Source: Levilactobacillus brevis ATCC 14869 = DSM 20054
GTDB lineage: Bacteria; Bacillota; Bacilli; Lactobacillales; Lactobacillaceae
NCBI RefSeq assembly: GCF_001433855.1
Contig: NZ_AZCP01000002.1
Location: forward strand, 434,001-498,000
DNA: 64,000 bases
Reading direction: 5' to 3'
Both the position numbers and the translations under genes were made by a program. Shown in pieces: positions 1-64,000 of the stretch; the stretch's first letter is position 1; each line of letters starts with the position of its first letter. The notes under the pieces were generated by a model. It searched no databases. It had not been told where the DNA came from and worked only from the letters and a program-made list of their open reading frames with translations.

Positions 1-928
1 TGAATGCTGTAGCCAAGGTATCAGCTGGTACGACATCCTTCTTGTCACCCTTAACCGTTGCATCACTGTTAAACTTCTTAACAGCTGTCGTCCAGTTAAC
101 ATTAGAACCACCAGAAGTCCCAAGTAATGGCAAGTTTAAGTTGTCAAAGCTGTAAGCCTTAGTCCCAGTCGCTGGGTTGTAGAATTCACGTTGCCAGTTC
201 TTAGTAACTGTCGTTTGGTCATTCCCAACAGAAACTGGTGCCTTAGGAGCGACGTAATCAGTTAATTGTGAAGCCAAAACCCAACCACTAGCATTTGTTG
301 GTTCGGTAACATCAGATACATACAACCACTTTTGGCCATCCATATCATTCATAGCGGCTTTAGAAGCAACTAACTTATGTCCCTTGTAATCAGTCGTATC
401 CTTAACGGCTGCCCCAACTTTATACTGAGAACCCTTTGGCGCTTTGTAAATTTGTGTGTCAGTACCTGGCTTAGCGAAAGACAGATCCTTTTTATCGTTG
501 TTCGTTAAACTAGTTGAAGTCGTCGTTGATAAGTATGTTAAGCCGCCGCCAACTTTCTTGAAGTTGTTGACTGGATTCTTTTTACCAACGTAAATGTAAC
601 CACGGTAGCGGCCATCAAATGAGACCACTTTCATGTAGTAAGACTTGTTGCTCAGCTTAGCAACTTTGTAACCACGAAGCACTGATTGAGCCTTAGCAGT
701 TGATGCAGAAGCGACAACTTTTGAACCACTCAGTTTGCCGGGTTTGTTGTAAATTGCGTTTGAACCCGTTGCCTTGTAATTCCGAATATAAGCTGTTGTT
801 GGTTCGAGATTGGTTGACCCAACTTGCTTAATTTTCGAGGCAGATGCACTCATAGCAAGGCCTGAAGCTGACATGAACGATAGTGCGGCCGCAGAAATAG
901 TTAACGTCCGCTTTAATGAACTACGCAT
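1..928 (-). CDS. S-layer-type surface protein, N-terminal part (gene runs off the left edge)
   Basis: An open frame runs from an ATG at 928 to the window edge (309 codons, no stop). A strong ribosome binding site (AGGGGGA) lies 6-7 bases upstream. The first ~30 residues form a signal peptide (KR, then a hydrophobic core, then a SASA-type cleavage site). The mature start contains TGSNAIYNKPGKLSG and KVVSFDGRYRGYIY, which closely resemble the N-terminal wall-binding region of the L. brevis S-layer protein SlpA as I remember it. Further repeats of the surface-domain type follow (IYKAPKG, residues roughly 150-240). It is probably exported and non-covalently attached to the cell wall. The C-terminal self-assembly part is not visible, so whether it is a true S-layer subunit or an S-layer-associated protein cannot be decided. 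A long AT-rich leader (929-1200) fits a highly expressed gene. Confidence 0.8.
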   Translation of the reverse strand, partial: MRSSLKRTLTISAAALSFMSASGLAMSASASKIKQVGSTNLEPTTAYIRNYKATGSNAIYNKPGKLSGSKVVASASTAKAQSVLRGYKVAKLSNKSYYMKVVSFDGRYRGYIYVGKKNPVNNFKKVGGGLTYLSTTTSTSLTNNDKKDLSFAKPGTDTQIYKAPKGSQYKVGAAVKDTTDYKGHKLVASKAAMNDMDGQKWLYVSDVTEPTNASGWVLASQLTDYVAPKAPVSVGNDQTTVTKNWQREFYNPATGTKAYSFDNLNLPLLGTSGGSNVNWTTAVKKFNSDATVKGDKKDVVPADTLATAF

Positions 929-1205
929 GAAAAATCCCCCTAAATATTGTTTTATTTACGTAACATTTATGCTACAACGATATCTTATCACAATTAATTT
1001 AAATTGCAAACACCTACAACCAAAAAATGATTTATTTTTTTACAATGGAAAACAATTATCAATGATATATGTTTACGTGTTAATTACATGCAATCGTTAC
1101 ATATTTCTATAAATAACTTTTTGAAACCCTTTATTCACAAGGGTTTTATCGAATCATTAGTTAGGTGTTATGGTGGGCTCCATTTAAGCTTGGCTATCAT
1201 GCGCA
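929..1205. other. AT-rich intergenic region upstream of the S-layer-type gene
   Basis: About 280 bases without a credible gene. It is unusually AT-rich compared with the flanks and should hold the promoter and the untranslated leader of the surface-protein gene. I could not fix a single -35/-10 pair with confidence. The short plus-strand frame here (810-1112) has no ribosome binding site and overlaps the surface-protein gene, so it is not called. Confidence 0.5.
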
Positions 1206-1244
1206 CAAAAAAAGCGCAATAAAATCATAATAATTTTATTACGC
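1206..1244 (-). terminator. Rho-independent terminator after the aldo-keto reductase gene
   Basis: On the minus strand a 12-base stem (GCGTAATAAAAT with ATTTTATTGCGC) is followed by TTTTTTTG. It ends transcription of the aldo-keto reductase just before the surface-protein promoter region. Confidence 0.75.
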
Positions 1245-1289
1245 CATTATTTTTTATTTAATTATTTTACTGCTAAATATCTCAGCAAC

Positions 1290-2132
1290 CTATTCAAATT
1301 CCTCATATTCATTTGGATCTTGATTATCAATTCGACCATCAGTTTTACTTAACCCATTAATGGCCTTAATTTCCTCTGAGGTCAACGAGAAATCAAAAAC
1401 AGCCAAATTGGCCCGTTGATGAGCTAGGTTACGTGACTTTGGGATCGGTACAATTCCGCGCTGGACATGCCACCGCAAAATGATTTGTCCCACATTCTTT
1501 TGATACTTTTGGGCCAATTGCTGAACGACTGATTCCGTTAGGGCCGAACTTCCACGCCCTAATGGACTCCACGCTTCAGTCACAATACCACGTTGAGTGT
1601 CTTCTTTTAGCATCCGTTCTTGCACCCAGTAAGGATGTACTTCAATTTGATTAACCGCCGGCGTCACGCCTGTTTCATTAATCAGCCGATCTAAATGCTC
1701 TGGTTCAAAGTTAGAGACCCCGATTGACCGGATAAGGCCCCGCTTTTGCGCATCAATCATTGCTTGCCACGCTTCAACGTAATGATCTCGCTTGGGCAAT
1801 GGCCAATGAATCACGTATAAATCAAAATAGTCTAATCCTAATCGATACAGCGACTCCTGAATCGCCATCGTCGCATCGGCGTAACGGTGATACTTACCTG
1901 GCAACTTGGAGGTGACAAAGAACTCAGCACGCGGGATACCGGAACGACGAATAGCCTCACCAACTGCACCTTCGTTATCATAATTAGTGGCAGTATCTAG
2001 ACTCCGATAACCATCTGTAATTGCGGCCAAGATTTGATTAACACCGGCACCACCACGAATCTGGAACGTGCCTAAACCAATGGCCGGCATTTGGTAACCA
2101 TCATTTAACGTCACTACAGGAACTTGTGTCAT
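1290..2132 (-). CDS. Aldo/keto reductase
   Basis: A 280-residue NAD(P)H-dependent oxidoreductase with the (beta/alpha)8 aldo/keto reductase fold. The catalytic tetrad is in place: Asp46, Tyr51, Lys76 and His109 (VIHWPLP). The family signatures GYRSLDTATNYDNE and IPKSRNLAHQ (cofactor binding) are present, and the length matches bacterial 2,5-diketo-gluconate reductase-like members. It probably reduces aldehydes or ketones in the cytoplasm, but the substrate cannot be told from sequence. It stands alone between two MFS genes and a terminator. The start ATG at 2132 has a GGAGG site. Confidence 0.9.
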   Translation of the reverse strand: MTQVPVVTLNDGYQMPAIGLGTFQIRGGAGVNQILAAITDGYRSLDTATNYDNEGAVGEAIRRSGIPRAEFFVTSKLPGKYHRYADATMAIQESLYRLGLDYFDLYVIHWPLPKRDHYVEAWQAMIDAQKRGLIRSIGVSNFEPEHLDRLINETGVTPAVNQIEVHPYWVQERMLKEDTQRGIVTEAWSPLGRGSSALTESVVQQLAQKYQKNVGQIILRWHVQRGIVPIPKSRNLAHQRANLAVFDFSLTSEEIKAINGLSKTDGRIDNQDPNEYEEFE

Positions 2133-2191
2133 CTGATAACCTCCTACTTTTAAATTAATTTCACCTTACTGCTTTCGACTAGCGATGTGAA

Positions 2192-3376
2192 CTAATCTGC
2201 TTTGAGTGCCGCTTGGTGTTGCTTAATGACCCGATTCAACATAACGGCCAGCACCAGCGAAATGGCCGCATAACCTGCTGCTCCCCAACTGATATGCGTT
2301 AAACCAACTGTGCCCAACATACCTGAAGCAGTGGCTGAACCCAGCGAAATCCCAAAATTAAAGAAGATCGAATTGAGTGATGAGGCCAATACGGCTGATT
2401 GTGGATAATCCTGCTCCGCAATATTTAAGAAATGAATCTGAATGGGCGAATTTAAAATGGTGACAATCAAACTTAACGCTAGCAACACACCCAATCCGAT
2501 AATCTTACTGTTCAAGGCAACCGGTAACAGGGCGAGCAGACACACATCCGCCACGTAGAATCGTGGCATCACGCGTAACCCATTGCGCTCTGCCAACACA
2601 CCAGAAAGACGGTTGCTAATAATACTCATAATCCCAATTAGGAAGAGTAACCAATTTAGGCTGGTCGTACTAAACCCTAGCGCCGTAGTCAATAGTGGCC
2701 GAATATACGTATAATAAGCGTACATCGTGACCGCCGTGAACAAGACTAACGCAATCCCTACATAAATCCGCCGATCCTTTAGCAACACCAATTGATTTTT
2801 GATACTGCCCTGCACCTGTTCGACCTTTCGGGGAAGCAGCCAACCTAAGAGCACGCAAGTAATGGCACTGATAATCGAAATTAAATAAAAGGCATCATGC
2901 CAACTGTAGCTGGTACTAATCGCAGTACCGATGGGCACCCCGAAAACAGACGCAATACTAAAACCAGCAAAGATCCACGAAACCAATCCAGCCCGCTTCT
3001 CCCGTGGCGCAATCGCACTTGCAAAGGTCATGATTAACGAAATTATGGCTCCCGCGACCATCGCCGTGACCACTCGCGATAACAATAAAACGCCGTAGTT
3101 CATCGCAAAGCCACTCAACGTGTTCCCAATCAGGAAAATAACCATCAAGGTCATTAGCGTTTTATATCGGCTAAACCGATTTGTTAAAATCGTGATAAAT
3201 GGCGTACTAATCGCATAAATCGTAGCAAAGATTGTCACTAAGTACCCGACTGTTGCCACGGGAATTTTGAACTCGCGCGCAATATCCGAAAGTACCCCGA
3301 CAACAATAAATTCATTACATCCCAACATAAAGGCAACCAGTACAAAGACAATTGCCTGCCAACGATATTTCTTCAC
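2192..3376 (-). CDS. MFS efflux transporter (DHA1 family), paralogue 1
   Basis: A 394-residue membrane protein with about 12 hydrophobic segments. It opens with FMLGCNEFIVVGVLSDIA, typical of the AraJ/YdhP-type drug:H+ antiporter-1 group, and the motif-A-like loop after TM2 is TNRFSRYKTL. It probably exports a small hydrophobic compound or sugar derivative; the substrate is unknown. The upstream neighbour at 3402-4598 is a clear paralogue in the same orientation (26 bases between them), with near-identical stretches such as YYTYIRPLLTT. The two therefore look like a tandem duplication that has diverged. The ATG at 3376 follows a GGAGG ribosome binding site. Confidence 0.85.
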   Translation of the reverse strand: MKKYRWQAIVFVLVAFMLGCNEFIVVGVLSDIAREFKIPVATVGYLVTIFATIYAISTPFITILTNRFSRYKTLMTLMVIFLIGNTLSGFAMNYGVLLLSRVVTAMVAGAIISLIMTFASAIAPREKRAGLVSWIFAGFSIASVFGVPIGTAISTSYSWHDAFYLISIISAITCVLLGWLLPRKVEQVQGSIKNQLVLLKDRRIYVGIALVLFTAVTMYAYYTYIRPLLTTALGFSTTSLNWLLFLIGIMSIISNRLSGVLAERNGLRVMPRFYVADVCLLALLPVALNSKIIGLGVLLALSLIVTILNSPIQIHFLNIAEQDYPQSAVLASSLNSIFFNFGISLGSATASGMLGTVGLTHISWGAAGYAAISLVLAVMLNRVIKQHQAALKAD

Positions 3377-3401
3377 AGTTTTTTATCCTCCTATTAGCCA
3401 G

Positions 3402-4598
3402 TTATTTCGACTCATTAACCACTACGGCTGCTTTTTTAGCCGCAATTGCTCGATTCAATCCAATGACAATCACTAACGAAATTACGGCAAACACAGCCGC
3501 GCCCCAGCCTAAATAACCTAAGCCAACACGTGTTAACATGACCGATGCGGTCGCCGACCCTACGGAAATACCAATATTGAAGAAGATAGCATTTAGTGAG
3601 GAGGCCAACGCAACCGATTGCGGATAACTGGCTTCCGCTACATCCAGAAAATGGACCTGAATCGGGGAATTAACGGCCATAATGATCAACGTCAAGACCA
3701 AGAAAACGCCGAAGCCCGCCACCTGACTCTGCATCGCTACGGGTAAACACAACAGTAGGCCGATATCCATTATATAAAACCGGGGCATCGTGGTTAAACC
3801 ATGACGTTCGGCAATCTTACCTGATAACCGATTGCCTAAAATACTCATAATCCCTAGGACAAAGAGCAACCAATTTAGCGCTGTGGTGCCAAACCCCAGA
3901 CCAGTCGTTAGTAATGGACGAATATACGTGTAATAGGTATACATCGCCGCGGCTGTGAATAAGATTAGCGCGGCCCCCAGATAAATACGCCGATCCGTTA
4001 GCAACACCAACTGGTCTTTAATCGTGCCGCTCACATGCTTAATATGACGGGGTAAAATTCCAACCATCACCATACACGTCACTAAGCTAACCACTGAAAT
4101 CAAATGAAAAGCAACATGCCAACTGTAGGCCGTGCTAATGGCCGTCCCAACTGGCACACCAACCACCGATGCAATGCTAAACCCCGCTGCTAGCCAAGAA
4201 ATCAGCATCGCCCGTTTCTCCCGTGGCGCAATATCGTTAGCAAAGACGATAATCAGAGATTCAATGGTGCCGGCTACAGCGGCGGTTATCATTCGGGTTA
4301 ATAAAAACCACCCGTAGCTACTAGTGAAGCCGCTCCAAGTATTCCCAATCAAAAAAATAATCATCAATGTCATCAGTAGCGGATAACGGCCAAACCGATT
4401 CGTTAAAACTGTAATGAGCGGCGTACTCACCGCATACACAACCGCAAAAATAGTCACCAAATACCCGGCTGTTGCGACCGTTACCCGCAGTGAACGCGCA
4501 ATATCTGATAAGACGCCCACCACCATAAATTCATTACATCCTAGCATAAATGCGACTAGGACCAAGGCACTGGCTTGCCAGCGATATTTCGTCACCAT
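3402..4598 (-). CDS. MFS efflux transporter (DHA1 family), paralogue 2
   Basis: A 398-residue, 12-TM transporter, closely related along its length to the gene downstream. It has the same NEFMVVGVLSDIA opening and the same APREKRA loop. I place the start at the ATG at 4598, because the ribosome binding site AAGGAG overlaps the possible GTG at 4604. The two genes are likely co-transcribed. Function is efflux by family membership only. No dedicated regulator gene is adjacent; the nearest regulator is the AraC gene at 6.3 kb beyond another operon. Confidence 0.85.
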   Translation of the reverse strand: MVTKYRWQASALVLVAFMLGCNEFMVVGVLSDIARSLRVTVATAGYLVTIFAVVYAVSTPLITVLTNRFGRYPLLMTLMIIFLIGNTWSGFTSSYGWFLLTRMITAAVAGTIESLIIVFANDIAPREKRAMLISWLAAGFSIASVVGVPVGTAISTAYSWHVAFHLISVVSLVTCMVMVGILPRHIKHVSGTIKDQLVLLTDRRIYLGAALILFTAAAMYTYYTYIRPLLTTGLGFGTTALNWLLFVLGIMSILGNRLSGKIAERHGLTTMPRFYIMDIGLLLCLPVAMQSQVAGFGVFLVLTLIIMAVNSPIQVHFLDVAEASYPQSVALASSLNAIFFNIGISVGSATASVMLTRVGLGYLGWGAAVFAVISLVIVIGLNRAIAAKKAAVVVNESK

Positions 4599-4735
4599 TA
4601 TCACTCCTTAACCGAATTTGCTTCTCTTCTACTAGAGTACCTTACCTAATGCTAAAATGGCAGGCTAGATTAAAAATTCTTGTTATTTATAATTGTTTTC
4701 ATCATTGCACGTCCCATCATCCCCTCTAACCACAA

Positions 4736-4775
4736 AAAAAGCACCGCCAAGCGCCGAGCTTTAGCGATACCTTTT
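4736..4775 (-). terminator. Probable terminator after the flavin oxidoreductase gene
   Basis: On the minus strand a GC-rich imperfect hairpin (AGC...GGCGC...GCGG...GCT) is followed by TTTTTTTGTG. The stem has internal mismatches, so confidence is moderate. Confidence 0.45.
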
Positions 4776-4780
4776 ACTTT

Positions 4781-5773
4781 TCACGACTGTACCCGACGCG
4801 GCCATTGTGGATCTCGAAGTAACGCCCGACCAACACCAACCAACTCAATCTGCCAGTCAGCCAGCTGGTTTAGATCGCGGCGGCTGACGACTTTTCCGGC
4901 TACCATCAAAGGGACTTGCGGAATGAATCGCTTAGCTAAAACAGCTGTTGACCGCGGACTCTTTAATGTTAAGGGCAACTGCCAATAATGATGTAATGAT
5001 AAACTAAGATAATCGACCGGTAATGTTGCCAAACAGCGCATCAAGAATAACTGATCACTTAATTCTAGGCCCCCAGTGAGCCGCTCTTCAGGAGATAAAC
5101 GATAACCCACTACAAATGGTCGCTGACTACTCTGAGCTTCCTGTAAAACTCGCCGGACAATTTGAATCGGTAAACGTAAACGATTCACCAAGCTACCACC
5201 ATAACTATCCGTTCGCCGGTTAGTCAATGGTGACATAAATTGCTGCAATAGAAAATGATTGGCACCGTGGATCTCAACACCATCAAAGCCCGCAGCCATG
5301 GCGCGACGGGTCGCTTGTCCAAACTGCTCGATTATCATTGCCAATTGTGCGACCGACAAAGCGTGAGTTGGTGGCGTTTTGCTCGAACTGGGCCCCCTCG
5401 CAACCCACTGATCATCAGGCATTACAGCGATCGCTCGCTGCCCAGCATGAACGAGCTGTAAAATTGCCCTTGCACCCTGCTGATGAATCGTTGTCGTCAG
5501 CCGCTGTAAGCCAGAAATCATATCGTCACCTGCCACGCTTAACGAGCCTCTAGCGGTACATCCCCGTGTAGACACATAAGCTGAACCCACAATGTCTAGA
5601 CCAACGTAGCGGGCGTGTTGACGGTGAAAATCGCAATCCCACCGACTCACTGCACCATTGGCCAGTCCCCATTGCCTATCTATCGGGGCTGCACAAATAG
5701 AATTGCGAATCATTAGGCCATTAGCAAAATAATACGGTTGTCTAGCCACATCTACCCCTCCGAATTCACTCAT
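4781..5773 (-). CDS. NADH:flavin oxidoreductase, Old Yellow Enzyme family
   Basis: A 330-residue FMN-dependent (beta/alpha)8 oxidoreductase. The family hallmark HGANHFLLQQFMSP followed by NRRTDSYGGS is at residues ~168-193, with LQLVHAGQRA upstream and VGVGRALLRDP at the phosphate-binding end. The length equals single-domain OYE/YqjM-like enzymes, without the C-terminal iron-sulfur/NADH domain of 2,4-dienoyl-CoA reductase. The substrate is unknown, probably an alpha,beta-unsaturated carbonyl compound. Its ATG directly abuts the stop of the vertex-protein gene at 5774, so the two are translationally coupled in one operon. That partnership with a microcompartment protein is unusual. Confidence 0.85.
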   Translation of the reverse strand: MSEFGGVDVARQPYYFANGLMIRNSICAAPIDRQWGLANGAVSRWDCDFHRQHARYVGLDIVGSAYVSTRGCTARGSLSVAGDDMISGLQRLTTTIHQQGARAILQLVHAGQRAIAVMPDDQWVARGPSSSKTPPTHALSVAQLAMIIEQFGQATRRAMAAGFDGVEIHGANHFLLQQFMSPLTNRRTDSYGGSLVNRLRLPIQIVRRVLQEAQSSQRPFVVGYRLSPEERLTGGLELSDQLFLMRCLATLPVDYLSLSLHHYWQLPLTLKSPRSTAVLAKRFIPQVPLMVAGKVVSRRDLNQLADWQIELVGVGRALLRDPQWPRRVQS

Positions 5774-6040
5774 CTAACGGTCAAACCGATCAATAATCCC
5801 TACAATTGCACAATCATTAACATCTCGCGCTTCGCCTTGATGAACCTGTCGTGCCCCTGCACCACGCACTAACAAAACATACTCGCCAACACCAGCCCCA
5901 ATGGCGTCCGCTGCAACTTCTTGGTGACGAACAGCCTGGCCGTCAGAATTGATCGGTTGAACGATCATTAGTTTGCGACCAATTAATGACGGGTCTTTAA
6001 CCGTCGAAACAACACTACCAACTACCTTTGCCATATACAT
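5774..6040 (-). CDS. Orphan bacterial-microcompartment vertex protein (PduN/EutN/CcmL family)
   Basis: An 88-residue EutN/CcmL-family protein; pentamers of this family cap the vertices of microcompartment shells. The family pattern is clear: a KVVGSVVSTVKDPSL start, then IGAGVGEYVLLVRGAGAR and the ending AIVGIIDRFD. It resembles PduN of lactobacilli more than the EutN encoded inside the eut locus of this window (23445-23720), so it is a second, independent vertex gene. No hexameter shell gene lies beside it. It may be a remnant of a pdu-type operon or an accessory vertex for the eut shell. The start at 6040 has AGAAGG seven bases upstream, favouring the first ATG over the third codon. Confidence 0.85.
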   Translation of the reverse strand: MYMAKVVGSVVSTVKDPSLIGRKLMIVQPINSDGQAVRHQEVAADAIGAGVGEYVLLVRGAGARQVHQGEARDVNDCAIVGIIDRFDR

Positions 6041-6075
6041 CGTTTTGCCTTCTCATTGATTATTATTTTAAGTCC

Positions 6076-6104
6076 ATTATACCGTGACACGTAAGCGCTT
6101 TTAT
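6076..6104 (-). promoter_or_regulatory. Promoter -10 with overlapping cre-like CcpA site
   Basis: On the minus strand a TATAAT (6076-6081) stands ahead of the vertex/oxidoreductase operon. A cre-like palindrome built on AAAAGCGCTTACG (6091-6104, 12 of 14 consensus positions) lies just upstream, where CcpA would block or activate transcription. No good -35 was found. Carbon catabolite control is inferred. Confidence 0.5.
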
Positions 6105-6210
6105 CGATCTAAGATTGACTCTCCTATTTTTTAATAAAAGTCATCAAATTTGTCACAGGTCCTAGAAATATTGGCTGATGGCACCGCCAGTTATTACCAA
6201 TCCAACTGTG

Positions 6211-6243
6211 ATTCTTGAAATTCGCACAAGAATTTACTACAAT
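6211..6243 (+). promoter_or_regulatory. Promoter of the AraC-type gene with inverted repeat
   Basis: TTGAAA (6215-6220), 17 bases, then TACAAT (6238-6243) is a good vegetative promoter for the regulator gene at 6318. An inverted repeat ATTCTTG/CAAGAAT (6211-6217 and 6227-6233) covers the -35 region and could be an operator, perhaps for autoregulation. Confidence 0.6.
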
Positions 6244-6317
6244 TGGCTTAGATGTTAACGGATACATCACAGGGTCAACGGGGACTCTAACAAATCTTAT
6301 TTGTGGAGGCTCCCTTT

Positions 6318-7241
6318 ATGCCCTTTTTTTCGGCAACAGCTAAAAATAATCACGACTTGGCCCATGGTCTGGCACAGTTCACTGGTCTGACACAGATCAA
6401 GACACTTTTTTACAGCTTTACTGGTGTCCTTATACAAGACGACACGGTGGCTACCGACGTAACCACCAATCAACACCAGCTAACAACATTATCGCTAACA
6501 ACGACCGCACTCTTCCCGGTGGGCATTGACCATCGCTTGTGGGGCGTCATTTTGTGTGATACTACAAACGTTTCAGCTCAGCAACTTCGCTTTGCGCGCA
6601 CCTACCTAATTGATACGCTACGGCAGGTCTTCGCAGAACACGCTAATGACACGATCCAAGTTTGGGCGGCACTAGATTCTACCCAATTAAACCAAATTAG
6701 CCATTTCTATCAGCTGTTAGTACACGCTAATGTAGCAACCACAACAAAGTCGTCTCTAGTACCGCTCAATACACCACTCATCAACGATGATGCCTACCGT
6801 AGCATGAATCAGGCACTTCATTTCATTCATGACCACATTCACCAATCGTTGTCTCTCGATGAGGTGGCTAAGGTCGCCTACTTATCCCCCTCATACCTTA
6901 GTCGATTGTTTAAAAAATATTTACAAACAAATTTCGTTTCCTACGTGAATACCAAAAAAATTACATTGGCTCAAAAACAGTTAGCCACGACGCTGATCCC
7001 AATTCACCAAATTGCCACGCAACTAGGCTTTTCCCAAACTAGCTACTTCACCAAAGTCTTTAAACAAACCTTGGGAATAACCCCGTCACAATTTAGACAA
7101 CAAAATCGAATTAGCCAGATTAATCAGTTGGTCTCCCAAAACACCTGGGCTGCCGAATCATCACATATGGCAATCAACCACCCGACTGACCACTGGGTCT
7201 ACACAGTTAGTGGCCGTTTTACTTCAACGCCCACTGATTAA
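6318..7241 (+). CDS. AraC/XylS-family transcriptional regulator
   Basis: A 307-residue regulator with a C-terminal pair of helix-turn-helix motifs (about residues 165-270): the LSLDEVAKVAYLSPSYLSRL helix pair and IATQLGFSQTSYFTKVFK, followed by GITPSQFR. The N-terminal ~150 residues look like a weakly conserved sensory domain; a segment FPVGIDHRLWGVILC is reminiscent of PocR-type ligand domains but lacks their cysteine signature. The ATG at 6318 is preferred because GGAGG lies eight bases upstream and overlaps the alternative GTG at 6303. It is divergent from the vertex/oxidoreductase operon, which is its most likely target. Inducer unknown. Confidence 0.85.
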   Translation: MPFFSATAKNNHDLAHGLAQFTGLTQIKTLFYSFTGVLIQDDTVATDVTTNQHQLTTLSLTTTALFPVGIDHRLWGVILCDTTNVSAQQLRFARTYLIDTLRQVFAEHANDTIQVWAALDSTQLNQISHFYQLLVHANVATTTKSSLVPLNTPLINDDAYRSMNQALHFIHDHIHQSLSLDEVAKVAYLSPSYLSRLFKKYLQTNFVSYVNTKKITLAQKQLATTLIPIHQIATQLGFSQTSYFTKVFKQTLGITPSQFRQQNRISQINQLVSQNTWAAESSHMAINHPTDHWVYTVSGRFTSTPTD

Positions 7242-7258
7242 ACTCACCAACCTTAATA

Positions 7259-7303
7259 AAAAGCGGTATTCTCAGAATGTTAGTTTCTGAGAATACCGCT
7301 TTT
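7259..7303. terminator. Bidirectional terminator between the AraC gene and the DUF4430 gene
   Basis: A perfect 15-base stem (AAGCGGTATTCTCAG with its complement) has A-rich and T-rich flanks on both sides. It therefore ends both the plus-strand regulator gene and the minus-strand ECF operon. Confidence 0.85.
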
Positions 7304-7321
7304 ACTTACATACAGATAATT

Positions 7322-8029
7322 TTAATAACCAGCCGTCGTAAAGTACCAATGAACCCGATCGCCTGCTGATACCCGCTTTAAATTGGCCGCTTTATCAATG
7401 AACTTATTATTCACTTTATATTTCCAACCGCTCCCGACTTTGACATCGTTTTGCGCTAATCCATTGATGCTGCTGACATAGACGGACGCACCATTTTGAT
7501 AAACCACTTTTAGTTTAGAGGCCTGTAATACGGAAAACGCAGTGGCACTGCCGTGAATGACCACATTGCCTTTAAAGAACGTCTTCTTATAGCCACTAAC
7601 TACTAAATAAACCTTCTTTTCTGCCACTGCTGCCTTTGTCGACTTAGCTTTACGTGCCGTCTTAGAAGCCGTCACTGCTGATTGCTTCGTTGCTCGGCGT
7701 TTCTTAGTCGACGTGGCCGTTGCTGCAGACGACTGGGTCTTCACTTGGGTCTTAGACGAGTGATGACGATCATTAGTCGAACTGGTACTATTCTTGGGCT
7801 TCGTCGCTGATTTGTGGGCCTTCTTCGTTGCTGACGAAGACTGGTGCTTGTGGTTAACTCGACTTTGACTAGTTGCACTAGCCGCTTGTGATGAAGATGT
7901 CACCGACTGGCTGGTCGCCGTCACGTTCTCACTGGCCTGATTGGCGTGATTTTGTTGAAATGTCAACGCTCCACCAATCAGCAAAATGGTGACAATAACT
8001 GCCGCAATAATCCCTTTCGTTTTCCTCAT
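7322..8029 (-). CDS. Membrane-anchored surface protein with a transcobalamin-type C-terminal (DUF4430) domain
   Basis: A 235-residue protein in three parts. Residues 7-25 are a single hydrophobic signal-anchor. Residues ~30-138 are a low-complexity Ser/Thr/Lys/Ala stalk long enough to span the wall. Residues ~140-235 form a small beta-domain with VSSINGLAQNDVKVGSGWKY and a VSAGDRVHWYF ending, the pattern of the DUF4430/transcobalamin-like C-terminal domain. In vertebrate intrinsic factor and transcobalamin this domain closes over the bound cobalamin. It is the last gene of the ECF operon, directly after an alpha-barrel surface protein. I infer that it helps capture a corrinoid outside the cell and hand it to the ECF transporter. 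Ligand not proven. Confidence 0.75.
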   Translation of the reverse strand: MRKTKGIIAAVIVTILLIGGALTFQQNHANQASENVTATSQSVTSSSQAASATSQSRVNHKHQSSSATKKAHKSATKPKNSTSSTNDRHHSSKTQVKTQSSAATATSTKKRRATKQSAVTASKTARKAKSTKAAVAEKKVYLVVSGYKKTFFKGNVVIHGSATAFSVLQASKLKVVYQNGASVYVSSINGLAQNDVKVGSGWKYKVNNKFIDKAANLKRVSAGDRVHWYFTTAGY

Positions 8030-8054
8030 GATCGTCGCTCCTGACTAGGTAAGA

Positions 8055-9104
8055 TTACTTGAACGTGTAAGCTAATTTACTCGTGTATGACCCGTTATGA
8101 TAAGCATTAGTGGCCACACTCACTTGCCCGTAAGCTAAGACCATACTGTAAGCCCCTTTGATTGAGCCATCGGACTTCACGTAACTGAACATGGCCTTCA
8201 ATGGCGTTGCCGTTTGACCGCTCTTGATGGCTTTCTTGTTGATAAAGCTAAAGGCCGTCTTGTTCGTGGCCAAAGCTAGAATCCCTTCAGCCGTTGAATT
8301 GGCATTTGGATTTTCCTTACCAGCATACGTGTAGCCAAAGGCCCCACTCTTGTAAATATGTTTCTTCAAGTAGCTCCGACCAGCCTTCGTTGCAGCCGTA
8401 ACGGTCTTGTTTTTACTCTTGCTCATTGTCAACGCATTAACGACAGTTGACGTGGTATCACTATCAACACTAGCCGCCGTATTATTGTATGCCCAACCGT
8501 TATTGGATTGTTTATTTTTGGCAATCTTTAAGCTAAGTGAAGACTTGGAGAACTTCGCTTTGCTTGGTTGCTTAAACGTCTTATTTGAAGACACGGCTAC
8601 TAAGGCCTCACTTTGAACATTAACTGTTTGCTTGCTCATAGACGTTTTGTATAACGTGCTGACCAAGTTCAGACTCTTTTTGGCGCCAGCTGGCGTGTAC
8701 TTAGTTGGGTTGACCCCAATGGCTTGTAATCCGATGATTGCGTTCGCCAAGGTTGCCGGATCGCTCTTGCTAGAAACGACTAAGTTTTTCTTAACCAACT
8801 TCTTGTTGGCACTCGTAAACTTATAGCCTTGCTTCTTCAAGCCCAACAAGAAGTCAGAATAACCGGATGCCGCCCCAGTCGTTGGGAAAGCAGACTTACT
8901 GAAAATCTTAGCTTTGCTGGAAAGTCCATCTTTGTTTTGCTTCAACATTTTCTTTGCGTATGTATAGAGGGCCTTTTGCTTACTCTTTTGTGAGCTCTTA
9001 GATGCCACTTTAACACTCGCAGCGTTAGCGTCGACCATTGGAACAACTGCCCCTAAGGCCATGACCGTGGTTAATGAAACTGCAATTACTTTATTCTTAA
9101 ACAT
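8055..9104 (-). CDS. Secreted protein with prenyltransferase/squalene-cyclase-like alpha-barrel repeats (intrinsic-factor N-domain-like)
   Basis: A 349-residue exported protein. The ATG at 9104 has AAGGGGA upstream; the longer frame starting at 9167 would overlap the S-component gene. The signal peptide ends at DANA/A (~residue 28). The body is helical with the alpha/alpha-barrel repeat style of terpene cyclases and of the N-domain of intrinsic factor: NNGWAYNNTAAS...DTTSTVVNAL and SGAFGYTYAGKE...STAEGILAL. There is no catalytic DxDD motif, so an enzyme is unlikely. It sits between the ECF S-component gene (14 bases) and the DUF4430 gene (25 bases). I read it as the large half of a split corrinoid-binding protein; another small ligand cannot be excluded. 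Confidence 0.7.
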   Translation of the reverse strand: MFKNKVIAVSLTTVMALGAVVPMVDANAASVKVASKSSQKSKQKALYTYAKKMLKQNKDGLSSKAKIFSKSAFPTTGAASGYSDFLLGLKKQGYKFTSANKKLVKKNLVVSSKSDPATLANAIIGLQAIGVNPTKYTPAGAKKSLNLVSTLYKTSMSKQTVNVQSEALVAVSSNKTFKQPSKAKFSKSSLSLKIAKNKQSNNGWAYNNTAASVDSDTTSTVVNALTMSKSKNKTVTAATKAGRSYLKKHIYKSGAFGYTYAGKENPNANSTAEGILALATNKTAFSFINKKAIKSGQTATPLKAMFSYVKSDGSIKGAYSMVLAYGQVSVATNAYHNGSYTSKLAYTFK

Positions 9105-9118
9105 AATAGAATCCCCTT

Positions 9119-9757
9119 TTATAAAATAGTGTATTTGGTAATCAAACGATCCATCACTTTGCGCCAAGGTACATACAAAAACAACAAACTTATCGCATTG
9201 GTTGCCGCGTGCATGGCATCAAACACTAAACTAGCCGTAAACGATAGAATGAAGCTAGCCGGTCGCAATGGCCGCACATAAGCCAAGGCATACCACAAAT
9301 CCATGATCCAGCCGAACCAAAAACCCCATAGTGCCCCCCAGATAACCATCACCCATAGTTGATTTTTGAGTGACGTCCGACCAAGTAACCCCGTGGTCAA
9401 TCCCATTAGCCCCCAGGCTAGCATCTGCCAAGGTGTCCATGGCCCTTGACCCAAAAACAGGTTAGACACTAAAGCCATCATCGATCCTGATACAAACCCT
9501 AACTCAGGGCCCAAACTAACGGCACTCACAATGACAACGAAACTGGTTAACTGGACGTTGGGAATTGCCGCCAATGGGACGCGCCCAATTACGCCCAAGG
9601 CCACAATTACCGCTAAAAAAACCAATAATCGTGTGCCAAGTTGGCGCCTTTCAAAATGCCAATAGGCGGGAAGTAGACTGCAAACCAAACATCCAAAACT
9701 AAACCATAAGAAGTGATGTCCTTTTAGTAGCAACATCCCCGCCAATAAGCCGAGCAT
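9119..9757 (-). CDS. ECF transporter substrate-binding (S) component, probably for a corrinoid
   Basis: At least 212 residues with about six hydrophobic segments; NVQLTSFVVIVSAVSLGP and GQGPWTPWQMLAWGLMG are typical of ECF S components. It follows the ATPase and T-component genes of the same operon, as in group I ECF systems with their own energizing module. Association with the two intrinsic-factor-like surface proteins and with a B12-dependent locus nearby suggests cobalamin; I infer this rather than see it. The start is odd. ATG at 9757 has no ribosome binding site, while an excellent AGGAGG just downstream of the ATPase stop leads into the same frame (giving WQKNWNWLIPVG and a fuller first membrane helix) but with only an ATC where a start should be. 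Confidence 0.7.
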   Translation of the reverse strand: MLGLLAGMLLLKGHHFLWFSFGCLVCSLLPAYWHFERRQLGTRLLVFLAVIVALGVIGRVPLAAIPNVQLTSFVVIVSAVSLGPELGFVSGSMMALVSNLFLGQGPWTPWQMLAWGLMGLTTGLLGRTSLKNQLWVMVIWGALWGFWFGWIMDLWYALAYVRPLRPASFILSFTASLVFDAMHAATNAISLLFLYVPWRKVMDRLITKYTIL

Positions 9758-9816
9758 TAACCCGACCGGGATTAACCAATTCCAGTTTTTCTGCCACCAT
9801 CCATGCTGTCCGATTG

Positions 9817-11469
9817 TTACTCACCTCCTTTATCGGTTCTAACCACATCTTGACTAAATAACGCTTGTGGTACTTGTTGCCGTAACAGCCGATTAACCGC
9901 CGTCGTTGCTAAAAAGTTCTGTGTGAAAAATAAACGCGTTGCTTGTGGTGGGTTCACCCGACCGTTAAACATAAACGTACACGTGTCCGCAAACTGTGCC
10001 GAAAAATCCATATCATGACTCGCCATGATGATCGTCAAACCTGTTTCGTGAGCTTGCTGGAGTAACTGACCGATTCTTAATTTGGTATCCGGATCTAGTC
10101 CTTTGGTTGGCTCATCTAGTAGTAAAACTTGCGGTTCCGTCATCAGCGCCAAGCCTAACCCCAACAATTGTTGTTGACCACCACTCAAATCAAACGAATT
10201 TTGATCAGCGACTGCGGTTAGATGGCAACGAATCAGCATTTGGTCCACCCGCTGGGCAACGGATGTGCCTCGTAATTGTGCCTGTGCGGTGAGTTCTTCA
10301 CGCACACTATCACCGTTAAATTGTTCTGTGGGGTTCTGAGAAAGGTAGCCCACTTGTAAGACACGATCTTGATTCTTCATCCGCCAAATAACCTGCTGAT
10401 TCAAGCGAACCTTACCGTGCTGTGGCTTCTGCAATCCCGCCAAAACAGTCAGCAACGTTGACTTACCTGAACCATTCTTGCCAATAATTGCTAACCAATC
10501 CCCAGTCGCTACTTGTAACTCAACCTGGTGTAAAATATCACCGGTTGTCGGATAACGGAAAGAAACACCGGTAGCGACCAATACAGACTCACGTGGCCCC
10601 GATTGTACTGGCTGCCGCGTTGTCACGGCTTGAAACCGCCAACTAGACTGTCTTAACGCTCGCCGTCCCATCGTTACACTAAGTGGTAGTGGCGTAACAG
10701 CTAGATTGTGATCAAGAAAAAAATGGGGAACCGGCGGCACAAAAGCTTGCAAGGCTGGCGTTGCCGCCATCTGTTGTAACGCCGGTGTCGGCTCAGCAAC
10801 CGTTAAGACTTGTCCATTAGCCAATAAGGCAACCCGATCAGTCAGCGCCATCACTCGACTCAATCGATGTTCTGTCAAAACAATGGTTAAGTCCAACTCA
10901 TCATGCACTTGCTGTAAGATATTCAAAAATTTCTGAGCGGTCGTGGGATCCAACTGTGCCGTTGGTTCATCCAACAGAATCACTTGTGGTTTCAGTGCCA
11001 GTACTGAAGCCAAATTAACCAATTGTAATTGGCCACCCGACAACGTTTCAATCGCACGCTGTAACAGATGATTCAAATCTAAATAGTTCGCAATTTCGGC
11101 AATGCGATCATTAATTGTTGCCGTCGGATAACCTAAGTTTTCTAATGGGAAGGCTAATTCTTCCATGACGGTCGCCATTATCGGCTGTACTTGCGGATCT
11201 TGGGCAACATACCCAATCTGTTGGGCACTCTCGACTGGCGATAATGCCTGAATAGCCGTATCCCGAAAAGTTAAACCACCAGTCCGCTCACCGGCCGGCC
11301 ACAGCTCATGTTTGAGCTGTTTAAGCAGGGTTGTTTTTCCACTGCCGGTCGCCCCCACTAACGTTATAAATTCACCTGCATGAATTGTCAGTGACACGTC
11401 CTTCAAGGCGGGAGCTGCTTGCCCAGTATAGGTAAAGGTCAGATGAGTCACTTCTATTAATTCTGACAT
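9817..11469 (-). CDS. ECF transporter ATPase with two fused ABC domains
   Basis: A 550-residue protein carrying two complete ABC ATPase domains. Domain 1 (residues ~1-240) has Walker A GATGSGKTT and signature LSGGQLQLV. Domain 2 (~310-520) has Walker A GKNGSGKST and signature LSGGQQQLL. Both Walker B motifs end in LLDEPT. This is the fused EcfA1-EcfA2 arrangement seen in dedicated ECF systems. The ATG at 11469 (MSELIEVTHLTF) is preferred over the upstream frame start, and it overlaps the end of the T-component gene by 13 bases. It energises uptake by the S component at the membrane. Confidence 0.9.
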   Translation of the reverse strand: MSELIEVTHLTFTYTGQAAPALKDVSLTIHAGEFITLVGATGSGKTTLLKQLKHELWPAGERTGGLTFRDTAIQALSPVESAQQIGYVAQDPQVQPIMATVMEELAFPLENLGYPTATINDRIAEIANYLDLNHLLQRAIETLSGGQLQLVNLASVLALKPQVILLDEPTAQLDPTTAQKFLNILQQVHDELDLTIVLTEHRLSRVMALTDRVALLANGQVLTVAEPTPALQQMAATPALQAFVPPVPHFFLDHNLAVTPLPLSVTMGRRALRQSSWRFQAVTTRQPVQSGPRESVLVATGVSFRYPTTGDILHQVELQVATGDWLAIIGKNGSGKSTLLTVLAGLQKPQHGKVRLNQQVIWRMKNQDRVLQVGYLSQNPTEQFNGDSVREELTAQAQLRGTSVAQRVDQMLIRCHLTAVADQNSFDLSGGQQQLLGLGLALMTEPQVLLLDEPTKGLDPDTKLRIGQLLQQAHETGLTIIMASHDMDFSAQFADTCTFMFNGRVNPPQATRLFFTQNFLATTAVNRLLRQQVPQALFSQDVVRTDKGGE

Positions 11470-12350
11470 AATCGATAACCCACCTCTCCAATAACGGGCA
11501 CGCCTAAGAAAATCGCCAGCGGTAAGACAAACCACCCATCCGTCTTCTGCCACCATAAGAATTGTCGAACGTCAGTGGTCCACCCCCAGCCCAAGAATCG
11601 CAAATACAAGCTAATTGCAAACAAACCGACACTTCCCACCGTAAATACCGTATCGACTGTCGTCCACCGAAAAGTACGGTAATGGCTTCTTTTATGTGCG
11701 CCAAATCCCCGGGCCTCCATCAACACAGCGGTTTCCATAGCTGAGGACACCGAGTCAATCAATAAAATGCGTAAAAATTGTCCCGTTTTTTGTAACCGCT
11801 GGCGCCACGAGCCTTCGCTGACAACAACATTACGTGTCTTTTGAAGCATCACCAATCGTCGAAACTTCACAGTAAAGAGGTGCACCATGCGTAAGGAGAT
11901 GGTCAGCAGCATGGCCAATCGCGGTACGACTGGAAACAAGAGATAGCTTAGTTTTGGGGTGGTCATAATCTGATTAAACCAGACAAATGCCAGGATCATT
12001 CCGCCCAGCGACAACGCCATTGTCCCACCATACAGCACCGCCGTTTTAGTTAGTCGAAAGGTCAAGGGACCAACTGACCACTGCCACCAGACCGGGCCCG
12101 TTTGATTTAACAAAACATTAAATCCCCAGATGAGTATCATCAACGAACTGACTCCCTTAAGTAGCTGGCCAATCCGGTGCCGTCCCAAATACCAACGACA
12201 CAGTCCGACTAAACTTGCAAATAGCAAAACCGTCAGCAACAAGTGGTTGATGATTAACAGCAACGTAAATACTGCCACGAAGTAGATTAAGGCAGCCAGA
12301 GGATGCAGTTGACTCATGAGCTTTGATTCGGTCTGAATTCCCACGCGCAT
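11457..12350 (-). CDS. ECF transporter transmembrane (T) component
   Basis: About 297 residues with five to six hydrophobic segments. It has the conserved cytoplasmic coupling region of EcfT proteins: AMETAVLMEARGFGAHKRSHY (the ARG motif) at residues ~205-225, and KFRRLVMLQKTRN. It is the first gene of the minus-strand operon T-A-S-surface proteins. The ATG at 12350 with GGGGTGA upstream is preferred over GTG at 12362. A cre-like element (GGAAAACGGTTGCA) lies in its leader, and no B12 riboswitch is visible in front of it. Confidence 0.85.
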   Translation of the reverse strand: MRVGIQTESKLMSQLHPLAALIYFVAVFTLLLIINHLLLTVLLFASLVGLCRWYLGRHRIGQLLKGVSSLMILIWGFNVLLNQTGPVWWQWSVGPLTFRLTKTAVLYGGTMALSLGGMILAFVWFNQIMTTPKLSYLLFPVVPRLAMLLTISLRMVHLFTVKFRRLVMLQKTRNVVVSEGSWRQRLQKTGQFLRILLIDSVSSAMETAVLMEARGFGAHKRSHYRTFRWTTVDTVFTVGSVGLFAISLYLRFLGWGWTTDVRQFLWWQKTDGWFVLPLAIFLGVPVIGEVGYRLCQN

Positions 12351-12362
12351 CTCTCTATTCAC

Positions 12363-12611
12363 CCCATCTTTTGCAACCGTTTTCCAACGCTTATCATAGC
12401 ATGTTCACTATTTTACGAGCCCCAATATCTTGTTGAGATTATGCTTTTTTCTACTACCCGTGGTGTTTTATTGCGATTTTTTCACTTTCTTGCTCTGCTG
12501 GTAAGAATTATACCAGCCTTCCGTATCATTTCGCTAACCCATAATTCGAAATGTGAGTCCTTGACTTGTCCTTTTTCGCATTTTAAATTCTCTTTTCACG
12601 CTTCAACTACC
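12363..12611. other. Intergenic region upstream of the ECF operon
   Basis: It holds the presumed promoter of the minus-strand ECF operon (a TATGAT-like -10 near 12392) and a weak cre-like site around 12367-12382. A small hairpin (CTGGTA...TACCAG, near 12498-12515) is also seen. No gene and no recognisable riboswitch core was found. Confidence 0.4.
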
Positions 12612-12651
12612 AAAAAACGCGTATCAATAGGATAGACCAACTGATACACGC
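12612..12651 (-). terminator. Terminator of the gallate decarboxylase operon
   Basis: On the minus strand GCGTGTATCA pairs with TGATACGC across a 15-base loop, followed by GTTTTTTGG. It lies about 110 bases past the lpdD stop. Confidence 0.7.
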
Positions 12652-12762
12652 TTAAATAATATTATTTGTTTATAATTGAGCATCGATCCCTCGTTCAGAG
12701 GCTAGATGGCACCATAACTTAATCACGTTTGATTAGGGATTACGCCGGCTGATTACACAGTT

Positions 12763-13191
12763 TCATAGCGGCTGTTCATCGTCACCGTAATACTGCGGTG
12801 CTGGCGCTTCAATTGGGTGATCTACCAACCACGTCACAATTTGGCGGCCTAGCGCTTCACCCATCAGCGCCGAAGCGGCAATCTGGGCCTTGGTGATCTG
12901 ATTAACGTGAATCCCCGCCGTCACAGTACAGCTCCCAACTAAACTGGGCCGTACCACTCGCGCGACCCGTTCGCCTACAAAGTTATCCTTATGGAATCGT
13001 CCGTCATGGCTAGGATACTTAATTGTTTGAATGGGGGTGTCCCTTGTCAACGTTGTTACATCGCCAATATGTGGGTTACTGCCACCCGTGACCACGATTA
13101 ATAGGTCTTTGCCAATAACCGTTAGTGTTGCTTCAATCGTATAGCCCGCTTGCGTCACACTGAAAACTGGCACGGCTAATCTCCCTCCCAA
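12763..13191 (-). CDS. lpdD: LpdD-like protein of the gallate decarboxylase operon
   Basis: A 142-residue protein of the LpdD/prenylated-flavin chaperone-like family that accompanies gallate/phenolic-acid decarboxylases in lactobacilli. Visible features are GGSNPHIGDVT, the T-rich start of the fold, and a C-terminal helix ending in PAPQYYGDDEQPL. Its exact role is not settled; it is reported beside lpdB in L. plantarum. The start overlaps the end of lpdB by 16 bases, so translational coupling is likely. Confidence 0.8.
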   Translation of the reverse strand: MGGRLAVPVFSVTQAGYTIEATLTVIGKDLLIVVTGGSNPHIGDVTTLTRDTPIQTIKYPSHDGRFHKDNFVGERVARVVRPSLVGSCTVTAGIHVNQITKAQIAASALMGEALGRQIVTWLVDHPIEAPAPQYYGDDEQPL

Positions 13192-13739
13192 CGCTTAGCG
13201 GTCACTTGCTGAATGCCAAATGCATCCAGTATCTTCATAGTCTGATGATCCACTAAGTCTTGAATGGTTTGTGGCTGATTATAAAAGGCGGGAATAGGTG
13301 GAATAATTTGCGCGCCTAGCTTGGCTAGTTTCGTTAAATTCTCTAGATGAATCACACTCAGTGGCGTTTCCCGTGGGACAATGATCAATTGTCGGCGTTC
13401 CTTAATAGTTACATCGGCAGCCCGCGCAATTAGATTATCACCAAACCCATAGGCAACACCCGCCACCGTTTTCATGCTAGCGGGAACAATAACCATCCCA
13501 TCGTGTAGGAATGAACCGCTAGCAATCTTAGCCCCTTGGTCCCGATCACTGTACGTGTAGTCGGCCAACGCTTTAACTTGGGCTAATGTATAACTTGTTT
13601 CTAATGCCAAGTTTTTGGTGGCCCACGGACTCATTACCAAATGTGTTTCAACGTCTGGCTTATCCCGTAACTTTTTTAACAAATCAATCGCGTAAATCGT
13701 ACCGGACGCACCAGTCACCCCAATCACAATCCGTTTCAT
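13176..13739 (-). CDS. lpdB: UbiX-type flavin prenyltransferase
   Basis: A 187-residue UbiX/PAD1-family enzyme. It makes prenylated FMN from dimethylallyl phosphate and FMN, the cofactor needed by UbiD-type decarboxylases. The N-terminal flavin-binding GVTGASGTIYAIDLL and the VPASMKTVAGVAYGFGDNLIARAADV stretch are characteristic. It lies 14 bases after lpdC and overlaps lpdD, so the three form one unit. Very close to L. plantarum LpdB from memory. Confidence 0.9.
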   Translation of the reverse strand: MKRIVIGVTGASGTIYAIDLLKKLRDKPDVETHLVMSPWATKNLALETSYTLAQVKALADYTYSDRDQGAKIASGSFLHDGMVIVPASMKTVAGVAYGFGDNLIARAADVTIKERRQLIIVPRETPLSVIHLENLTKLAKLGAQIIPPIPAFYNQPQTIQDLVDHQTMKILDAFGIQQVTAKRWEGD

Positions 13740-13753
13740 CAGCCATCACCCTT

Positions 13754-15220
13754 TTATTTCAAATATTTTTCCCAGTCAGCAACTGGCTTAAACTTCGCGC
13801 GTTCAAATTGTTCCCTCATATCAAAGGGTACCGTGCCATCAATCACCAACTTCGATGACATGCCTCGCGTTCGAATAGATTTCGGATCATACTCTGGTCG
13901 TTCCGACGGGTCCAGTGGGTGATTCCGCATCCCCGGTAATATCATTAAATCCTGATCGGCCTGGAAACGCGTATTCACGGTCCACATCACATCGTTCATA
14001 TCAAAAATATCAACGTCTTCATCCACCACAATAACTGTCTTCAACTCTTTGAACGCCGAAAATGCCAGCAGTGCTGCTTGCCGCTGAATACCTTCATCGG
14101 CCTCATCATCCTTATGGATCTGCATAATTGTCATCAGTTTCCCTCCGCCTGCAGGTGGATTATAAACATTTAAAACTTTACCCGGAATAGCGCGATCTGT
14201 TAATTCTAAGATGCTCGCTTCGGTGGGAATTCCTGCCATACTGACATGCTCTTCGGATGGCCCAATCACACTTTGCATAATTGGATGCTTCCGGTGAGTG
14301 ACAGCCGTTACTTTAATGACCTGTACGGCTGGATTAGCATCACCGTCGTAACCCGGAAATTCAGGCATCGCCTTACCTGTCTGGGTATTGATATCCTCTT
14401 GCATCCGTTCGTTGGGCATGATATACCCTTCCAACGTGAATTCAGAACGGGCAATAGCATTTTCATCAACGGTTAGCGCTTTGGTCAGACCCACAGCTTC
14501 TTGTCGGATCGCACCAGCCACCCCCAGCTCGTTATACCCCAATGGTGTAGTTGGTGGCTCAAAGGTGCACCCAATCGTAATGGCCGGATCTAACCCAATA
14601 TTAATCGTGATGGGCATCGGCTTATTAGCGGCCTCGTATTCTTTAGCAAAGGCACCAATATGCCGACCACCAGGCATAATGTAAATCCCTAACTTGTCTT
14701 TATCTTCTAGAACCATTCGGTGAATCGTCACATCCGACATAGTCTTGGCCATGTTAGATCCCAACACGACACCCACTGTAATGTAAGGCCCCGCATCTTC
14801 CGGTGTATTCGTAGGTGCTGCAACGAGTTTACGAATATCAAAGTCCGGATCAGTGGCCTTGTGAACCACCTCGTGGGTAGGTGCGTCAGTAACCATCACT
14901 GGGGGGATTGGTTTTTCAACCGCTGTATTTAGAAATTTTCCCAGGGTTTGGTAATCATGATGGAACATGAGTCCCACTCGTCGCCGACTTGCCATTAATC
15001 CCATTAGGACTTTCGTATCGGAGAAGCCTTCAACGTTATTAAACATCATTGCTGGACCTTCTTGCGTCGGCCGTTTTACCGTCCCTCCAGCACCAATATA
15101 GCGGTAAACACCAGCCAATTCAGCATTTGGATTCACAGCTACGTTCGTCTCATGGTACTGGTTGGCATGGGTTTTTAGCTCGGCCAATACTTTTCGTAAA
15201 TCATAAGGATCATTTACCAT
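13754..15220 (-). CDS. lpdC: Gallate decarboxylase (UbiD family), large subunit
   Basis: A 488-residue UbiD-family enzyme expected to remove the carboxyl group of gallate and protocatechuate using prenylated FMN. Long stretches such as NPNAELAGVYRYIGAGGTV, SDVTIHRMVLEDKDKLG and SVIGPSEEHVSMAGIPTEAS match my memory of L. plantarum LpdC almost residue for residue, so substrate assignment is better than usual. It is first in the operon lpdC-lpdB-lpdD, 117 bases from the divergent LysR gene. Acts in the cytoplasm; decarboxylation consumes a proton and may help acid tolerance. Confidence 0.92.
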   Translation of the reverse strand: MVNDPYDLRKVLAELKTHANQYHETNVAVNPNAELAGVYRYIGAGGTVKRPTQEGPAMMFNNVEGFSDTKVLMGLMASRRRVGLMFHHDYQTLGKFLNTAVEKPIPPVMVTDAPTHEVVHKATDPDFDIRKLVAAPTNTPEDAGPYITVGVVLGSNMAKTMSDVTIHRMVLEDKDKLGIYIMPGGRHIGAFAKEYEAANKPMPITINIGLDPAITIGCTFEPPTTPLGYNELGVAGAIRQEAVGLTKALTVDENAIARSEFTLEGYIMPNERMQEDINTQTGKAMPEFPGYDGDANPAVQVIKVTAVTHRKHPIMQSVIGPSEEHVSMAGIPTEASILELTDRAIPGKVLNVYNPPAGGGKLMTIMQIHKDDEADEGIQRQAALLAFSAFKELKTVIVVDEDVDIFDMNDVMWTVNTRFQADQDLMILPGMRNHPLDPSERPEYDPKSIRTRGMSSKLVIDGTVPFDMREQFERAKFKPVADWEKYLK

Positions 15221-15337
15221 CAGATTACCTCCTATAAGTTGCTTACAATCACCACTTTAAGGCACAAAATCCTTGCGAACAACTCAACTTTCGACTAATG
15301 TTATGCCTAAATGGAATAATAGGAAGAAGGTTCTCCA
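15221..15337. promoter_or_regulatory. Divergent promoter region between lpdC and its LysR regulator
   Basis: A 117-base intergenic region with inverted-repeat elements such as AAGGCACAAAATCCTT (near 15259-15274), fitting a T-N11-A LysR operator. Both ribosome binding sites are clear. Exact promoters not resolved. Confidence 0.4.
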
Positions 15338-16219
15338 ATGACTATCGACGATTTTTACAGTTTCATCACACTTTATAAAACGCGCAATATCTCTGATGCT
15401 GCTATTGCCTTAAATATCACACAATCTGCGCTATCAAAACGATTACGGAACATGCAACAAGAACTAGATACCGCCTTAATTTCGACACGTAACAAACGCC
15501 AATTAACCATTACGGAAAGTGGTGAAGTCTTTTTTCGTTACGCGCAAACGCTGACTGCACAGTATCAATTACTCCAGCAAGAACTACTAGATTACCGTGA
15601 ACTTCGGCGTGGTACGATTCAGATTGGCAGTGTGCCCGTCATGGCTCAGTACGGTCTGGCCAGTAAGATGAGTCAATTCATGCAAGACTATCCTCAAATT
15701 AACTTTTCTTTGGCAGAATTAGAGGGGGCTGACCTCTTAACTCAGCTTCAGCACCAATCGTTTGATCTCGGTATTCTACGCGACGTTCAAAGTCAACAAC
15801 TGAACCACTCACAGTTCGATGCTGTGACTTTAACCGATGACGAACTTAAAGTCGTTCTCCCTAGCGATCATCCGCTGGCCCACCAAACCAGCATTCAACT
15901 CCCTGACTTGCGCCCCTTTGATGTGGTAACACTCAGTCCCGGTTCCGGTGTTTATGAACGAATCAGCGAGCGCTATCAACAAGCTGGCTTCACGCCTAAT
16001 ATTCGTTTTTCCACACCGCATATTGAAACACTGCTGGCAATGATTGCCCACACAGATCGTGTGACTTTCCTTTTTGCCAAGTCAGTTGCCCCCTTTATGA
16101 CAGCGGATTTTGTCATGCGCCCGTTCACTGATCCCATCATTAGCCACTTACAATTAGTTTATCCGCATGGTACTCTATCACCAGCAGCACAGCGGTTCAT
16201 TCATTATCTAACGGACTGA
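15338..16219 (+). CDS. LysR-family regulator, probable activator of the gallate decarboxylase operon
   Basis: A 293-residue LysR-type regulator. The N-terminal winged helix (residues 1-62) contains RNISDAAIALNITQSALSKRL. The C-terminal part is the usual periplasmic-binding-like effector domain (residues ~90-290). It is divergent from lpdC with a short shared region, the classical arrangement for a LysR activator of aromatic-acid genes. A hydroxybenzoate is a likely co-inducer by context. Confidence 0.88.
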   Translation: MTIDDFYSFITLYKTRNISDAAIALNITQSALSKRLRNMQQELDTALISTRNKRQLTITESGEVFFRYAQTLTAQYQLLQQELLDYRELRRGTIQIGSVPVMAQYGLASKMSQFMQDYPQINFSLAELEGADLLTQLQHQSFDLGILRDVQSQQLNHSQFDAVTLTDDELKVVLPSDHPLAHQTSIQLPDLRPFDVVTLSPGSGVYERISERYQQAGFTPNIRFSTPHIETLLAMIAHTDRVTFLFAKSVAPFMTADFVMRPFTDPIISHLQLVYPHGTLSPAAQRFIHYLTD

Positions 16220-16310
16220 CCGCCACGTTATCGCGCAGACTTTCATGCTATACTAAGATAATAATTGACGCACGAACAGCTCAAAAAATATCATTTATTG
16301 GAGGATTCCC

Positions 16311-16721
16311 ATGATTAAATCCGTTGTTCACGATGAAGCACGTCTAGTACAACGCTCGCAACCAGCAACCCAAGCAGACGGCCAAACAATCACTGATCTA
16401 ATAGATACCTTACGAGCGAATCAGGAAAATTGTGTGGGAATGGCGGCCAATATGATTGGGGTTAACCGTCGAATTATCGTCGTTGATATGGGTATCTTAC
16501 CAGTAGCGATGATTAATCCAGAGATTACCAAAATGGCTGGGCCCTACGATACACAAGAGGGCTGTCTTTCTTTGTCAGGTGAGCGACCAACCCACCGATT
16601 TAAAACGATTGACGTTACTTTTTTGAATCAAAACTTCCAGAAACAACGTCAGACTTTCACCGGATTTGTCGCCCAGATTATTCAACACGAAGTCGACCAT
16701 TGTAATGGCATCCTGATTTAG
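16311..16721 (+). CDS. Peptide deformylase-like protein with altered motif 1
   Basis: A 136-residue protein of the polypeptide deformylase family, shorter than the usual ~165-190. Motif 2 EGCLS and motif 3 HEVDHCNG, which supply the metal-binding Cys and His residues, are intact. Motif 1, normally GxGLAAPQ, reads CVGMAANM, so the active-site glutamine is replaced by methionine. This variant (type 3-like) occurs in other Gram-positive bacteria as a second copy, and its activity is doubtful. The main deformylase would be elsewhere. Stand-alone gene with GGAGG at 16300 and a strong terminator after it. Confidence 0.8.
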   Translation: MIKSVVHDEARLVQRSQPATQADGQTITDLIDTLRANQENCVGMAANMIGVNRRIIVVDMGILPVAMINPEITKMAGPYDTQEGCLSLSGERPTHRFKTIDVTFLNQNFQKQRQTFTGFVAQIIQHEVDHCNGILI

Positions 16722-16726
16722 GCCCC

Positions 16727-16768
16727 GTCAAAAAGCGTGCTACGTCTGAGCGTAGCACGCTTTTTGAC
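16727..16768. terminator. Strong bidirectional terminator
   Basis: An 18-base stem (GTCAAAAAGCGTGCTACG and its complement) with a 6-base loop follows the deformylase-like gene. Confidence 0.88.
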
Positions 16769-16991
16769 TACAAACATCGCGTGTCATATCTATTATAACT
16801 TGGCTGGATCACTTATTATTTAAAAATTAATGAACCCGCTTTTTCCGGCTATTACCGATTGATAATGTACTATTTATGTATGGTTTGTGTATCATTTTCA
16901 TTAACCCCACTGACAATTCCGAAAAAGTTTGATACATTGATCTTGTACCTCGATGTTAACCTCCCCAGACGGATGAAAGGCGGGATTCTTT

Positions 16992-18716
16992 ATGAAAACG
17001 AATCAGCATTCTTGGTTTCAAAAGGCTCTGGTTACCGTTTCTATCGCGGTAGTAACCTTGCCGTTTGCTATTCAAAGTGCCCAAGCAAAGACCACTGATG
17101 AGTTAGCACCTCACGCAGCCGCTTACGGCTACTTTGTCGATCATTATCGCCAAAATATCGCCGGCCACACAACCGTGCAAAACAATCCGGTCGTTGGGGA
17201 AATGAGTCCATTTTCTACATACTGGTCTAGTGGTCAGGCCCATGATCCCGATATTCTTAATCAAAATATCGTTCAATCAGCCATAATTACCCAACATCGT
17301 ACAGACGCCGAGGCAACCCGATCCTATTTGACCGATCGTCGTGATCTACGCTACAACCTAATCTCCGGTTTAGGGCCGTACGCTACCACCTTCATTAAAA
17401 ATGCTAACGCCCAGACAGATTTCACTACCATGCCAACCACTCCTCTACCGGCCAACGCTCCTTATAGTAAGGTTGAGTGGGCCGATCCAACTTCAACGCT
17501 GGGATCGCTGGTAAAACTGGTTAACACAACCGCGCATTCCCCATTTTCTGGAACAGGTGTCGTTAAGCATGTAGTCAAATACATTCGCCCCTACCGGCAA
17601 AATCCCCAAGTTAAAGTACTACCAGCCCTGTCAAATGTGATGGCCGCGGCTAAAAGTGACGATTACGACTTTCCAAGTGGTCATACAACTGCGGCGTTTG
17701 AAACCGGCTTAACGTTGGCCTACGCCGTACCAGAACGTTTCCAAGAGCTCATTACACGGGCTTCGGAGGTGGGCTACGACCGCGTACTGGCCGGTCGGCA
17801 TTCACCATTAGCGGTTATCGGTGGTCGTCTGGTTGGAACCGCTATGACCGCCGCCGTATTGAATGACCCTGAAAATCAGGATCTCAAACAACAAGCCTAT
17901 CAAGTTGCCCACACAAGCGCTCTATTAGACAGCAAAGCGGCTACCGCTGGAGATGATTTCAGTAATTACCAAACTAACCGCACAGCCTACCAATCACGAC
18001 TGACTTACGGTTTTAAACCAAGTGGTGATACTCACCAAGCCATGCGAGTGCCTAAAGGAGCCGAGGTTCTATTAGCTTCACGGTTACCGTACTTGTCTAC
18101 TAACCAACGGCGCGATGTCCTCTACACGACTGGACTACCCTCAGGATATCCTGTACTCGACGATACAGAAGGCTGGGGACGCTTAGACCTTTTCTCTGCT
18201 GCCAACGGTTATGGTGCCTTAAATCAGCAGGTAACCATCACCATGGATGCTAAGCGAGGCGGCTTTAATGCCCAAGACACTTGGCGTAATAATCTGACTG
18301 GTCAAGGTCAACTTGTTAAGAAGGGGACCGGAACACTAACCCTAGCCGGCAACAATCAATTTACTGGCGGCGTACGGCTTAAAGCCGGAACGCTGAATCT
18401 AGCTAGCCCAACAGCCGCCGGTAAGGGAACTATTATTCTCAATGGTGGTACACTACAGGTTACTAAAAACTATACCCACTTGGGCGGTCAATTCCGCCAG
18501 TCAGCTGGACGATTAGTCGTCACACCTAGTTCCCACCTAAAAATAAAACATACTGCTAAACTGGGAGGAACGTTAGCACTCACGAAAGGACATTTAAAAA
18601 ACGGCACCAAACTGATGACCTTCCAAGCGCATACTGGCAAATTTAAACAGGTTACTGGACTTCCTCATGGTTGGCACGTTCACTATACAAAACACGCGGT
18701 ATCTTTAGCAAAATAG
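16992..18716 (+). CDS. Secreted PAP2-type acid phosphatase with autotransporter-associated repeat
   Basis: A 574-residue exported protein. The signal peptide covers residues ~1-32 (ends AQA/K). A PAP2/class A acid phosphatase domain (residues ~60-300) has all three motifs: KYIRPYR, DFPSGHTTA and the VGYDRVLAGRHSPLAV histidine motif. The C-terminal third (~440-574) contains TGQGQLVKKGTGTLTLAG, NQFTGGVRLKAGTLNL and GTIILNGGTLQV, the passenger-associated transport/beta-strand repeat best known from Gram-negative autotransporters. There is no beta-barrel, as expected in a Gram-positive. It probably dephosphorylates organic phosphates at the cell surface; the repeat may act as a rigid stalk or wall-binding part. 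Monocistronic. Confidence 0.88.
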   Translation: MKTNQHSWFQKALVTVSIAVVTLPFAIQSAQAKTTDELAPHAAAYGYFVDHYRQNIAGHTTVQNNPVVGEMSPFSTYWSSGQAHDPDILNQNIVQSAIITQHRTDAEATRSYLTDRRDLRYNLISGLGPYATTFIKNANAQTDFTTMPTTPLPANAPYSKVEWADPTSTLGSLVKLVNTTAHSPFSGTGVVKHVVKYIRPYRQNPQVKVLPALSNVMAAAKSDDYDFPSGHTTAAFETGLTLAYAVPERFQELITRASEVGYDRVLAGRHSPLAVIGGRLVGTAMTAAVLNDPENQDLKQQAYQVAHTSALLDSKAATAGDDFSNYQTNRTAYQSRLTYGFKPSGDTHQAMRVPKGAEVLLASRLPYLSTNQRRDVLYTTGLPSGYPVLDDTEGWGRLDLFSAANGYGALNQQVTITMDAKRGGFNAQDTWRNNLTGQGQLVKKGTGTLTLAGNNQFTGGVRLKAGTLNLASPTAAGKGTIILNGGTLQVTKNYTHLGGQFRQSAGRLVVTPSSHLKIKHTAKLGGTLALTKGHLKNGTKLMTFQAHTGKFKQVTGLPHGWHVHYTKHAVSLAK

Positions 18717-18736
18717 GTTGCGCGTGCGATATTGCT

Positions 18737-18783
18737 TAAAAATAACGCCCCCGGCAATTTTAGTGCCGACAGCGTTATTTTTA
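18737..18783. terminator. Bidirectional terminator after the phosphatase
   Basis: AAAATAACGC...TGCCGACAGCGTTATTTTT forms a stem with a small internal bulge; there are T-runs on both strands. Confidence 0.75.
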
Positions 18784-18856
18784 ATTACGCGCTCATGAAA
18801 ATTACTTTACGTTTGCTATACTGAAATTAATTCATTTGGGAAACGGAGAGCTCATC

Positions 18857-19201
18857 ATGACAATTAATGACTATTTAATCGATATTGATTCAAATCATCA
18901 AGCCGACTTCACCGCTCTATATCAATTACTTCAAGATTTATTACCAAATGCCAGTCAAAAGATTAGCTATGGCATGCCAGCTTTTTATTCTGGCAAGCAT
19001 CCCATCATTTATCTTGCGGCCGCTAAAAATCATCTGGGACTATACCCCACTTCCGGACCTATTAAACATTTTGCCGCCGCACTCAGTTCATATCGAACAT
19101 CCAAAGGTGCCATTCAAATCCCATATAACCAGGCACTGCCGGTACAACTGATTACAGATATTGTACAATTCCGATTGCAAGAGTTGAAGACGGCTGATTA
19201 A
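18857..19201 (+). CDS. DUF1801/YdhG-like small protein
   Basis: A 114-residue protein of the DUF1801 (YdhG-like) family, with KISYGMPAFY, NHLGLYPTSG and SKGAIQIPYNQALP, the usual landmarks. Family members are sometimes called iron chaperones because of similarity to a Bacillus frataxin-like protein, but function here is unknown. The start at 18857 is chosen for the GGAGAG eight bases upstream; the frame extends further 5' without a ribosome site. Confidence 0.8.
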   Translation: MTINDYLIDIDSNHQADFTALYQLLQDLLPNASQKISYGMPAFYSGKHPIIYLAAAKNHLGLYPTSGPIKHFAAALSSYRTSKGAIQIPYNQALPVQLITDIVQFRLQELKTAD

Positions 19202-19240
19202 TGATACCTACCGAGTGCTATGGTCTTATTTCATTCAGAT

Positions 19241-19278
19241 ATAAAAATCCCAATCGATAATAATTGGGGTTTTTATGC
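19241..19278. terminator. Terminator of the eut operon (bidirectional)
   Basis: AAAAATCCCAATCGATAATAATTGGGGTTTTTAT forms a compact hairpin. On the minus strand it ends the ethanolamine operon right after the phosphatase gene; on the plus strand it ends the DUF1801 gene. Confidence 0.8.
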
Positions 19279-19285
19279 CTGTAGA

Positions 19286-20074
19286 TCAATTTAGATAGAT
19301 TTCTTTCAATCGGGTCATCTCTGCTATCGTTATCCCTACTACTTCATTTAAGTAGTTTTGCATGCCACCATACTCAACCTTAATTTTATATAACGCTTGA
19401 TACAAGTAACTATCTTGAACTACGGATAAATCTCGAACCGACTGGACAAAAGCATCACTCACTTCTGCCTTTTGGGCATCATAAACCCGTGTTGCTATCC
19501 GTCTTTGAGACACCCGATTCGTTAACAAATAATCCGCTAATATTTGTCTCGGTTGAACACCCAACAGTGACAATAGCAAAACAGTTAAAAATCCAGTGCG
19601 ATCCTTGCCGGCCGAACAATGGAATAAAATCCCTGCATTTTCTCCATAGCGTAAAAGATATTTAAAAAAGCAGTGATAGGCTTGTTGCACTTGCTTCTGA
19701 TCGGCTAAGCGTTGGTATGCCGTCAACATTTGCCGATAACCACCCATTTGATCCGTCGCATACTGTCTGCGTAATTTTTCTGTGGCTTGTATACTTTCCG
19801 TTTCGTCATCATCAAGGATAGGGAGATGTTTAAACTTAACCCCATTGGGCAAACAATCTGGAAATTGAGCGAGTTCTGCTGTAGAACGCAAATCAATATC
19901 TACAGTAACGCCTGCTTCAATTAATTTCTGTTGGTCACTCATGTTTAAATTTGCCAGATGACCGGCTCGAAAGACTTTATGCCACTTGATTGTATGTCCA
20001 TCCTGCGTCTGATAACCGCCCAGATCTCTAAAATTATCACCATTCACCACGGGAATAATACGATTATTTCTCAT
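19286..20074 (-). CDS. Tyrosine-phosphatase-like protein, last gene of the eut operon
   Basis: A 262-residue protein of the Tyr_phosphatase3 family (low-specificity dual phosphatases such as Listeria LipA). The active-site loop HCSAGKDRT is at residues 152-160 (Cys153), and NFRDLGGYQT near the start is the family's second signature. No signal peptide, so cytoplasmic. It starts 18 bases after eutP, with the operon terminator directly behind it. It is therefore co-transcribed with ethanolamine genes, which is not part of the usual eut set. A substrate (phosphoprotein, phosphoinositide or a phosphorylated metabolite) cannot be deduced. Confidence 0.85.
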   Translation of the reverse strand: MRNNRIIPVVNGDNFRDLGGYQTQDGHTIKWHKVFRAGHLANLNMSDQQKLIEAGVTVDIDLRSTAELAQFPDCLPNGVKFKHLPILDDDETESIQATEKLRRQYATDQMGGYRQMLTAYQRLADQKQVQQAYHCFFKYLLRYGENAGILFHCSAGKDRTGFLTVLLLSLLGVQPRQILADYLLTNRVSQRRIATRVYDAQKAEVSDAFVQSVRDLSVVQDSYLYQALYKIKVEYGGMQNYLNEVVGITIAEMTRLKEIYLN

Positions 20075-20092
20075 CTCCTCATTTCCTCTCCC

Positions 20093-20536
20093 TTAGTGGC
20101 TAACTTCCAAGTAGTCAGCAATTGCTTGAACGCCTTGATTATCTTTAGCCGATAAACAAAACACTTGATCGGCACCTGCACTTTTTAATTGATCAATGGC
20201 CCAATCAATTTCAGACTGATCTTGAGCTAGGTCCAGCTTAGTCACAATCCCTACTTTAGGTTTGGGAAACATACTGCCAAATCCCGGTGAAAAAGTCTGT
20301 CGATGATCCGTCACACTTTGCACTAGTATAATTACATCTGCATCAACGGCCGTTACAGTCAGCGCACTGTAATACTCACGATGTTCCATAAATTCACCGG
20401 GTGTATCAATCATTCGATTATGTCTATAAAACTCAATAACTTGTGTTTTTTTATAAGCGATTGCGCGTCCCATTAATCGCTGGCACAAAGTCGTTTTTCC
20501 ACAGGCCACGGCGCCAATAAAAATAGGCTTCTTCAT
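20093..20536 (-). CDS. eutP: EutP, P-loop protein of ethanolamine utilization
   Basis: A 147-residue small GTPase-like protein: P-loop GAVACGKTT at residues 8-16, DTPGEF as the G3-type motif and TKLDLA as the G4 motif. EutP of Salmonella has been described as an acetate kinase, which would convert the acetyl phosphate made by the phosphotransacylase into ATP and acetate. I cannot verify that activity here. The start at 20536 has AAGGAGG upstream, 14 bases after the eutJ stop. Confidence 0.88.
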   Translation of the reverse strand: MKKPIFIGAVACGKTTLCQRLMGRAIAYKKTQVIEFYRHNRMIDTPGEFMEHREYYSALTVTAVDADVIILVQSVTDHRQTFSPGFGSMFPKPKVGIVTKLDLAQDQSEIDWAIDQLKSAGADQVFCLSAKDNQGVQAIADYLEVSH

Positions 20537-20550
20537 CCAGGCTCCTCCTT

Positions 20551-21396
20551 TCAATCATGATCGTACATGGCAATTCCTAGTGGCGTCACAAATTGAGGAA
20601 ACTCAGGCTTCTGAGCTAACATCTTTAATGTCTTACTAAACGTTGTCACAAAGTCCGTAAAGTTAATTGCCCCACCAACAACAATAACAGGTTCATTAGT
20701 CGGTATTTTTGTAGCATTTAACACAATCATGGCCATCTTTTCAACGACAGGTCGCACAATTGAGAACACCTCCGTCTCACGTTTGGAGTCTCGTTTTAAC
20801 GCTTCTGCTTCTTCAGAAGAAATATGAAAATATCCGGCCAAAACTAGTGTCATATGAAATCCACCAGTCGCTTCATCCAGAACTTCCATCAACTTTCCTT
20901 GGCTAAAAATACTGACTCCTGTTGTTCCTCCGCCAATATCAATCACTGTTCCGGATTCTATTTGCAGAAATGTTGCCGCTGCCGTTGGCTCATCCACGAT
21001 CTGTCGACAGTCAAACCCTGCGGCTTCAATAACATTGCCAACAATTTTAGTTGCGCCATCCCCAGTACCCGGAGGAATAGCACCACAAGCCGTTTTTAGT
21101 ACCGTTCCTAAAACTTTCTCTGCCTTTGTTTTTAAGCGTTTTAAGATCTCAACTGATTCCATAAAATTTACAACAATTCCGTCTCGGACTGCATGATCAT
21201 ATTCAAATGCACCATATAAGGGTCGATTTTCAGTATCCAGAACGGTTAGAACAATTGATGACGTTCCCAAATCAATACCAACGCGTAAATGTTCTCGCGA
21301 ATCTATTTGACGCACTGCATGATCTGTATTCACCACCGTAGCAAATTGTCGTAATTGTTGATTAGCATCTTCTAGATTTACCTGTCTGGTTTCCAT
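20551..21396 (-). CDS. eutJ: EutJ, actin/Hsp70-fold protein of ethanolamine utilization
   Basis: A 281-residue member of the EutJ/Hsp70-actin ATPase group. The phosphate-1 loop GIDLGTSSIVLTVLD, the second loop VIDIGGGTTGVSIF and the adenosine motif VVGGAINF are all present. It may act as a chaperone for shell or enzyme assembly; its exact role is unknown even in model organisms. It sits between eutS and eutP with short gaps. Confidence 0.9.
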   Translation of the reverse strand: METRQVNLEDANQQLRQFATVVNTDHAVRQIDSREHLRVGIDLGTSSIVLTVLDTENRPLYGAFEYDHAVRDGIVVNFMESVEILKRLKTKAEKVLGTVLKTACGAIPPGTGDGATKIVGNVIEAAGFDCRQIVDEPTAAATFLQIESGTVIDIGGGTTGVSIFSQGKLMEVLDEATGGFHMTLVLAGYFHISSEEAEALKRDSKRETEVFSIVRPVVEKMAMIVLNATKIPTNEPVIVVGGAINFTDFVTTFSKTLKMLAQKPEFPQFVTPLGIAMYDHD

Positions 21397-21445
21397 TAAA
21401 TTTCATCCCCGACCCTATCGTGTTTTTACCACCGGTTACGCCATC

Positions 21446-21814
21446 CTACGTTCGTGTGATCTTACAAACTGAAAAATCCAATATGTCATGTAATTGTTCC
21501 ACAATTTGATCCAATGAGGCTTCAACCTCAGAAACTTCTCCGCACAACACAACTGAACCGCTGAATCGATCAATAAACCCCAGGTCAACACTTCCCGATT
21601 TGGTGGCTATATCACTGGCAATAATTGAAGCTTCACTTGGAGTAATCGTTAAGATTCCCAATGCCGTGTTTGTTTCATCTAATCCAAGTTTTTTAAAAAC
21701 ATCCTTGTCAGGATTAGCAATAACGTGGGCAAGCGTAATTTGCTTACCAGGAACATACTCTTGGATCATCCGCTCGGGCTCTGTACGGTGCTCACTTGTG
21801 CTGGTTAATCCCAT
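21446..21814 (-). CDS. eutS: EutS, microcompartment hexameric shell protein
   Basis: A 122-residue circularly permuted BMC-domain protein. The EutS hallmark [20 protein letters not shown] is near the start, followed by [21 protein letters not shown]. EutS hexamers form bent facets of the shell. Spaced 30 bases after eutQ within the operon; the start ATG at 21814 has AAAGGAGG. Confidence 0.93.
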
Positions 21815-21843
21815 GATGTCTTAGCCTCCTTTCCCACCATCAC

Positions 21844-22287
21844 TTAGGCCTGATTAGCCCAATCAGCTGGGTATGTGATATAGATAAATCGCGCTGATGT
21901 TTCTGCAGAAAATTTAATTTTGCTGCCCTTTGGAATTAAAATCAATTGACCTGCATTGGCGGACGCTGTACCATTCTGACCAATGACCTTTAATGTTCCG
22001 TCTATGACATAATCAACCTCATCATAGTTTAAGGTCCAATCAAAAGTACTATCCTTCATCACCATCAATCCCGCTCCCAGACGTGGACTTTCTGTTAAGT
22101 CAAAGAAGTCTTTCGTATAAACTTGGTCGGACGGGTTTCCAGTATCCATCCGATCATCTTCGGATACATTCCACGCTGGTAGATCTATGGAGACTAACCC
22201 ATCTGGGGTAAGCGTTTTTTTAATACTCAATTTTTCAGTCACAATCTGTCGTACAAGTGCTTCAATTTGCTCTCGATCAATGTTCAT
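21844..22287 (-). CDS. eutQ: EutQ, cupin-fold protein
   Basis: A 147-residue cupin of the EutQ family: core VDYVIDGTLKVIGQNGTASA then GQLILIPKGSKIKFS. EutQ has been linked to acetate kinase activity and to recruitment of shell components in enterobacteria. Residues 5-20 (REQIEALVRQIVTEKL) form an amphipathic helix like microcompartment encapsulation peptides. The start overlaps the eutH stop by 11 bases. Confidence 0.88.
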   Translation of the reverse strand: MNIDREQIEALVRQIVTEKLSIKKTLTPDGLVSIDLPAWNVSEDDRMDTGNPSDQVYTKDFFDLTESPRLGAGLMVMKDSTFDWTLNYDEVDYVIDGTLKVIGQNGTASANAGQLILIPKGSKIKFSAETSARFIYITYPADWANQA

Positions 22288-23413
22288 CCGTTATCCCTTT
22301 CCCTTCTGTTACCTGTTTTTCTGGCTTCTCTTGTTTTCCTAAAACTCTATTGGCCATAAACATCGCAACGAAGATGGCTGTAATACCTGCAACCAACTTA
22401 CTAACAATCATTGGAAAAATCATTTCCTTAGCAACACCTGCGGTAAAACCGAGGTGATCTCCAAAGACAAAAGCTGCTGATACGGCAAAAGCAACATTAA
22501 TAATCTTGCCACGGTCATCCATATCCTTCATCATTTCAAACATAGGAATATTGTTCGCCAATGTGGCCACTAATCCAGCAGCAGCTGTCTCATTCATTCC
22601 CATTGCCTTTCCCAATTTAATTAAAGGTCTGCGAAAGACCTTGGTAATCACGTAGACCAATGTAAAAGCTCCGGCCAACGTCATCGCAATGCTGCCGACA
22701 ACCTGAATACCGCCCCGAACATCAGCAATTCCCGGTATCACAGTTACGCCAACCATGGATTGAATTGCTCCTAATGCAAGTCCAAAAGTACCAATCACGA
22801 TAATCGCCTGACCAAATACCGAGAATCCCTTAATCATCGCTTCTGGTTTAAACCATAACCCCATGGCAATTAAAACGGCGAATAAAATGATTGGAACAAT
22901 ATTCTTCAATACCGAAATAATTGGCATGCCCATCATTAGTCCACCAACAAAACAGCCAATTGGAATCGTCACCATTCCAGAAAGAACCCCCGTTGCTAAG
23001 AAACGATGATCTTTCTTATCAATAATGCCAAGCGCAACTGGAATCGAAAATACAATTGTGGGACCCATCATTGAACCCAGAATCACCCCAGCAAATAGAC
23101 CGGCCTGTGGATCTAGAGCCATCTGTTTTGCTAACTGAAAGCCCCCCATATCAATCGCGATCAAGCTTGTCGCAAACATAGATGGGTCTGCTCCTAAAGC
23201 CCGATAAAGTGGGACAACGACTGGCGATAATAATTTGGCCAAAATCGGTGCTAAAATAATAATTCCGACCATAGACATCGCTAAGGAACCCATCGCCATA
23301 ATTCCTTCTTCAAACTTCTCTCCCAAACCAAATTTATTGCCAATCATTTTATCGAGAGCACCCAAACACATAAAGAGCACCATGACGTACATAATAATTT
23401 CATTAATTCCCAT
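22277..23413 (-). CDS. eutH: EutH, ethanolamine permease
   Basis: A 378-residue integral membrane protein with about 10-11 hydrophobic segments. The family landmarks are a MGINEIIMYVMVLFMCLGA start, KFEEGIMAMGSLAMSMVG, and the central AIDMGGFQLAKQMA. It lets ethanolamine enter at low pH, when the neutral form is scarce. The ATG at 23413 with AGGAGG ten bases upstream is preferred to the TTG at 23419. Confidence 0.93.
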   Translation of the reverse strand: MGINEIIMYVMVLFMCLGALDKMIGNKFGLGEKFEEGIMAMGSLAMSMVGIIILAPILAKLLSPVVVPLYRALGADPSMFATSLIAIDMGGFQLAKQMALDPQAGLFAGVILGSMMGPTIVFSIPVALGIIDKKDHRFLATGVLSGMVTIPIGCFVGGLMMGMPIISVLKNIVPIILFAVLIAMGLWFKPEAMIKGFSVFGQAIIVIGTFGLALGAIQSMVGVTVIPGIADVRGGIQVVGSIAMTLAGAFTLVYVITKVFRRPLIKLGKAMGMNETAAAGLVATLANNIPMFEMMKDMDDRGKIINVAFAVSAAFVFGDHLGFTAGVAKEMIFPMIVSKLVAGITAIFVAMFMANRVLGKQEKPEKQVTEGKGITDEH

Positions 23414-23444
23414 AATCAAATGACCTCCTTCCTAAATTAAACCA

Positions 23445-23720
23445 TCATCGTTCATCAATCGAATCGATAATTCCGATAACCGTTGCATCAATTGGTGCGC
23501 GGCTCTTCTTTTCAACAACTCGCGCACCAGATCCTTCAACCACCAGTACTTTTTCGCCAAAACCAGCACCAACTATATCGCACGCAACAATTTGTCTAGT
23601 CTGCCAATTTTGATTATCCACCCGTTGATCTGTTACATTAACCAGTAGAAAACGAGCACCCGACAAGGAATCGACCTTTTTGGTTGACCATAGGTTACCT
23701 ACCACTTCGCCAATCACCAT
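23445..23720 (-). CDS. eutN: EutN, microcompartment vertex protein
   Basis: A 91-residue EutN/CcmL-family pentamer-forming protein that closes the vertices of the shell. The pattern VVGNLWSTKKVDSL, IVGAGFGEKVLVVEGSGAR and TVIGIIDSID is standard. A second, more PduN-like copy is found far away at 5774-6040. Confidence 0.92.
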   Translation of the reverse strand: MVIGEVVGNLWSTKKVDSLSGARFLLVNVTDQRVDNQNWQTRQIVACDIVGAGFGEKVLVVEGSGARVVEKKSRAPIDATVIGIIDSIDER

Positions 23721-23741
23721 GTTGTCAATCTCCTTTCGTCG

Positions 23742-24353
23742 TTACTTACGTCGCTGTTTATTAGCCCAGTCGGCCGCTTCATCCGTTAGTATTTCATTGG
23801 GGGCCAAGAGCTTTTTTCCAACTTGCCAACGCTGCTCTAACTCTAAACGACTAATAAACTTTCGCTTAATACTCGTTTTAGTCTGACGCTTTTGTATGAT
23901 TTGAAATTGCCGACTAAACACATGGTCATCACTTATAAAGTGCACATTCATTGTTTCAAGTGTCTGTAAGGCTGCTTGAATTTGCTTCCAGACGGTAAAC
24001 TTTGCTTGTCGCCGATAACTGGTTAAATCAGGGAAACGACTAAAAATCCAAATTGGTTTTCCTGCTAGTAAAAAGTCGATTGCCATCCCCGTCACTTCAT
24101 CAATTGTAATTAGTCTAACAATCGCTAATAGTTGGGAAACCGTCAGTTGACGAAGACAAAGCAGGATAGCATCGCTATCCTGCTTTGTCTCTAACATAAA
24201 ATGATCGTCAGCTGAAAGCTTTTTCACATAAGGCGCAGGATACGTTTCAATTTCTCCTTGGAAGAGAATTTTACTTTTCGTAACGTCTCCGAGTCGCGCT
24301 ACGACTTGATTCGTAATTACTTGAATAAGCTCTTCTAATTCAGCAGACTGCAT
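23742..24353 (-). CDS. Ethanolamine-operon protein of unknown function, cargo-like N-terminus
   Basis: A 203-residue protein I cannot name with certainty. It lies between the phosphotransacylase and eutN genes, where Firmicute eut operons carry a hypothetical protein family. The N-terminus (ELEELIQVITNQVVARL) is an amphipathic helix of the microcompartment-encapsulation type, followed by a polar linker and a mixed alpha/beta domain (residues ~50-150, with TVSQLLAIVRLITIDEV and DFLLAGKPIWIFSRFP). The C-terminal ~50 residues are very basic (KRQTKTSIKRKFISRLELE). The overall plan is somewhat like PduM of propanediol microcompartments. An assembly or enzyme-docking role is a guess. Confidence 0.7.
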   Translation of the reverse strand: MQSAELEELIQVITNQVVARLGDVTKSKILFQGEIETYPAPYVKKLSADDHFMLETKQDSDAILLCLRQLTVSQLLAIVRLITIDEVTGMAIDFLLAGKPIWIFSRFPDLTSYRRQAKFTVWKQIQAALQTLETMNVHFISDDHVFSRQFQIIQKRQTKTSIKRKFISRLELEQRWQVGKKLLAPNEILTDEAADWANKQRRK

Positions 24354-24362
24354 TTTTAAAAC

Positions 24363-24998
24363 CTACTTTTTATAAATTGTTCCACGCATGCCTTTAGTCA
24401 ACCCACAAGCATTGGCCTCATCAAAGTCAATATGCATTCGTGTTGCAAATCGATCACTAACCCGAATAACCACATTTCCAAAGATTAATCCTCGGTCACC
24501 AGTCGTTTGAACCTCCACAATATCACCATTTTTAACACCGAACAGTCGAGCATCATCGGGGCTCATATGGATATGCCGCTGAGCAACAATGACACCTGAT
24601 TTAATCTCAGCGGTTTGACCGTTGGTACTTACTAATGTTATGCCCGGTGTTTGTTTCAAATGGCCACTCTCACGCAGTAATGGCTTAATACCTAAAACTC
24701 TAGCATCCGTCATCGAGAGCTCGACTTGCGACTGTTTACGTGCTGGTCCCAATACAGCAACATTTTCAATTTTACCGTTTGGGCCCACCAAGGTTAACCG
24801 TTCTTTGGAAACGAATTGTCCTGGTTGCGACAATGGCCGCGTAGGAGTTAATTGATACCCCACCCCAAACAACATTTCAACTGTTGCCTGATCCAGATGA
24901 ATATGCCGAGCAGACGCTTCAATTTCGAACGACGTTTTGTTTCGCAACTCTGAAACAATTGCCTCTACCACTTCATTTAAATTGTCCGTCTCTGTCAC
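24363..24998 (-). CDS. pduL: PduL-type phosphotransacylase (EutD function)
   Basis: A 211-residue PduL-family phosphate acyltransferase with two beta-barrel repeats. The zinc-binding SARHIHLDQATVEMLFG is in the first half, and QRHIHMSPDDARLFGV with MHIDFDEANACG in the second. It converts acetyl-CoA and phosphate into acetyl phosphate and free CoA, recycling CoA inside the shell. This unrelated enzyme stands in for the classical Pta-type EutD. Residues 6-19 form a helix (LNEVVEAIVSELRN) typical of encapsulation peptides. The start follows directly on the eutT stop. Confidence 0.92.
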   Translation of the reverse strand: MTETDNLNEVVEAIVSELRNKTSFEIEASARHIHLDQATVEMLFGVGYQLTPTRPLSQPGQFVSKERLTLVGPNGKIENVAVLGPARKQSQVELSMTDARVLGIKPLLRESGHLKQTPGITLVSTNGQTAEIKSGVIVAQRHIHMSPDDARLFGVKNGDIVEVQTTGDRGLIFGNVVIRVSDRFATRMHIDFDEANACGLTKGMRGTIYKK

Positions 24999-25649
24999 CT
25001 ACCTTTCTAAAATCTTTTGTGTCCAAGCTTGAATCTGATTTTGCCACTGAATGATTGCGCGACAGTAAGTCGCTTGGCGTAATTCTGGTTGAACTTGAAT
25101 ATAATCACCTAAACTAAATGCAACTTGTCCCACACTACTCTGTAACTGTTGAACCAATAGTAATGGTGCTTTGCTAAGATCAAAATCGGTTAACTTAACT
25201 TGATCTATTGGATAATCTTCATTAGCCAGAACTTGATCGAACGATTTCGTTAACAATTCATTTACAAATTCGGCCATGGTCATCATCTGAGATTGATCAA
25301 TAACTCCGATCTGTTTATCTATTACGGTTAATAAGAGTAGAAATTGCTCACGTAGTGTCTGCTGTAACCGAATTAACGGTGAACTTTCTTGTGCCAGTTG
25401 ACCAAAATTAACAGTTCGTGTGGCTACCCGTAATGTCTCTAACCATGAATTAGGGGACGCTGTTTTCTTAGACTGGACATCTATGGATGACCCATTTGTT
25501 TGTTTAATCTTAACGCGATGTTCACCTAGAAAGCTTCGCGCAGCTGGGGTTAAAATAGTACCCCTTGGTAAGGTTAATTGATCTTGATTAGCTAGTTTAT
25601 TTTGCCGCATTAATTGTCTAACCGAATCTTCAGTTAATAATTTTTCCAA
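24999..25649 (-). CDS. eutT: EutT-type corrinoid adenosyltransferase-like protein
   Basis: A 216-residue protein. Its first 50 residues match EutT (TEDSVRQLMRQNKL...LPRGTILTPAARSFLGEHRVKIK), and the rest is helical, as in EutT four-helix adenosyltransferases. EutT converts cob(II)alamin to adenosylcobalamin for ethanolamine ammonia-lyase. The Cys-rich HX11CCX2C metal site of Salmonella EutT is absent (only one Cys in the whole protein), as in Listeria-type EutT. A second, PduO-type adenosyltransferase is encoded at 36395-36955. Activity is therefore plausible but not certain. Confidence 0.8.
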   Translation of the reverse strand: MEKLLTEDSVRQLMRQNKLANQDQLTLPRGTILTPAARSFLGEHRVKIKQTNGSSIDVQSKKTASPNSWLETLRVATRTVNFGQLAQESSPLIRLQQTLREQFLLLLTVIDKQIGVIDQSQMMTMAEFVNELLTKSFDQVLANEDYPIDQVKLTDFDLSKAPLLLVQQLQSSVGQVAFSLGDYIQVQPELRQATYCRAIIQWQNQIQAWTQKILER

Positions 25650-25687
25650 GAGGCACCTCCTTTCACGAATCTAATAAAGATTATTCA

Positions 25688-25996
25688 CTAATCTTCATTT
25701 AGGTCAGCATTGTCACCCAACATGTGTGGTAAGATTGCGTCTACTTCATTGTGTGGCCGTGGGATAACATGAACCGAAATGAGTTCACCGACCTTTTCGC
25801 TGGCTGCAGCGCCCGCGTCGGTAGCTGCCTTAACTGCCCCAACATCACCACGAACCATGACCGTGACTAATCCAGCACCGATCTGTTCCTTACCAATTAA
25901 CGTTACATTAGCTGCTTTAACCATTGCATCAGCTGCTTCAATTGCACCAACTAAACCTTTTGTTTCAATCATTCCTAAAGCATTTGTGTTCGACAT
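25688..25996 (-). CDS. eutM: EutM, major hexameric shell protein
   Basis: A 102-residue single BMC-domain protein: [41 protein letters not shown] and a VIPRPH ending are the family standard. It tiles the flat facets of the microcompartment and its pore admits ethanolamine. Preceded by an AGGAGG site. Confidence 0.94.
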
Positions 25997-26024
25997 AATA
26001 TTTTCCTCCTAAATTTAATTAATG

Positions 26025-27500
26025 TTATTGAATTTTTGCTAATACCTGACGTACCAATTCTTCGACGAGTTGTTGTTGGTTATTTTCTGATATGGCCGAT
26101 GTGTGGGCCACACCTGCAGCTGCACCACGAATATCTTCCAGTTCTCGCACGCCGATCGCAACTCGTTTCAAATTCAGTAAGTTTAATGGGCTAATGTTAT
26201 CCGAACTGGCACTGCCGCCGATAGCGCCGCACCCAAGTGTCAACGCCGGATTCAACCCGGTCGTTGCCCCGATACCGCCTAACGCTCCCGGTGTATTAAC
26301 TAACACACGTGATGCCGGTACCATAGCAGCATATTGGCAAATCAATTTATGATTTTCGGAATGCACGATTGCCGTATGGCCTGCGCCTTCATTCAGTAAA
26401 AGCTTGTTAGTTAGATCAGCAGCAGCCTGCATATCCTTAACTTCAAAATATGCCATAATTGGGGTTAACTTTTCTCGAGAAAACGGATCGTTCTTGCCAA
26501 CATTTTCGGCAGAATCACGAGCAATTAAAACCCGAGTTTCATTTGGCACCTCAATTTTTGCTAAATTGGCAATAACTTGAACTGACTTTCCGACAATTTG
26601 AGGATTCATCGTCCCATCAACACGTAGGATAAAGTGCGACACTCTTTCTTTTTCTTCATCACTTAGAAAATAGCCGCCCTGTTTTTCTAATTCTCTTCGG
26701 ACTTCTTCCTTATTAGCATCCTCAACAATCACAGATTGTTCAGAAGCACAAATCGTTCCGTTATCAAATGTTTCTGAATCCATGATTCGTTTGACAGCCA
26801 AAGATGCATCCGCACTCTTTTCAATATACGCAGAACCATTACCAGGCCCTACACCTAAGGCTGGTGTACCTGAAGAATATGCAGCATGGACCATAGCAGT
26901 CCCGCCAGTTGCTAAAATCAACTTAGTTTCTGCATTGTGCATTAATTCATCAGTACCTTCTAATGTTGGTGCTGTCATGCCAGAGATAAGACCAGCTGGT
27001 GCTCCTGCCTGGTAAGCCGCCTCACTGGTTACACGAATGGCTTCCAAAATGCATTTTTTAGCATTGGGGTGGGGAGAAAAGACAATTGCGTTTCCAGCCT
27101 TAACAGCAATTAGTGCCTTATAGAACACAGAAGATGTCGGATTAGTTGAGGGAATTAACCCAGCAATAACACCAACTGGAACGGCCATATCAATCGTCTT
27201 ATGTTCTGAATCTTCGCCCAGAATACCAATGGTCTTTAGATCACGATATCGGTCATTGACGGTCTTCGAGGCAAATTTATTCTTAATGACTTTATCCTGC
27301 CAAATGCCAAATCCGGTTTCTTCTTGCGCCATTTTTGCTAAGCGCTCCGCATTGGCAACACCCGCATCCGCAATAGCCTGACAAATTTCATTAACTTTCT
27401 GTTGTGAAAATTGGCTAAAAATTTTTTGGGCCTTAGTTGCTTGATGAAGTAATGTTCTTACTTCTTGAATGGATAGTAAATCAGCATCTGTTAAACTCAA
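26025..27500 (-). CDS. eutE: EutE, CoA-acylating acetaldehyde dehydrogenase
   Basis: A 491-residue NAD-dependent aldehyde dehydrogenase that turns acetaldehyde and CoA into acetyl-CoA. Catalytic Cys251 is in DNGTICASEQS, and the cofactor site is LIPSTNPTSS. The last 20 residues (QQLVEELVRQVLAKIQ) form an amphipathic helix of the encapsulation-peptide type, after a short linker, so here the targeting signal is C-terminal. Its start overlaps the stop of the eutK-like gene by 4 bases. Confidence 0.93.
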   Translation of the reverse strand: MSLTDADLLSIQEVRTLLHQATKAQKIFSQFSQQKVNEICQAIADAGVANAERLAKMAQEETGFGIWQDKVIKNKFASKTVNDRYRDLKTIGILGEDSEHKTIDMAVPVGVIAGLIPSTNPTSSVFYKALIAVKAGNAIVFSPHPNAKKCILEAIRVTSEAAYQAGAPAGLISGMTAPTLEGTDELMHNAETKLILATGGTAMVHAAYSSGTPALGVGPGNGSAYIEKSADASLAVKRIMDSETFDNGTICASEQSVIVEDANKEEVRRELEKQGGYFLSDEEKERVSHFILRVDGTMNPQIVGKSVQVIANLAKIEVPNETRVLIARDSAENVGKNDPFSREKLTPIMAYFEVKDMQAAADLTNKLLLNEGAGHTAIVHSENHKLICQYAAMVPASRVLVNTPGALGGIGATTGLNPALTLGCGAIGGSASSDNISPLNLLNLKRVAIGVRELEDIRGAAAGVAHTSAISENNQQQLVEELVRQVLAKIQ

Positions 27501-28090
27501 GACTCATTCCTCCTTTGTAAATCATCAAGGATCGCTTGAACCAAGGTTCGTTTGGTCCCCATTTTGATTTGTTTCTTCGTGAGCGTCTGAATATTCATGC
27601 GATAAGCCTGCTTACGCAGGTCGACAACCCGCATTTGCTCTAACGCCTCTCTATCAGTTACCCAGTTCTCCTGCGAATCAACCGATTCAATTGCCACATG
27701 TGACTCCACAAGATTATCAGAATCGTGACTGGCTTCCGTTTTTGGGGAGTTAATATTATCGATTTCCTGTTTGCTTTCTGGGAACTTGGACATCACTACT
27801 TTTTTTAATTCTGGTGTTGGCGACTGAATCATCGCATTAGTTTGACCATCCATACGAGCAATCACATGCTCAGATATCAAACAGTCAAATTGATCAATAC
27901 TGGCAATACCAGCATCAACACCTGCATTAACAGCTGCAACATCTCCCGTAAGTAAAACCGTCACTAAGCCTCCCCGTGTAATCCGAAGATCTCGTAAGTC
28001 AACTTCTGCTGCTTTTAACGCTGCATCTGCTACCACTACTGCTCCCAGAAAGCCTTTAACTTCAATCATGCCCAGACTTTCAACCGTCAT
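27497..28090 (-). CDS. eutK: EutK-like shell protein: BMC domain plus SAP-like basic tail
   Basis: A 197-residue protein. Residues ~1-95 are a BMC domain (LGMIEVKGFLGAVVVADAAL, GLVTVLLTGDVAAVNAG, ISEHVIARM). After an acidic, disordered linker, residues ~150-197 form a helical basic module (VDLRKQAYRMNI..TKKQIKMGTKRTLVQAIL) resembling SAP/HeH or Rho-N nucleic-acid-binding motifs. Salmonella EutK also joins a BMC domain to a helix-turn-helix-like tail. Binding of RNA or DNA is inference only. Lies between eutL and eutE. Confidence 0.8.
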   Translation of the reverse strand: MTVESLGMIEVKGFLGAVVVADAALKAAEVDLRDLRITRGGLVTVLLTGDVAAVNAGVDAGIASIDQFDCLISEHVIARMDGQTNAMIQSPTPELKKVVMSKFPESKQEIDNINSPKTEASHDSDNLVESHVAIESVDSQENWVTDREALEQMRVVDLRKQAYRMNIQTLTKKQIKMGTKRTLVQAILDDLQRRNES

Positions 28091-28104
28091 TTCTATTCAC
28101 GTCC

Positions 28105-28758
28105 TTAGCCAACAGTGGGATTGTCAGCAATTTCTTTTACTGCTGTTGCAAATGCATCACAGGCAGCCTTACAGGCGGACTGACTTCCGGTTAGTAAAGC
28201 TCCACCAAAGTTAGTTTCCGAAGGTGGCCCATAGAGCACGCCCAGTTGTACATCAGCCGCTTTCATCGCAGCATCAACCGCATAAATTGATTCTAACGGC
28301 GGAGCAATCAAATAGGCAATTGCCTCTCCCTCAGGTGTATTGGCTACTTTTGACAGATAACTACCCGTCCGTGAAATTGTATGGGCAAAATAGACAATAC
28401 TATCGTCTTCATTGGCACTAATAAAGTGTGCTTCATCTTCAATTACACGAATACAAGCATCTAAGCCACTGCGCACCTCTGCTGGACTTGGCCCACCTAG
28501 AATACCAATAACTTCACCAGCTAATTTAGTTGATGCATTCTCAGCGCCAGCATACATACTCTTTCCGTAAACAACCTCAACATCTGCTGTTTTGGTTGCC
28601 TCGTCTAAAGCCACGTAAGTTACATCATCACAATCTGCTGTGATTAATCCCAAACTTTTAATATGATTAGGTAAATTTAAGGACTTTGCCAACTCACTAT
28701 CCACATTGGGAATTAATCTAGTACTAAGTACATTAGCCTTGATCGCACTATCCTTCAC
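28105..28758 (-). CDS. eutL: EutL, trimeric tandem-BMC shell protein
   Basis: A 217-residue tandem, circularly permuted BMC protein. Landmarks are IKSLGLITADCDDVTYVALDE, VYGKSMYAGAENASTK and GGPSPAEVRSGLDA. EutL trimers have a large gated central pore that may pass cofactors. Immediately after eutC. Confidence 0.93.
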   Translation of the reverse strand: MKDSAIKANVLSTRLIPNVDSELAKSLNLPNHIKSLGLITADCDDVTYVALDEATKTADVEVVYGKSMYAGAENASTKLAGEVIGILGGPSPAEVRSGLDACIRVIEDEAHFISANEDDSIVYFAHTISRTGSYLSKVANTPEGEAIAYLIAPPLESIYAVDAAMKAADVQLGVLYGPPSETNFGGALLTGSQSACKAACDAFATAVKEIADNPTVG

Positions 28759-28793
28759 TGTGTCATTCCTCCTTTCAACGCTAGGGCATTAAC

Positions 28794-29717
28794 CTAAGCA
28801 CCGGCGTTTTCAGCGGTCTTCAGGTCAATTCCTGACTTCTTCAACCGCACCATCTTATCAAGCAATTCAGCGATATAGGCACCCGCTTCTACGGCCGGCA
28901 AACCACCATCGTGAATATTAGACACAACGGTCCGATTAGCTTCTGGCATGCCAATAGTTGGCTTATAGGCAATGTAAGCACTCATCGAATTAGCCGTCAC
29001 TAACCCCGGCCGTTCACCTACCAACATGCAGACAACATCAGCACCTGTCAGTTCACCAATTTGGTCTTCGGCACCAACCCGGGCGTATTTTACGAAAATA
29101 ACATCTTTAGTTTCAAAACTAAGCCCGTAGACTTTCAAGCCTTGCTGAATAGCTGGAATAATCTCTTTAACGTTTGCTTCAATAGCAGCGGAGCTTAACC
29201 CATCGCCAACTACCATCTGAATTTTTGGATTGGGAGTCACCGATTGTTTGATTTTATCGGCCGTTTCATCAGAGAACTTTCGACCATAATCAGGACGGGT
29301 TAAAAACTCATCTTTAGAAGTACAAGTCGTCTGCGTTTCCAAGAAGCCCATATCCTTTGGCAACTGTGGATCTACGTCACTAAACACAGCATCTTGTGCC
29401 GCAGCATGATCAGCGCGGAAGCGTAATACTGAGGCCGTCTTATAGCGGGTACCCACACGGCCCATTCCCAAACGCGCTGGCGTAAAGGATTTAATCTTCA
29501 AATAGCCATTCCGGTCATGCGGATTATCCTGCAAAAATTGTTTTTTTAAATCAATCTTCGTGATATCTTCAAGAACATCATCTGTAACAGTCGATCCATT
29601 AGTCGGGGCTGATTTCACTGGATTGGCATCTGCTATTGCAGTTGTGTCCGACTTTTTGTCTTCCGTCATATCCGCTAAAATATTTTCGATCATTGATTTT
29701 AAGTCTTTTTCATCCAT
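28794..29717 (-). CDS. eutC: EutC, ethanolamine ammonia-lyase small subunit
   Basis: A 307-residue small subunit of the adenosylcobalamin-dependent lyase that splits ethanolamine into acetaldehyde and ammonia. It contains [38 protein letters not shown] and the base-on B12 contact region [15 protein letters not shown]. The N-terminal helix ([13 protein letters not shown]) followed by a ~40-residue flexible linker fits the known EutC targeting peptide. Confidence 0.95.
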
Positions 29718-29733
29718 GTTGAGTCACTTCCTT

Positions 29734-31098
29734 TTAGTTTAAGAAAATCGAAGCATCACCCGCACGAGCCGTCAACTTACCATTTTCAAGAATTCCCATG
29801 TTTTCCATCCAGTCTTCAAATTCTTTAATTGGATGGTAACCAAAGATATCACGAATCGTGGCCGTTTCTTGAAAACCAGTCGATTGATAGTTCAACATCA
29901 CATCATCTGCGTGTGGAACCCCCATGATATAATTACATCCGGCGGCACCCAATAGAACAGCTAAGTTTTCACCGTCATTTTGATCAGCTTTCATATGGTT
30001 GGTGTAGCAAACGTCACACCCCATCGAAATGCCCTGTAGTTTACCCATAAAGTGGTCTTCTAGTCCTGCACGAATAACCTGTTTGGAATTATATAAGTAT
30101 TCTGGTCCAATAAATCCAACCACTGTGTTGACAATATAAGGATCATATTTCTTAGCAAATCCATAACAACGCGCTTCCATGGTTAACTCATCGGCCCCAA
30201 AGTTCGCTTCAGCCGATAGTTCTGAACCTTCACCCGTTTCAAAATACATCACGTTAGGACCAGCCGCCTGTCCTTCATGTAAACCCAAATCGTAGGCTTC
30301 GCTTAACATATCAGCATTAATACCGAAGGCAGTATTTCCTTTTTCAGAACCTGCGATTGATTGAAAAATCAATCCAGCTGGTGCTCCGCGACGAATGGCT
30401 TCCATTTGCGTCGTCACATGTGCCAAAACCGAACACTGCGTTGGTACATCCCATTGAGAACGGAACTCCTCAAATTTGTTCAAAATTTTGGAAACGCTAT
30501 CAACCGAGTCATCATTAGGATTCAATCCAATCACTGCATCCCCGACACCCCAGCTCAATCCTTCCATAACCCCTGCCATAATCCCATCAATGTTATCCGT
30601 CGGATGATTTGTTTGCAGACGGGATGAGAACGTTCCTGGCCGTCCAATAGTTGTATTAGCCGTTTTTTCCACGTGGATTTTTTTAGCAGCAACAACTAAG
30701 TCCATATTTGTCATTAATTTAGTCACAGCCGCTGCCATTTCTGATGTCAATCCGCGACGAATCCGCTTAATATCATGATCTGTTGTCTGATCTGATAAAA
30801 TCCATTCACGTAAATCAGAAACCGTCCAGTTCTTAATTTCATTAAAAATTCTTTGATTAACCCCATCGATGATGATACGCGTCACCTCATCATCGTCATA
30901 AGGAACGACTGGATTATTATAAATATCATTCAATGATAATTGTGCCAATACAACCTTAGCAGCAACTCGTTCTGTCGCATCCTTAGCAGCAACTCCGGCT
31001 AACTCATCCCCGGATTTCAATTCATTGGCCTTTGCCAACACTTCTTTAACCGAACTAAAACTGTATAACTCGTCAGATAATCTTGTTTGTAAAATCAT
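29734..31098 (-). CDS. eutB: EutB, ethanolamine ammonia-lyase large subunit
   Basis: A 454-residue large subunit with the TIM-barrel active site. Conserved blocks include GRPGTFSSRLQTNHPTDN, GLNPNDDSVDSVSKIL, GAPAGLIFQSIAGSEKGN and MGCDVCYTNHMKADQND. The length is as in E. coli. With EutC it forms the core enzyme of the microcompartment. It lies between eutA and eutC. Confidence 0.96.
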   Translation of the reverse strand: MILQTRLSDELYSFSSVKEVLAKANELKSGDELAGVAAKDATERVAAKVVLAQLSLNDIYNNPVVPYDDDEVTRIIIDGVNQRIFNEIKNWTVSDLREWILSDQTTDHDIKRIRRGLTSEMAAAVTKLMTNMDLVVAAKKIHVEKTANTTIGRPGTFSSRLQTNHPTDNIDGIMAGVMEGLSWGVGDAVIGLNPNDDSVDSVSKILNKFEEFRSQWDVPTQCSVLAHVTTQMEAIRRGAPAGLIFQSIAGSEKGNTAFGINADMLSEAYDLGLHEGQAAGPNVMYFETGEGSELSAEANFGADELTMEARCYGFAKKYDPYIVNTVVGFIGPEYLYNSKQVIRAGLEDHFMGKLQGISMGCDVCYTNHMKADQNDGENLAVLLGAAGCNYIMGVPHADDVMLNYQSTGFQETATIRDIFGYHPIKEFEDWMENMGILENGKLTARAGDASIFLN

Positions 31099-31130
31099 TC
31101 TGTTGCCTCCTTTGCAAATAAGTTTCCTCT

Positions 31131-32564
31131 TTATCCAAATACTAGTGTCTTAACAATTACTGGCAAAACCTCCCCGCCCGCTACCGGCTCGCCAAGATCA
31201 ATGTAATCACCATTTTCTACCCTGACGCTATCAATACATACAAACGGATAACGTTCTGGAAGCTGTGAAAATAAACTATGTCCCAATGCTTTTGCCATAT
31301 CTTCGTGAACCATAATAATTAGAGGTTCGTGTTTGTTAATCAATTCTTGGGCACCTTTCACAATTCCAGCAGCATACCGTTGAATATCTTGAAAACTTGG
31401 ATTGTGTTTTCCAGTAAATGCCAAAGCCACATTGCTCAACTCATTTTGAACCTTATACCAGTTGATCCGTTCCTCAACCGTCTGAGCTAATTGTGTCTCA
31501 GTAACATCTTCATCACTCTTAGCTATCTTTAAAATTGGTAAGTTACGCAAAGGTAAGATATCATCGGTATAAGCAATCGTACTGCCGGTCACATCAGTTG
31601 TATGTGAGCCTGCTCCAACGACCGTTGCGCGAATTGTTTCTACTGACGGATAAACCGTTTGCTTCTTGAATATTTGTGAATGCCGAACGCCGTGGCCTAA
31701 AAGCAATCCAATGTCTCCATACCGAAATACATCGGCCGGGAGCTCTTCATTTAAACAATCGGCAACACCTCCCGAAAAAGTAATTCCATCAATCGTTTTA
31801 TCTAAATGGAGATCATGATTGGTGATAAAGCGCTCGAAGTATGGATTCTTTTCACCGAGGCCAATACTATTTTCTAAGATATTAACTAATACATCGATAA
31901 TCGGTTGTAACTGTTTTGGTGTCACAGTCATTCCTTTATGGATGCCCAGCCCTAAGTCTTGAATCAATTGCATAACTTTAGGAGAAATATAAGTTACTTC
32001 TTTTGTTTGAGGTGATATTTTAATTAGACGTCCACCGACATCAAAACAAGCTGTGTCCAAAATATCCTCATCACTAAAGAGTCCTAAATTACTAGTGCCT
32101 CCACCGATATCCATATTAACCACGTTGCAACGATGTTCCTTAGCTGTGACGTTGGTTCCCGCACCCTTTCCGGCAATAATGCTTTCTAGATCAGGACCTG
32201 CGGTTGCCACCACAAAATCACCAGCATAACCACTTAAAGCCTGAGTTACTGCACTCGCATTCTCTTTTCGTGCTGTTTCACCTGTGATAATTACAGCGCC
32301 CATTTGAATATCATGCTTATCAATTCCCGCAGCTTGATACTGATCTGCAACAAACTTAGTAATCGCGGCCGCATCAATCTCGGTTTGGGTCGCCAGCGGT
32401 GTAAAAATAATATTACTTTTGAAGATAACCTCTTTTTTCGAAATGTTAATTCGAGGCACTGAAAAAGCAGAAGCAAAATTTTTCACAGTCAACCGTGATA
32501 ATATTAATTGCGTTGTCGATGTTCCCAAATCAATACCGACACTCAAAATCTGGTCGTCTGGCAT
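31131..32564 (-). CDS. eutA: EutA, reactivating factor of ethanolamine ammonia-lyase
   Basis: A 477-residue actin/Hsp70-fold ATPase. SVGIDLGTSTTQLILSRL, VVNMDIGGGTSNLGLF and GITFSGGVADCLN are the nucleotide-site motifs. It removes damaged cobalamin from EutBC. It is the first gene of the structural part of the operon and has its own EutV-type antiterminator leader. GGGAGGGGG ribosome binding site. Confidence 0.93.
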   Translation of the reverse strand: MPDDQILSVGIDLGTSTTQLILSRLTVKNFASAFSVPRINISKKEVIFKSNIIFTPLATQTEIDAAAITKFVADQYQAAGIDKHDIQMGAVIITGETARKENASAVTQALSGYAGDFVVATAGPDLESIIAGKGAGTNVTAKEHRCNVVNMDIGGGTSNLGLFSDEDILDTACFDVGGRLIKISPQTKEVTYISPKVMQLIQDLGLGIHKGMTVTPKQLQPIIDVLVNILENSIGLGEKNPYFERFITNHDLHLDKTIDGITFSGGVADCLNEELPADVFRYGDIGLLLGHGVRHSQIFKKQTVYPSVETIRATVVGAGSHTTDVTGSTIAYTDDILPLRNLPILKIAKSDEDVTETQLAQTVEERINWYKVQNELSNVALAFTGKHNPSFQDIQRYAAGIVKGAQELINKHEPLIIMVHEDMAKALGHSLFSQLPERYPFVCIDSVRVENGDYIDLGEPVAGGEVLPVIVKTLVFG

Positions 32565-32580
32565 ATGTTCCCCCTCCCTT

Positions 32581-32691
32581 CAAAAATAAAGAGCTTAAAA
32601 CCAAAGTATCTTCTCAACAAACCTATTGCTAGTTTTGCAAAGAATACTTTGATCTTAAGCCCCATTGCTTTAACGCAACCTCAATGTCGCG
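32581..32691 (-). promoter_or_regulatory. EutV-type dual-hairpin antiterminator and terminator ahead of eutA
   Basis: On the minus strand, hairpin P1 (32674-32691) is CGCGAC-ATTGAG-GTTGCG and P2 (32657-32670) is AAGC-AATGGG-GCTT. Both have six-base loops with A at position 1 and G at position 4, the rule for ANTAR-protein binding. P2 overlaps the 5' arm of a long terminator (about 32591-32663) followed by TTTATTTTTG. P1 contains the eutW stop codon. Binding of phosphorylated EutV should stabilise P1/P2 and let transcription run into eutA. Confidence 0.85.
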
Positions 32692-34120
32692 TCTTTTGAT
32701 CAAATGAAAAACTAATATCCGTCCCTCGTGATGATGATTCAATTTTTAATCGGCCTAATAACTTGTCTTTGACGTAGCTACGTATAATCGTTAAGCCCAA
32801 ACTGCCCGCATGAGTCTGATTCACATCAAATCCCACACCATTATCAGTGACGCGTATTGTAATAATTCCCTGATTAACAATCCCCTCGATAGTAACCTGT
32901 CTCACTCGATTTTCTATCCTAGGGTATGCATGAGAAATCACGTTCTGCAGTAGCTCATTAACAATAATCGATACTGTCACAACTTGTTCACTATCTACTG
33001 TAATCCTTGGGTCAACATTTAAGTTAACAGTTAATTCATGACTATCATCACTCAATTGCTTAAAATGTGCGACTAGTAAATTTAAAGCCGACTGTAAATT
33101 TGTATAATCATCAAGTTGTTTAGACATCAATTCGTATGTTGATGAAATTGCCATAATCCGGCTGATGCTTTCATCTAATGCTTGCTTAGCTTCAATCCCA
33201 TGCAACCTTCGCTGTTGAATCCTCAGTAGCGAAATAACCGATTGTAAATTATTTTTCACGCGATGATTAATCTCTCGGATAGCTACCGACTTAGAAATAA
33301 TCTCGGCTTCTTTACGTTTTATATCCGTCTTATCCTGAATCAAAACGACCAACTGTTGATTTTTTTCATTCCAGAACTTTCGAACTGTAAAAAAGTAATT
33401 CAAATAATTAAAATCCGTTGTAATAGGTCGATGATTGGTTTTTACTTTCTGTAATGCTTTTAAAACATCATGAAAACGTGAACCATCTAAAGATAGATTC
33501 TCATAATCCAAGCCAAGAATGTTACCGATATAACCCACTTTTTTATATAACGCAATTGCCGTACGGTTAGCTAGAATCAGCCGACCAGTTTGATCGAATC
33601 CTAAAATAGCATCCGCCAATTGATCCGTAATAGCACTATCAAAACGTCCAAACATTTTAATTGTGGCCGACACATCGGTGTATCTAGACCGTGTATTTTC
33701 ACTTTGAAAACTTTCTAGAACATCTCGTGAAACGTCTGCCTCAACTATCGTTACGCCAATAGTACGTTCTCCACTAACAATTGGATAAATTTTCTGGCGA
33801 ATTAACCGTTTCTCCTGCGTTTCGGCCAATAATCCTACCGACGTTAACTGCGTTTCTAGTGTGTGAAAAACACCAGGTTCATTGGTCCGTAATGCCGCCT
33901 TTCCAATGACTTTACGTCGATACAATGACAAACCTTCTACCGGCAATTTGTGATAAACAACAACTGCCTGATTATTGAATTCATTACGAACATCAATGAA
34001 CACATCGAAACCGCGATAAGCTCGTGCCTGTTCAATTTGCTTGGTCTGCTCGACTAGAACGTTAATATCAGCCTCACTTAAACTCGTATACTGTTGACAT
34101 AATTCCTCTAACTCGCCCAT
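32681..34120 (-). CDS. eutW: EutW, sensor histidine kinase for ethanolamine
   Basis: A 479-residue soluble kinase. Residues ~1-150 form the N-terminal sensing region, ~165-270 a PAS domain (DAILGFDQTGRLILANRTA), and His287 in REINHRVKNNLQSVISLL is the phospho-acceptor of the HisKA_2 type. The C-terminal ATPase part has NELLQNVISHAYP and VTDNGVGFD. In Enterococcus the homologue senses ethanolamine and phosphorylates EutV. The ATG at 34120 overlaps the eutV stop as TGATG; a TTG one codon earlier is also possible. Confidence 0.92.
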   Translation of the reverse strand: MGELEELCQQYTSLSEADINVLVEQTKQIEQARAYRGFDVFIDVRNEFNNQAVVVYHKLPVEGLSLYRRKVIGKAALRTNEPGVFHTLETQLTSVGLLAETQEKRLIRQKIYPIVSGERTIGVTIVEADVSRDVLESFQSENTRSRYTDVSATIKMFGRFDSAITDQLADAILGFDQTGRLILANRTAIALYKKVGYIGNILGLDYENLSLDGSRFHDVLKALQKVKTNHRPITTDFNYLNYFFTVRKFWNEKNQQLVVLIQDKTDIKRKEAEIISKSVAIREINHRVKNNLQSVISLLRIQQRRLHGIEAKQALDESISRIMAISSTYELMSKQLDDYTNLQSALNLLVAHFKQLSDDSHELTVNLNVDPRITVDSEQVVTVSIIVNELLQNVISHAYPRIENRVRQVTIEGIVNQGIITIRVTDNGVGFDVNQTHAGSLGLTIIRSYVKDKLLGRLKIESSSRGTDISFSFDQKTRH

Positions 34121-34689
34121 CAATCATCCACCACAATCAGCTTCGCAATATCACTCATTGACTGTCGCTTACTCATGCTTAAATTCCGTAACATTTTATA
34201 AGCTGCCTCTTCTGACAAATTATTTTCTTGCATTAATACCCCCTTGGCTCGTTCAATTAGCTTCCGTTGTTCGAGCTTGGTATCCAATGCATTTACTTTA
34301 TCAGTTAGCTGTTGATCACGTTTACCACTGGCTAAGCCAACTTGTATAGTTGTGAGCAAGGACCGCTCTGAGAGTGGCTTTACTAAATAACCAACGGCTC
34401 CTATCTTACTGGCCATATCCGTATCTTCTTCATCACTATATGCTGATAAATAAATAATTGAATGTGTCAGTCGATCCTCTAAGATCTTCTTTCCAGCCTT
34501 CAATCCATCCAACAATGGCATACGAATGTCCATGATCACCAAGTCAGGCTTCTGTTTTTGACAAATTTCAATTGCTTCAAATCCATCTCCACCTTCACCA
34601 ACGACCTCATAACCAGCTTGTTCAACGATATCCCGAATATCCATTCTAGTAATCGGTTCATCATCTATAATCGCAATACGTTCATTCAT
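34120..34689 (-). CDS. eutV: EutV, ANTAR-domain response regulator (RNA-binding antiterminator)
   Basis: A 189-residue regulator. The receiver domain has phospho-acceptor Asp54 (DLVIMDIRMPLLDG). A coiled linker is followed by a C-terminal ANTAR domain (residues ~131-189: LIERAKGVLMQENNLSEEAAYKML..., given here by its key residues ERAKG, LSEEAAY and the basic MSKRQ). Phosphorylated EutV dimers bind two small RNA hairpins and prevent termination. Target leaders are visible ahead of the adenosyltransferase gene, eutG and eutA in this window. Confidence 0.95.
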   Translation of the reverse strand: MNERIAIIDDEPITRMDIRDIVEQAGYEVVGEGGDGFEAIEICQKQKPDLVIMDIRMPLLDGLKAGKKILEDRLTHSIIYLSAYSDEEDTDMASKIGAVGYLVKPLSERSLLTTIQVGLASGKRDQQLTDKVNALDTKLEQRKLIERAKGVLMQENNLSEEAAYKMLRNLSMSKRQSMSDIAKLIVVDD

Positions 34690-34759
34690 GATAAATAACT
34701 CCTTATCCTAATAATTATTCTTCTTACATAGTAGTTAAATATAAAATGAATTACACTGA

Positions 34760-34776
34760 TTATGTGGCTAATTATA
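34760..34776 (-). promoter_or_regulatory. Possible promoter -10 for eutV-eutW
   Basis: TATAAT on the minus strand (34771-34776), about 80 bases before eutV, in the 118-base gap after eutG. There is no good -35 and no dual hairpin here. This would fit a basal, EutV-independent supply of the two-component system. Confidence 0.35.
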
Positions 34777-34807
34777 GATCGGATCGCCGAACAGAATGCA
34801 TACGTTT

Positions 34808-35944
34808 TTAAAAGCTCTCTTCCAAAATTGCTTCAACATCCGCTTGTGTTGGCACTCGCGGATTAGCTGTCGTTGTCCGGTCTTTTAAGGCTGCCTGGGC
34901 AACTGATATCTTTGTTGATTTAAAGACCTGCTCATCAAGCCCATACTCCTGAAAGCTAGCCGGCATATTAAGTCGTTTCCGCAACTGAATTATGGTATTG
35001 ATTAGATTACGCACCGCAATTTTAGGATTAGCCACATTAATACCAATTAATCTCGCCAAATTAGCATATTTAACGGCTGCCCGATTGGGTTTTTCCATCA
35101 CACCTGATGACATATCTGCGTTATAAGCAATGATATGTGGCATCAGAATCGTATTTAAGCGTCCATGTGGTATGTGATATTGAGCGCCTGCAGCATGAGC
35201 GATACCGTGATTCAACCCCAAGTTAACCATGTTAAATGCCATTCCGGCGATGCATGATGCATCATGCATTTTCTGTCTGGCTTCCATGTCTTTACCATTA
35301 TCACTAGCACGTTTGAGATATGTGAAAACCATTTGAAATGCCTTTTCTGCTAATGCGTCTGAAAAATCATTAGCATTGACCGAAACATAAGCTTCCAAAC
35401 AATGAGTTAGTACATCCATTCCTGTATCTACCGTGATGTTTTGCGGCGCGGATTCTACTAAGCTGGCATCGAGCAGTGCAACCTTAGGCAAAATATCATC
35501 TGTTACTAGTGGATATTTAATTCCTTTATCACTGTTGGTAATAACCGCAAAATTTGTCACTTCGGATCCAGTTCCACTAGTCGTTGGAATAGCAATCAAA
35601 TCCAAATCAGTTTCATTCTTAGACATTTTTTTGAGGATGAACTTCATCGCTTTGGTCGCATCAATGGCTGATCCACCACCAACTGCCACTAAAAGGGTGG
35701 CTTTAAACTTCTGTAACTCTTCAATTCCCGTTACAATTTTGGTAATTGGAGGATCCGGTTGAATGTCGGAAAAGATATCAAGCTCATTTTTTTCAGCTAA
35801 ATGATCTGTAATCTTATCAAGGCTTCCCGACTTCACCATAAATGGGTCAGTTACTACAAAGATCCGTCGACCGCTAATACTTTCTAATTCTTCCAATGAA
35901 TCAGCACCCGTCCAGATCTGAGTTTTAAACTGTATTCTCTCCAA
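34808..35944 (-). CDS. eutG: EutG, iron-type alcohol dehydrogenase
   Basis: A 378-residue group III (iron-containing) alcohol dehydrogenase that reduces acetaldehyde to ethanol and regenerates NAD+ for EutE. GGGSAIDATKAM is the cofactor site; metal ligands lie in GMDVLTHCLEAY and LNHGIAHAAGAQYHIPHG. The true start is a TTG at 35944 with AGGAGG eight bases upstream. The longer open frame reaching 36049 runs through a terminator hairpin and is leader RNA, not protein. First gene after the regulatory RNA block. Confidence 0.92.
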   Translation of the reverse strand: MERIQFKTQIWTGADSLEELESISGRRIFVVTDPFMVKSGSLDKITDHLAEKNELDIFSDIQPDPPITKIVTGIEELQKFKATLLVAVGGGSAIDATKAMKFILKKMSKNETDLDLIAIPTTSGTGSEVTNFAVITNSDKGIKYPLVTDDILPKVALLDASLVESAPQNITVDTGMDVLTHCLEAYVSVNANDFSDALAEKAFQMVFTYLKRASDNGKDMEARQKMHDASCIAGMAFNMVNLGLNHGIAHAAGAQYHIPHGRLNTILMPHIIAYNADMSSGVMEKPNRAAVKYANLARLIGINVANPKIAVRNLINTIIQLRKRLNMPASFQEYGLDEQVFKSTKISVAQAALKDRTTTANPRVPTQADVEAILEESF

Positions 35945-35977
35945 TTTTCCAACCTCCTTCACAGCATCATTATAAAT

Positions 35978-36054
35978 AAAAATCAAAAGGTGCTTAAATC
36001 CACACAAATAAAGTGTGAATTTAAGCACCATTGCTTTTATGTACGCCATTGTAC
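35978..36054 (-). promoter_or_regulatory. EutV-type dual-hairpin antiterminator and terminator ahead of eutG
   Basis: P1 (36041-36054) is GTAC-AATGGC-GTAC and P2 (36023-36036) is AAGC-AATGGT-GCTT. Both have six-base loops with A1 and G4, separated by four bases plus flanks. P2 overlaps the 5' arm of a perfect terminator (35989-36029, GGTGCTTAAAT...) followed by TTTTGATTTTTATTT. A clean example of the EutV antitermination element. Confidence 0.9.
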
Positions 36055-36081
36055 GAGAATTTAATTTTTATTTACAAGATA

Positions 36082-36110
36082 AATGTAGCGCTTACATAAG
36101 CGCTTGTCAA
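36082..36110 (-). promoter_or_regulatory. eutG promoter with two cre-like palindromes in the spacer
   Basis: TTGACA (36105-36110), exactly 17 bases, then TACATT (36082-36087) on the minus strand. The spacer is filled by two overlapping AAGCGCTT/TAAGCGCTA palindromes (36084-36096 and 36097-36109), the core of CcpA cre sites. Transcription would start near 36075, just before the antiterminator. Repression by CcpA in the presence of preferred sugars is inferred. Confidence 0.75.
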
Positions 36111-36116
36111 TACTAA

Positions 36117-36350
36117 TAAGAAAAAAGCCGTACTAAAAGTACGGCTAAGTAAACACCATCGTTTACACATACCATGCACGCCTTTGTGCATCTTAATTGA
36201 ACTTAAAGACATTTCGTCTAAACCTCGAGACGAAATGTCGCACAAGCCACTTAATAGAAAGACCTGACTTATAGTAGCTACCTACTAATTACAGTGGCGG
36301 GACCGTACCGGATTCTCACCGGTTTCCATCTATTGAGTACTTCTTATCAA
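36117..36350 (-). ncRNA. EutX/Rli55-like regulatory RNA: B12 riboswitch, EutV-binding dual hairpin, terminator
   Basis: Transcript of about 230 bases read from the minus strand. In order: a cobalamin riboswitch (about 36242-36345), a 12-base-pair hairpin (36208-36239), then two hairpins with hexaloops, ATGCAC-AAAGGC-GTGCAT (36174-36191, A1 and G4 present) and GTAAAC-GATGGT-GTTTAC (36149-36166, G4 present, position 1 is G). It ends in a perfect terminator (36126-36146) with TTTTTTCTT. The dual hairpin does not overlap the terminator, so it should act as a sponge for EutV, not as an antiterminator. In E. faecalis and Listeria such RNAs sequester EutV unless adenosylcobalamin causes early termination. 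By homology of plan, the same is expected here. Confidence 0.8.
36242..36345 (-). promoter_or_regulatory. Cobalamin (B12) riboswitch
   Basis: The conserved core is unmistakable on the minus strand: GAAACCGGTGAGAATCCGG, then ACGGTCCCGCCACTGTAA, a small hairpin TAGTAG-GTAG-CTACTA, and the B12-box-like AAGTCAGGTCTTTC. The hairpin at 36208-36239 just downstream could be the P13 regulatory helix or a weak adenosylcobalamin-dependent terminator (its T-run is only TTTAAGTT). Confidence 0.92.
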
Positions 36351-36356
36351 TTATTA

Positions 36357-36385
36357 GTTGTAGCTTAGCATAGTTTCTAAAACAA
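36357..36385 (-). promoter_or_regulatory. Promoter of the riboswitch RNA
   Basis: TTGTTT (36380-36385), 17 bases, TACAAC (36357-36362) on the minus strand, placed so that transcription starts about five bases before the riboswitch. It lies just past the adenosyltransferase stop. Confidence 0.55.
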
Positions 36386-36394
36386 TACCACCCT

Positions 36395-36955
36395 TTAGTG
36401 AAAAACGGTCTTGCCGTGCTCATAAAAGATTTCAGGCATCTTTAACCGGTAATTGATTACTCGCGCCAATGCATAAAAATAATCTGATAACCGATTGACA
36501 AAAATTAGTAACTCTGGCGGAAGTTTAGTTGACCAATTAAGCGTTACAATTTGCCTTTCTGCTCGCCTCGTGACGGTACGACAAACCTGAAATAAGGCCG
36601 ATGCTTTACTCCCACCTGGTAAAATGAATCGTGAGATCTCCGGCGGCTCATCCTGATAAACATCAATCCTTTTCTCAATCCAATCAATGTATTGCGGATT
36701 AAATCGCATATTATCCCAATTTAATTTAGGATTAGCTAGGTCTGTCCCTAGATCAAACAAACAGTGTTGCAACTGTGTCAGCTCCTTTATCAGAGATAAT
36801 TCCTGAGAATCCAGCTCTGCAATTGCCAATCCCACAAAAGTATTTAATTCATCTAACGTGCCATAGGCCCATACACGATCCGAATCTTTGCTAACCTTTC
36901 CACCATCCACCAACCTTGTTAATCCTTTGTCACCGACGCCTGTATACAATTGCAT
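36395..36955 (-). CDS. PduO-type cob(I)alamin adenosyltransferase
   Basis: A 186-residue ATP:corrinoid adenosyltransferase: YTGVGDKGLTRLVDGGKVSK at the start (ATP site), VCRTVTRRAERQIVTL with the catalytic Arg/Glu pair, and LSDYFYALARVINYR at the end. It makes the adenosylcobalamin used by EutBC. Start at 36955 with AAAGGAGA seven bases upstream; the open frame extending to 37099 is the leader with a terminator in it. Its own EutV-type leader makes it part of the ethanolamine regulon, although it is a separate transcription unit. Confidence 0.92.
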   Translation of the reverse strand: MQLYTGVGDKGLTRLVDGGKVSKDSDRVWAYGTLDELNTFVGLAIAELDSQELSLIKELTQLQHCLFDLGTDLANPKLNWDNMRFNPQYIDWIEKRIDVYQDEPPEISRFILPGGSKASALFQVCRTVTRRAERQIVTLNWSTKLPPELLIFVNRLSDYFYALARVINYRLKMPEIFYEHGKTVFH

Positions 36956-36974
36956 TGAAATTTCTCCTTTCATA

Positions 36975-37050
36975 CAAAAAACAACGCCAAATAATCCACT
37001 CACCAATGAGTGTTTTATTTGGCGCCGTTGCCATACTCTACCGGTAGTAT
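36975..37050 (-). promoter_or_regulatory. EutV-type dual-hairpin antiterminator and terminator ahead of the adenosyltransferase gene
   Basis: P2 (37020-37033) is TGGC-AACGGC-GCCA with A1 and G4. P1 (37033-37050) is ATACT-ACCGGT-AG(AG)TAT, also A1/G4, with a two-base bulge. P2 overlaps the 5' arm of a long terminator (GGCGCCAAATAA...TTATTTGGCG, with an inner CACTCA/TGAGTG) followed by TTGTTTTTTG. Confidence 0.85.
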
Positions 37051-37089
37051 AGCGCTTACATATAATGGATTCAACTACCCCTAAAACAA
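37047..37089 (-). promoter_or_regulatory. Promoter of the adenosyltransferase gene with cre-like site
   Basis: TTGTTT (37084-37089), 18 bases, TTATAT (37060-37065). A cre-like TGTAAGCGCTATAC (37047-37060, 12 of 14 positions) covers the expected start point, which points to catabolite repression. Confidence 0.6.
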
Positions 37090-37095
37090 TTCTAT

Positions 37096-37127
37096 ACAAA
37101 AAAAGGATTGACCAATAGCCAACCCAC
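37096..37127 (-). terminator. Terminator of the glycerol-facilitator gene
   Basis: GGGTTG pairs with CAATCC (one G-T pair) around a nine-base loop, followed by TTTTTTTG on the minus strand. Confidence 0.6.
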
Positions 37128-37134
37128 TTTTAAG

Positions 37135-37785
37135 TTACTCTTCACTACCCATCACACGAGCGACCAAAGCCGCAAGAATCGCACCAACTTCCGGCGCTAG
37201 GATGTACAGCCATAGATGTGATAAGGCACTTCCGCCGGCGAAAATTGCGGGGCCAAATGACCGGGCTGGATTTAAAGAACCGCCAGTCAAGTTCAACGCT
37301 ACAATAATCAGGAAGGCTAGTGTTACCCCAATCGTCAATCCCGCAAAGTCACCATTACCGTGCCGATCACTCGTTACATTTAAAATAACCAGCAAGAATA
37401 GGAAAGTCACCAGTACTTCTACTAAAAAGGCTAATCCCGTCGAAATCTTAGGGAAATCGGTTTGCCCCAATTGGTTAGTCGCTAATCCCAATCCACTTAC
37501 AAATAATTTCATAAAAGCCGAAGCAACTGTCGCTCCCAATACCTGAGCAATCACGTACCCTAACGCATCACGACCATTAATCCGCCGATTCATCAGCATT
37601 GCTGTAGTAACTGCCGGATTAAAATGGCCACCGGAAATTCCACCAAACGCGTACGCAGACACGGTAATCGCTAACCCAAAGGCTAACCCAATCGTTAACG
37701 TATTACCCGCGGCAACGGTCACCGCACCAGTCCCTAAAAAGACCAGCATAAACGTGCCGAAAAATTCGGCTAAGTATTTTTGCAT
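37135..37785 (-). CDS. MIP-family channel (glycerol facilitator/aquaporin, PduF-like)
   Basis: A 216-residue six-TM channel with both NPA boxes: GGHFNPAVT (~residue 60) and GGSLNPARSFGPAIF (~residue 170). The residue after the second box and the short length fit an aquaporin/AqpZ-like or mixed-function channel more than a classical GlpF. Start at 37785, with GGAGG eight bases upstream. It precedes the eut block but has its own terminator and no EutV element, so a link with ethanolamine or diol use is only by position. Confidence 0.85.
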   Translation of the reverse strand: MQKYLAEFFGTFMLVFLGTGAVTVAAGNTLTIGLAFGLAITVSAYAFGGISGGHFNPAVTTAMLMNRRINGRDALGYVIAQVLGATVASAFMKLFVSGLGLATNQLGQTDFPKISTGLAFLVEVLVTFLFLLVILNVTSDRHGNGDFAGLTIGVTLAFLIIVALNLTGGSLNPARSFGPAIFAGGSALSHLWLYILAPEVGAILAALVARVMGSEE

Positions 37786-38015
37786 CAATTCTTCCTCCAT
37801 TCACATCTTATAAAATTCATTATAAAACAAAATGAAAAATCATGGTATCGAAACACCCCGCACCAAGTGGCATTTGTATCAATTCGGCTAATTAGTTGTA
37901 TGGCTTATCCATTATTATGCTTGAAGTATACCTGCCCCGGGTAATCATTTAGCTGCCCTCTTAATGCCAACGACCCCGATATACAGCCAATAGCCTTCGT
38001 ATAATCGTATAGTAA

Positions 38016-38630
38016 TTAATCCGCACGAGCTATCACAATTGCTCTAATTGCCGCCGTTAGCCCGCGAACATCATCTGTCAAAGACAACGAAGGTACTCCA
38101 GATCGTTGCACCACTTGTTCCGGCAAAAAAGGAATATGGATAAATCCTGCTTGCAGTTGTGGAAACTCCGTCGCCCGCAAATGCTGTACCTGATACATAA
38201 TATGATTGCAGACGTACGTCCCTGCCGTCGTTGAAACATGGCTAGGCAGACCTACCTGGCGAATTGCCTGGGCCATTGCTTTCACCGGCAACTGGGTAAA
38301 ATAGGCCGCTGGTCCATTCGGTTGAATTGGCTGATCTACCGGCTGGAAACCAGCATTATCTGGTATCCGCCCGTCATCTAAATTGATCGCAATCCGTTCC
38401 GGCGTTAATGCCGATCGGCCATCGGCTTGGCCCACACTTAAGACAACATCAGGCCGTTCAGTTATGATAGCTTGCCGAACGACTTCCGCACAAGTACCAA
38501 ACACCGTTGGGATTTCCAACGGTACCACCGTCGCTCCAGCAATCGCCGCCGGTAATCGTTTAACCGCTTCGATAGCCGGATTCGTCTTTTCGCCACCAAA
38601 TGGATCAAAGCCCGTTATCAATAGTTTCAT
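38016..38630 (-). CDS. pcp: Pyrrolidone-carboxylate peptidase
   Basis: A 204-residue cysteine peptidase that removes N-terminal pyroglutamate. Catalytic triad Glu79 (LTPERIAIN), Cys141 ([12 protein letters not shown]) and His165 (GFIHIPFLP). [14 protein letters not shown] is the N-terminal signature. The ATG at 38630 with GGGG upstream is preferred to GTG at 38642. Monocistronic. Confidence 0.94.
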
Positions 38631-38691
38631 CCATATCCCCACTTTTCTTTGTATTGCCAGTTATTATACGCGTTCCTTTACTCCCCAACTC

Positions 38692-38723
38692 AAAAAGTCC
38701 TCCGCATTGCGAAGGACTTTTTT
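38692..38723. terminator. Terminator after the ABC exporter gene
   Basis: AAAAAGTCCTCCGCATTGCGAAGGACTTTTTT: a compact stem (AGTCCT(C)CGC / GCGAAGGACT) with runs of A and T on both sides, so it can work in both directions. Confidence 0.8.
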
Positions 38724-40493
38724 CTATTCTTTAAACTGAATCCGGACGTAATCCCGATAAATTGGTAAGCTATTTAGCAACTCTTGATGTGTCCCATGAC
38801 CACTCACATGACCATTTTCAATAAAGTAAATGTTATCCGCATCCACAATCGTACTGAGACGATGAGCAATAATTAAGGTCGTTCGTCCCTTCATTAATTT
38901 CGTCAATGCTTGTTGCACCATAGCTTCCGATTCAGAGTCCAAACTAGCCGTTGCTTCATCCAACAATAGAATCTGCGGGTCACGAAGAAACGCACGTGCA
39001 ATCGCCAGTCGTTGTCGTTGACCGCCACTAACCTTCACTCCGCGTTCGCCAACTTGCGTGTCTAGCCCATCAGCCATCTGGTGAACAAACTGATCTGCTG
39101 AGGCCAACTGAAGGACATGCCACAATTCGTCATCAGTATAGGTCTTCTCGGCACCATAGGTTAAATTATGCCGAATTGTCCCCGCCATAATAGCCGAATC
39201 CTGACTAACATAGCCTATCTGTGAACGCCAATCATTTAGGTTAAGGGTCGCCACATCTTGACCACCAATCGTCACCCGTCCATGCTGGGGTTGATAGTAT
39301 CGTTCAATCATTCCAAAAATGGTTGACTTCCCCCCACCGGATGGTCCAGCGAAAGCCACGACCGTATTAGGTTTGGCTTCAAAGTTAACGTCATGCAAAA
39401 CTGGTTGCCCATCATCTTCATAAGCAAAGTCAACATGCTCTAACGCTAATGTTTGCTCATTAACCGATTGGTTGGGTCCCGCAGTCAGGGCCTCTTCAGG
39501 TTCTTGCAAGAGATCGCGTACGCGTTCCGTAGACCCATTAGCCTTTGACAGATCCGTGAAGAAACGGCCTAAGGTTCCGACTGGTCCAATGATCTGAAAC
39601 AAATACATCAGAAAAGAAAACATCGTCCCAATCGACATCGTTCCGTTAGACACCCGGACTGCCGCGTAAGCCAAAACACCCACAAACACAGCTAACATAC
39701 TAGCAGTCATAACGGGGCCCGCAATGGCATCATAAATGGCTTCTTTCAGTCCAATATGATACAATGTCTCGATTTGCTGTGACCCATTTTTACTTTCATA
39801 GGTTTCGGCATTAGAAGACTTAACTAAACGAATTTCACTCAGCGTTTCATCGGTTGCCCCACTAAAGGTGGCCATTGCATCTTGCCGTTGACGACCGATC
39901 TTACTAGATTGTCGCATAATTGGAAACATCACAATCATGACCAATGGTACCGCAATGAACATAATTAAGGTCATTCGCCAGTCCATCAATAACATAATCA
40001 CTAACGCCCCTAGAAGTTGGAGCAATGACGTGACCATTTGTGGAAATGAATTAGCCAAAAGGTCTTTAATCTGCATCGTATCATTCACTAATCGTGAAGT
40101 CATTTCGCCGGTCTTCACATTATCAAAATAGCTAACCCGCAACCGAATCAATTTATGCCACAAGGTTTCACGCAAACGTGCCACAACATTTTCACCGAAG
40201 AAACCTAACAATGCGCCAGAAACAGCGCTAATCACTGCACTTGCCACAAATAGAACAATGACTGTAATCAACAACGACTGATTCATGGCATGACCAACCC
40301 CGTTGATTAACGATTGGGCTAATTTAGGAACTGCCAGTTGGGCGCCGGTTGCCAACATCCCCAACAGTAAGCCCACTGCAAGTTGCCAATACTTAGGTTT
40401 AGTCTGTCGAATTAATCGTAAAAATGCTTTAAAATCAAACTTTCCAGTCGGCCGTTGTTGTGCGGTCGCTGGTGCTGCCATTCTTCGTGCCAT
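38724..40493 (-). CDS. ABC multidrug exporter (membrane-ATPase half-transporter)
   Basis: A 589-residue type IV ABC exporter: six TM helices (residues ~35-330), then an ATPase with Walker A GPSGGGKST, signature VSGGQRQRLAIARAFL and Walker B ILLLDEATASLDSES. It resembles BmrA/LmrA-type homodimers. It lies 27 bases after a MarR-type gene that probably represses the pair; likely exports toxic hydrophobic compounds. Confidence 0.92.
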   Translation of the reverse strand: MARRMAAPATAQQRPTGKFDFKAFLRLIRQTKPKYWQLAVGLLLGMLATGAQLAVPKLAQSLINGVGHAMNQSLLITVIVLFVASAVISAVSGALLGFFGENVVARLRETLWHKLIRLRVSYFDNVKTGEMTSRLVNDTMQIKDLLANSFPQMVTSLLQLLGALVIMLLMDWRMTLIMFIAVPLVMIVMFPIMRQSSKIGRQRQDAMATFSGATDETLSEIRLVKSSNAETYESKNGSQQIETLYHIGLKEAIYDAIAGPVMTASMLAVFVGVLAYAAVRVSNGTMSIGTMFSFLMYLFQIIGPVGTLGRFFTDLSKANGSTERVRDLLQEPEEALTAGPNQSVNEQTLALEHVDFAYEDDGQPVLHDVNFEAKPNTVVAFAGPSGGGKSTIFGMIERYYQPQHGRVTIGGQDVATLNLNDWRSQIGYVSQDSAIMAGTIRHNLTYGAEKTYTDDELWHVLQLASADQFVHQMADGLDTQVGERGVKVSGGQRQRLAIARAFLRDPQILLLDEATASLDSESEAMVQQALTKLMKGRTTLIIAHRLSTIVDADNIYFIENGHVSGHGTHQELLNSLPIYRDYVRIQFKE

Positions 40494-40520
40494 TTCTCTT
40501 TGCCTCCAGCATGCTCAAAC

Positions 40521-41054
40521 TCAGAAATGAGGACGTCCCATCCCCATACCACCCATTCCGTGGTGAGGCCAATGGTGATTATCTGGCATCATATCATGCC
40601 AGTTCACATCATCTACGTGGTGGTTCAATTTCGTCAATAGGTGTTCTAATTGTGCCTGTTCCTCAGCCGACAAATCACCAAATAATTTATCCGACCAGTC
40701 ATCGACCCGTTTGTCGTACTGATCAAACATCTCTTTTCCACGATCACTTAACTTCACAATCACTGCTCGCTTGTCAGTTGGATTAGGCAAGCGTTCAGCT
40801 AGCCCCATGTCAACCAAGCGACTAATTGTGGCACTCACCGAGCTCGGCCGAATATCCAAAATCTCGGCAATTTCAGCATTGGTCAACCCCGTAGTCGATT
40901 GCGATAATAGCTGTAATAACCGCATTTGTCCTCGGCCACCACCCGGCCCGCCATGTTCACCCATTCCAGGTTGATGACTGACGGCCATTAAAAATGCCCG
41001 ATTTTGCAATAATTTGCCAAAGCTTTTAAGTAAATCTCGACTTGACTCTGTCAT
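40521..41054 (-). CDS. MarR-family transcriptional regulator
   Basis: A 177-residue winged-helix regulator: LTNAEIAEILDIRPSSVSATISRL is the recognition region and LAERLPNPTDKRAVIVKLS the wing. Upstream of the ABC exporter in the same operon, so probably its drug-responsive repressor. The N-terminus has a glycine-rich GMGEHGGPGGGRGQMR insert and the C-terminus is His/Gly/Met-rich (HHWPHHGMGGMGMG), which could bind metal. Confidence 0.9.
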   Translation of the reverse strand: MTESSRDLLKSFGKLLQNRAFLMAVSHQPGMGEHGGPGGGRGQMRLLQLLSQSTTGLTNAEIAEILDIRPSSVSATISRLVDMGLAERLPNPTDKRAVIVKLSDRGKEMFDQYDKRVDDWSDKLFGDLSAEEQAQLEHLLTKLNHHVDDVNWHDMMPDNHHWPHHGMGGMGMGRPHF

Positions 41055-41214
41055 GCGTGTGTCCTCCTTGAATACTTAATGGTCACTATATTAGCACTTT
41101 ATTTAGCTTTTGCAAGTAAAAACTAACTAAAAAGCTAACTATTTTCAAAAAATAACTAGCTTTTCCCCCATTGACTCAGATAAATCAATTAGATTTTATT
41201 TTTCTCTGGCTATT

Positions 41215-41336
41215 CTGCCCCAAAACAGGTATGCTTATTTATGCAGGTTTGCGCCTGCCTAGTTGCTCTGTACATTCCAGATGTAACCTATGGATCAACT
41301 AGTGCCCTCATCTCGGATTGATGAGGGCTTTTTTAT
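41215..41336 (+). promoter_or_regulatory. Structured leader with terminator ahead of the TSUP permease gene (candidate riboswitch or attenuator)
   Basis: Between 41243 and 41334 the plus strand can form: GCAGG/CCTGC (41243-41258), a helix CTAGTTG/CAACTAG (41259-41302) enclosing TACAT/ATGTA (41271-41285), then a perfect nine-base terminator stem GCCCTCATC/GATGAGGGC (41304-41328) with TTTTTT, only about 25 bases before the start codon region. No known riboswitch core was recognised. Confidence 0.55.
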
Positions 41337-41361
41337 TTGTTCATTCATAGGAGGCGACCAC

Positions 41362-42075
41362 ATGACGTGGTTAATTGTTGCCCTTGCCGGCCTATTGGGC
41401 GGCACTGTCCAAGGACTAACTGGCTTTGGTGCGGTCATCATGATGATGATTCTTTTGCCCAATATCTTACCTATTGACCAGAGCGCGGGGGTAGCGGGGG
41501 TCATGATGTTGGCCAGTGTCTCAACACTGGTTTACCGTTACCATCATGCCATTAAGTTCAGGCAAATTATTTTACCATTTCTAATTTATGCCAGTGTGGC
41601 GACAGGGTCCGTTCATCTGGGACATGTTCTCGATGTCCACTTATTACGACTGCTACTGGGCGGCTTACTCGTCGGCTTATCACTTTATTTCACCCTTAAT
41701 CACCGCGGGAATACGCAACCTTTTCCTTGGTATGTCGCCGGTTGCTTCATGATAGTCTCCGGATTCTTTAATGGTCTATTCGGTATTGGTGGCCCTTTAA
41801 TGGCCCTCTACTTTTTATCACTAGCACATTCAATGCCGGAATACTTAGCTAACCTCCAAACTTTTTTTCTAATTGATACGTTTTACATCACCAGTATCCG
41901 CGTGGCTAACGGTATCCTTACCATGCAACACATCCCGTTAATTCTCATTGGGATGGTGGGGGCCGTTACTGGCACCATTATTGCTAGCCACGTCGTTACT
42001 CGACTCAACATCGCCACTATTAAACGTATTATTTATGTTTTCATCGGCCTTAGTGGCTTGTATTATCTTCTTTAG
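41362..42075 (+). CDS. TSUP-family (TauE/SafE) membrane permease
   Basis: A 237-residue protein with about seven to eight hydrophobic segments. The paired signature GGTVQGLTGFGAVIMMM (N-half) and GFFNGLFGIGGPLMALYF (C-half) defines the sulfite/sulfoacetate exporter family, whose members move small anions. The start at 41362 follows GGAGG; the open frame to 41290 crosses the terminator and is leader. Substrate unknown. Confidence 0.88.
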   Translation: MTWLIVALAGLLGGTVQGLTGFGAVIMMMILLPNILPIDQSAGVAGVMMLASVSTLVYRYHHAIKFRQIILPFLIYASVATGSVHLGHVLDVHLLRLLLGGLLVGLSLYFTLNHRGNTQPFPWYVAGCFMIVSGFFNGLFGIGGPLMALYFLSLAHSMPEYLANLQTFFLIDTFYITSIRVANGILTMQHIPLILIGMVGAVTGTIIASHVVTRLNIATIKRIIYVFIGLSGLYYLL

Positions 42076-42092
42076 TCATGCTTGAGAGGAAC

Positions 42093-42136
42093 AAATAGGC
42101 CTGCCTTGCCAGTTAACTGGTCAGGCAGGCCTATTT
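42093..42136. terminator. Bidirectional terminator
   Basis: AAATAGGCCTGCCT and its complement AGGCAGGCCTATTT, with an inner CCAGTTAACTGG, between the convergent TSUP and phosphatase genes. Confidence 0.85.
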
Positions 42137-42140
42137 GTGC

Positions 42141-42923
42141 TTAATGCGGTGCTTTCGTTAACAGGTTTGTCTTAATGGCTTTTATCTGAGCCGGACTCAG
42201 TTTCAGTCCGTGTTTAACATACTTATCCATCGATCCGTATTGTTGATTAATTTGCTTGTAAAAGGAATTCAGCAGTGTTGGCTTGGCCCAAGTTACGCCT
42301 AATTGCGTGTTCGACAACAAATAATCTCGTTGAATGTCTCGTTTGCTAACACCTAAGATACTATATAAAATGGCCGCCGCGGTCCCGGTACGATCCATGC
42401 CGTGTGAACAATGGAATAGTAACGCCCCACGCTTGTTTTCAGCAATCTGAATCAGCAGACTACGATAACTCCGTTTGGCCGCCGCTTTATGGGCCATATC
42501 ATCATACATTCCTTGGTCATCATCATCATAGTTCGAGCGAGTCCCTAGAACCGAGGCCTGGAGGTATTTGACACCTTCAATAACCGGATCAGGCTTTTTC
42601 ATGATTTGCTCTGTTGTTCGCAGATCAACGATCTCGGTGAGCTGATGGTTGACCTGTAAGTTGAGCACATCGGTTGCCGTCATTTTCTCCAATGAGGCAC
42701 TTCGTAAAACCTTCCCCATTTTCACCCGTTGGCCGGACTTGGTTCGGTACCCACCAAGATCACGCATGTTTTCCCCGCCCTCTAAGTGAATGGGCCGATT
42801 AACCTTTTGTGAAATTGCCGGCTGAAGTTGCGAATCTTTTGCGGTTGCGGCGTAGGCTGGTGTCACCGCAGTGGCCATAATAGCGGCACACCCCAGTGTT
42901 GTCAGTACTGTCTGAAATCGCAT
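42141..42923 (-). CDS. Secreted tyrosine-phosphatase-like protein
   Basis: A 260-residue Tyr_phosphatase3 protein with a signal peptide (cleavage near AYA/A, residue 25). ENMRDLGGYRT and the P-loop HCSHGMDRTG (Cys172) are the family signatures. It is the exported paralogue of the cytoplasmic phosphatase at the end of the eut operon. The likely role is dephosphorylation of an external lipid or protein. No operon partner. Confidence 0.87.
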   Translation of the reverse strand: MRFQTVLTTLGCAAIMATAVTPAYAATAKDSQLQPAISQKVNRPIHLEGGENMRDLGGYRTKSGQRVKMGKVLRSASLEKMTATDVLNLQVNHQLTEIVDLRTTEQIMKKPDPVIEGVKYLQASVLGTRSNYDDDDQGMYDDMAHKAAAKRSYRSLLIQIAENKRGALLFHCSHGMDRTGTAAAILYSILGVSKRDIQRDYLLSNTQLGVTWAKPTLLNSFYKQINQQYGSMDKYVKHGLKLSPAQIKAIKTNLLTKAPH

Positions 42924-43088
42924 ATATCTTATATCCCCTTTCTGAATAATTTCAGCATACCAAGTAGGTGTAAAGAGCGAATAAAGATGCTGTAAGAATT
43001 ACGTATGGGTTCTATTGATTTCGTAATACGACGACCGACAAAAAACTTGGTCATCAACTTTGATGGCCAAGCTTTTTGACTGCAACTT

Positions 43089-43844
43089 TTAGTTGGCGAT
43101 AGTTTCGCCCCATTTTTTAAGTAAGAAAATATTAATGATTGCTTCAACAATGGCTAATCCCAAGAAAATCGAAATCATGAAAATAAATGGACTGTAGTCC
43201 CCCTGAAAAGAAACACCAAAGTGCGAAACCAGTTCAATGAGATAAACTAATACCCGCACCACTAGATAGATAATTAACAGGTATAGAATCGCATTAACAA
43301 TTCGCCGGCCAATATTCGGCAAGAAGCTCCCGGTCGTTCGAACCACTAGGTGTGCAAAAGAAATGGTCGTCCAGATTAAGATCATCAAAACCAGAACTAA
43401 GATGATCAACAAACCCGTTACGATTAAAGCCTTCTGTATGGGAACATTTCCCACACCGTGTGTCAAATCCATCAAAAATTTATGATCGATTCGCGCTGAA
43501 ATTCCCATTAGAACTAGATGAATTAGCCCGAAATACACAAAGGCACTTAATGAAGCCAGTAAGTTGGTCAGATAGAGCTTCATATCACTGACTGGGATTA
43601 ATCGGAATGTATCTCGCGTATAGACATGTTCATTATCAATAGCTAGCAAGATCCAGACTACCATGGATGCCGAGCCTAACCAACTTTCCGTGACGCTAAA
43701 AACTTGTCCACTGCTAATTCCAGTAGTAAACCACGACCACAGTAAGGACACGAAGATAGCAGCCAGACTCAGACCAGCCACGTAGTTCATCTTCCGGAAA
43801 CGTTGCATTCCCAATACTTTAAATAACGATCCAAAACTAGTCAT
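43089..43844 (-). CDS. ABC transporter permease, about six TM segments
   Basis: A ~251-residue integral membrane protein. It starts at 43844 inside the end of the ATPase gene (8-base overlap), which sets the start. No family signature beyond the ABC-2-like membrane layout. With the ATPase and a GntR/YtrA-type regulator it forms a three-gene module like Bacillus ytrA operons, usually answering cell-envelope stress or peptide antibiotics. Confidence 0.8.
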   Translation of the reverse strand: MTSFGSLFKVLGMQRFRKMNYVAGLSLAAIFVSLLWSWFTTGISSGQVFSVTESWLGSASMVVWILLAIDNEHVYTRDTFRLIPVSDMKLYLTNLLASLSAFVYFGLIHLVLMGISARIDHKFLMDLTHGVGNVPIQKALIVTGLLIILVLVLMILIWTTISFAHLVVRTTGSFLPNIGRRIVNAILYLLIIYLVVRVLVYLIELVSHFGVSFQGDYSPFIFMISIFLGLAIVEAIINIFLLKKWGETIAN

Positions 43845-44547
43845 GACTGACGCCCCCCTCATATAAGCTCTCGTAGTAAGCCTCGATACCGATACCGTAA
43901 TCTTCTCGAATCTCGTCACTTAATTTATGAGCGTAAATGGCTTGATCCTTGACGATCACCACTTCATCCAGAATTGGTGCAATCTCTGAGACGTAGTGAT
44001 CACTAATGACCATCGTGGCATCTGTTGGTTTCCATTTCAAAATACTGCTGATGATCTTCTTCCGACTCATGCTATCAATCCCACTGAATGGTTCATCCAA
44101 CAAGTATAGCTGTGTCTGACGTGCCAGAGTTAACGCAATAATAACCTTTTCCTTCATCCCTTTAGACAGCGCCGACAACTTCAATGTCGTATCGATTTGT
44201 AAGAAAGTGACCAGTTCTTCAAACCGCTGCCCATCAAAATCTGGATAGACGGTTCGATAGAAATTAACAACCCGTTCTACCTTGGTGTTAGCTGAAAATC
44301 CCCGCAACTGTTCCGTAAAACTCACGTGACGTTTGTGCTGGGCCATAGCCGTATCACCACAAACCGCAATTGACCCTTGCCCCTTGGCACTTCCAGTGAT
44401 CAAACGCATCAAGGTCGTTTTACCAGCACCGTTTTCACCCAATAATCCGACAATTTTTCCCGTCGCTAATGTCAGATCGACCCCTTGTAAAATCGTTTTT
44501 AAATTTCGCTTATAAGATACTTGTTCCATAGCCAATACATTAGTCAT
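43837..44547 (-). CDS. ABC transporter ATPase (YtrB-like)
   Basis: A 236-residue ATPase: Walker A GENGAGKTT, Walker B LYLLDEPFSGID, and a weak signature LSKGMKEKVIIALTLA. Start at 44547, overlapping the regulator gene's stop by 8 bases. Works with the downstream permease. Confidence 0.88.
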   Translation of the reverse strand: MTNVLAMEQVSYKRNLKTILQGVDLTLATGKIVGLLGENGAGKTTLMRLITGSAKGQGSIAVCGDTAMAQHKRHVSFTEQLRGFSANTKVERVVNFYRTVYPDFDGQRFEELVTFLQIDTTLKLSALSKGMKEKVIIALTLARQTQLYLLDEPFSGIDSMSRKKIISSILKWKPTDATMVISDHYVSEIAPILDEVVIVKDQAIYAHKLSDEIREDYGIGIEAYYESLYEGGVSHD

Positions 44548-44914
44548 GCTGTTGCCCCCTCTGTGCAATGTAGCGCTTCAAACTCGCGATGATTTCCTCA
44601 TCGGTTAAATTCAATGCGTGTAATTGTTCATAAACGCGCTCCAACTGTTCCATGACTAACTGCTCCTTTAAATGGGTAATTCGTTGCTCATCCATTGTGA
44701 CGAAGTTCCCCTTTCCCCGTTTAGATTCAATAATCCCCTCCGTGATCATTTCCCCGAGTGCCCGCTGAACTGTATTGACGTTCACCGTCAAGTCTACCGC
44801 CAGTTGGCGAACAGCCGGCAATTTATCCCCTGGTGCCAGCTGACCGATTATCATTTCATGATAAAGATACGTTTTAATCTGATAGTAAATTGGAACTTTA
44901 TCATCAAACTCCAT
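44540..44914 (-). CDS. GntR-family regulator (YtrA subfamily)
   Basis: A ~124-residue regulator with a GntR winged helix (DKLPAVRQLAVDLTVNVNTVQRAL) and the short dimerisation tail of the YtrA type. The start at 44914 is set by the ribosome binding site GGGAGG. It probably represses its own ABC operon. Confidence 0.9.
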   Translation of the reverse strand: MEFDDKVPIYYQIKTYLYHEMIIGQLAPGDKLPAVRQLAVDLTVNVNTVQRALGEMITEGIIESKRGKGNFVTMDEQRITHLKEQLVMEQLERVYEQLHALNLTDEEIIASLKRYIAQRGQQHD

Positions 44915-45125
44915 CCGTTCTACCTCCCTAGTGTTATATTTTACTATTACACTATAACATGAATGCATTTGTATCGCAACCCGAAGTAACGACTAATTCG
45001 GACCGATGATAAGTCGCTAGTTACCTGTCCACCGTAATTTTCCATGTACGCCATCTTCATTTGGGCGTATACTGTCAAGTGTTAAGTTAACCAACAAACT
45101 CTTTTGTAAAGCGAGTCCTGACACG

Positions 45126-46088
45126 ATGAAACCCCACCAAGTCCCCCAATTTTTGTTTAAATACCGGGTCGTTGTGATGGCAGCCGCTATTGTTGTTCTC
45201 GGGCTAACTGGTATGTTCAGTGTCCACGCCCATCAACAACGACTGACGCAAGCTGATACGGTTGCTGCCAATCAAGCAGCTACGCCACACCAAATTAAAC
45301 AGCAACAGCGCCATCTCAAAACCCGCCTAAAAACATACTTAACCCACATCACCGCCGATGGCACGACCAGTGTGAGCTTCTACAACTTAGGACCAATCGC
45401 GGGTAGTTCGGCCGCCAAATCTCCGCTTGCCCGTCAATTTTACCGCCGCGGTCAATTGGCAGTTTCTGCCAACGCCCATACCCCCGTTGTTTCGGCTAGT
45501 ACATATAAACTATTCATTGCGGCCTATCTGTTTCATCTCAATCATCAGGGCCAATACACGTGGGACACGACCAGCCAAGATGGCTTTCATCGGATGATTG
45601 TGAACAGTGAAAATGACTTTGCTGAGGGCATTTTAGATACGTACGGCTTAGCTGGCATCGATAATTATATCGGTAGTCAAGACTATTACGCACCGATGTT
45701 CATTGCCAATCAAGAAGCTATGACAACCGCCGCGAGTCTAACCAAACTCTTGGTCCGCTTAGATCGTGCGCAAGCCCCCTTTAATCATGCCCACGATCGG
45801 TCGTGGCTACTGTCTCTCATGAAACAACAGGTTTACCGGACTGGGATTCCAGCAGGCGCCAGTGCCGCTAAAACCGGCACAACCGTTGCTGATAAAGTTG
45901 GGTTTCTCGGCGATACCAACAACGATGCCGCAATTGTAACCTTGCCTAACGGGCAGCGTTACGTCCTTGTGATCATGACTCATGGTCACGGGCAAACTGG
46001 CTTTAGTGGCTTCCCTCGAATGGCCAAAATCACGACGCACATTCAGAAATTAATGTATGGGACCACTGCTACTCAAAAATTGCATTAG
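45126..46088 (+). CDS. Beta-lactamase-fold serine hydrolase, membrane-anchored
   Basis: A 320-residue extracellular protein with an N-terminal membrane anchor (residues ~13-35). The penicillin-recognising fold is shown by STYK (Ser125/Lys128), NSEND (in place of SDN) and KTGT with the following ADKVGFLGD. Similar lactobacillus proteins are annotated as class A beta-lactamase-like; more likely a peptidoglycan-related hydrolase than a resistance enzyme. Confidence 0.85.
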   Translation: MKPHQVPQFLFKYRVVVMAAAIVVLGLTGMFSVHAHQQRLTQADTVAANQAATPHQIKQQQRHLKTRLKTYLTHITADGTTSVSFYNLGPIAGSSAAKSPLARQFYRRGQLAVSANAHTPVVSASTYKLFIAAYLFHLNHQGQYTWDTTSQDGFHRMIVNSENDFAEGILDTYGLAGIDNYIGSQDYYAPMFIANQEAMTTAASLTKLLVRLDRAQAPFNHAHDRSWLLSLMKQQVYRTGIPAGASAAKTGTTVADKVGFLGDTNNDAAIVTLPNGQRYVLVIMTHGHGQTGFSGFPRMAKITTHIQKLMYGTTATQKLH

Positions 46089-46100
46089 CGACTATTACCA

Positions 46101-46141
46101 AAAAGGACCTATCACGTTCAACACGTGGTAGATCCTTTTTT
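46101..46141. terminator. Bidirectional terminator
   Basis: AAAAAGGACCTATCACGT pairs with ACGTGGTAGATCCTTTTT around a short loop, between convergent genes. Confidence 0.8.
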
Positions 46142-46153
46142 AATACACCTATT

Positions 46154-46627
46154 CTAATCGGGCTGTAACGCCGTCACAATCGCTGGTTCAATTTTCTCTG
46201 GCTTGGTTGTGGGGGCGTACCGTGCAATGAGCTGTCCGTCACGATCAATAAGAAACTTCGTAAAGTTCCATTTGATTCGACCGTGACCCGCTGTTTCCTT
46301 GAGGTACGTGAATAACGGATCTTCATCTGCCCCATTGACTTGAATTTTTTTCGTCATGGGAAAGGTTACCCCATAATGAACCTGACAAAAATCACTGGTT
46401 GCCTCATCCGAGTCTAGTTCCTGATGAAATTGGTTGGACGGCAAGCCCAAAACTTCAAGACCCTGACTATGATATCGCTGATACAAGTCTTCTAGCCCCA
46501 CCAGTTGTGGTGCCAGTCCACATTTACTAGCCGTATTCACAATCAGTACGACTTTTCCCCGATAGTCTGCCAAATTGAGCGGTTGACCACTCATTTCAGT
46601 TTCTTGGAAATCGTAAATCATCGTCAT
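46154..46627 (-). CDS. Glutathione-peroxidase-family thiol peroxidase
   Basis: A 157-residue GPx-family protein. The peroxidatic Cys36 lies in NTASKCGLAP, with the Gln of LPSNQF (residue ~66) and the Trp/Asn of KWNFTKFLID completing the active site. Cys (not selenocysteine), so probably thioredoxin-dependent. Start at 46627. Confidence 0.92.
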   Translation of the reverse strand: MTMIYDFQETEMSGQPLNLADYRGKVVLIVNTASKCGLAPQLVGLEDLYQRYHSQGLEVLGLPSNQFHQELDSDEATSDFCQVHYGVTFPMTKKIQVNGADEDPLFTYLKETAGHGRIKWNFTKFLIDRDGQLIARYAPTTKPEKIEPAIVTALQPD

Positions 46628-46715
46628 TAGCACCCAGTCCTTTCTACAATTCATGAGTTGCTTACGACATTATCATACACGTTTCTTTTCGTTCTGGCTT
46701 GTCATTTGCTGCTAA

Positions 46716-47468
46716 CTATCTTATGGCATCAATCTGCTCGACAACAGCGGCAGCGGTGGGGGCACACTGAATCATCATGGTCCGCCCCAAATCCGCTAAG
46801 GCTGGCTTACTAGTAACCCATATGCTCAGTTGTGCTTGTGCTAACATGGCCAAATCATTTTGATCATTACCAAACGCTGCATATTTTCGAATCCCTAAGC
46901 GCGCTAATGTCGTTGCCTTATTGATTCCTGCCGCCGTAATATCTAGATTAGCTTCCCCAGTATGTGCAATCACTGTCAGCCCCGACTGATCCTGTAAGCT
47001 AGTTGTCAGATCGGCAAGGTGGGTTAACGGAATATTTAGTAAAATAATTTTAATTGCTGATGTAATCATCGACAATTCCTGTTTTTGAGCTAAATGAGCA
47101 GGATCTAACTGACGTAAAATTAGGTTATCAGTAGTCACCCGTGCCGCATAATCCCACTCACTATCAACGACATAATCTAACTGGTAACGATCAATCATAG
47201 CCGTTAGTTGTTTCAAATGGCTGGATGATAATGGCGCCATAATTTGAACTTGCCCCTGATTAGCGACTAAAGCACCATTCGCACCAATTAGTAGTTGATC
47301 GGTAAATGCCGGAATAATAGGTAACAGATCCCGAATTGGCCGCGCCGAAGCAAAAATAACGCGTTTCCCCCGGGCTTGTAATCGCCGAATCGCTGCCACA
47401 ATCGGTGCTTCAATTACCTGCCCATTAAAACTCAACGTACCATCCACGTCAAAGACGACTGCTTCCAT
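46716..47468 (-). CDS. HAD-family (Cof-type) sugar/nucleotide phosphatase
   Basis: A 250-residue HAD hydrolase of the Cof subfamily (type IIB cap): DVDGTLSFNG (motif I), FASARP (motif II) and FGNDQNDLAMLAQA (motif IV). Substrate unknown. ATG at 47468 preferred over the adjacent GTG. Confidence 0.9.
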   Translation of the reverse strand: MEAVVFDVDGTLSFNGQVIEAPIVAAIRRLQARGKRVIFASARPIRDLLPIIPAFTDQLLIGANGALVANQGQVQIMAPLSSSHLKQLTAMIDRYQLDYVVDSEWDYAARVTTDNLILRQLDPAHLAQKQELSMITSAIKIILLNIPLTHLADLTTSLQDQSGLTVIAHTGEANLDITAAGINKATTLARLGIRKYAAFGNDQNDLAMLAQAQLSIWVTSKPALADLGRTMMIQCAPTAAAVVEQIDAIR

Positions 47469-47541
47469 CACTAGTCACTCCCCTTCAAAATTGGAGTATA
47501 CCATTATTGCATGCATTCATGCAAGATCACAATTTGTTAGT

Positions 47542-48717
47542 TTAGTGTTGTCGTCTGATTAACCACCAAAACGCCAATCCCATCCCCAAACTCAGCACCA
47601 AAAGATAGAGTGGCAGCCGGTTGATAGCACCATTGTGCCACCAACTCATTCCGTACGTTACTGCACTGACTAAGAGATAATACCCTAGGCTAAACCAACC
47701 ACTGGCGCTTCCCATCACTTGTTCGTAGCCCACTAACGCGCGATTCAAGGCGTTCGGCAAGGTAATATTGAATCCTAAAAAGGTTAAAAAAATGCCGATA
47801 ATCATCAAGGTAGCCTGATGCAGTGCAGCAGCACCCACTAAGCCAGCACTCATCACCATACTCACAATAAGTCCACCGCCGGTCACCTGTTCGGGCGTCC
47901 AACGATTCAGTAGTCGCCCGACAATGAGGGCCCCTAATAAGCTCGCTGTAGCTAACACGAGTCCCAACCAGCCGTAAGCCACTGCCGAATAGCCAAAGTG
48001 GGTCATAAAAACAAATGGGGCTTCGGCGTAGTAACTAAACAAGGCGCCGTTAATCCCCCCAATTAATAGACCATAACCCCACACAACCGGGTCCGTCAAT
48101 AACCGCTGCACCACTAGGCGTTGCTTAACGATGGGGGCATGGGTTGTTAATTGACGGGTCTCCGGCAAACCTGCTTGCGCGAGTAATCCCACGACGATTG
48201 CCATCGTCACCAGCGTTGCAAAGACACCTCGATAACCGCTGATGGTTTGCATGATCCCACCGATTAACGGCCCCAAAGCTGGTGCCAAGGCCATAGCCGC
48301 ACTGGTTTTGGCAAAGACTTTGGCCCCCCTCACACCCGTAAAACTTTCGCGCATGATTGTCTGGGTGACGACCGACCCTGTACTAGCACCAAAGGCCTGA
48401 ACTAGTCGCCAAATCAATAATGTCGTGAAATGCGTACTAACCAATAGGCCGACATTGCCAACTAAATAGACGCCAATCCCAGTCAACATGGCTGGGCGTC
48501 GGCCCCAGTAATCGGCCAATTGACCCCAAACCAAGACACCAATGGCAAACGCAACAAAGTACGTGCTCATGGTCAGTTGGATTTGATTGGCACTCACGGC
48601 CAACACATGTTGTAACTGTGGCAGTACCGGTGTAAAGATTGACTCACTAATTTGGGGAAACCCCACTAAAACAATTACCAGTCCCAAAGAAGGACCTGAT
48701 TTTTGGACGCTTTTCAT
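47542..48717 (-). CDS. MFS multidrug exporter (Bcr/CflA type)
   Basis: A ~391-residue, 12-TM transporter: motif A is GQLADYWGRRPAML and the Bcr/CflA-typical RLVQAFGASTGSVVTQTIMRE follows. It probably exports drugs or amphiphiles. Ribosome binding site AAGGAG. Confidence 0.9.
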   Translation of the reverse strand: MKSVQKSGPSLGLVIVLVGFPQISESIFTPVLPQLQHVLAVSANQIQLTMSTYFVAFAIGVLVWGQLADYWGRRPAMLTGIGVYLVGNVGLLVSTHFTTLLIWRLVQAFGASTGSVVTQTIMRESFTGVRGAKVFAKTSAAMALAPALGPLIGGIMQTISGYRGVFATLVTMAIVVGLLAQAGLPETRQLTTHAPIVKQRLVVQRLLTDPVVWGYGLLIGGINGALFSYYAEAPFVFMTHFGYSAVAYGWLGLVLATASLLGALIVGRLLNRWTPEQVTGGGLIVSMVMSAGLVGAAALHQATLMIIGIFLTFLGFNITLPNALNRALVGYEQVMGSASGWFSLGYYLLVSAVTYGMSWWHNGAINRLPLYLLVLSLGMGLAFWWLIRRQH

Positions 48718-48895
48718 CATATTTCTCCTTAAAATTTACTCTACGGAAAAACGTCCGACACCATTTACGGGGGCACATACCATGATTTGTTCGATTCTCA
48801 CAGGCTCATCCACCCCTTTCGCTTAAGTATTCCCTTACCCTACTGGAAGGCGGGGGACTTGTCAATCACCAGCTCTGTTTAAGCCACCGCTCAAA

Positions 48896-48926
48896 AATGC
48901 CAGAACGCAACCGTCCTGGCATCTTG
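48896..48926 (-). terminator. Terminator of the downstream MFS-flanking region
   Basis: Inverted repeat GATGCCAG/CTGGCATT followed by TTTTG on the minus strand, just past the HAD gene stop at 48935. Confidence 0.65.
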
Positions 48927-48934
48927 GTATCTAC

Positions 48935-49741
48935 TTATAAAATAAAGGTTTCAATTGCATCAGCAACCCCGCGCTCGTAATCATGGGGCGTTACAAACTT
49001 AGCCACTTGCTTAACGTCATCAATGCCGTTAGCTACCGATACGGGTAATCCCACCTTGGTCAGCATGCCTAAATCATTCGCGTTATCACCAATTGCCATA
49101 ATTTCATCAGCCTTAATTCCCAGCTTGTCACCCAGGTCTAAGATCGCCCGCCCCTTATCCACACCGGCATGGTTGACTTCCATGTAAATTCCCGATGAAT
49201 ACGTACAATTAATTTCTGTAAACGCGGCTTTGATTGCCGCATAAACCCGTTGCCGGACCGTCACATCCGGATTCATAACGATAACCTTCATAATCTGCGC
49301 ATTTCTAAACTGGTCAAATGCGCCCGTCATCTCAGTGAAGGTCACCCCACGGGTTTGCAGGTAGGCGCGATCATCTGCTCGTGGCCGATAAATGAACAGA
49401 TGGTCCAGTGTATAAATATGAATATCCACATCAAACTCGCTCATGATGGCAAAAGCCTTGGCCGCTTCTTCATAGGGCATTTCATTGCTGACAATAACAC
49501 GATTGTCCTGATTTTCTACAACGACACCACCATTGTACGAAACGACATACTCGTTTGGTCGTTGGTAGAGGTTTAACGTCTTTAACAATGGTTGAATGGA
49601 TAGAAAACTCCGTCCGGTGTTCGGTACGAACTTGACCCCACGTTTAGAAGCTGCCGCAATGGCGGCGACGTTTGCCGATGAAATACTCCCATCCTGTCGT
49701 AACAGTGTTTCATCGAGATCACTGGTAATTATTTTGTACAC
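48935..49741 (-). CDS. HAD-family (Cof-type) phosphatase
   Basis: A 268-residue Cof-type HAD phosphatase: TSDLDETLLRQDG (motif I) and AIGDNANDLGMLTKV (motif IV). The likely start is GTG at 49741 (VYKIITSDLD), eight bases after AGGGAG; the open frame extends further without a ribosome site. Confidence 0.9.
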   Translation of the reverse strand: MYKIITSDLDETLLRQDGSISSANVAAIAAASKRGVKFVPNTGRSFLSIQPLLKTLNLYQRPNEYVVSYNGGVVVENQDNRVIVSNEMPYEEAAKAFAIMSEFDVDIHIYTLDHLFIYRPRADDRAYLQTRGVTFTEMTGAFDQFRNAQIMKVIVMNPDVTVRQRVYAAIKAAFTEINCTYSSGIYMEVNHAGVDKGRAILDLGDKLGIKADEIMAIGDNANDLGMLTKVGLPVSVANGIDDVKQVAKFVTPHDYERGVADAIETFIL

Positions 49742-49830
49742 GCGACTCGCTCCCTTGAATTCGTTTACACCCACTATACCATAGACAATCTTTGGAAACG
49801 AACGACGGCTTCATTTTCTAAAACCAAATA

Positions 49831-49857
49831 AAAAGCGCAGCCGCAGCTCCGCTCATC
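49831..49857 (-). terminator. Terminator after methionine aminopeptidase
   Basis: AGCG-AGC stem with matching GCT-CGCT around a TGCG loop, then TTTTTATTT on the minus strand; immediately after the map stop. Confidence 0.55.
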
Positions 49858-49861
49858 AACT

Positions 49862-50650
49862 CTATTTCAATAAATACGGTGCATCCATGACCGGATCAAC
49901 TGAGGTCAAAATCTTTGGCCCATCATCTGTCACCACTAACGTGTGCTCATATTGACAGCTAAGACTACCATCTAAAGTACGAATCGTCCACCCATCATCC
50001 GCTGGATCGCCACAACGCCAATCACCAATATTAATCATCGGTTCGATTGTAATCGTCATGCCTGCTTTCAATCGCGTACCATGTCCGGCCTTGCCATAGT
50101 GGGGAACATCGGGTTCCTCATGCATAGTGGGCCCAATGCCATGACCAATGTATTCACGAACGACTCCATAGCCCATTTGATTTTCAGCGTAATCTTGGAT
50201 GGCAAACCCAATATCACCAATTCGATTGCCAACGACGGCTTGATCAATCCCCAGATACAAGGCTTTAAGGGTCACATCCATCAGCTTTTGCACGGCAGGA
50301 CTTGCCGTGCCAGCAACAAATGCATGGCAGGCATCGCTTAAATATCCATGATAATCGATGACCGTATCGACCTTAATTAAGTCACCATCATGAATTAAGA
50401 TATCCTTACTGGGACAACCGTGACACACCATATCGTTGACACTCACACACGTTGAATACTTGTAGCCTTCAAAGTTTAGCTCACCAGGTGTCGCATCATG
50501 ATCAATAATATATTGGTAACTAAAATGATCAATGTCCCACGTCGTCATCCCTGGTTTGATGTAGGTTGCTAATTCATGAAACAGCCCCGCCAAAATATCA
50601 CCAGCTGCCTGCATGCCATCAATTTCCCGTTGCGATTTAAGTGCTATCAT
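49862..50650 (-). CDS. map: Methionine aminopeptidase, type I
   Basis: A 262-residue enzyme that removes initiator methionine. Metal ligands lie in VDTVIDYHGYLSDACHAF, the GHGIGPTMHEEPDVP histidine region and ITIEPM. The start at 50650 follows AGGAGG. The longer open frame would begin inside that ribosome site. Confidence 0.94.
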   Translation of the reverse strand: MIALKSQREIDGMQAAGDILAGLFHELATYIKPGMTTWDIDHFSYQYIIDHDATPGELNFEGYKYSTCVSVNDMVCHGCPSKDILIHDGDLIKVDTVIDYHGYLSDACHAFVAGTASPAVQKLMDVTLKALYLGIDQAVVGNRIGDIGFAIQDYAENQMGYGVVREYIGHGIGPTMHEEPDVPHYGKAGHGTRLKAGMTITIEPMINIGDWRCGDPADDGWTIRTLDGSLSCQYEHTLVVTDDGPKILTSVDPVMDAPYLLK

Positions 50651-50707
50651 GAGTCCTCCTGAAAATTCCATTCGTTTCTTTCTAGTATACCCTTATTTGC
50701 CGAAAAT

Positions 50708-50744
50708 AAAAAAGCACCGATCACCTCCCGGATGACCGATGCTT
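50708..50744 (-). terminator. Terminator after the repeat-containing secreted protein
   Basis: GCATCGGTCA/TGATCGGTGC stem with a GC-rich loop followed by TTTTTTATTTT on the minus strand. Confidence 0.75.
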
Positions 50745-50791
50745 CACTCCCCCTATCTCAATGACCATATCAATGCTGGTTAATTCCCCAA

Positions 50792-51496
50792 TTAATCAGC
50801 ATTCATGAATTGGCCATTAGTCAAATCACGTTGCAGCACCCAGCCATGGCCGGATACGTAGCTAAAGGCTACGGTCTTCTTAGCAGCGTTCTTCAGCTTA
50901 GCTTGCTTCGTCACTTTGTAAGTCGTGGCGGCCTTCAGTTTGCCGTTCGTCGTTAACGTCATCGTTGGCCGATCAGCGGCAACTGCGGCTTTATATACGA
51001 CTGGACGGGCATCCTTGGTATGTACCGTCTTCGCTTTTTTAAGCGCCGTCACTGAGACGATCGTATACTTGGTTGCTGTCTTCTTAACCCCACTAGCGGC
51101 TTTAAACTTGCCAGCCGTTAGCTTGCTAGAAACAACCCAGCCTTGGCCTTTAACATAACTGTACTTCTGACTCTTCTTAGCGTTGATCTTTACCTTAACT
51201 TGCTTGGTAACCTTGTAAGTTGTCCCGGCCTTCAGCTTCCCCTTAGCTGTTAACGTCATCGTTGGCCGATCAGCACCCATAACGGCTTTGTATACAACTG
51301 GCTTAGCGTCCTTAGTATGGTACGTCTTCGCCGTCTTATAAAAACTGGAAGATAAAATCGTATACGTTTGTTTCTTAACACTTGCCTGCGTGGTCGTTGC
51401 TGTTGTCGTCTTCGCTGAAACTGGTGCAGCAACTGCCAATGGTGCCATCAAGGCTAATGCGGTCAAAACTGTTAGTGTCTTTTTCAAAATATCCAC
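50792..51496 (-). CDS. Secreted protein with two ~80-residue SH3-like surface repeats
   Basis: A 234-residue exported protein (signal peptide to about ASA/K, residue ~28). The rest is two tandem, closely similar units, each with HTKDA(K/R)PVVYKA, ADRPTMTLT and TYKVTKQ and ending in a GWV(L/V) segment (roughly 45-130 and 140-225). This is the kind of short beta-repeat found in lactobacillus wall-bound proteins. Function unknown. Alone in its unit. Confidence 0.8.
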   Translation of the reverse strand: MDILKKTLTVLTALALMAPLAVAAPVSAKTTTATTTQASVKKQTYTILSSSFYKTAKTYHTKDAKPVVYKAVMGADRPTMTLTAKGKLKAGTTYKVTKQVKVKINAKKSQKYSYVKGQGWVVSSKLTAGKFKAASGVKKTATKYTIVSVTALKKAKTVHTKDARPVVYKAAVAADRPTMTLTTNGKLKAATTYKVTKQAKLKNAAKKTVAFSYVSGHGWVLQRDLTNGQFMNAD

Positions 51497-51995
51497 TCCC
51501 CTAAATCAAAGATTACATTTATTTTAGTTATATTACAGCAATGTGTCAATAGCGTTTTAATTGTAATATTTTTAAAATATTCTAAAGCTCGCCTGCCATC
51601 ATCAGCATGCTGGTTGCCACTAATCATCGAAATCCACTAAACTGCCAGTATTCATTTAAAGGAGGAATCATGATGGATGGTACTTAGCAAACAACTGACC
51701 GGAGCATTGATATTCTACAGCTTAAACACACATTACCCACACACAGAATCCCTTTGGAAATTTGATTCTAATTAATATTTCCGGCTTGTCTTGGAATGAA
51801 TTGCAAGGATTCACACCCCAAAGATTACCGCACATTATTGGCTATGGCTTTGCGGGCATCGTTTTGGAAGGTTGCCTAGTATAGGTAGTCCTTGTTATCG
51901 TTAAATTTCGTTACTTTTTTTACTTGGGTAGCTGGGATCGGCCTCGCCATTCGGCTGGTTAAATTCGGTTTGATGGTCTGGCTAGGTTCATCAAC
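51497..51995. other. Intergenic region with gene debris
   Basis: It holds the promoter of the secreted-repeat gene on the minus side and remains of a membrane-protein gene on the plus side (see 51670-52016). Nothing else is recognised. Confidence 0.5.
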
Positions 51996-52016
51996 AATAA
52001 AAAAAGGACGGCGCTA
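51670..52016 (+). pseudogene. Decayed membrane-protein gene
   Basis: After a perfect AAAGGAGG and ATG (51670), the frame stops after a few codons. Further on, different frames encode short hydrophobic pieces (GYGFAGIVLEG, VVLVIVKFRYFFYLG, VTFFTWVAGIGLAIRLVKF ...GRR stop near 52016), separated by stops and frameshifts. The pattern fits an inactivated small membrane protein. Too degraded to name. Confidence 0.5.
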
Positions 52017-52025
52017 ATCGCCATC
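51996..52025 (-). terminator. Terminator of the SDR gene
   Basis: GGATGGCG-ATTAG-CGCCGTCC followed by TTTTTTT on the minus strand. Confidence 0.8.
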
Positions 52026-52033
52026 CCACCAGA

Positions 52034-52762
52034 CTAAGCATCCTGCTTAGTCGCTGCAATATCTACTTCACGAATATTAACCTCTTGGGGCATGTCATAC
52101 ATGAACTTAACGGTTTCAGCGACATGCTTAGGATCTAAGGTGATTCCACCCATCGTCGCCTTCCACGCTTCATAATCCTTCAAGGCTGTGTCACTCGTAA
52201 CGTGGGTCAGCAGTTCCGTTTCGGCCGCCCCAGGTGCGACGAGCATGATCCGAACATTTTGTGCGGCATTTTCTTCACGTAAGGTTTCAGATAAGCCATG
52301 TACGCCAAATTTAGACGCAACGTAGGCTGCATGATTTACAAATGTCTTCTTCCCCGCCAAGGAAGACATGTTTAAAATCGTCCCATGTTGACGCTCACGC
52401 ATGCCGTCCAAGACGATTTGGGTGCCATTCAAAACACCCATTACGTTAGTATCTAGCATGGTTTGCCATTCTTGTGGATCTTGATTTTGAACATTACCCA
52501 GTAACATAACCCCGGCATTATTCACCAATAAATCGGTCGGGCCATATTGCGCTTCTGCCTTATGAATAGCAGCCGCAAACTGTTCTTGATTAGTCACATC
52601 CACCTCAGCAACCATAGCGTGGTCAAAGGTCTCCGCTAAGGCTGTCAGTTTCTCTAGTCGACGGCCAAGTAATAAAAGCGGGAAACCGTCAGCGTTAAAG
52701 ATTTTGGCAATCTCCTGGCCAAATCCAGAACTAGCCCCCGTAATCACAACTAATTTTTTCAT
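52034..52762 (-). CDS. Short-chain dehydrogenase/reductase
   Basis: A 242-residue classical SDR: cofactor motif TGASSGFGQEIAK, NNAGVML, catalytic Ser in NMSSLAGKK and YxxxK in YVASKFG. Start at 52762 (MKKLVVITGAS). NADP(H) oxidoreductase of unknown substrate. Divergent from an HxlR-type regulator. Confidence 0.92.
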   Translation of the reverse strand: MKKLVVITGASSGFGQEIAKIFNADGFPLLLLGRRLEKLTALAETFDHAMVAEVDVTNQEQFAAAIHKAEAQYGPTDLLVNNAGVMLLGNVQNQDPQEWQTMLDTNVMGVLNGTQIVLDGMRERQHGTILNMSSLAGKKTFVNHAAYVASKFGVHGLSETLREENAAQNVRIMLVAPGAAETELLTHVTSDTALKDYEAWKATMGGITLDPKHVAETVKFMYDMPQEVNIREVDIAATKQDA

Positions 52763-52897
52763 AATGTACCTCCTAAAAGTTTTTTCATAATAATCTCTGT
52801 ATTTCTCAACAATTCTCAGTATAATGGGAAGCGAACTAAAAACAAGTACGCACTTTGGGGTAACTACGCCTGACCGTTTCCCCCGAAAGGACCCTTT

Positions 52898-53260
52898 ATG
52901 GATAAGCAACCACTCATAGCACCACGCTTTTTAAATGAATTTGACGCCACCATGCAACTGATTCAGGGCAAATGGAAGATCATGATTCTTTATGAACTAG
53001 ACGAAGATGACCATTGCCGATTCGCTGACTTACAACATCACATTCAAGCTGTCTCCCACAAAACACTCACGAGTCAATTGCGTGAATTACAAGCGGATGG
53101 GTTGATTACCCGTCACGACTTTCATACCGCTCAACCCCATGTCGAATATGCATTAACACCCATGGGCCAATCACTAATTCCGATCTTAGATGCCATCTGT
53201 ACTTGGGGCACAACACACATTGATCCGGCATTGATGGCCCGAACCTTGTGTGATGAATAA
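52898..53260 (+). CDS. HxlR-family transcriptional regulator
   Basis: A 120-residue winged-helix protein: LIQGKWKIMILYEL then ISHKTLTSQL-type recognition (here VSHKTLTSQLREL) and the wing VEYALTPMGQSLIPIL. It lacks the N-terminal redox Cys typical of many HxlR proteins. Divergent from the SDR gene with a 135-base shared region, so probably controls it. Confidence 0.88.
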   Translation: MDKQPLIAPRFLNEFDATMQLIQGKWKIMILYELDEDDHCRFADLQHHIQAVSHKTLTSQLRELQADGLITRHDFHTAQPHVEYALTPMGQSLIPILDAICTWGTTHIDPALMARTLCDE

Positions 53261-53291
53261 ACCTAGTAGGCCGACTACCATTTAATCAAGT

Positions 53292-53340
53292 AAAAAGGAC
53301 TCTTTCAGAACTGACAACATTCTGAAAGAGTCCTTTATTT
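53292..53340. terminator. Bidirectional terminator
   Basis: AAAGGACTCTTTCAGAA pairs with TTCTGAAAGAGTCCTTT, 17 perfect base pairs, between convergent genes. Confidence 0.88.
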
Positions 53341-53370
53341 AGTAGAGCACCAGCGCTAGCTAGCTATTGG

Positions 53371-53781
53371 CTAGTCGTCCTTTTTCTTTTTACTACGAGA
53401 TGACTGTTGTCGTTGCTGCCATTCGTCTTTGGTCAGCATATCTTTGACCCGAAGCTTAACCTCGGTCACTCGATAGCCAGTCATGGTGGTCACCGCACTG
53501 GTAATCTTACTCGTCACTTTGGTTAAAATTTCTTCGGCACGTTTCCCATATTCTAGGATGGCATCCAGCTCAATTGCCACGGTCTTTTGTTGATCATCCA
53601 GTTCAATATCGACGCCAGATTGCGGTCGATCACTCTCTGTTAATCGATCCGATAAATTATCAATCAGGTTGCCTTGTAAACTCAGCACACCATCGACTTC
53701 GCTCGCCGTCTTACCCGCAATCTTTTCTAACACCATATCATCAAAAATAATTGTTTGCGTTGCTTCAGGTTGTTTGTCCAT
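53371..53781 (-). CDS. Asp23/Gls24-family envelope stress protein (second copy)
   Basis: A 136-residue Asp23/Gls24 domain protein (EKIAGKTASEVDGVLSLQGN, VAIELDAILEYGKRAEEI). The C-terminus is basic (SRSKKKK). It probably works at the inner face of the membrane, tethered by AmaP. Last gene of the glsB-amaP-DUF2273-asp23 operon; related to the preceding gene along its length. Confidence 0.9.
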   Translation of the reverse strand: MDKQPEATQTIIFDDMVLEKIAGKTASEVDGVLSLQGNLIDNLSDRLTESDRPQSGVDIELDDQQKTVAIELDAILEYGKRAEEILTKVTSKITSAVTTMTGYRVTEVKLRVKDMLTKDEWQQRQQSSRSKKKKDD

Positions 53782-53792
53782 GAGGGCCTCCT

Positions 53793-54212
53793 TTATTTGA
53801 TCTTGTCGTCAGTATCAACGGTAGAATTAGGCTTACCAGCCGCCTGTTCTTGCCATTCTTGCTTACTCATGACGTCATTAATGTGAACTTTAATATCAAC
53901 AACTTCTAAGCCAGTGAAACGCTCGATGTCTTGTTGTACCCGCTGGCAGAGTTGATTAAAAATCTGGCGCATATCCTTACCATATTCAACGGTAATCGTC
54001 ATGTCTAAAGCAGCTTGCTGTTCGCCTACCTGTGCTTCCACCCCTTGGGTTGGATCAGAATCACTGCGGAATCGGTTCGTGAGATTGCTAATCATCCCAC
54101 CTTCTAATGCGAGAACGCCATCAATGTTACGTGATGCCAGTCCAGCAATCTTCTTGATCACATCATCTTCGAACGTTAACTTCGTGGTTAATGTTGGTTT
54201 TTCTGTGGTCAT
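53793..54212 (-). CDS. Asp23/Gls24-family envelope stress protein (first copy)
   Basis: A 139-residue protein with the same fold (KIAGLASRNIDGVLALEGGM, DMTITVEYGKDMRQIF). Asp23 in Staphylococcus lies under the membrane and answers alkaline or cell-wall stress. Eleven bases before the second copy. Confidence 0.9.
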   Translation of the reverse strand: MTTEKPTLTTKLTFEDDVIKKIAGLASRNIDGVLALEGGMISNLTNRFRSDSDPTQGVEAQVGEQQAALDMTITVEYGKDMRQIFNQLCQRVQQDIERFTGLEVVDIKVHINDVMSKQEWQEQAAGKPNSTVDTDDKIK

Positions 54213-54228
54213 AAGACCCCTCCTTTAG

Positions 54229-54411
54229 TTATCTCGATAAGAGTTGTTCAATCCGTTTACCTAGGGCCGAAAGATCTACGCGGACAAACCGACCAATTCC
54301 CCAGCCCACTAGGCCAAACACAGCAACTAACAACATTGCGGGGAAGCTTTGGAAAACCCATACGAGTCCCAAAACGAGACCCCACAGTGCGCCATATGCG
54401 CCATTACTCAT
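54229..54411 (-). CDS. DUF2273 small membrane protein
   Basis: A 60-residue protein with two hydrophobic helices (GALWGLVLGLVWVFQSFPAM, LLVAVFGLVGWGIGRFV). Start at 54411 with GGAGG upstream; the frame to 54474 overlaps amaP. Standard member of the Asp23/AmaP operon. Confidence 0.85.
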   Translation of the reverse strand: MSNGAYGALWGLVLGLVWVFQSFPAMLLVAVFGLVGWGIGRFVRVDLSALGKRIEQLLSR

Positions 54412-54424
54412 GCCACTCCCTCCT

Positions 54425-54970
54425 TTACACGACTGACACGTGACGTTGCCGATCAACTGGTGATAACCGGACAACCGGTTTGACGGCCGTCAAATCTAAT
54501 TGTTGCTGTAAATAAGCATCAATCACTTGGCTAGCCTGTTGTGCCAGCGGATCAATCTGATCCGTTGCACTGACCTGAGCGATGGCGGTCACTCGGGCAC
54601 GCCGGTGGCGTAACAATTTCACCGTTACTCGGGGGTCAACTAAACCCACCTGTTCAACCAGTTGGTGACGTAACGCTTTTTCTAGCGCCGCCTGTGGCAC
54701 TTCCAACATACCAAGCTGATTGGTGAATTGCCATTGCTTCTCGCGTATTGGTTTGAAGATACCGATAACCACTAATCCCAAACCAACGATGCCGGTAATA
54801 ATCACGGCCCCGGCTAAAACATATTTTAACCAAGCCATTTGGGTATAGCTCATTTCTAAACTCCACGCTGAAAGTCCCGGAATCGGCAGCCACCAGCCGA
54901 GCTGAAAGATGGCCAAAGCTAGTAGAATCAGTCCTAGAATCGTCAAAAGTCCTTTGTTGCCTCGTCGCAT
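54425..54970 (-). CDS. amaP: AmaP, alkaline-shock membrane anchor protein
   Basis: A 181-residue protein with two N-terminal TM helices (residues ~8-30 and ~45-70), then a cytoplasmic domain (VEQVGLVDPRVTVKLLRH, YLQQQLDLTAVKPV). AmaP anchors Asp23 to the membrane. Context and layout both support the call. Confidence 0.85.
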   Translation of the reverse strand: MRRGNKGLLTILGLILLALAIFQLGWWLPIPGLSAWSLEMSYTQMAWLKYVLAGAVIITGIVGLGLVVIGIFKPIREKQWQFTNQLGMLEVPQAALEKALRHQLVEQVGLVDPRVTVKLLRHRRARVTAIAQVSATDQIDPLAQQASQVIDAYLQQQLDLTAVKPVVRLSPVDRQRHVSVV

Positions 54971-54982
54971 CGGATCACCGCC

Positions 54983-55240
54983 TTATTTGGCCTTGCCGCG
55001 AACACCAAAGATTGCTGAAACAATCAAGATTAAGATGATGGCCCCTAAGATTGAAGGGACTAATGCCATCCCGGCTAAAGCTGGACCCCAAGAACCTAAT
55101 AGTGCTTGTCCTAACCAAGAACCAATCAAGCCGGCTAGGATATTGGCAATCCAGCCCATCGAACCGCCGCGATTAGTAATTGCGCCTGCCACCGCACCAA
55201 TAATTGCACCAACGATTAATGACCATAACCATCCAAACAT
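54983..55240 (-). CDS. glsB: GlsB/YeaQ/YmgE-family membrane protein
   Basis: An 85-residue, very hydrophobic protein of the transglycosylase-associated (GlsB) family: IVGAIIGAVAGAITNRG then NILAGLIGSWLGQALLG. Start at 55240 after AAGGAGG. First gene of the envelope-stress operon. Confidence 0.9.
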   Translation of the reverse strand: MFGWLWSLIVGAIIGAVAGAITNRGGSMGWIANILAGLIGSWLGQALLGSWGPALAGMALVPSILGAIILILIVSAIFGVRGKAK

Positions 55241-55493
55241 AAGATAACGCCTCCTTTTCATATTAGGTGTTTCCTATCGTTATCATCATAATAACCGATT
55301 AGTATTTCCGATTGCAACCTTTACGCTCACCTGTGAATAATTCTCCAACAGGTTATTTACGCACAATGATCACTCGGCTTATCACTAGTTAATCTGCAGA
55401 AAATAGTTCACCTGAATCTCATCGACAAGTATGTTACAATCGAAAATGCTTGTGTTTTCATCGGAATAATATTTAGGAGGCGCCTCGTTACTT

Positions 55494-56408
55494 ATGAAGT
55501 TTATGACTCACGTCAGTCGTGACTATTTGATTGGCTTCGCTTTAGTCCTTCTGATGGTCGCTGGAGCAACGTTCTTGGACGATCAAGAAATTATCTTGCC
55601 GGAAATTGCTGCATTAACCGCTGGTATGTGGATTTATCACAACCCACGCTGGCTCCATCAACCTTACAAAATTTTTTTAGCGCCTTCCGGTACGGCGGTT
55701 ATTGGCTTTTTAATCAACCAGCTTCCGGTTAACTACCCCATTAAAATTTCGCTAACTTTAGTGGGCATTCTCGTGCTCTTGCGTGAATTACGTTCTCCCT
55801 TAGCACCGGCCTTTGCCACCGGACTTTTACCAATTATTGTTAATGCAACCCACTGGTCATTTATCGGGGCCATTTTCTTGTTTACGCTAATTCTTATGAT
55901 CGGTGTCTTACGACAGGGCCACTATCGCCACGCGATTGCCAGCGATCCGATTCATTTTCAACATATTTTAGGCTTTGCGGCAGTTGCCACAGTCTGGATT
56001 ATCGGTGTTTGTCTAGCGGGACAGCCTCAGATGGCCGGAATTCCTCCAGTACTAGTGGTCTTCTTTGAAGTCCTCCAGCGTCCAACCTACTCGAGTAAAC
56101 TAGCACTCAAACAGATTGCCGCACTCAGTGGCGCAGCAACCATTGGGGTTGTTGGACACTTACTGGTAACCTCATGGCTCCTAGCAACCTTAATTAGCTT
56201 GCCACTCGTTTTACTGCTGCTGACTTTGCTCAACCTAAAACTGCCAGCGGCCTATGCGTTTCCACTCTTGGCACTCGTCTTGCCACCAACCATGTTCATC
56301 CATCTCCCGATTGCGGCTACATTAGCCGCTAGCTTCTTTCTAGGAACCGTCCTAGTTTACCGTAAAATCACGGCTGCCATGACGACGAGCATTACTGAAG
56401 AAAATTAA
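55494..56408 (+). CDS. Polytopic membrane protein of unknown function
   Basis: A 304-residue protein with about nine hydrophobic segments and few charged residues. The SPLAPAFATGLLPIIVN segment recalls HPP- or FUSC-like anion transporters, but I cannot assign a family firmly. Stand-alone; AGGAGG lies 13 bases before the ATG, a slightly long spacing. Confidence 0.7.
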   Translation: MKFMTHVSRDYLIGFALVLLMVAGATFLDDQEIILPEIAALTAGMWIYHNPRWLHQPYKIFLAPSGTAVIGFLINQLPVNYPIKISLTLVGILVLLRELRSPLAPAFATGLLPIIVNATHWSFIGAIFLFTLILMIGVLRQGHYRHAIASDPIHFQHILGFAAVATVWIIGVCLAGQPQMAGIPPVLVVFFEVLQRPTYSSKLALKQIAALSGAATIGVVGHLLVTSWLLATLISLPLVLLLLTLLNLKLPAAYAFPLLALVLPPTMFIHLPIAATLAASFFLGTVLVYRKITAAMTTSITEEN

Positions 56409-56449
56409 AAGGCAGGTTCACCGGTATTTTCCGTTGAACCTGCCTTTTT
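56407..56449. terminator. Bidirectional terminator
   Basis: AAAAGGCAGGTTCA(C)CGG...CCG(T)TGAACCTGCCTTTTT stem between convergent genes. Confidence 0.82.
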
Positions 56450-56502
56450 GATTGTTTAACATTGTCTTCAAGATTTTATTTAAAGACTATGCTTCTAATG
56501 TC

Positions 56503-57894
56503 TTAGAATTCAGCGTTACCCGGTGTCCGTGGGTAAGGAATCACATCGCGAATGTTTTCCATTCCAGTCACATACATCAGTAACCGTTCAAAACCAATAC
56601 CATAGCCAGAATGTGGTGTTTCACCATACTTACGTAGATCCAAGTACCATTGATACTCTTCGGGTGGCAAGTTATAATCCTTAATCTTCTGGGCTAATTG
56701 GGCCTGACGTTCTTCACGTTGACTGCCACCGATTAATTCACCGATTCGGGGAACCAACAAATCAGCGGCCGCAACCGTCTTCCCGTCTTCATTGTCGCGC
56801 ATATAAAAGGCCTTAATTTCCTTAGGATAATCCGTCAGGAAGGTTGGACGTTTATACACTTGTTCACACAAATAACGTTCATGTTCTGCTTGTAAGTCAA
56901 GTCCCCATGAAACGGGCACGTCAAAATCAACTGGCGCTTTTTTCAGCTCTTCGATCGCTTGTGTGTAAGTGATTTGCGCAAACTTTTCATCGCAAGTCTG
57001 GTGCAACCGGTTCAGCAAGTCATCATCAACAGCACTGTCTAGAAAAGCCAACTCGTCTTGCGCATGATCCAATAGGTATTGGACCACATACTTCAGTAAG
57101 CCTTCAGCCTCATTAATAGTGTCCTGCAGGTCAGCAAAAGCCATTTCTGGTTCAATCATCCAAAATTCAGAGGCATGCCGAGATGTATGCGAGTTTTCTG
57201 CCCGGAAGGCTGGGCCAAACGTGTAAACGTTCCGTAAAGCTAAGGCAAACGCTTCAACTGGTAATTGCCCACTAACGGTCAGATTTGTTTCCTTCTTAAA
57301 GAAGTCCTCATGGTCATCCACTCGACCATCTTCAGTCTTTGGTAAATGGTTCATGTCTAACGTTGTCACCCGGAACATTTCACCAGCACCCTCACTATCG
57401 CTACTGGTAATAATTGGCGTGTTAACGTACGTAAACCCATGTTCCTGTAAATATTGATGAATAGCGAACGCTGCCAAAGAGCGAATCCGGAAAACCGCAT
57501 AGAATGTGTTCGTCCGTGGCCGCAAATGGGCCATCGTCCGCAAGTATTCGTAAGAATGCTTTTTCTTTTGCAGTGGATAATCGTTATCTGAAGCCCCTTC
57601 TAACACGACTTCTTGTGCATGAATTTCCAACGGTTGCTTGGCATCCGGTGTATAAACAACCGTCCCAACAACTTTAATCGTCGAACTCAAAGGTAATTTC
57701 GTCATTTCCGCATAATTCTCGAGATCACTTTGCATCACGATTTGTGCGTGCTTAATCGTCGAACCATCACTTAATTCGATGAAACCAACCCGCTTGGACC
57801 CACGGACCGTCTTTACCCAACCGTGTAATGTCACCACTTCATCTTCAGCAAAATGCCGATCGCTAAATAAATCTTTAACTAAAACGTCTACCAT
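56503..57894 (-). CDS. asnS: Asparagine-tRNA ligase
   Basis: A 463-residue class II synthetase: N-terminal OB-fold ([23 protein letters not shown]), motif 2 around [21 protein letters not shown], and motif 3 in [11 protein letters not shown]. AsnS rather than AspS by the [14 protein letters not shown] context and end NAEF. The true start is ATG at 57894; the open frame reaching 58125 lies inside the T-box leader. Confidence 0.93.
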
Positions 57895-57930
57895 GACCTT
57901 ATTTCTCCTTCCATGAATCACCGCAACACC

Positions 57931-58195
57931 AAAAAAAGACCCATCATCCCTATAACAGGGACGAAAGATCTTTCCGCGGTACCACCCAAATTGTTTTAAA
58001 TTCAAAACCAACTTTAATAACGTACTATCATACGCTCCGTTTGATAACGTGTCGGTCACGGCGTAGCCTACTTTAATAATTTCAGCCAGCAACAGAAACG
58101 GGGTTATCCCCAATTGGTGATACACTAAGCTCCCACTATCCTTAGTTCGCTACGCCATCCGACCAGATGGGACATTGACCATTTCTCTTGTTTTT
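57931..58195 (-). promoter_or_regulatory. T-box leader of asnS
   Basis: The T-box core GGGTGGTACCGCGG (57975-57988) is plain on the minus strand, followed by a terminator (57931-57975) ending in GGGTCTTTTTTTGG. Structured stem I sequence lies upstream to about 58195. Uncharged tRNA-Asn would bind the specifier (an AAC in the stem I region is expected) and prevent termination. Confidence 0.88.
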
Positions 58196-58271
58196 GTCTA
58201 TTCAACTACTGTCAGATTATCACAAATCACGGTATGTGACAATACCTGACGACTTCAAACGCCATTATGAT

Positions 58272-59813
58272 TTAGTGAGCTTTTCGATTACGCATTAAGA
58301 ATGCCGCACATAAACCACCAGCAATTACAATTCCGGCAGCAGCTAATGAAACGGCGCGAGTTCCATTGGCATATGCTTGCCAAACAATCTGCTGTACCGC
58401 ATGTCCAAATGGCGTCTGACTCAAACGCGAACTAAAAGCAATGCTGTGACCAGAAAATGGACCGGCATTCACTAATGCTTGATGGATGGCCTTCGCAGCT
58501 GCATGTGGCATATTGACTCGACTGAAGTGCTGAGTTAAATAAGTTTCGTAAACCTTGTTTTGGACCAACCCCAGGCACACAATACCTAGCGTGACCCCGA
58601 TTTGACGAAAGACATTGATTAACCCGGAGGCCATTCCCATTTCGCGAATGGCAACGCCCTCCATCCCAGCACTATTCAATAACGGATTAACAAGCCCATT
58701 CGTAATTCCCATTAAAACCATTCCTGGCCAGAGGGCCATGAATGATACTTTGACCGTCATTGCATTGGCTAACAGTAAAAATCCGATGCCACCTAAAAAT
58801 AGGCTACCGCTGATCATCCACTTCTTAGAATATCGATTTCCCAGATAGCCGGTAATTGGTCCCAGCAGTAATGACCAGATGCTAATCGTTAACTGTCGAA
58901 CACCAGCACCTAGCGCAGAATATCCCATGTAATTTTGCATAAGCGCCGTGAGATACGTATTGTATGAATAAATTCCGGCTCCCAACGCCAGCGCAACCAT
59001 AACGGTTCCTACAAAGTGGGGATTTTTAAACATCGTCAGATTAATCATTGGTTGACTAATCCGTGACTCGACCACAATAAATACGATGAAGAATAGAATA
59101 GCAGCGCCAAACCAGCCAATCATCTGGCTACTCAGCCAGCCCCAGTGCGGATGACTTTCCTTTAAAATCAATCCATAAATCAACGTAAACAAGCTCGCGG
59201 CCGACAGGAACATCCCGGCAAAATCAATCTTTTGGCTACGACTGATGTCCGGTACTTCATCCACATAAATGAGTGTCAGAATAATCGCCACAATCCCAAT
59301 TGGAATATTGACGTAAAAGATTGACCGCCAGCCAAATTGGGCAACTAAGTAGCCCCCAACTAAAGGACCTGAAGCCGATGACAACCCAATAACAGATCCC
59401 AAGATACCTAAGGCGACTCCCCGCTTACTACCTTTAAAGCTTATCGCAACTAGAGCCATTGCCAGCGCGTTCATGCCGGCACCGCCAACCGCTTGCACTC
59501 CCCGACCAATATCTAGCACTAATAGTGAAGGGGCAAGGCCGTTAATAGCTGAGGCCAATACGAAAATCCCTAACGACAACACAAATATCTTTTTCAGGCC
59601 ATACATATCACCAATCTTAGAAACAATTAGCAAAGTTACACCCAATACCAATGAGTAGGCGTTTAATACCCACTGCACGTTATTAAACGATTCATTAAAA
59701 TCACGCACCATCGTTGGCAATGCCACATTGACAATCGTAACATCCAGCAAAGCCATAAAGACGCCCAAAGATAGGGCAACCAGCCCTATCCATTGACGAT
59801 ATGTCTTAGTCAT
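58272..59813 (-). CDS. MFS multidrug exporter, 14-TM (DHA2/EmrB-QacA type)
   Basis: A 513-residue transporter with about 14 hydrophobic segments. LDVTIVNVALPTM is the DHA2 motif D1, and GDMYGLKKIFVLS is motif A. It overlaps the upstream PadR gene by 4 bases (ATGA type), so drug-induced co-expression is likely. Confidence 0.92.
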   Translation of the reverse strand: MTKTYRQWIGLVALSLGVFMALLDVTIVNVALPTMVRDFNESFNNVQWVLNAYSLVLGVTLLIVSKIGDMYGLKKIFVLSLGIFVLASAINGLAPSLLVLDIGRGVQAVGGAGMNALAMALVAISFKGSKRGVALGILGSVIGLSSASGPLVGGYLVAQFGWRSIFYVNIPIGIVAIILTLIYVDEVPDISRSQKIDFAGMFLSAASLFTLIYGLILKESHPHWGWLSSQMIGWFGAAILFFIVFIVVESRISQPMINLTMFKNPHFVGTVMVALALGAGIYSYNTYLTALMQNYMGYSALGAGVRQLTISIWSLLLGPITGYLGNRYSKKWMISGSLFLGGIGFLLLANAMTVKVSFMALWPGMVLMGITNGLVNPLLNSAGMEGVAIREMGMASGLINVFRQIGVTLGIVCLGLVQNKVYETYLTQHFSRVNMPHAAAKAIHQALVNAGPFSGHSIAFSSRLSQTPFGHAVQQIVWQAYANGTRAVSLAAAGIVIAGGLCAAFLMRNRKAH

Positions 59814-60376
59814 AATTTACCTCCACGAGAATCAGTTAACCGTAAGTCCTGTAGTTGCTGATTACTCCATTTAATTTTAGTTTCACTTTCCGCAATTTGA
59901 AGTTCTAACGTACGAATGCTCCAATTTAACGAAGCAAGCCTATCCATCGAGGCCGTTGCGAGTTTCTCCTTCAAATGCAGATAAACCTGTTGATAAATTT
60001 GTAGATCGGTTAAAAGCGCTTCTTTATATTCATTTAGGATCTGGATCTGCACGGCAACCGGCTCAGTTGCCATTCCCTTAAATTTAAACCGATATAAAGA
60101 TTCCCGTTTAGCGTCAGTTGCTACTGGTGTCATTAACATGTCATGTAAGTGCGCGCGACCGGTAGTCGTTAAATGCGCCACTTTTTTCCCACGCGCATCC
60201 GTGGTATCCGTCACGAACGTAATATCTCCTGCAGCCGCTAGTTTATTTAACAAGGGATACATGACGCCATTAGAAATTTTTCGTCGCGGAACCAAAGCGT
60301 TACCCAAGACCTGACAAAGTTTATAGCCAGACATGTCCCGCGAAAGTAACGAACCTAATACCAACAGTTCATACAT
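59810..60376 (-). CDS. PadR-family transcriptional regulator
   Basis: A 188-residue regulator: YELLVLGSLLSRDMSGYKL and the winged helix ISNGVMYPLLNKLAAAGDI are family-typical, followed by the C-terminal helical Vir_act_alpha_C domain. It likely represses the operon with the DHA2 exporter. Confidence 0.9.
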   Translation of the reverse strand: MYELLVLGSLLSRDMSGYKLCQVLGNALVPRRKISNGVMYPLLNKLAAAGDITFVTDTTDARGKKVAHLTTTGRAHLHDMLMTPVATDAKRESLYRFKFKGMATEPVAVQIQILNEYKEALLTDLQIYQQVYLHLKEKLATASMDRLASLNWSIRTLELQIAESETKIKWSNQQLQDLRLTDSRGGKL

Positions 60377-60598
60377 ATTTTGCCTCCATTCAACCCGTCT
60401 AAACGACTTATCAAGTATAGGTCTTTCCGACTGGTTGTCAACAAACTTTTAAAAATAATTGCCCAACCATCAACATATTTCATCAATGTGACGCGCTTTT
60501 AATTACAAAGTAACTGCGCGTTAACACGATTGCAACACTTCTCGCGTATATTACTAGATATCAGATAAATTCGATTAGAGAGAGTGTTTAAAAAATAT

Positions 60599-61000
60599 AT
60601 GTCAAAAATGAAACTTAAAATTGCATCCATTTTGTTGGTATTCGGGTTTTCTTTCGGCATGGTGACCGATGTCACAACGAACCTCTTACCCCAAACAACG
60701 ACAACGGCCCAAGCTTCGACTAAGCTGACCGCTAGTCAAAAGAAGCAAATCGCTAAAATTAACGCTTCCTTATCTAAAAAACAAATGGCCGCTAAGAACT
60801 GGATTGCTTATCACGAATCAAGTTACAGTTATCGTGCGGTAAACGGAAACTGTTATGGTCGTTATCAATTACTAAAATCTTATCTACATGGCAACTTATC
60901 TCCAGTCAATCAGGAAAAAGTGGCTAATTCGTACGTCAAGGGACGCTACGGAACCTGGACAAAAGCCAAAAAGTATTGGCAAAGTCACCATTGGTATTAA
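60599..61000 (+). CDS. Secreted Apf-like protein with lysozyme-fold C-terminus
   Basis: A ~133-residue exported protein: signal peptide, a short KKQIAKINASLSKKQ spacer, then a C-terminal domain WIAYHESSYSYRAVNG, NCYGRYQLL, VNQEKVANSYVKGRYG, WQSHHWY. This is the aggregation-promoting factor/transglycosylase-like domain of lactobacilli. The probable catalytic Glu is in HESSYS. It may act in cell-shape or wall remodelling. Start uncertain (GTG 60584, ATG 60599 or ATG 60608). Confidence 0.85.
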   Translation: MSKMKLKIASILLVFGFSFGMVTDVTTNLLPQTTTTAQASTKLTASQKKQIAKINASLSKKQMAAKNWIAYHESSYSYRAVNGNCYGRYQLLKSYLHGNLSPVNQEKVANSYVKGRYGTWTKAKKYWQSHHWY

Positions 61001-61003
61001 TAT

Positions 61004-61050
61004 AAAAAACATCTCTGCCCAAGCATTACTTGTGACAGAGATGTTTTTTA
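61004..61050. terminator. Bidirectional terminator
   Basis: AAAAAACATCTCTG pairs with CAGAGATGTTTTTT around a 19-base loop. Confidence 0.75.
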
Positions 61051-61097
61051 TATGCAAAGAAACCGCCGTCTCAATGACAGCGGCACTCGTTTTATCG

Positions 61098-61814
61098 TTA
61101 GTCTACAGTTGGATGGTCCTTGGTTAAAGTTTTAATTTCTCCCGGTTCAATCCCAAAGTAATGCTGAATCAGTTGTCGTAACTCAGCCATAGCGGTAGTT
61201 GCTCGTGCTGCTTGGTCAGCATTCATTGATTCCATCACCACAATACCGTTAGTCGTCTCTTCTGTTAGCATCGTCCGTTGTGCCTCTCGCCAATTCAAGC
61301 TTCGGCAAACAGCGCCTTCGTCATCATAATAGATCATCTCACCTTCACGAGCAGGATCATCAGCTTCAGCCCCCAATGGGAAAAATGATTCACCACCTTG
61401 GGCCAGGCCTAAATGTAAATCCCCCGCAATCTTATCACGATCTTCGATGCCCAGCGGAACACCATAACGTAAGGAGATACTATTATAGACGTCCACTAGT
61501 GGTTCGATCGGGGTAAACTCATGACCTTGACTAGCTCGTTTTAATAATGCCTCGATTGATGAACGGGCACCCTTCCGCTTCTTAAACTGTTGATAGGCAT
61601 CCCGCCATTCTGCCACCACAGGATTATCACGAAACGGATCAACTTTTGTAAACTGCTCGGAGGCCACAGTAGCATCGTGCAATAATTGTTGCCGCTCTAC
61701 CTTATTCTCATCCGTATCATGATTATCAAAATCACTAATCCACATCAAGTTAATCTGAGCATCTGGAAAAGTTGTCCAAAAGCTCTTATCAATTACGACC
61801 TGTTTCATTGTCAT
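61098..61814 (-). CDS. B3/B4 tRNA-binding-domain protein
   Basis: A 238-residue free-standing B3/B4 domain, the editing domain of phenylalanyl-tRNA synthetase beta: KKRKGARSSIEALLKRA, LVDVYNSISLRYGVPLGIEDRDKI and REGEMIYYDDEG. Free-standing copies are thought to edit mischarged tRNA or bind a metabolite; role here unknown. Confidence 0.85.
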   Translation of the reverse strand: MTMKQVVIDKSFWTTFPDAQINLMWISDFDNHDTDENKVERQQLLHDATVASEQFTKVDPFRDNPVVAEWRDAYQQFKKRKGARSSIEALLKRASQGHEFTPIEPLVDVYNSISLRYGVPLGIEDRDKIAGDLHLGLAQGGESFFPLGAEADDPAREGEMIYYDDEGAVCRSLNWREAQRTMLTEETTNGIVVMESMNADQAARATTAMAELRQLIQHYFGIEPGEIKTLTKDHPTVD

Positions 61815-61901
61815 GCATTCAACACCCTTTCATCTTTGACCAAGTTAAAACCTTGTCTCTATCATAATGCTTTTTGTTGAAAATGCAACATTACATCAAA
61901 T

Positions 61902-62582
61902 TTATTTGGTAAAAATCGTAAAATGCTTATGCTCATAAATAATCTGCCCGTCAGCTTCTAGGCGTTGAACCACTTGACTAGCCGTTTCTCTTGTCGTTCC
62001 AGCCATCTTGGCCAACTCGATCAGCGTAATTGCATACGGGACGAACCAGCGATCATCTGCTAACTGGTTGCCCAATTTACGTCCGAGAATCTTGAGCGCA
62101 TTTCGTACACGATCACTTGCACTAGAGGTAACCATCTGCTGCAACTGATCTTCATTTTCATTAATAATTTGTCCCATCTCAACGACAACTCGCTTCATCA
62201 TTTCCGAATTGCGCGTCAATAGATTCTCAAATTCCGCCATCGGAAATGAAGCCACTACTGCTGGGGTCATCGTATTAACGGCATAAGCATATTCATGGTC
62301 ATGAAATAGTCCCCGATACGGGAAGCCTTTATTCTCTGCAATGAATGAATAGAATGAGAAATCTCCGGTTTCATCGATTCGTTCTGATCGTAATAAGCCC
62401 GAAATGACAAAATAAAATCGCGAACGCGTATCTGCCTGGTCAAAAAGCAATTGACCCTTAGGATATTCTTTGATTCGCATCTGCTGTTCCAGTTGGTTAA
62501 ACTCATCGGGAGTGAACCCACTGAACTCCGGCCGCCGTTTTAACATTTGAATATAGCGTGGATAGTCACTTTTTTTTATCAC
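61902..62582 (-). CDS. Crp/Fnr-family regulator (ArcR-like)
   Basis: A 226-residue regulator: cyclic-nucleotide-binding-like N-domain (KGQLLFDQADTRSRFYFVISG), a long dimer helix, and a helix-turn-helix (LIELAKMAGTTRETASQVVQRL). No Cys cluster for an iron-sulfur sensor. It stands next to arcC and an aminotransferase, so it probably regulates the arginine deiminase genes. Starts with GTG at 62582 after AGGGGG. Confidence 0.88.
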   Translation of the reverse strand: MIKKSDYPRYIQMLKRRPEFSGFTPDEFNQLEQQMRIKEYPKGQLLFDQADTRSRFYFVISGLLRSERIDETGDFSFYSFIAENKGFPYRGLFHDHEYAYAVNTMTPAVVASFPMAEFENLLTRNSEMMKRVVVEMGQIINENEDQLQQMVTSSASDRVRNALKILGRKLGNQLADDRWFVPYAITLIELAKMAGTTRETASQVVQRLEADGQIIYEHKHFTIFTK

Positions 62583-62640
62583 AAAAAGAGTCCCCCTATT
62601 TTAAGCTTACTTATACAGTATAGCTTAAAATGGACGGACT
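62583..62640 (-). terminator. Long hairpin between arcC and the Crp/Fnr gene
   Basis: On the minus strand ATTTTAAGCT and AGCTTAAAAT, flanked by GAGTCC/GGACTC, form a long hairpin followed by CTTTTTG. The 3' arm contains the ribosome binding site AGGGGG of the regulator gene. It may end the arc operon, hide that site, or be a Crp/Fnr-type operator. Confidence 0.5.
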
Positions 62641-62658
62641 CGTTTGGTGTTTATTTAC

Positions 62659-63603
62659 CTATTTCGTAATAATTGTTCCATCGCCGTTCTTCAAGAAATT
62701 ACCGACATTTTCCAATGAGGTAACCACGGCCTTACCACCTTCACTATTATTAACGAAGTTGATTGCGGCTTGAACCTTAGGCAACATACTCCCCTTGGCG
62801 AATTGGTCTTGATCAATGTATTCTTGTAACTCAGCCACACTGACCGTTTCCAATTTCTTTTGATCTGGCTTATTAAAGTTAATGTAAATATTATTCACCG
62901 CTGTCAGGATAATCAATAAATCAGCGTGAACCAATTCAGCTAATTTTTCAGAAGCGAAGTCTTTGTCAATCACTGCTTCACGACCAACTAATCGATCGCC
63001 TTCTTGAACAACCGGTACACCACCGCCACCAACAGAGATTGGCACAATTCCGGCGTCAACCAAGGCGTTCACCACCTTGTATTCTTTAACACCAGTTGGC
63101 CGTGGTGATGGCACAACCCGCCGATAACCTCGTCCAGCATCCTCAACGTACGTGTATTCTGGATGAGCTGCTTTAATATCCTTAATCTCAGCTTCTGTGT
63201 AGAACGGACCGATTGGCTTGCTTGGATTTGTGAACGCTTGATCATCAGGATCAACTTCAACCTGTGTCACCATGGTCGTAACGTCCTTGTCTAACCCAGC
63301 TTTAGTAATTTCTTCACCTAAAGCATTTTGCATCCAGTAACCAATGCTGCCTTGGGTCATGGCTACGGCCGTATCCAATGGCATTGCAGGGTTTTTATCC
63401 GTACTCCCAGCGGCTTGTTGCAACAGTAGATTACCAACTTGTGGTCCATTACCGTGGGAAACAATCAGATCGTCTCCTTGCTTGATGAATTGTACCAAGT
63501 ATTTTGCAGTATCCCGTAATGCTTGTTGTTGTGCTTCAGCAGAAGCATCCTTTGATAAAATTGCGTTACCACCCAGGGCAACGACGATACGACGTTTTGC
63601 CAT
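62659..63603 (-). CDS. arcC: Carbamate kinase
   Basis: A 314-residue enzyme making ATP from carbamoyl phosphate in the arginine deiminase pathway. [34 protein letters not shown] and the [14 protein letters not shown] region are signatures. Start at 63603 (ATG with AAGGAGA upstream). Twenty-seven bases after the aminotransferase stop, same operon. Confidence 0.94.
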
Positions 63604-63630
63604 AATCAATTTCTCCTTTAGTAGTTAAAT

Positions 63631-64000
63631 TTAATGCTCTTCCAAATATTGGCCTAAAATTTCCAGCCCTTTTTCAAGGGTTTCCGTTGGGGCACAGTAC
63701 CCCAAACGCGCATGCCCAGGCACATCGAAAGCTTCTCCTGGTACTAGCAAGACACCCGTATCGGCTAACAAATGCCGACAGAAATTCTCACTAGACTCAT
63801 TTGTTTCCATTTTGATAAATGAGGTAGAAACCCCATTAGGGAAAACACAGCTAACCTTCGGTGTTCGTTCAACCCAATCCTTGAAAATTTGCAAATTATC
63901 CAAAACGATTTGCCGATTACGAGCCAAGACCTTCTCTCGATTCTGTAAAACTAAACAGGCCGCTTGATCGCTGAACACACCGGCACAAATCATCGTGTAA
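63631..64000 (-). CDS. Class I/II aminotransferase (ArcT-like), C-terminal part (gene runs off the right edge)
   Basis: The visible 123 codons end an aminotransferase: FSDQAACLVLQNREKVLARN, VSTSFIKME, LADTGVLLVPGEAFDVPGHARLG (substrate-binding Arg) and a short tail. The frame continues past 64000 (Y-T-M-I-C). The N-terminal cofactor lysine region is outside. Such genes (arcT) accompany arginine deiminase operons. Class assignment is firm; substrate is not. Confidence 0.8.
   Translation of the reverse strand, partial: YTMICAGVFSDQAACLVLQNREKVLARNRQIVLDNLQIFKDWVERTPKVSCVFPNGVSTSFIKMETNESSENFCRHLLADTGVLLVPGEAFDVPGHARLGYCAPTETLEKGLEILGQYLEEH

Follow-up and report, generated by a model that had tools for sequence, protein, structure and literature searches.

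How can the ethanolamine (eut) genes of Levilactobacillus brevis ATCC 14869 come to depend on two signals at once? Ethanolamine together with AdoCbl (B12) changed 116 genes in this strain, including eutTGVWABC; ethanolamine alone changed 14 genes and AdoCbl alone none, and the authors stated that a "novel mechanism" must exist, EutR being absent (PMC11086012). The main text of that article uses neither the word riboswitch nor the word sRNA.

We analyzed a stretch of 64,000 nucleotides of this genome (contig NZ_AZCP01000002.1, positions 434,001 to 498,000; hereafter the window), in which the genes of eutTGVWABC follow one another as reported in PMC11086012. With a probability of about 0.85, we read the segment 36355-36120 on the minus strand, next to the ethanolamine genes, as a trans-acting sponge RNA of the EutX/Rli55 type, and judging from its sequence the element apparently represents a compact form of this type that is common to several lactobacilli.

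The eut locus and its EutV elements

The genes and leaders around the candidate element (hereafter EutX) are as follows:

36980..37033, minus strand: EutV-like dual hairpin and conflicting terminator, eutT leader
36395..36955, minus strand: eutT-type cobalamin adenosyltransferase, ATG start at 36955 placed by eye (ORF and domain search)
35989..36054, minus strand: canonical EutV antiterminator/terminator, eutG leader, hairpin 2 overlapping the terminator 36029-35989
34808..35944, minus strand: eutG, iron-containing alcohol dehydrogenase, start placed by eye at the TTG of 35944 behind GAAGGAGG (ORF and domain search)
34120..34689, minus strand: EutV, response regulator with an ANTAR domain (Pfam, alignment)
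32681..34123, minus strand: EutW, sensor histidine kinase (Pfam)
32590..32689, minus strand: canonical EutV element and terminator, eutA leader, hairpins 32689-32657 and terminator from 32663, hairpin 2 overlapping

The EutV-EutW pair carries the Pfam receiver, ANTAR and kinase domains, and EutV of the window aligns end to end (E 7.5e-77) with 6wsh, presumably the E. faecalis protein whose structure is treated in PMC8934654. Ten residues were checked against E. faecalis EutV. Eight, to which PMC8934654 gives roles in phosphorylation and RNA contact, are kept (Asp54, Arg142, Lys143, Lys149, Glu160, Tyr164, Arg168 and Met172), the two substitutions being K147R and N173S.

The sequence-only reading of the window had counted three other EutV elements, each conflicting with its own terminator, and these were recovered at the eutG, eutA and eutT leaders. 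At eutT, where the hairpins span 37033-36997 and the terminator 37029-36980, it is hairpin 1 that is incompatible with the terminator, whose tip contains hairpin 2. Only the EutX pair is free of its terminator among the EutV elements of the locus. The open reading frames called mechanically for eutG (34808-36049) and eutT (36395-37099) begin inside leader hairpins. A plasmid search with 34000-37200 returned no match.

Riboswitch aptamer and P13

The 5' part of the element comprises two nested features:

36204..36355, minus strand: AdoCbl (B12) riboswitch aptamer including P13, RF01482, 99.1 bits
36208..36239, minus strand: P13, hairpin of 12 bp, loop CGAGGTTT, with TTTAAGTT behind it, putatively a terminator stabilized by AdoCbl (aptamer model, covariation)

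A cobalamin riboswitch had been claimed on the minus strand, and the Rfam search of the window bears this out, with RF01482 matching over its full model (positions 1-149 of 149) at 99.1 bits, above the gathering score of 50, and with an E value of 1.2e-17. This match (36355-36204, minus strand), which lies between the eutT-type gene and eutG, is the single one in the genome. The 12-bp hairpin listed earlier as a separate element is present at 36239-36208, but it is P13, the last helix of the RF01482 aptamer. Both sides have changed in 11 of the 12 pairs of P13 among 11 aligned sequences, and in all 11 the first 8 bases behind it include 3-6 T. In the window, the candidate switchable terminator is the 12-bp P13 with TTTAAGTT as its only tail. 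In folding of the window element the pair probabilities of P13 are at least 0.90, and near 1 without ligand; since P13 folds this strongly without ligand, secondary structure alone does not account for read-through in the absence of AdoCbl. The L5-L13 loop contact is a known link by which the AdoCbl aptamer could stabilize P13.

Pairing of 36353-36347, at the 5' end of the RNA, with 36200-36194 on the minus strand would possibly give an additional helix that closes the whole riboswitch just upstream of the sponge hairpins. Shuffled sequences scored as high in 6 of 2000 cases, permuted partners did so in 593 of 5000, and some relatives have their best helix at a different place; because the candidate beats the shuffles but not the permutation of partners, this helix is not established.

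Hexaloop hairpins and terminator

Downstream of P13 the following features were found:

36174..36191, minus strand: EutV-type hexaloop hairpin 1, loop AAAGGC with A1 and G4 (hairpin scan, folding, alignment)
36149..36166, minus strand: EutV-type hexaloop hairpin 2, loop GATGGT with G1 in place of A1 and G4 kept (hairpin scan, folding, alignment)
36126..36146, minus strand: intrinsic terminator of EutX, a 9-bp perfect stem followed by TTTTTT, apart from the hexaloop hairpins (terminator scan)

The dual hairpin and the perfect terminator behind it, both described before from the sequence, were found again at these coordinates, hairpin 1 beginning after a gap of 16 nt from P13. Scanning for hairpins no more than 10 apart, with [A/G]NNG loops and perfect stems of at least 5 bp, returned one qualifying pair on both strands of the window, at 36191-36149, and none in 40 dinucleotide shuffles; terminators were found above chance in the window (19 against 8.7 expected, sd 2.8). 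A chance origin of the element is ruled out by these shuffles (0/40) and by the covariation described below. P13, the hexaloop hairpins (at least 0.90 pair probability) and the terminator (0.75-1.0) fold together in one structure, and this joint folding and the coordinates agree with the earlier statement that the pair lies clear of its terminator, unlike the other three EutV elements. We infer from the sequence that riboswitch and hexaloop pair share one transcript, as nothing but P13 lies in between.

Position 4 of the loop is G in all 11 aligned lactobacillus sequences, the window included, for both loops, and position 1 is A in 11/11 for loop 1 and in 10/11 for loop 2. The sole exception is the G of the window, which had been pointed out earlier and proves to be confined to this strain among the 11. 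RNAs mutated at the first loop position bind E. faecalis EutV less well (PMC3369931), and the structural work describes no specific contact of EutV to A1 and a single hexaloop as the minimal target (PMC8934654), so that the G1 of loop 2 may lower EutV binding or may matter little.

Promoters and RNA lengths

Two promoter features frame the element:

36367..36372, minus strand: possible -10 box TATGCT of an EutX promoter, no recognizable -35, near the best site of 7 of 11 relatives (not above chance)
36082..36110, minus strand: eutG promoter of its own, TTGACA-17-TACATT, the spacer containing a cre-like palindrome (promoter scan, 10/12)

The order promoter, riboswitch, hairpins and terminator on the minus strand had been read as a unit; its parts are in place, except that no promoter stands out from chance upstream of the riboswitch in this strain, the best site scoring 9/12 and 27% of 300 shuffles being as good. 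In 7 of the 11 relatives the best site (at least 9 of 13 points) has its -10 at the matching place, and compared with shuffles the promoter reached a value below 0.05 in only 1 of 12 sequences. The EutX RNA could also arise by read-through from eutT. The independent eutG promoter was found again at 36110-36082 (10/12), downstream of the EutX terminator. The promoter scan of the window as a whole did not exceed chance (35 sites against 30.0 expected, sd 6.0).

If transcription starts near 36360, two RNAs of about 160 and 240 nt would be estimated from the sequence, and with an end just past P13 the former estimate of about 110 nt for the short species is replaced by about 160 nt. Palindromic sequences TGTAAGCGCTA, which we presume to be cre-like sites, occur on the minus strand in the spacer of the eutG promoter (36110-36082) and upstream of eutT (37060-37046), and similar palindromes were seen by eye ahead of eutG in several relatives. 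They suggest carbon catabolite control of the eut genes.

A further possibility is that the sponge is degraded or weakened in this strain, with G1 in loop 2 and a poor promoter cutting or abolishing sequestration. The uniqueness of G1 among the 11 sequences, the lack of a -35 at the expected place and the reduced binding of position-1 mutant RNAs (PMC3369931) speak for it, but all stems are intact, loop 1 equals the consensus and L. brevis ATCC 14869 does need AdoCbl for its large response (PMC11086012), and overall we regard such a loss of function as unlikely.

Conservation among lactobacilli

Querying the named genome collection with EutV gave 12 loci, six of which belong to lactobacilli (Levilactobacillus wangkuiensis, L. 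angrenensis, Lentilactobacillus diolivorans, Lentilactobacillus dabitei, Furfurilactobacillus rossiae and Bombilactobacillus mellis), and RF01482 lies upstream of eutV in all six as well as in five more Lactobacillaceae genomes. The compact layout is common to 11 sequences, namely the window and ten lactobacillus relatives, which form the 11 rows of alignment A1. The Lactobacillaceae locus L030 (genome G261) was excluded from A1 because its EutX resembles the longer layout of the f3 loci described below rather than the compact one. In a second alignment, A2, the last row (the EutX of the window) is one base short at its end.

In A1, 97.2% of the cells of the structure are paired and both sides have changed in 22 of the 30 pairs, with compensatory changes in P13, both hexaloop hairpins and the terminator. 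None of 500 shuffles was as high for the paired percentage, both-side changes or the covariation score, and 12 of the 500 reached the number of further pair types, one of five measures; common descent can also lift related sequences above such shuffles. A covariance search across the eut loci of Levilactobacillus had been proposed with the original reading, and a search of the genus with RF01482 matched the 4 of 35 genomes that have EutV.

A model of the element (R1), searched across the family for EutX copies lacking an EutV, with 8 candidates scored per genome, gave at least 85 bits in 9 of 397 genomes; all nine were rows of R1 itself, and all have an EutV match, which is broken in one of them (G295). 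Lower scores were obtained for G261 (36.6 bits) and six other genomes (27-30 bits). In G295 (locus L031) the compact EutX stands beside an eutV frame that matches residues 1-102 only and has an internal stop. In the lactobacillus genome G033 (L029:5830-7520) EutX and the eutG leader are both retained, but about 1.5 kb with a bacteriocin-like gene lies between them. The frame at about 6962 on the minus strand of this interval reads KYYGNGVSC, presumably a class IIa bacteriocin motif, and a small gene follows it.

Co-occurrence with EutV and orientation

EutV and RF01482 were each found in 4 of the 35 genus genomes, and the four are identical. In the family and order samples, RF01482 occurs in 63 of the 64 genomes with EutV (55 plus 9 more from these samples), four family matches of about 1e-21 and 36-40% identity having been excluded as other response regulators. 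By our own reading of the coordinates, RF01482 lies on the same contig within 12 kb of eutV in 60 of the 64. The exceptions are G563, which has no RF01482, G469 and G620, where it is on another contig, and G673, where it is 16 kb away. RF01482 is not specific to eut loci, as 5-6 of the 14 control genomes gave a match too, one of them over the cut-off. The strict hexaloop scan returned no pair in many loci outside the family.

The riboswitch is on the strand opposite to eutV in 9 of the 64 genomes, that is, in all eight g43 genomes, which are probably Streptococcus, and in G691. Both this opposite orientation and the gap of about 1.5 kb in L029 are as expected of a trans-acting RNA. They also bear on the idea of an ordinary cis riboswitch, in which AdoCbl would govern read-through from the riboswitch transcript into eutG. 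This was the first model in E. faecalis too (PMC5821096), and the riboswitch is indeed on the same strand as eutV and upstream of it in the window and in 11/11 lactobacillus relatives, and in the window it comes just before eutG. Against it stand the reversed orientation, the L029 gap and the perfect terminator that precedes a separate eutG promoter and EutV-type leader, and we consider a simple cis arrangement very improbable. Least credible is a fourth antitermination element, in which EutV would control the 36146-36126 terminator and hence read-through into eutG: the dual hairpin is directly upstream of the terminator, and overlap was flagged in 2 of 6 named relatives (L001 and L006, with stems extended, partly into the T tract), but hairpin 2 and the terminator core occupy different columns in 11/11 rows of A1 and fold together in the window, and this non-overlap leaves the idea hardly any weight.

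Proposed mechanism

The EutX/Rli55-type reading made from the sequence is supported by the match in layout, the covariation in 11 sequences, the co-occurrence with EutV and the 8/10 residues kept in EutV. Under this reading, polymerase would pass P13 in the absence of AdoCbl and produce the longer RNA (about 240 nt), which would bind phosphorylated EutV through its two hexaloop hairpins and keep it off the leaders of eutT, eutG and eutA. When AdoCbl is present, the aptamer would stabilize P13 as a terminator and give the RNA of about 160 nt, lacking the EutV site, and EutV would then be free for antitermination at the three leaders. The ethanolamine signal would enter through EutW-EutV, and the eut genes should thus need both ethanolamine and B12. 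For lactobacilli, we infer transcription, RNA lengths, AdoCbl-dependent termination, EutV binding and sequestration from the computational analysis.

A more far-reaching version would give Lactobacillaceae a compact EutX class of their own, with the hairpins right behind P13, a dedicated terminator and an aptamer perhaps closed by an extra 5'-3' helix, in which G1 would make the RNA of this strain mainly a single-hexaloop sponge and reset its B12 need; we consider this doubtful.

Link to the published response and significance

Together, EutVW and EutX offer an explanation for the requirement of ethanolamine plus AdoCbl by the eut genes. Besides these genes, pdu and apf also respond in L. brevis ATCC 14869 (PMC11086012). 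With 150 of 1311 candidates scored in the genome, the strong matches of model R2 were the eutG leader, EutX and the eutA leader, and no strong EutV motif appeared outside the eut locus, the next match (E 0.11) lying inside a long open frame. R2 is not sensitive, since these three sites themselves went into its construction, the divergent eutT leader escapes it and scoring covered 150 of the 1311 candidates. With the pattern AGCAANGRNGCT, 9 matches were obtained in the genome against 13 for its reversed control, and by eye only the eutA and eutG sites had a fitting context. Because pdu and apf respond and no strong EutV motif was seen outside the eut locus, EutX would, as far as seen, not account for the whole response.

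To our knowledge, very few cases of trans-acting riboswitches that titrate a regulator are known. The worked-out examples named in PMC5821096 are from Enterococcus and Listeria. A conserved and covarying EutX in lactobacilli would widen this range, bring food-associated organisms into its study and provide a testable explanation for the joint need of L. brevis ATCC 14869 for ethanolamine and AdoCbl. The RNA-seq reads of this strain are deposited at NCBI under PRJNA1001957 (PMC11086012), and a direct test may thus need no new experiment.

Comparison with known systems

A search for papers describing EutX in lactobacilli found none, though it covered neither of the two primary 2014 papers, nor a 2009 comparative survey and a 2016 review, and absence from print is not thereby proven. 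In the E. faecalis system, as described in PMC5821096, the AdoCbl aptamer of EutX lies between eutT and eutG and ends in a hairpin that AdoCbl stabilizes as a terminator; the 3' end of the short EutX form maps to the aptamer end, and the long form carries an EutV site outside any terminator and sequesters active EutV. The L. brevis element shares with it (DebRoy et al., 2014, via PMC5821096 and PMC8934654) the aptamer between eutT and eutG, the aptamer-final hairpin (here a putative switchable terminator), the terminator-free dual hexaloop and EutVW, and differs from it in that hairpin 1 comes only 16 nt past P13, that a terminator of its own follows and that loop 2 has G1. In the f3 loci L076, L084, L089 and L092, which are probably Enterococcaceae, a long extra hairpin intervenes, and the distance from P13 to the first loop of the pair is about 90-100 nt.

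With Rli55 of Listeria monocytogenes (Mellin et al., 2014, via PMC5821096) the element has in common an AdoCbl riboswitch RNA near eutVW with hexaloops downstream. In most of the g47 loci, probably Listeria, the hexaloops were found about 120-165 nt beyond the aptamer, a longer stretch than in the window. Canonical EutV antiterminators (Ramesh et al., 2012, PMC3369931) likewise have two small hairpins with six-base loops and G4, but they overlap the terminator that they control, whereas the EutX pair of the window stands clear of its own.
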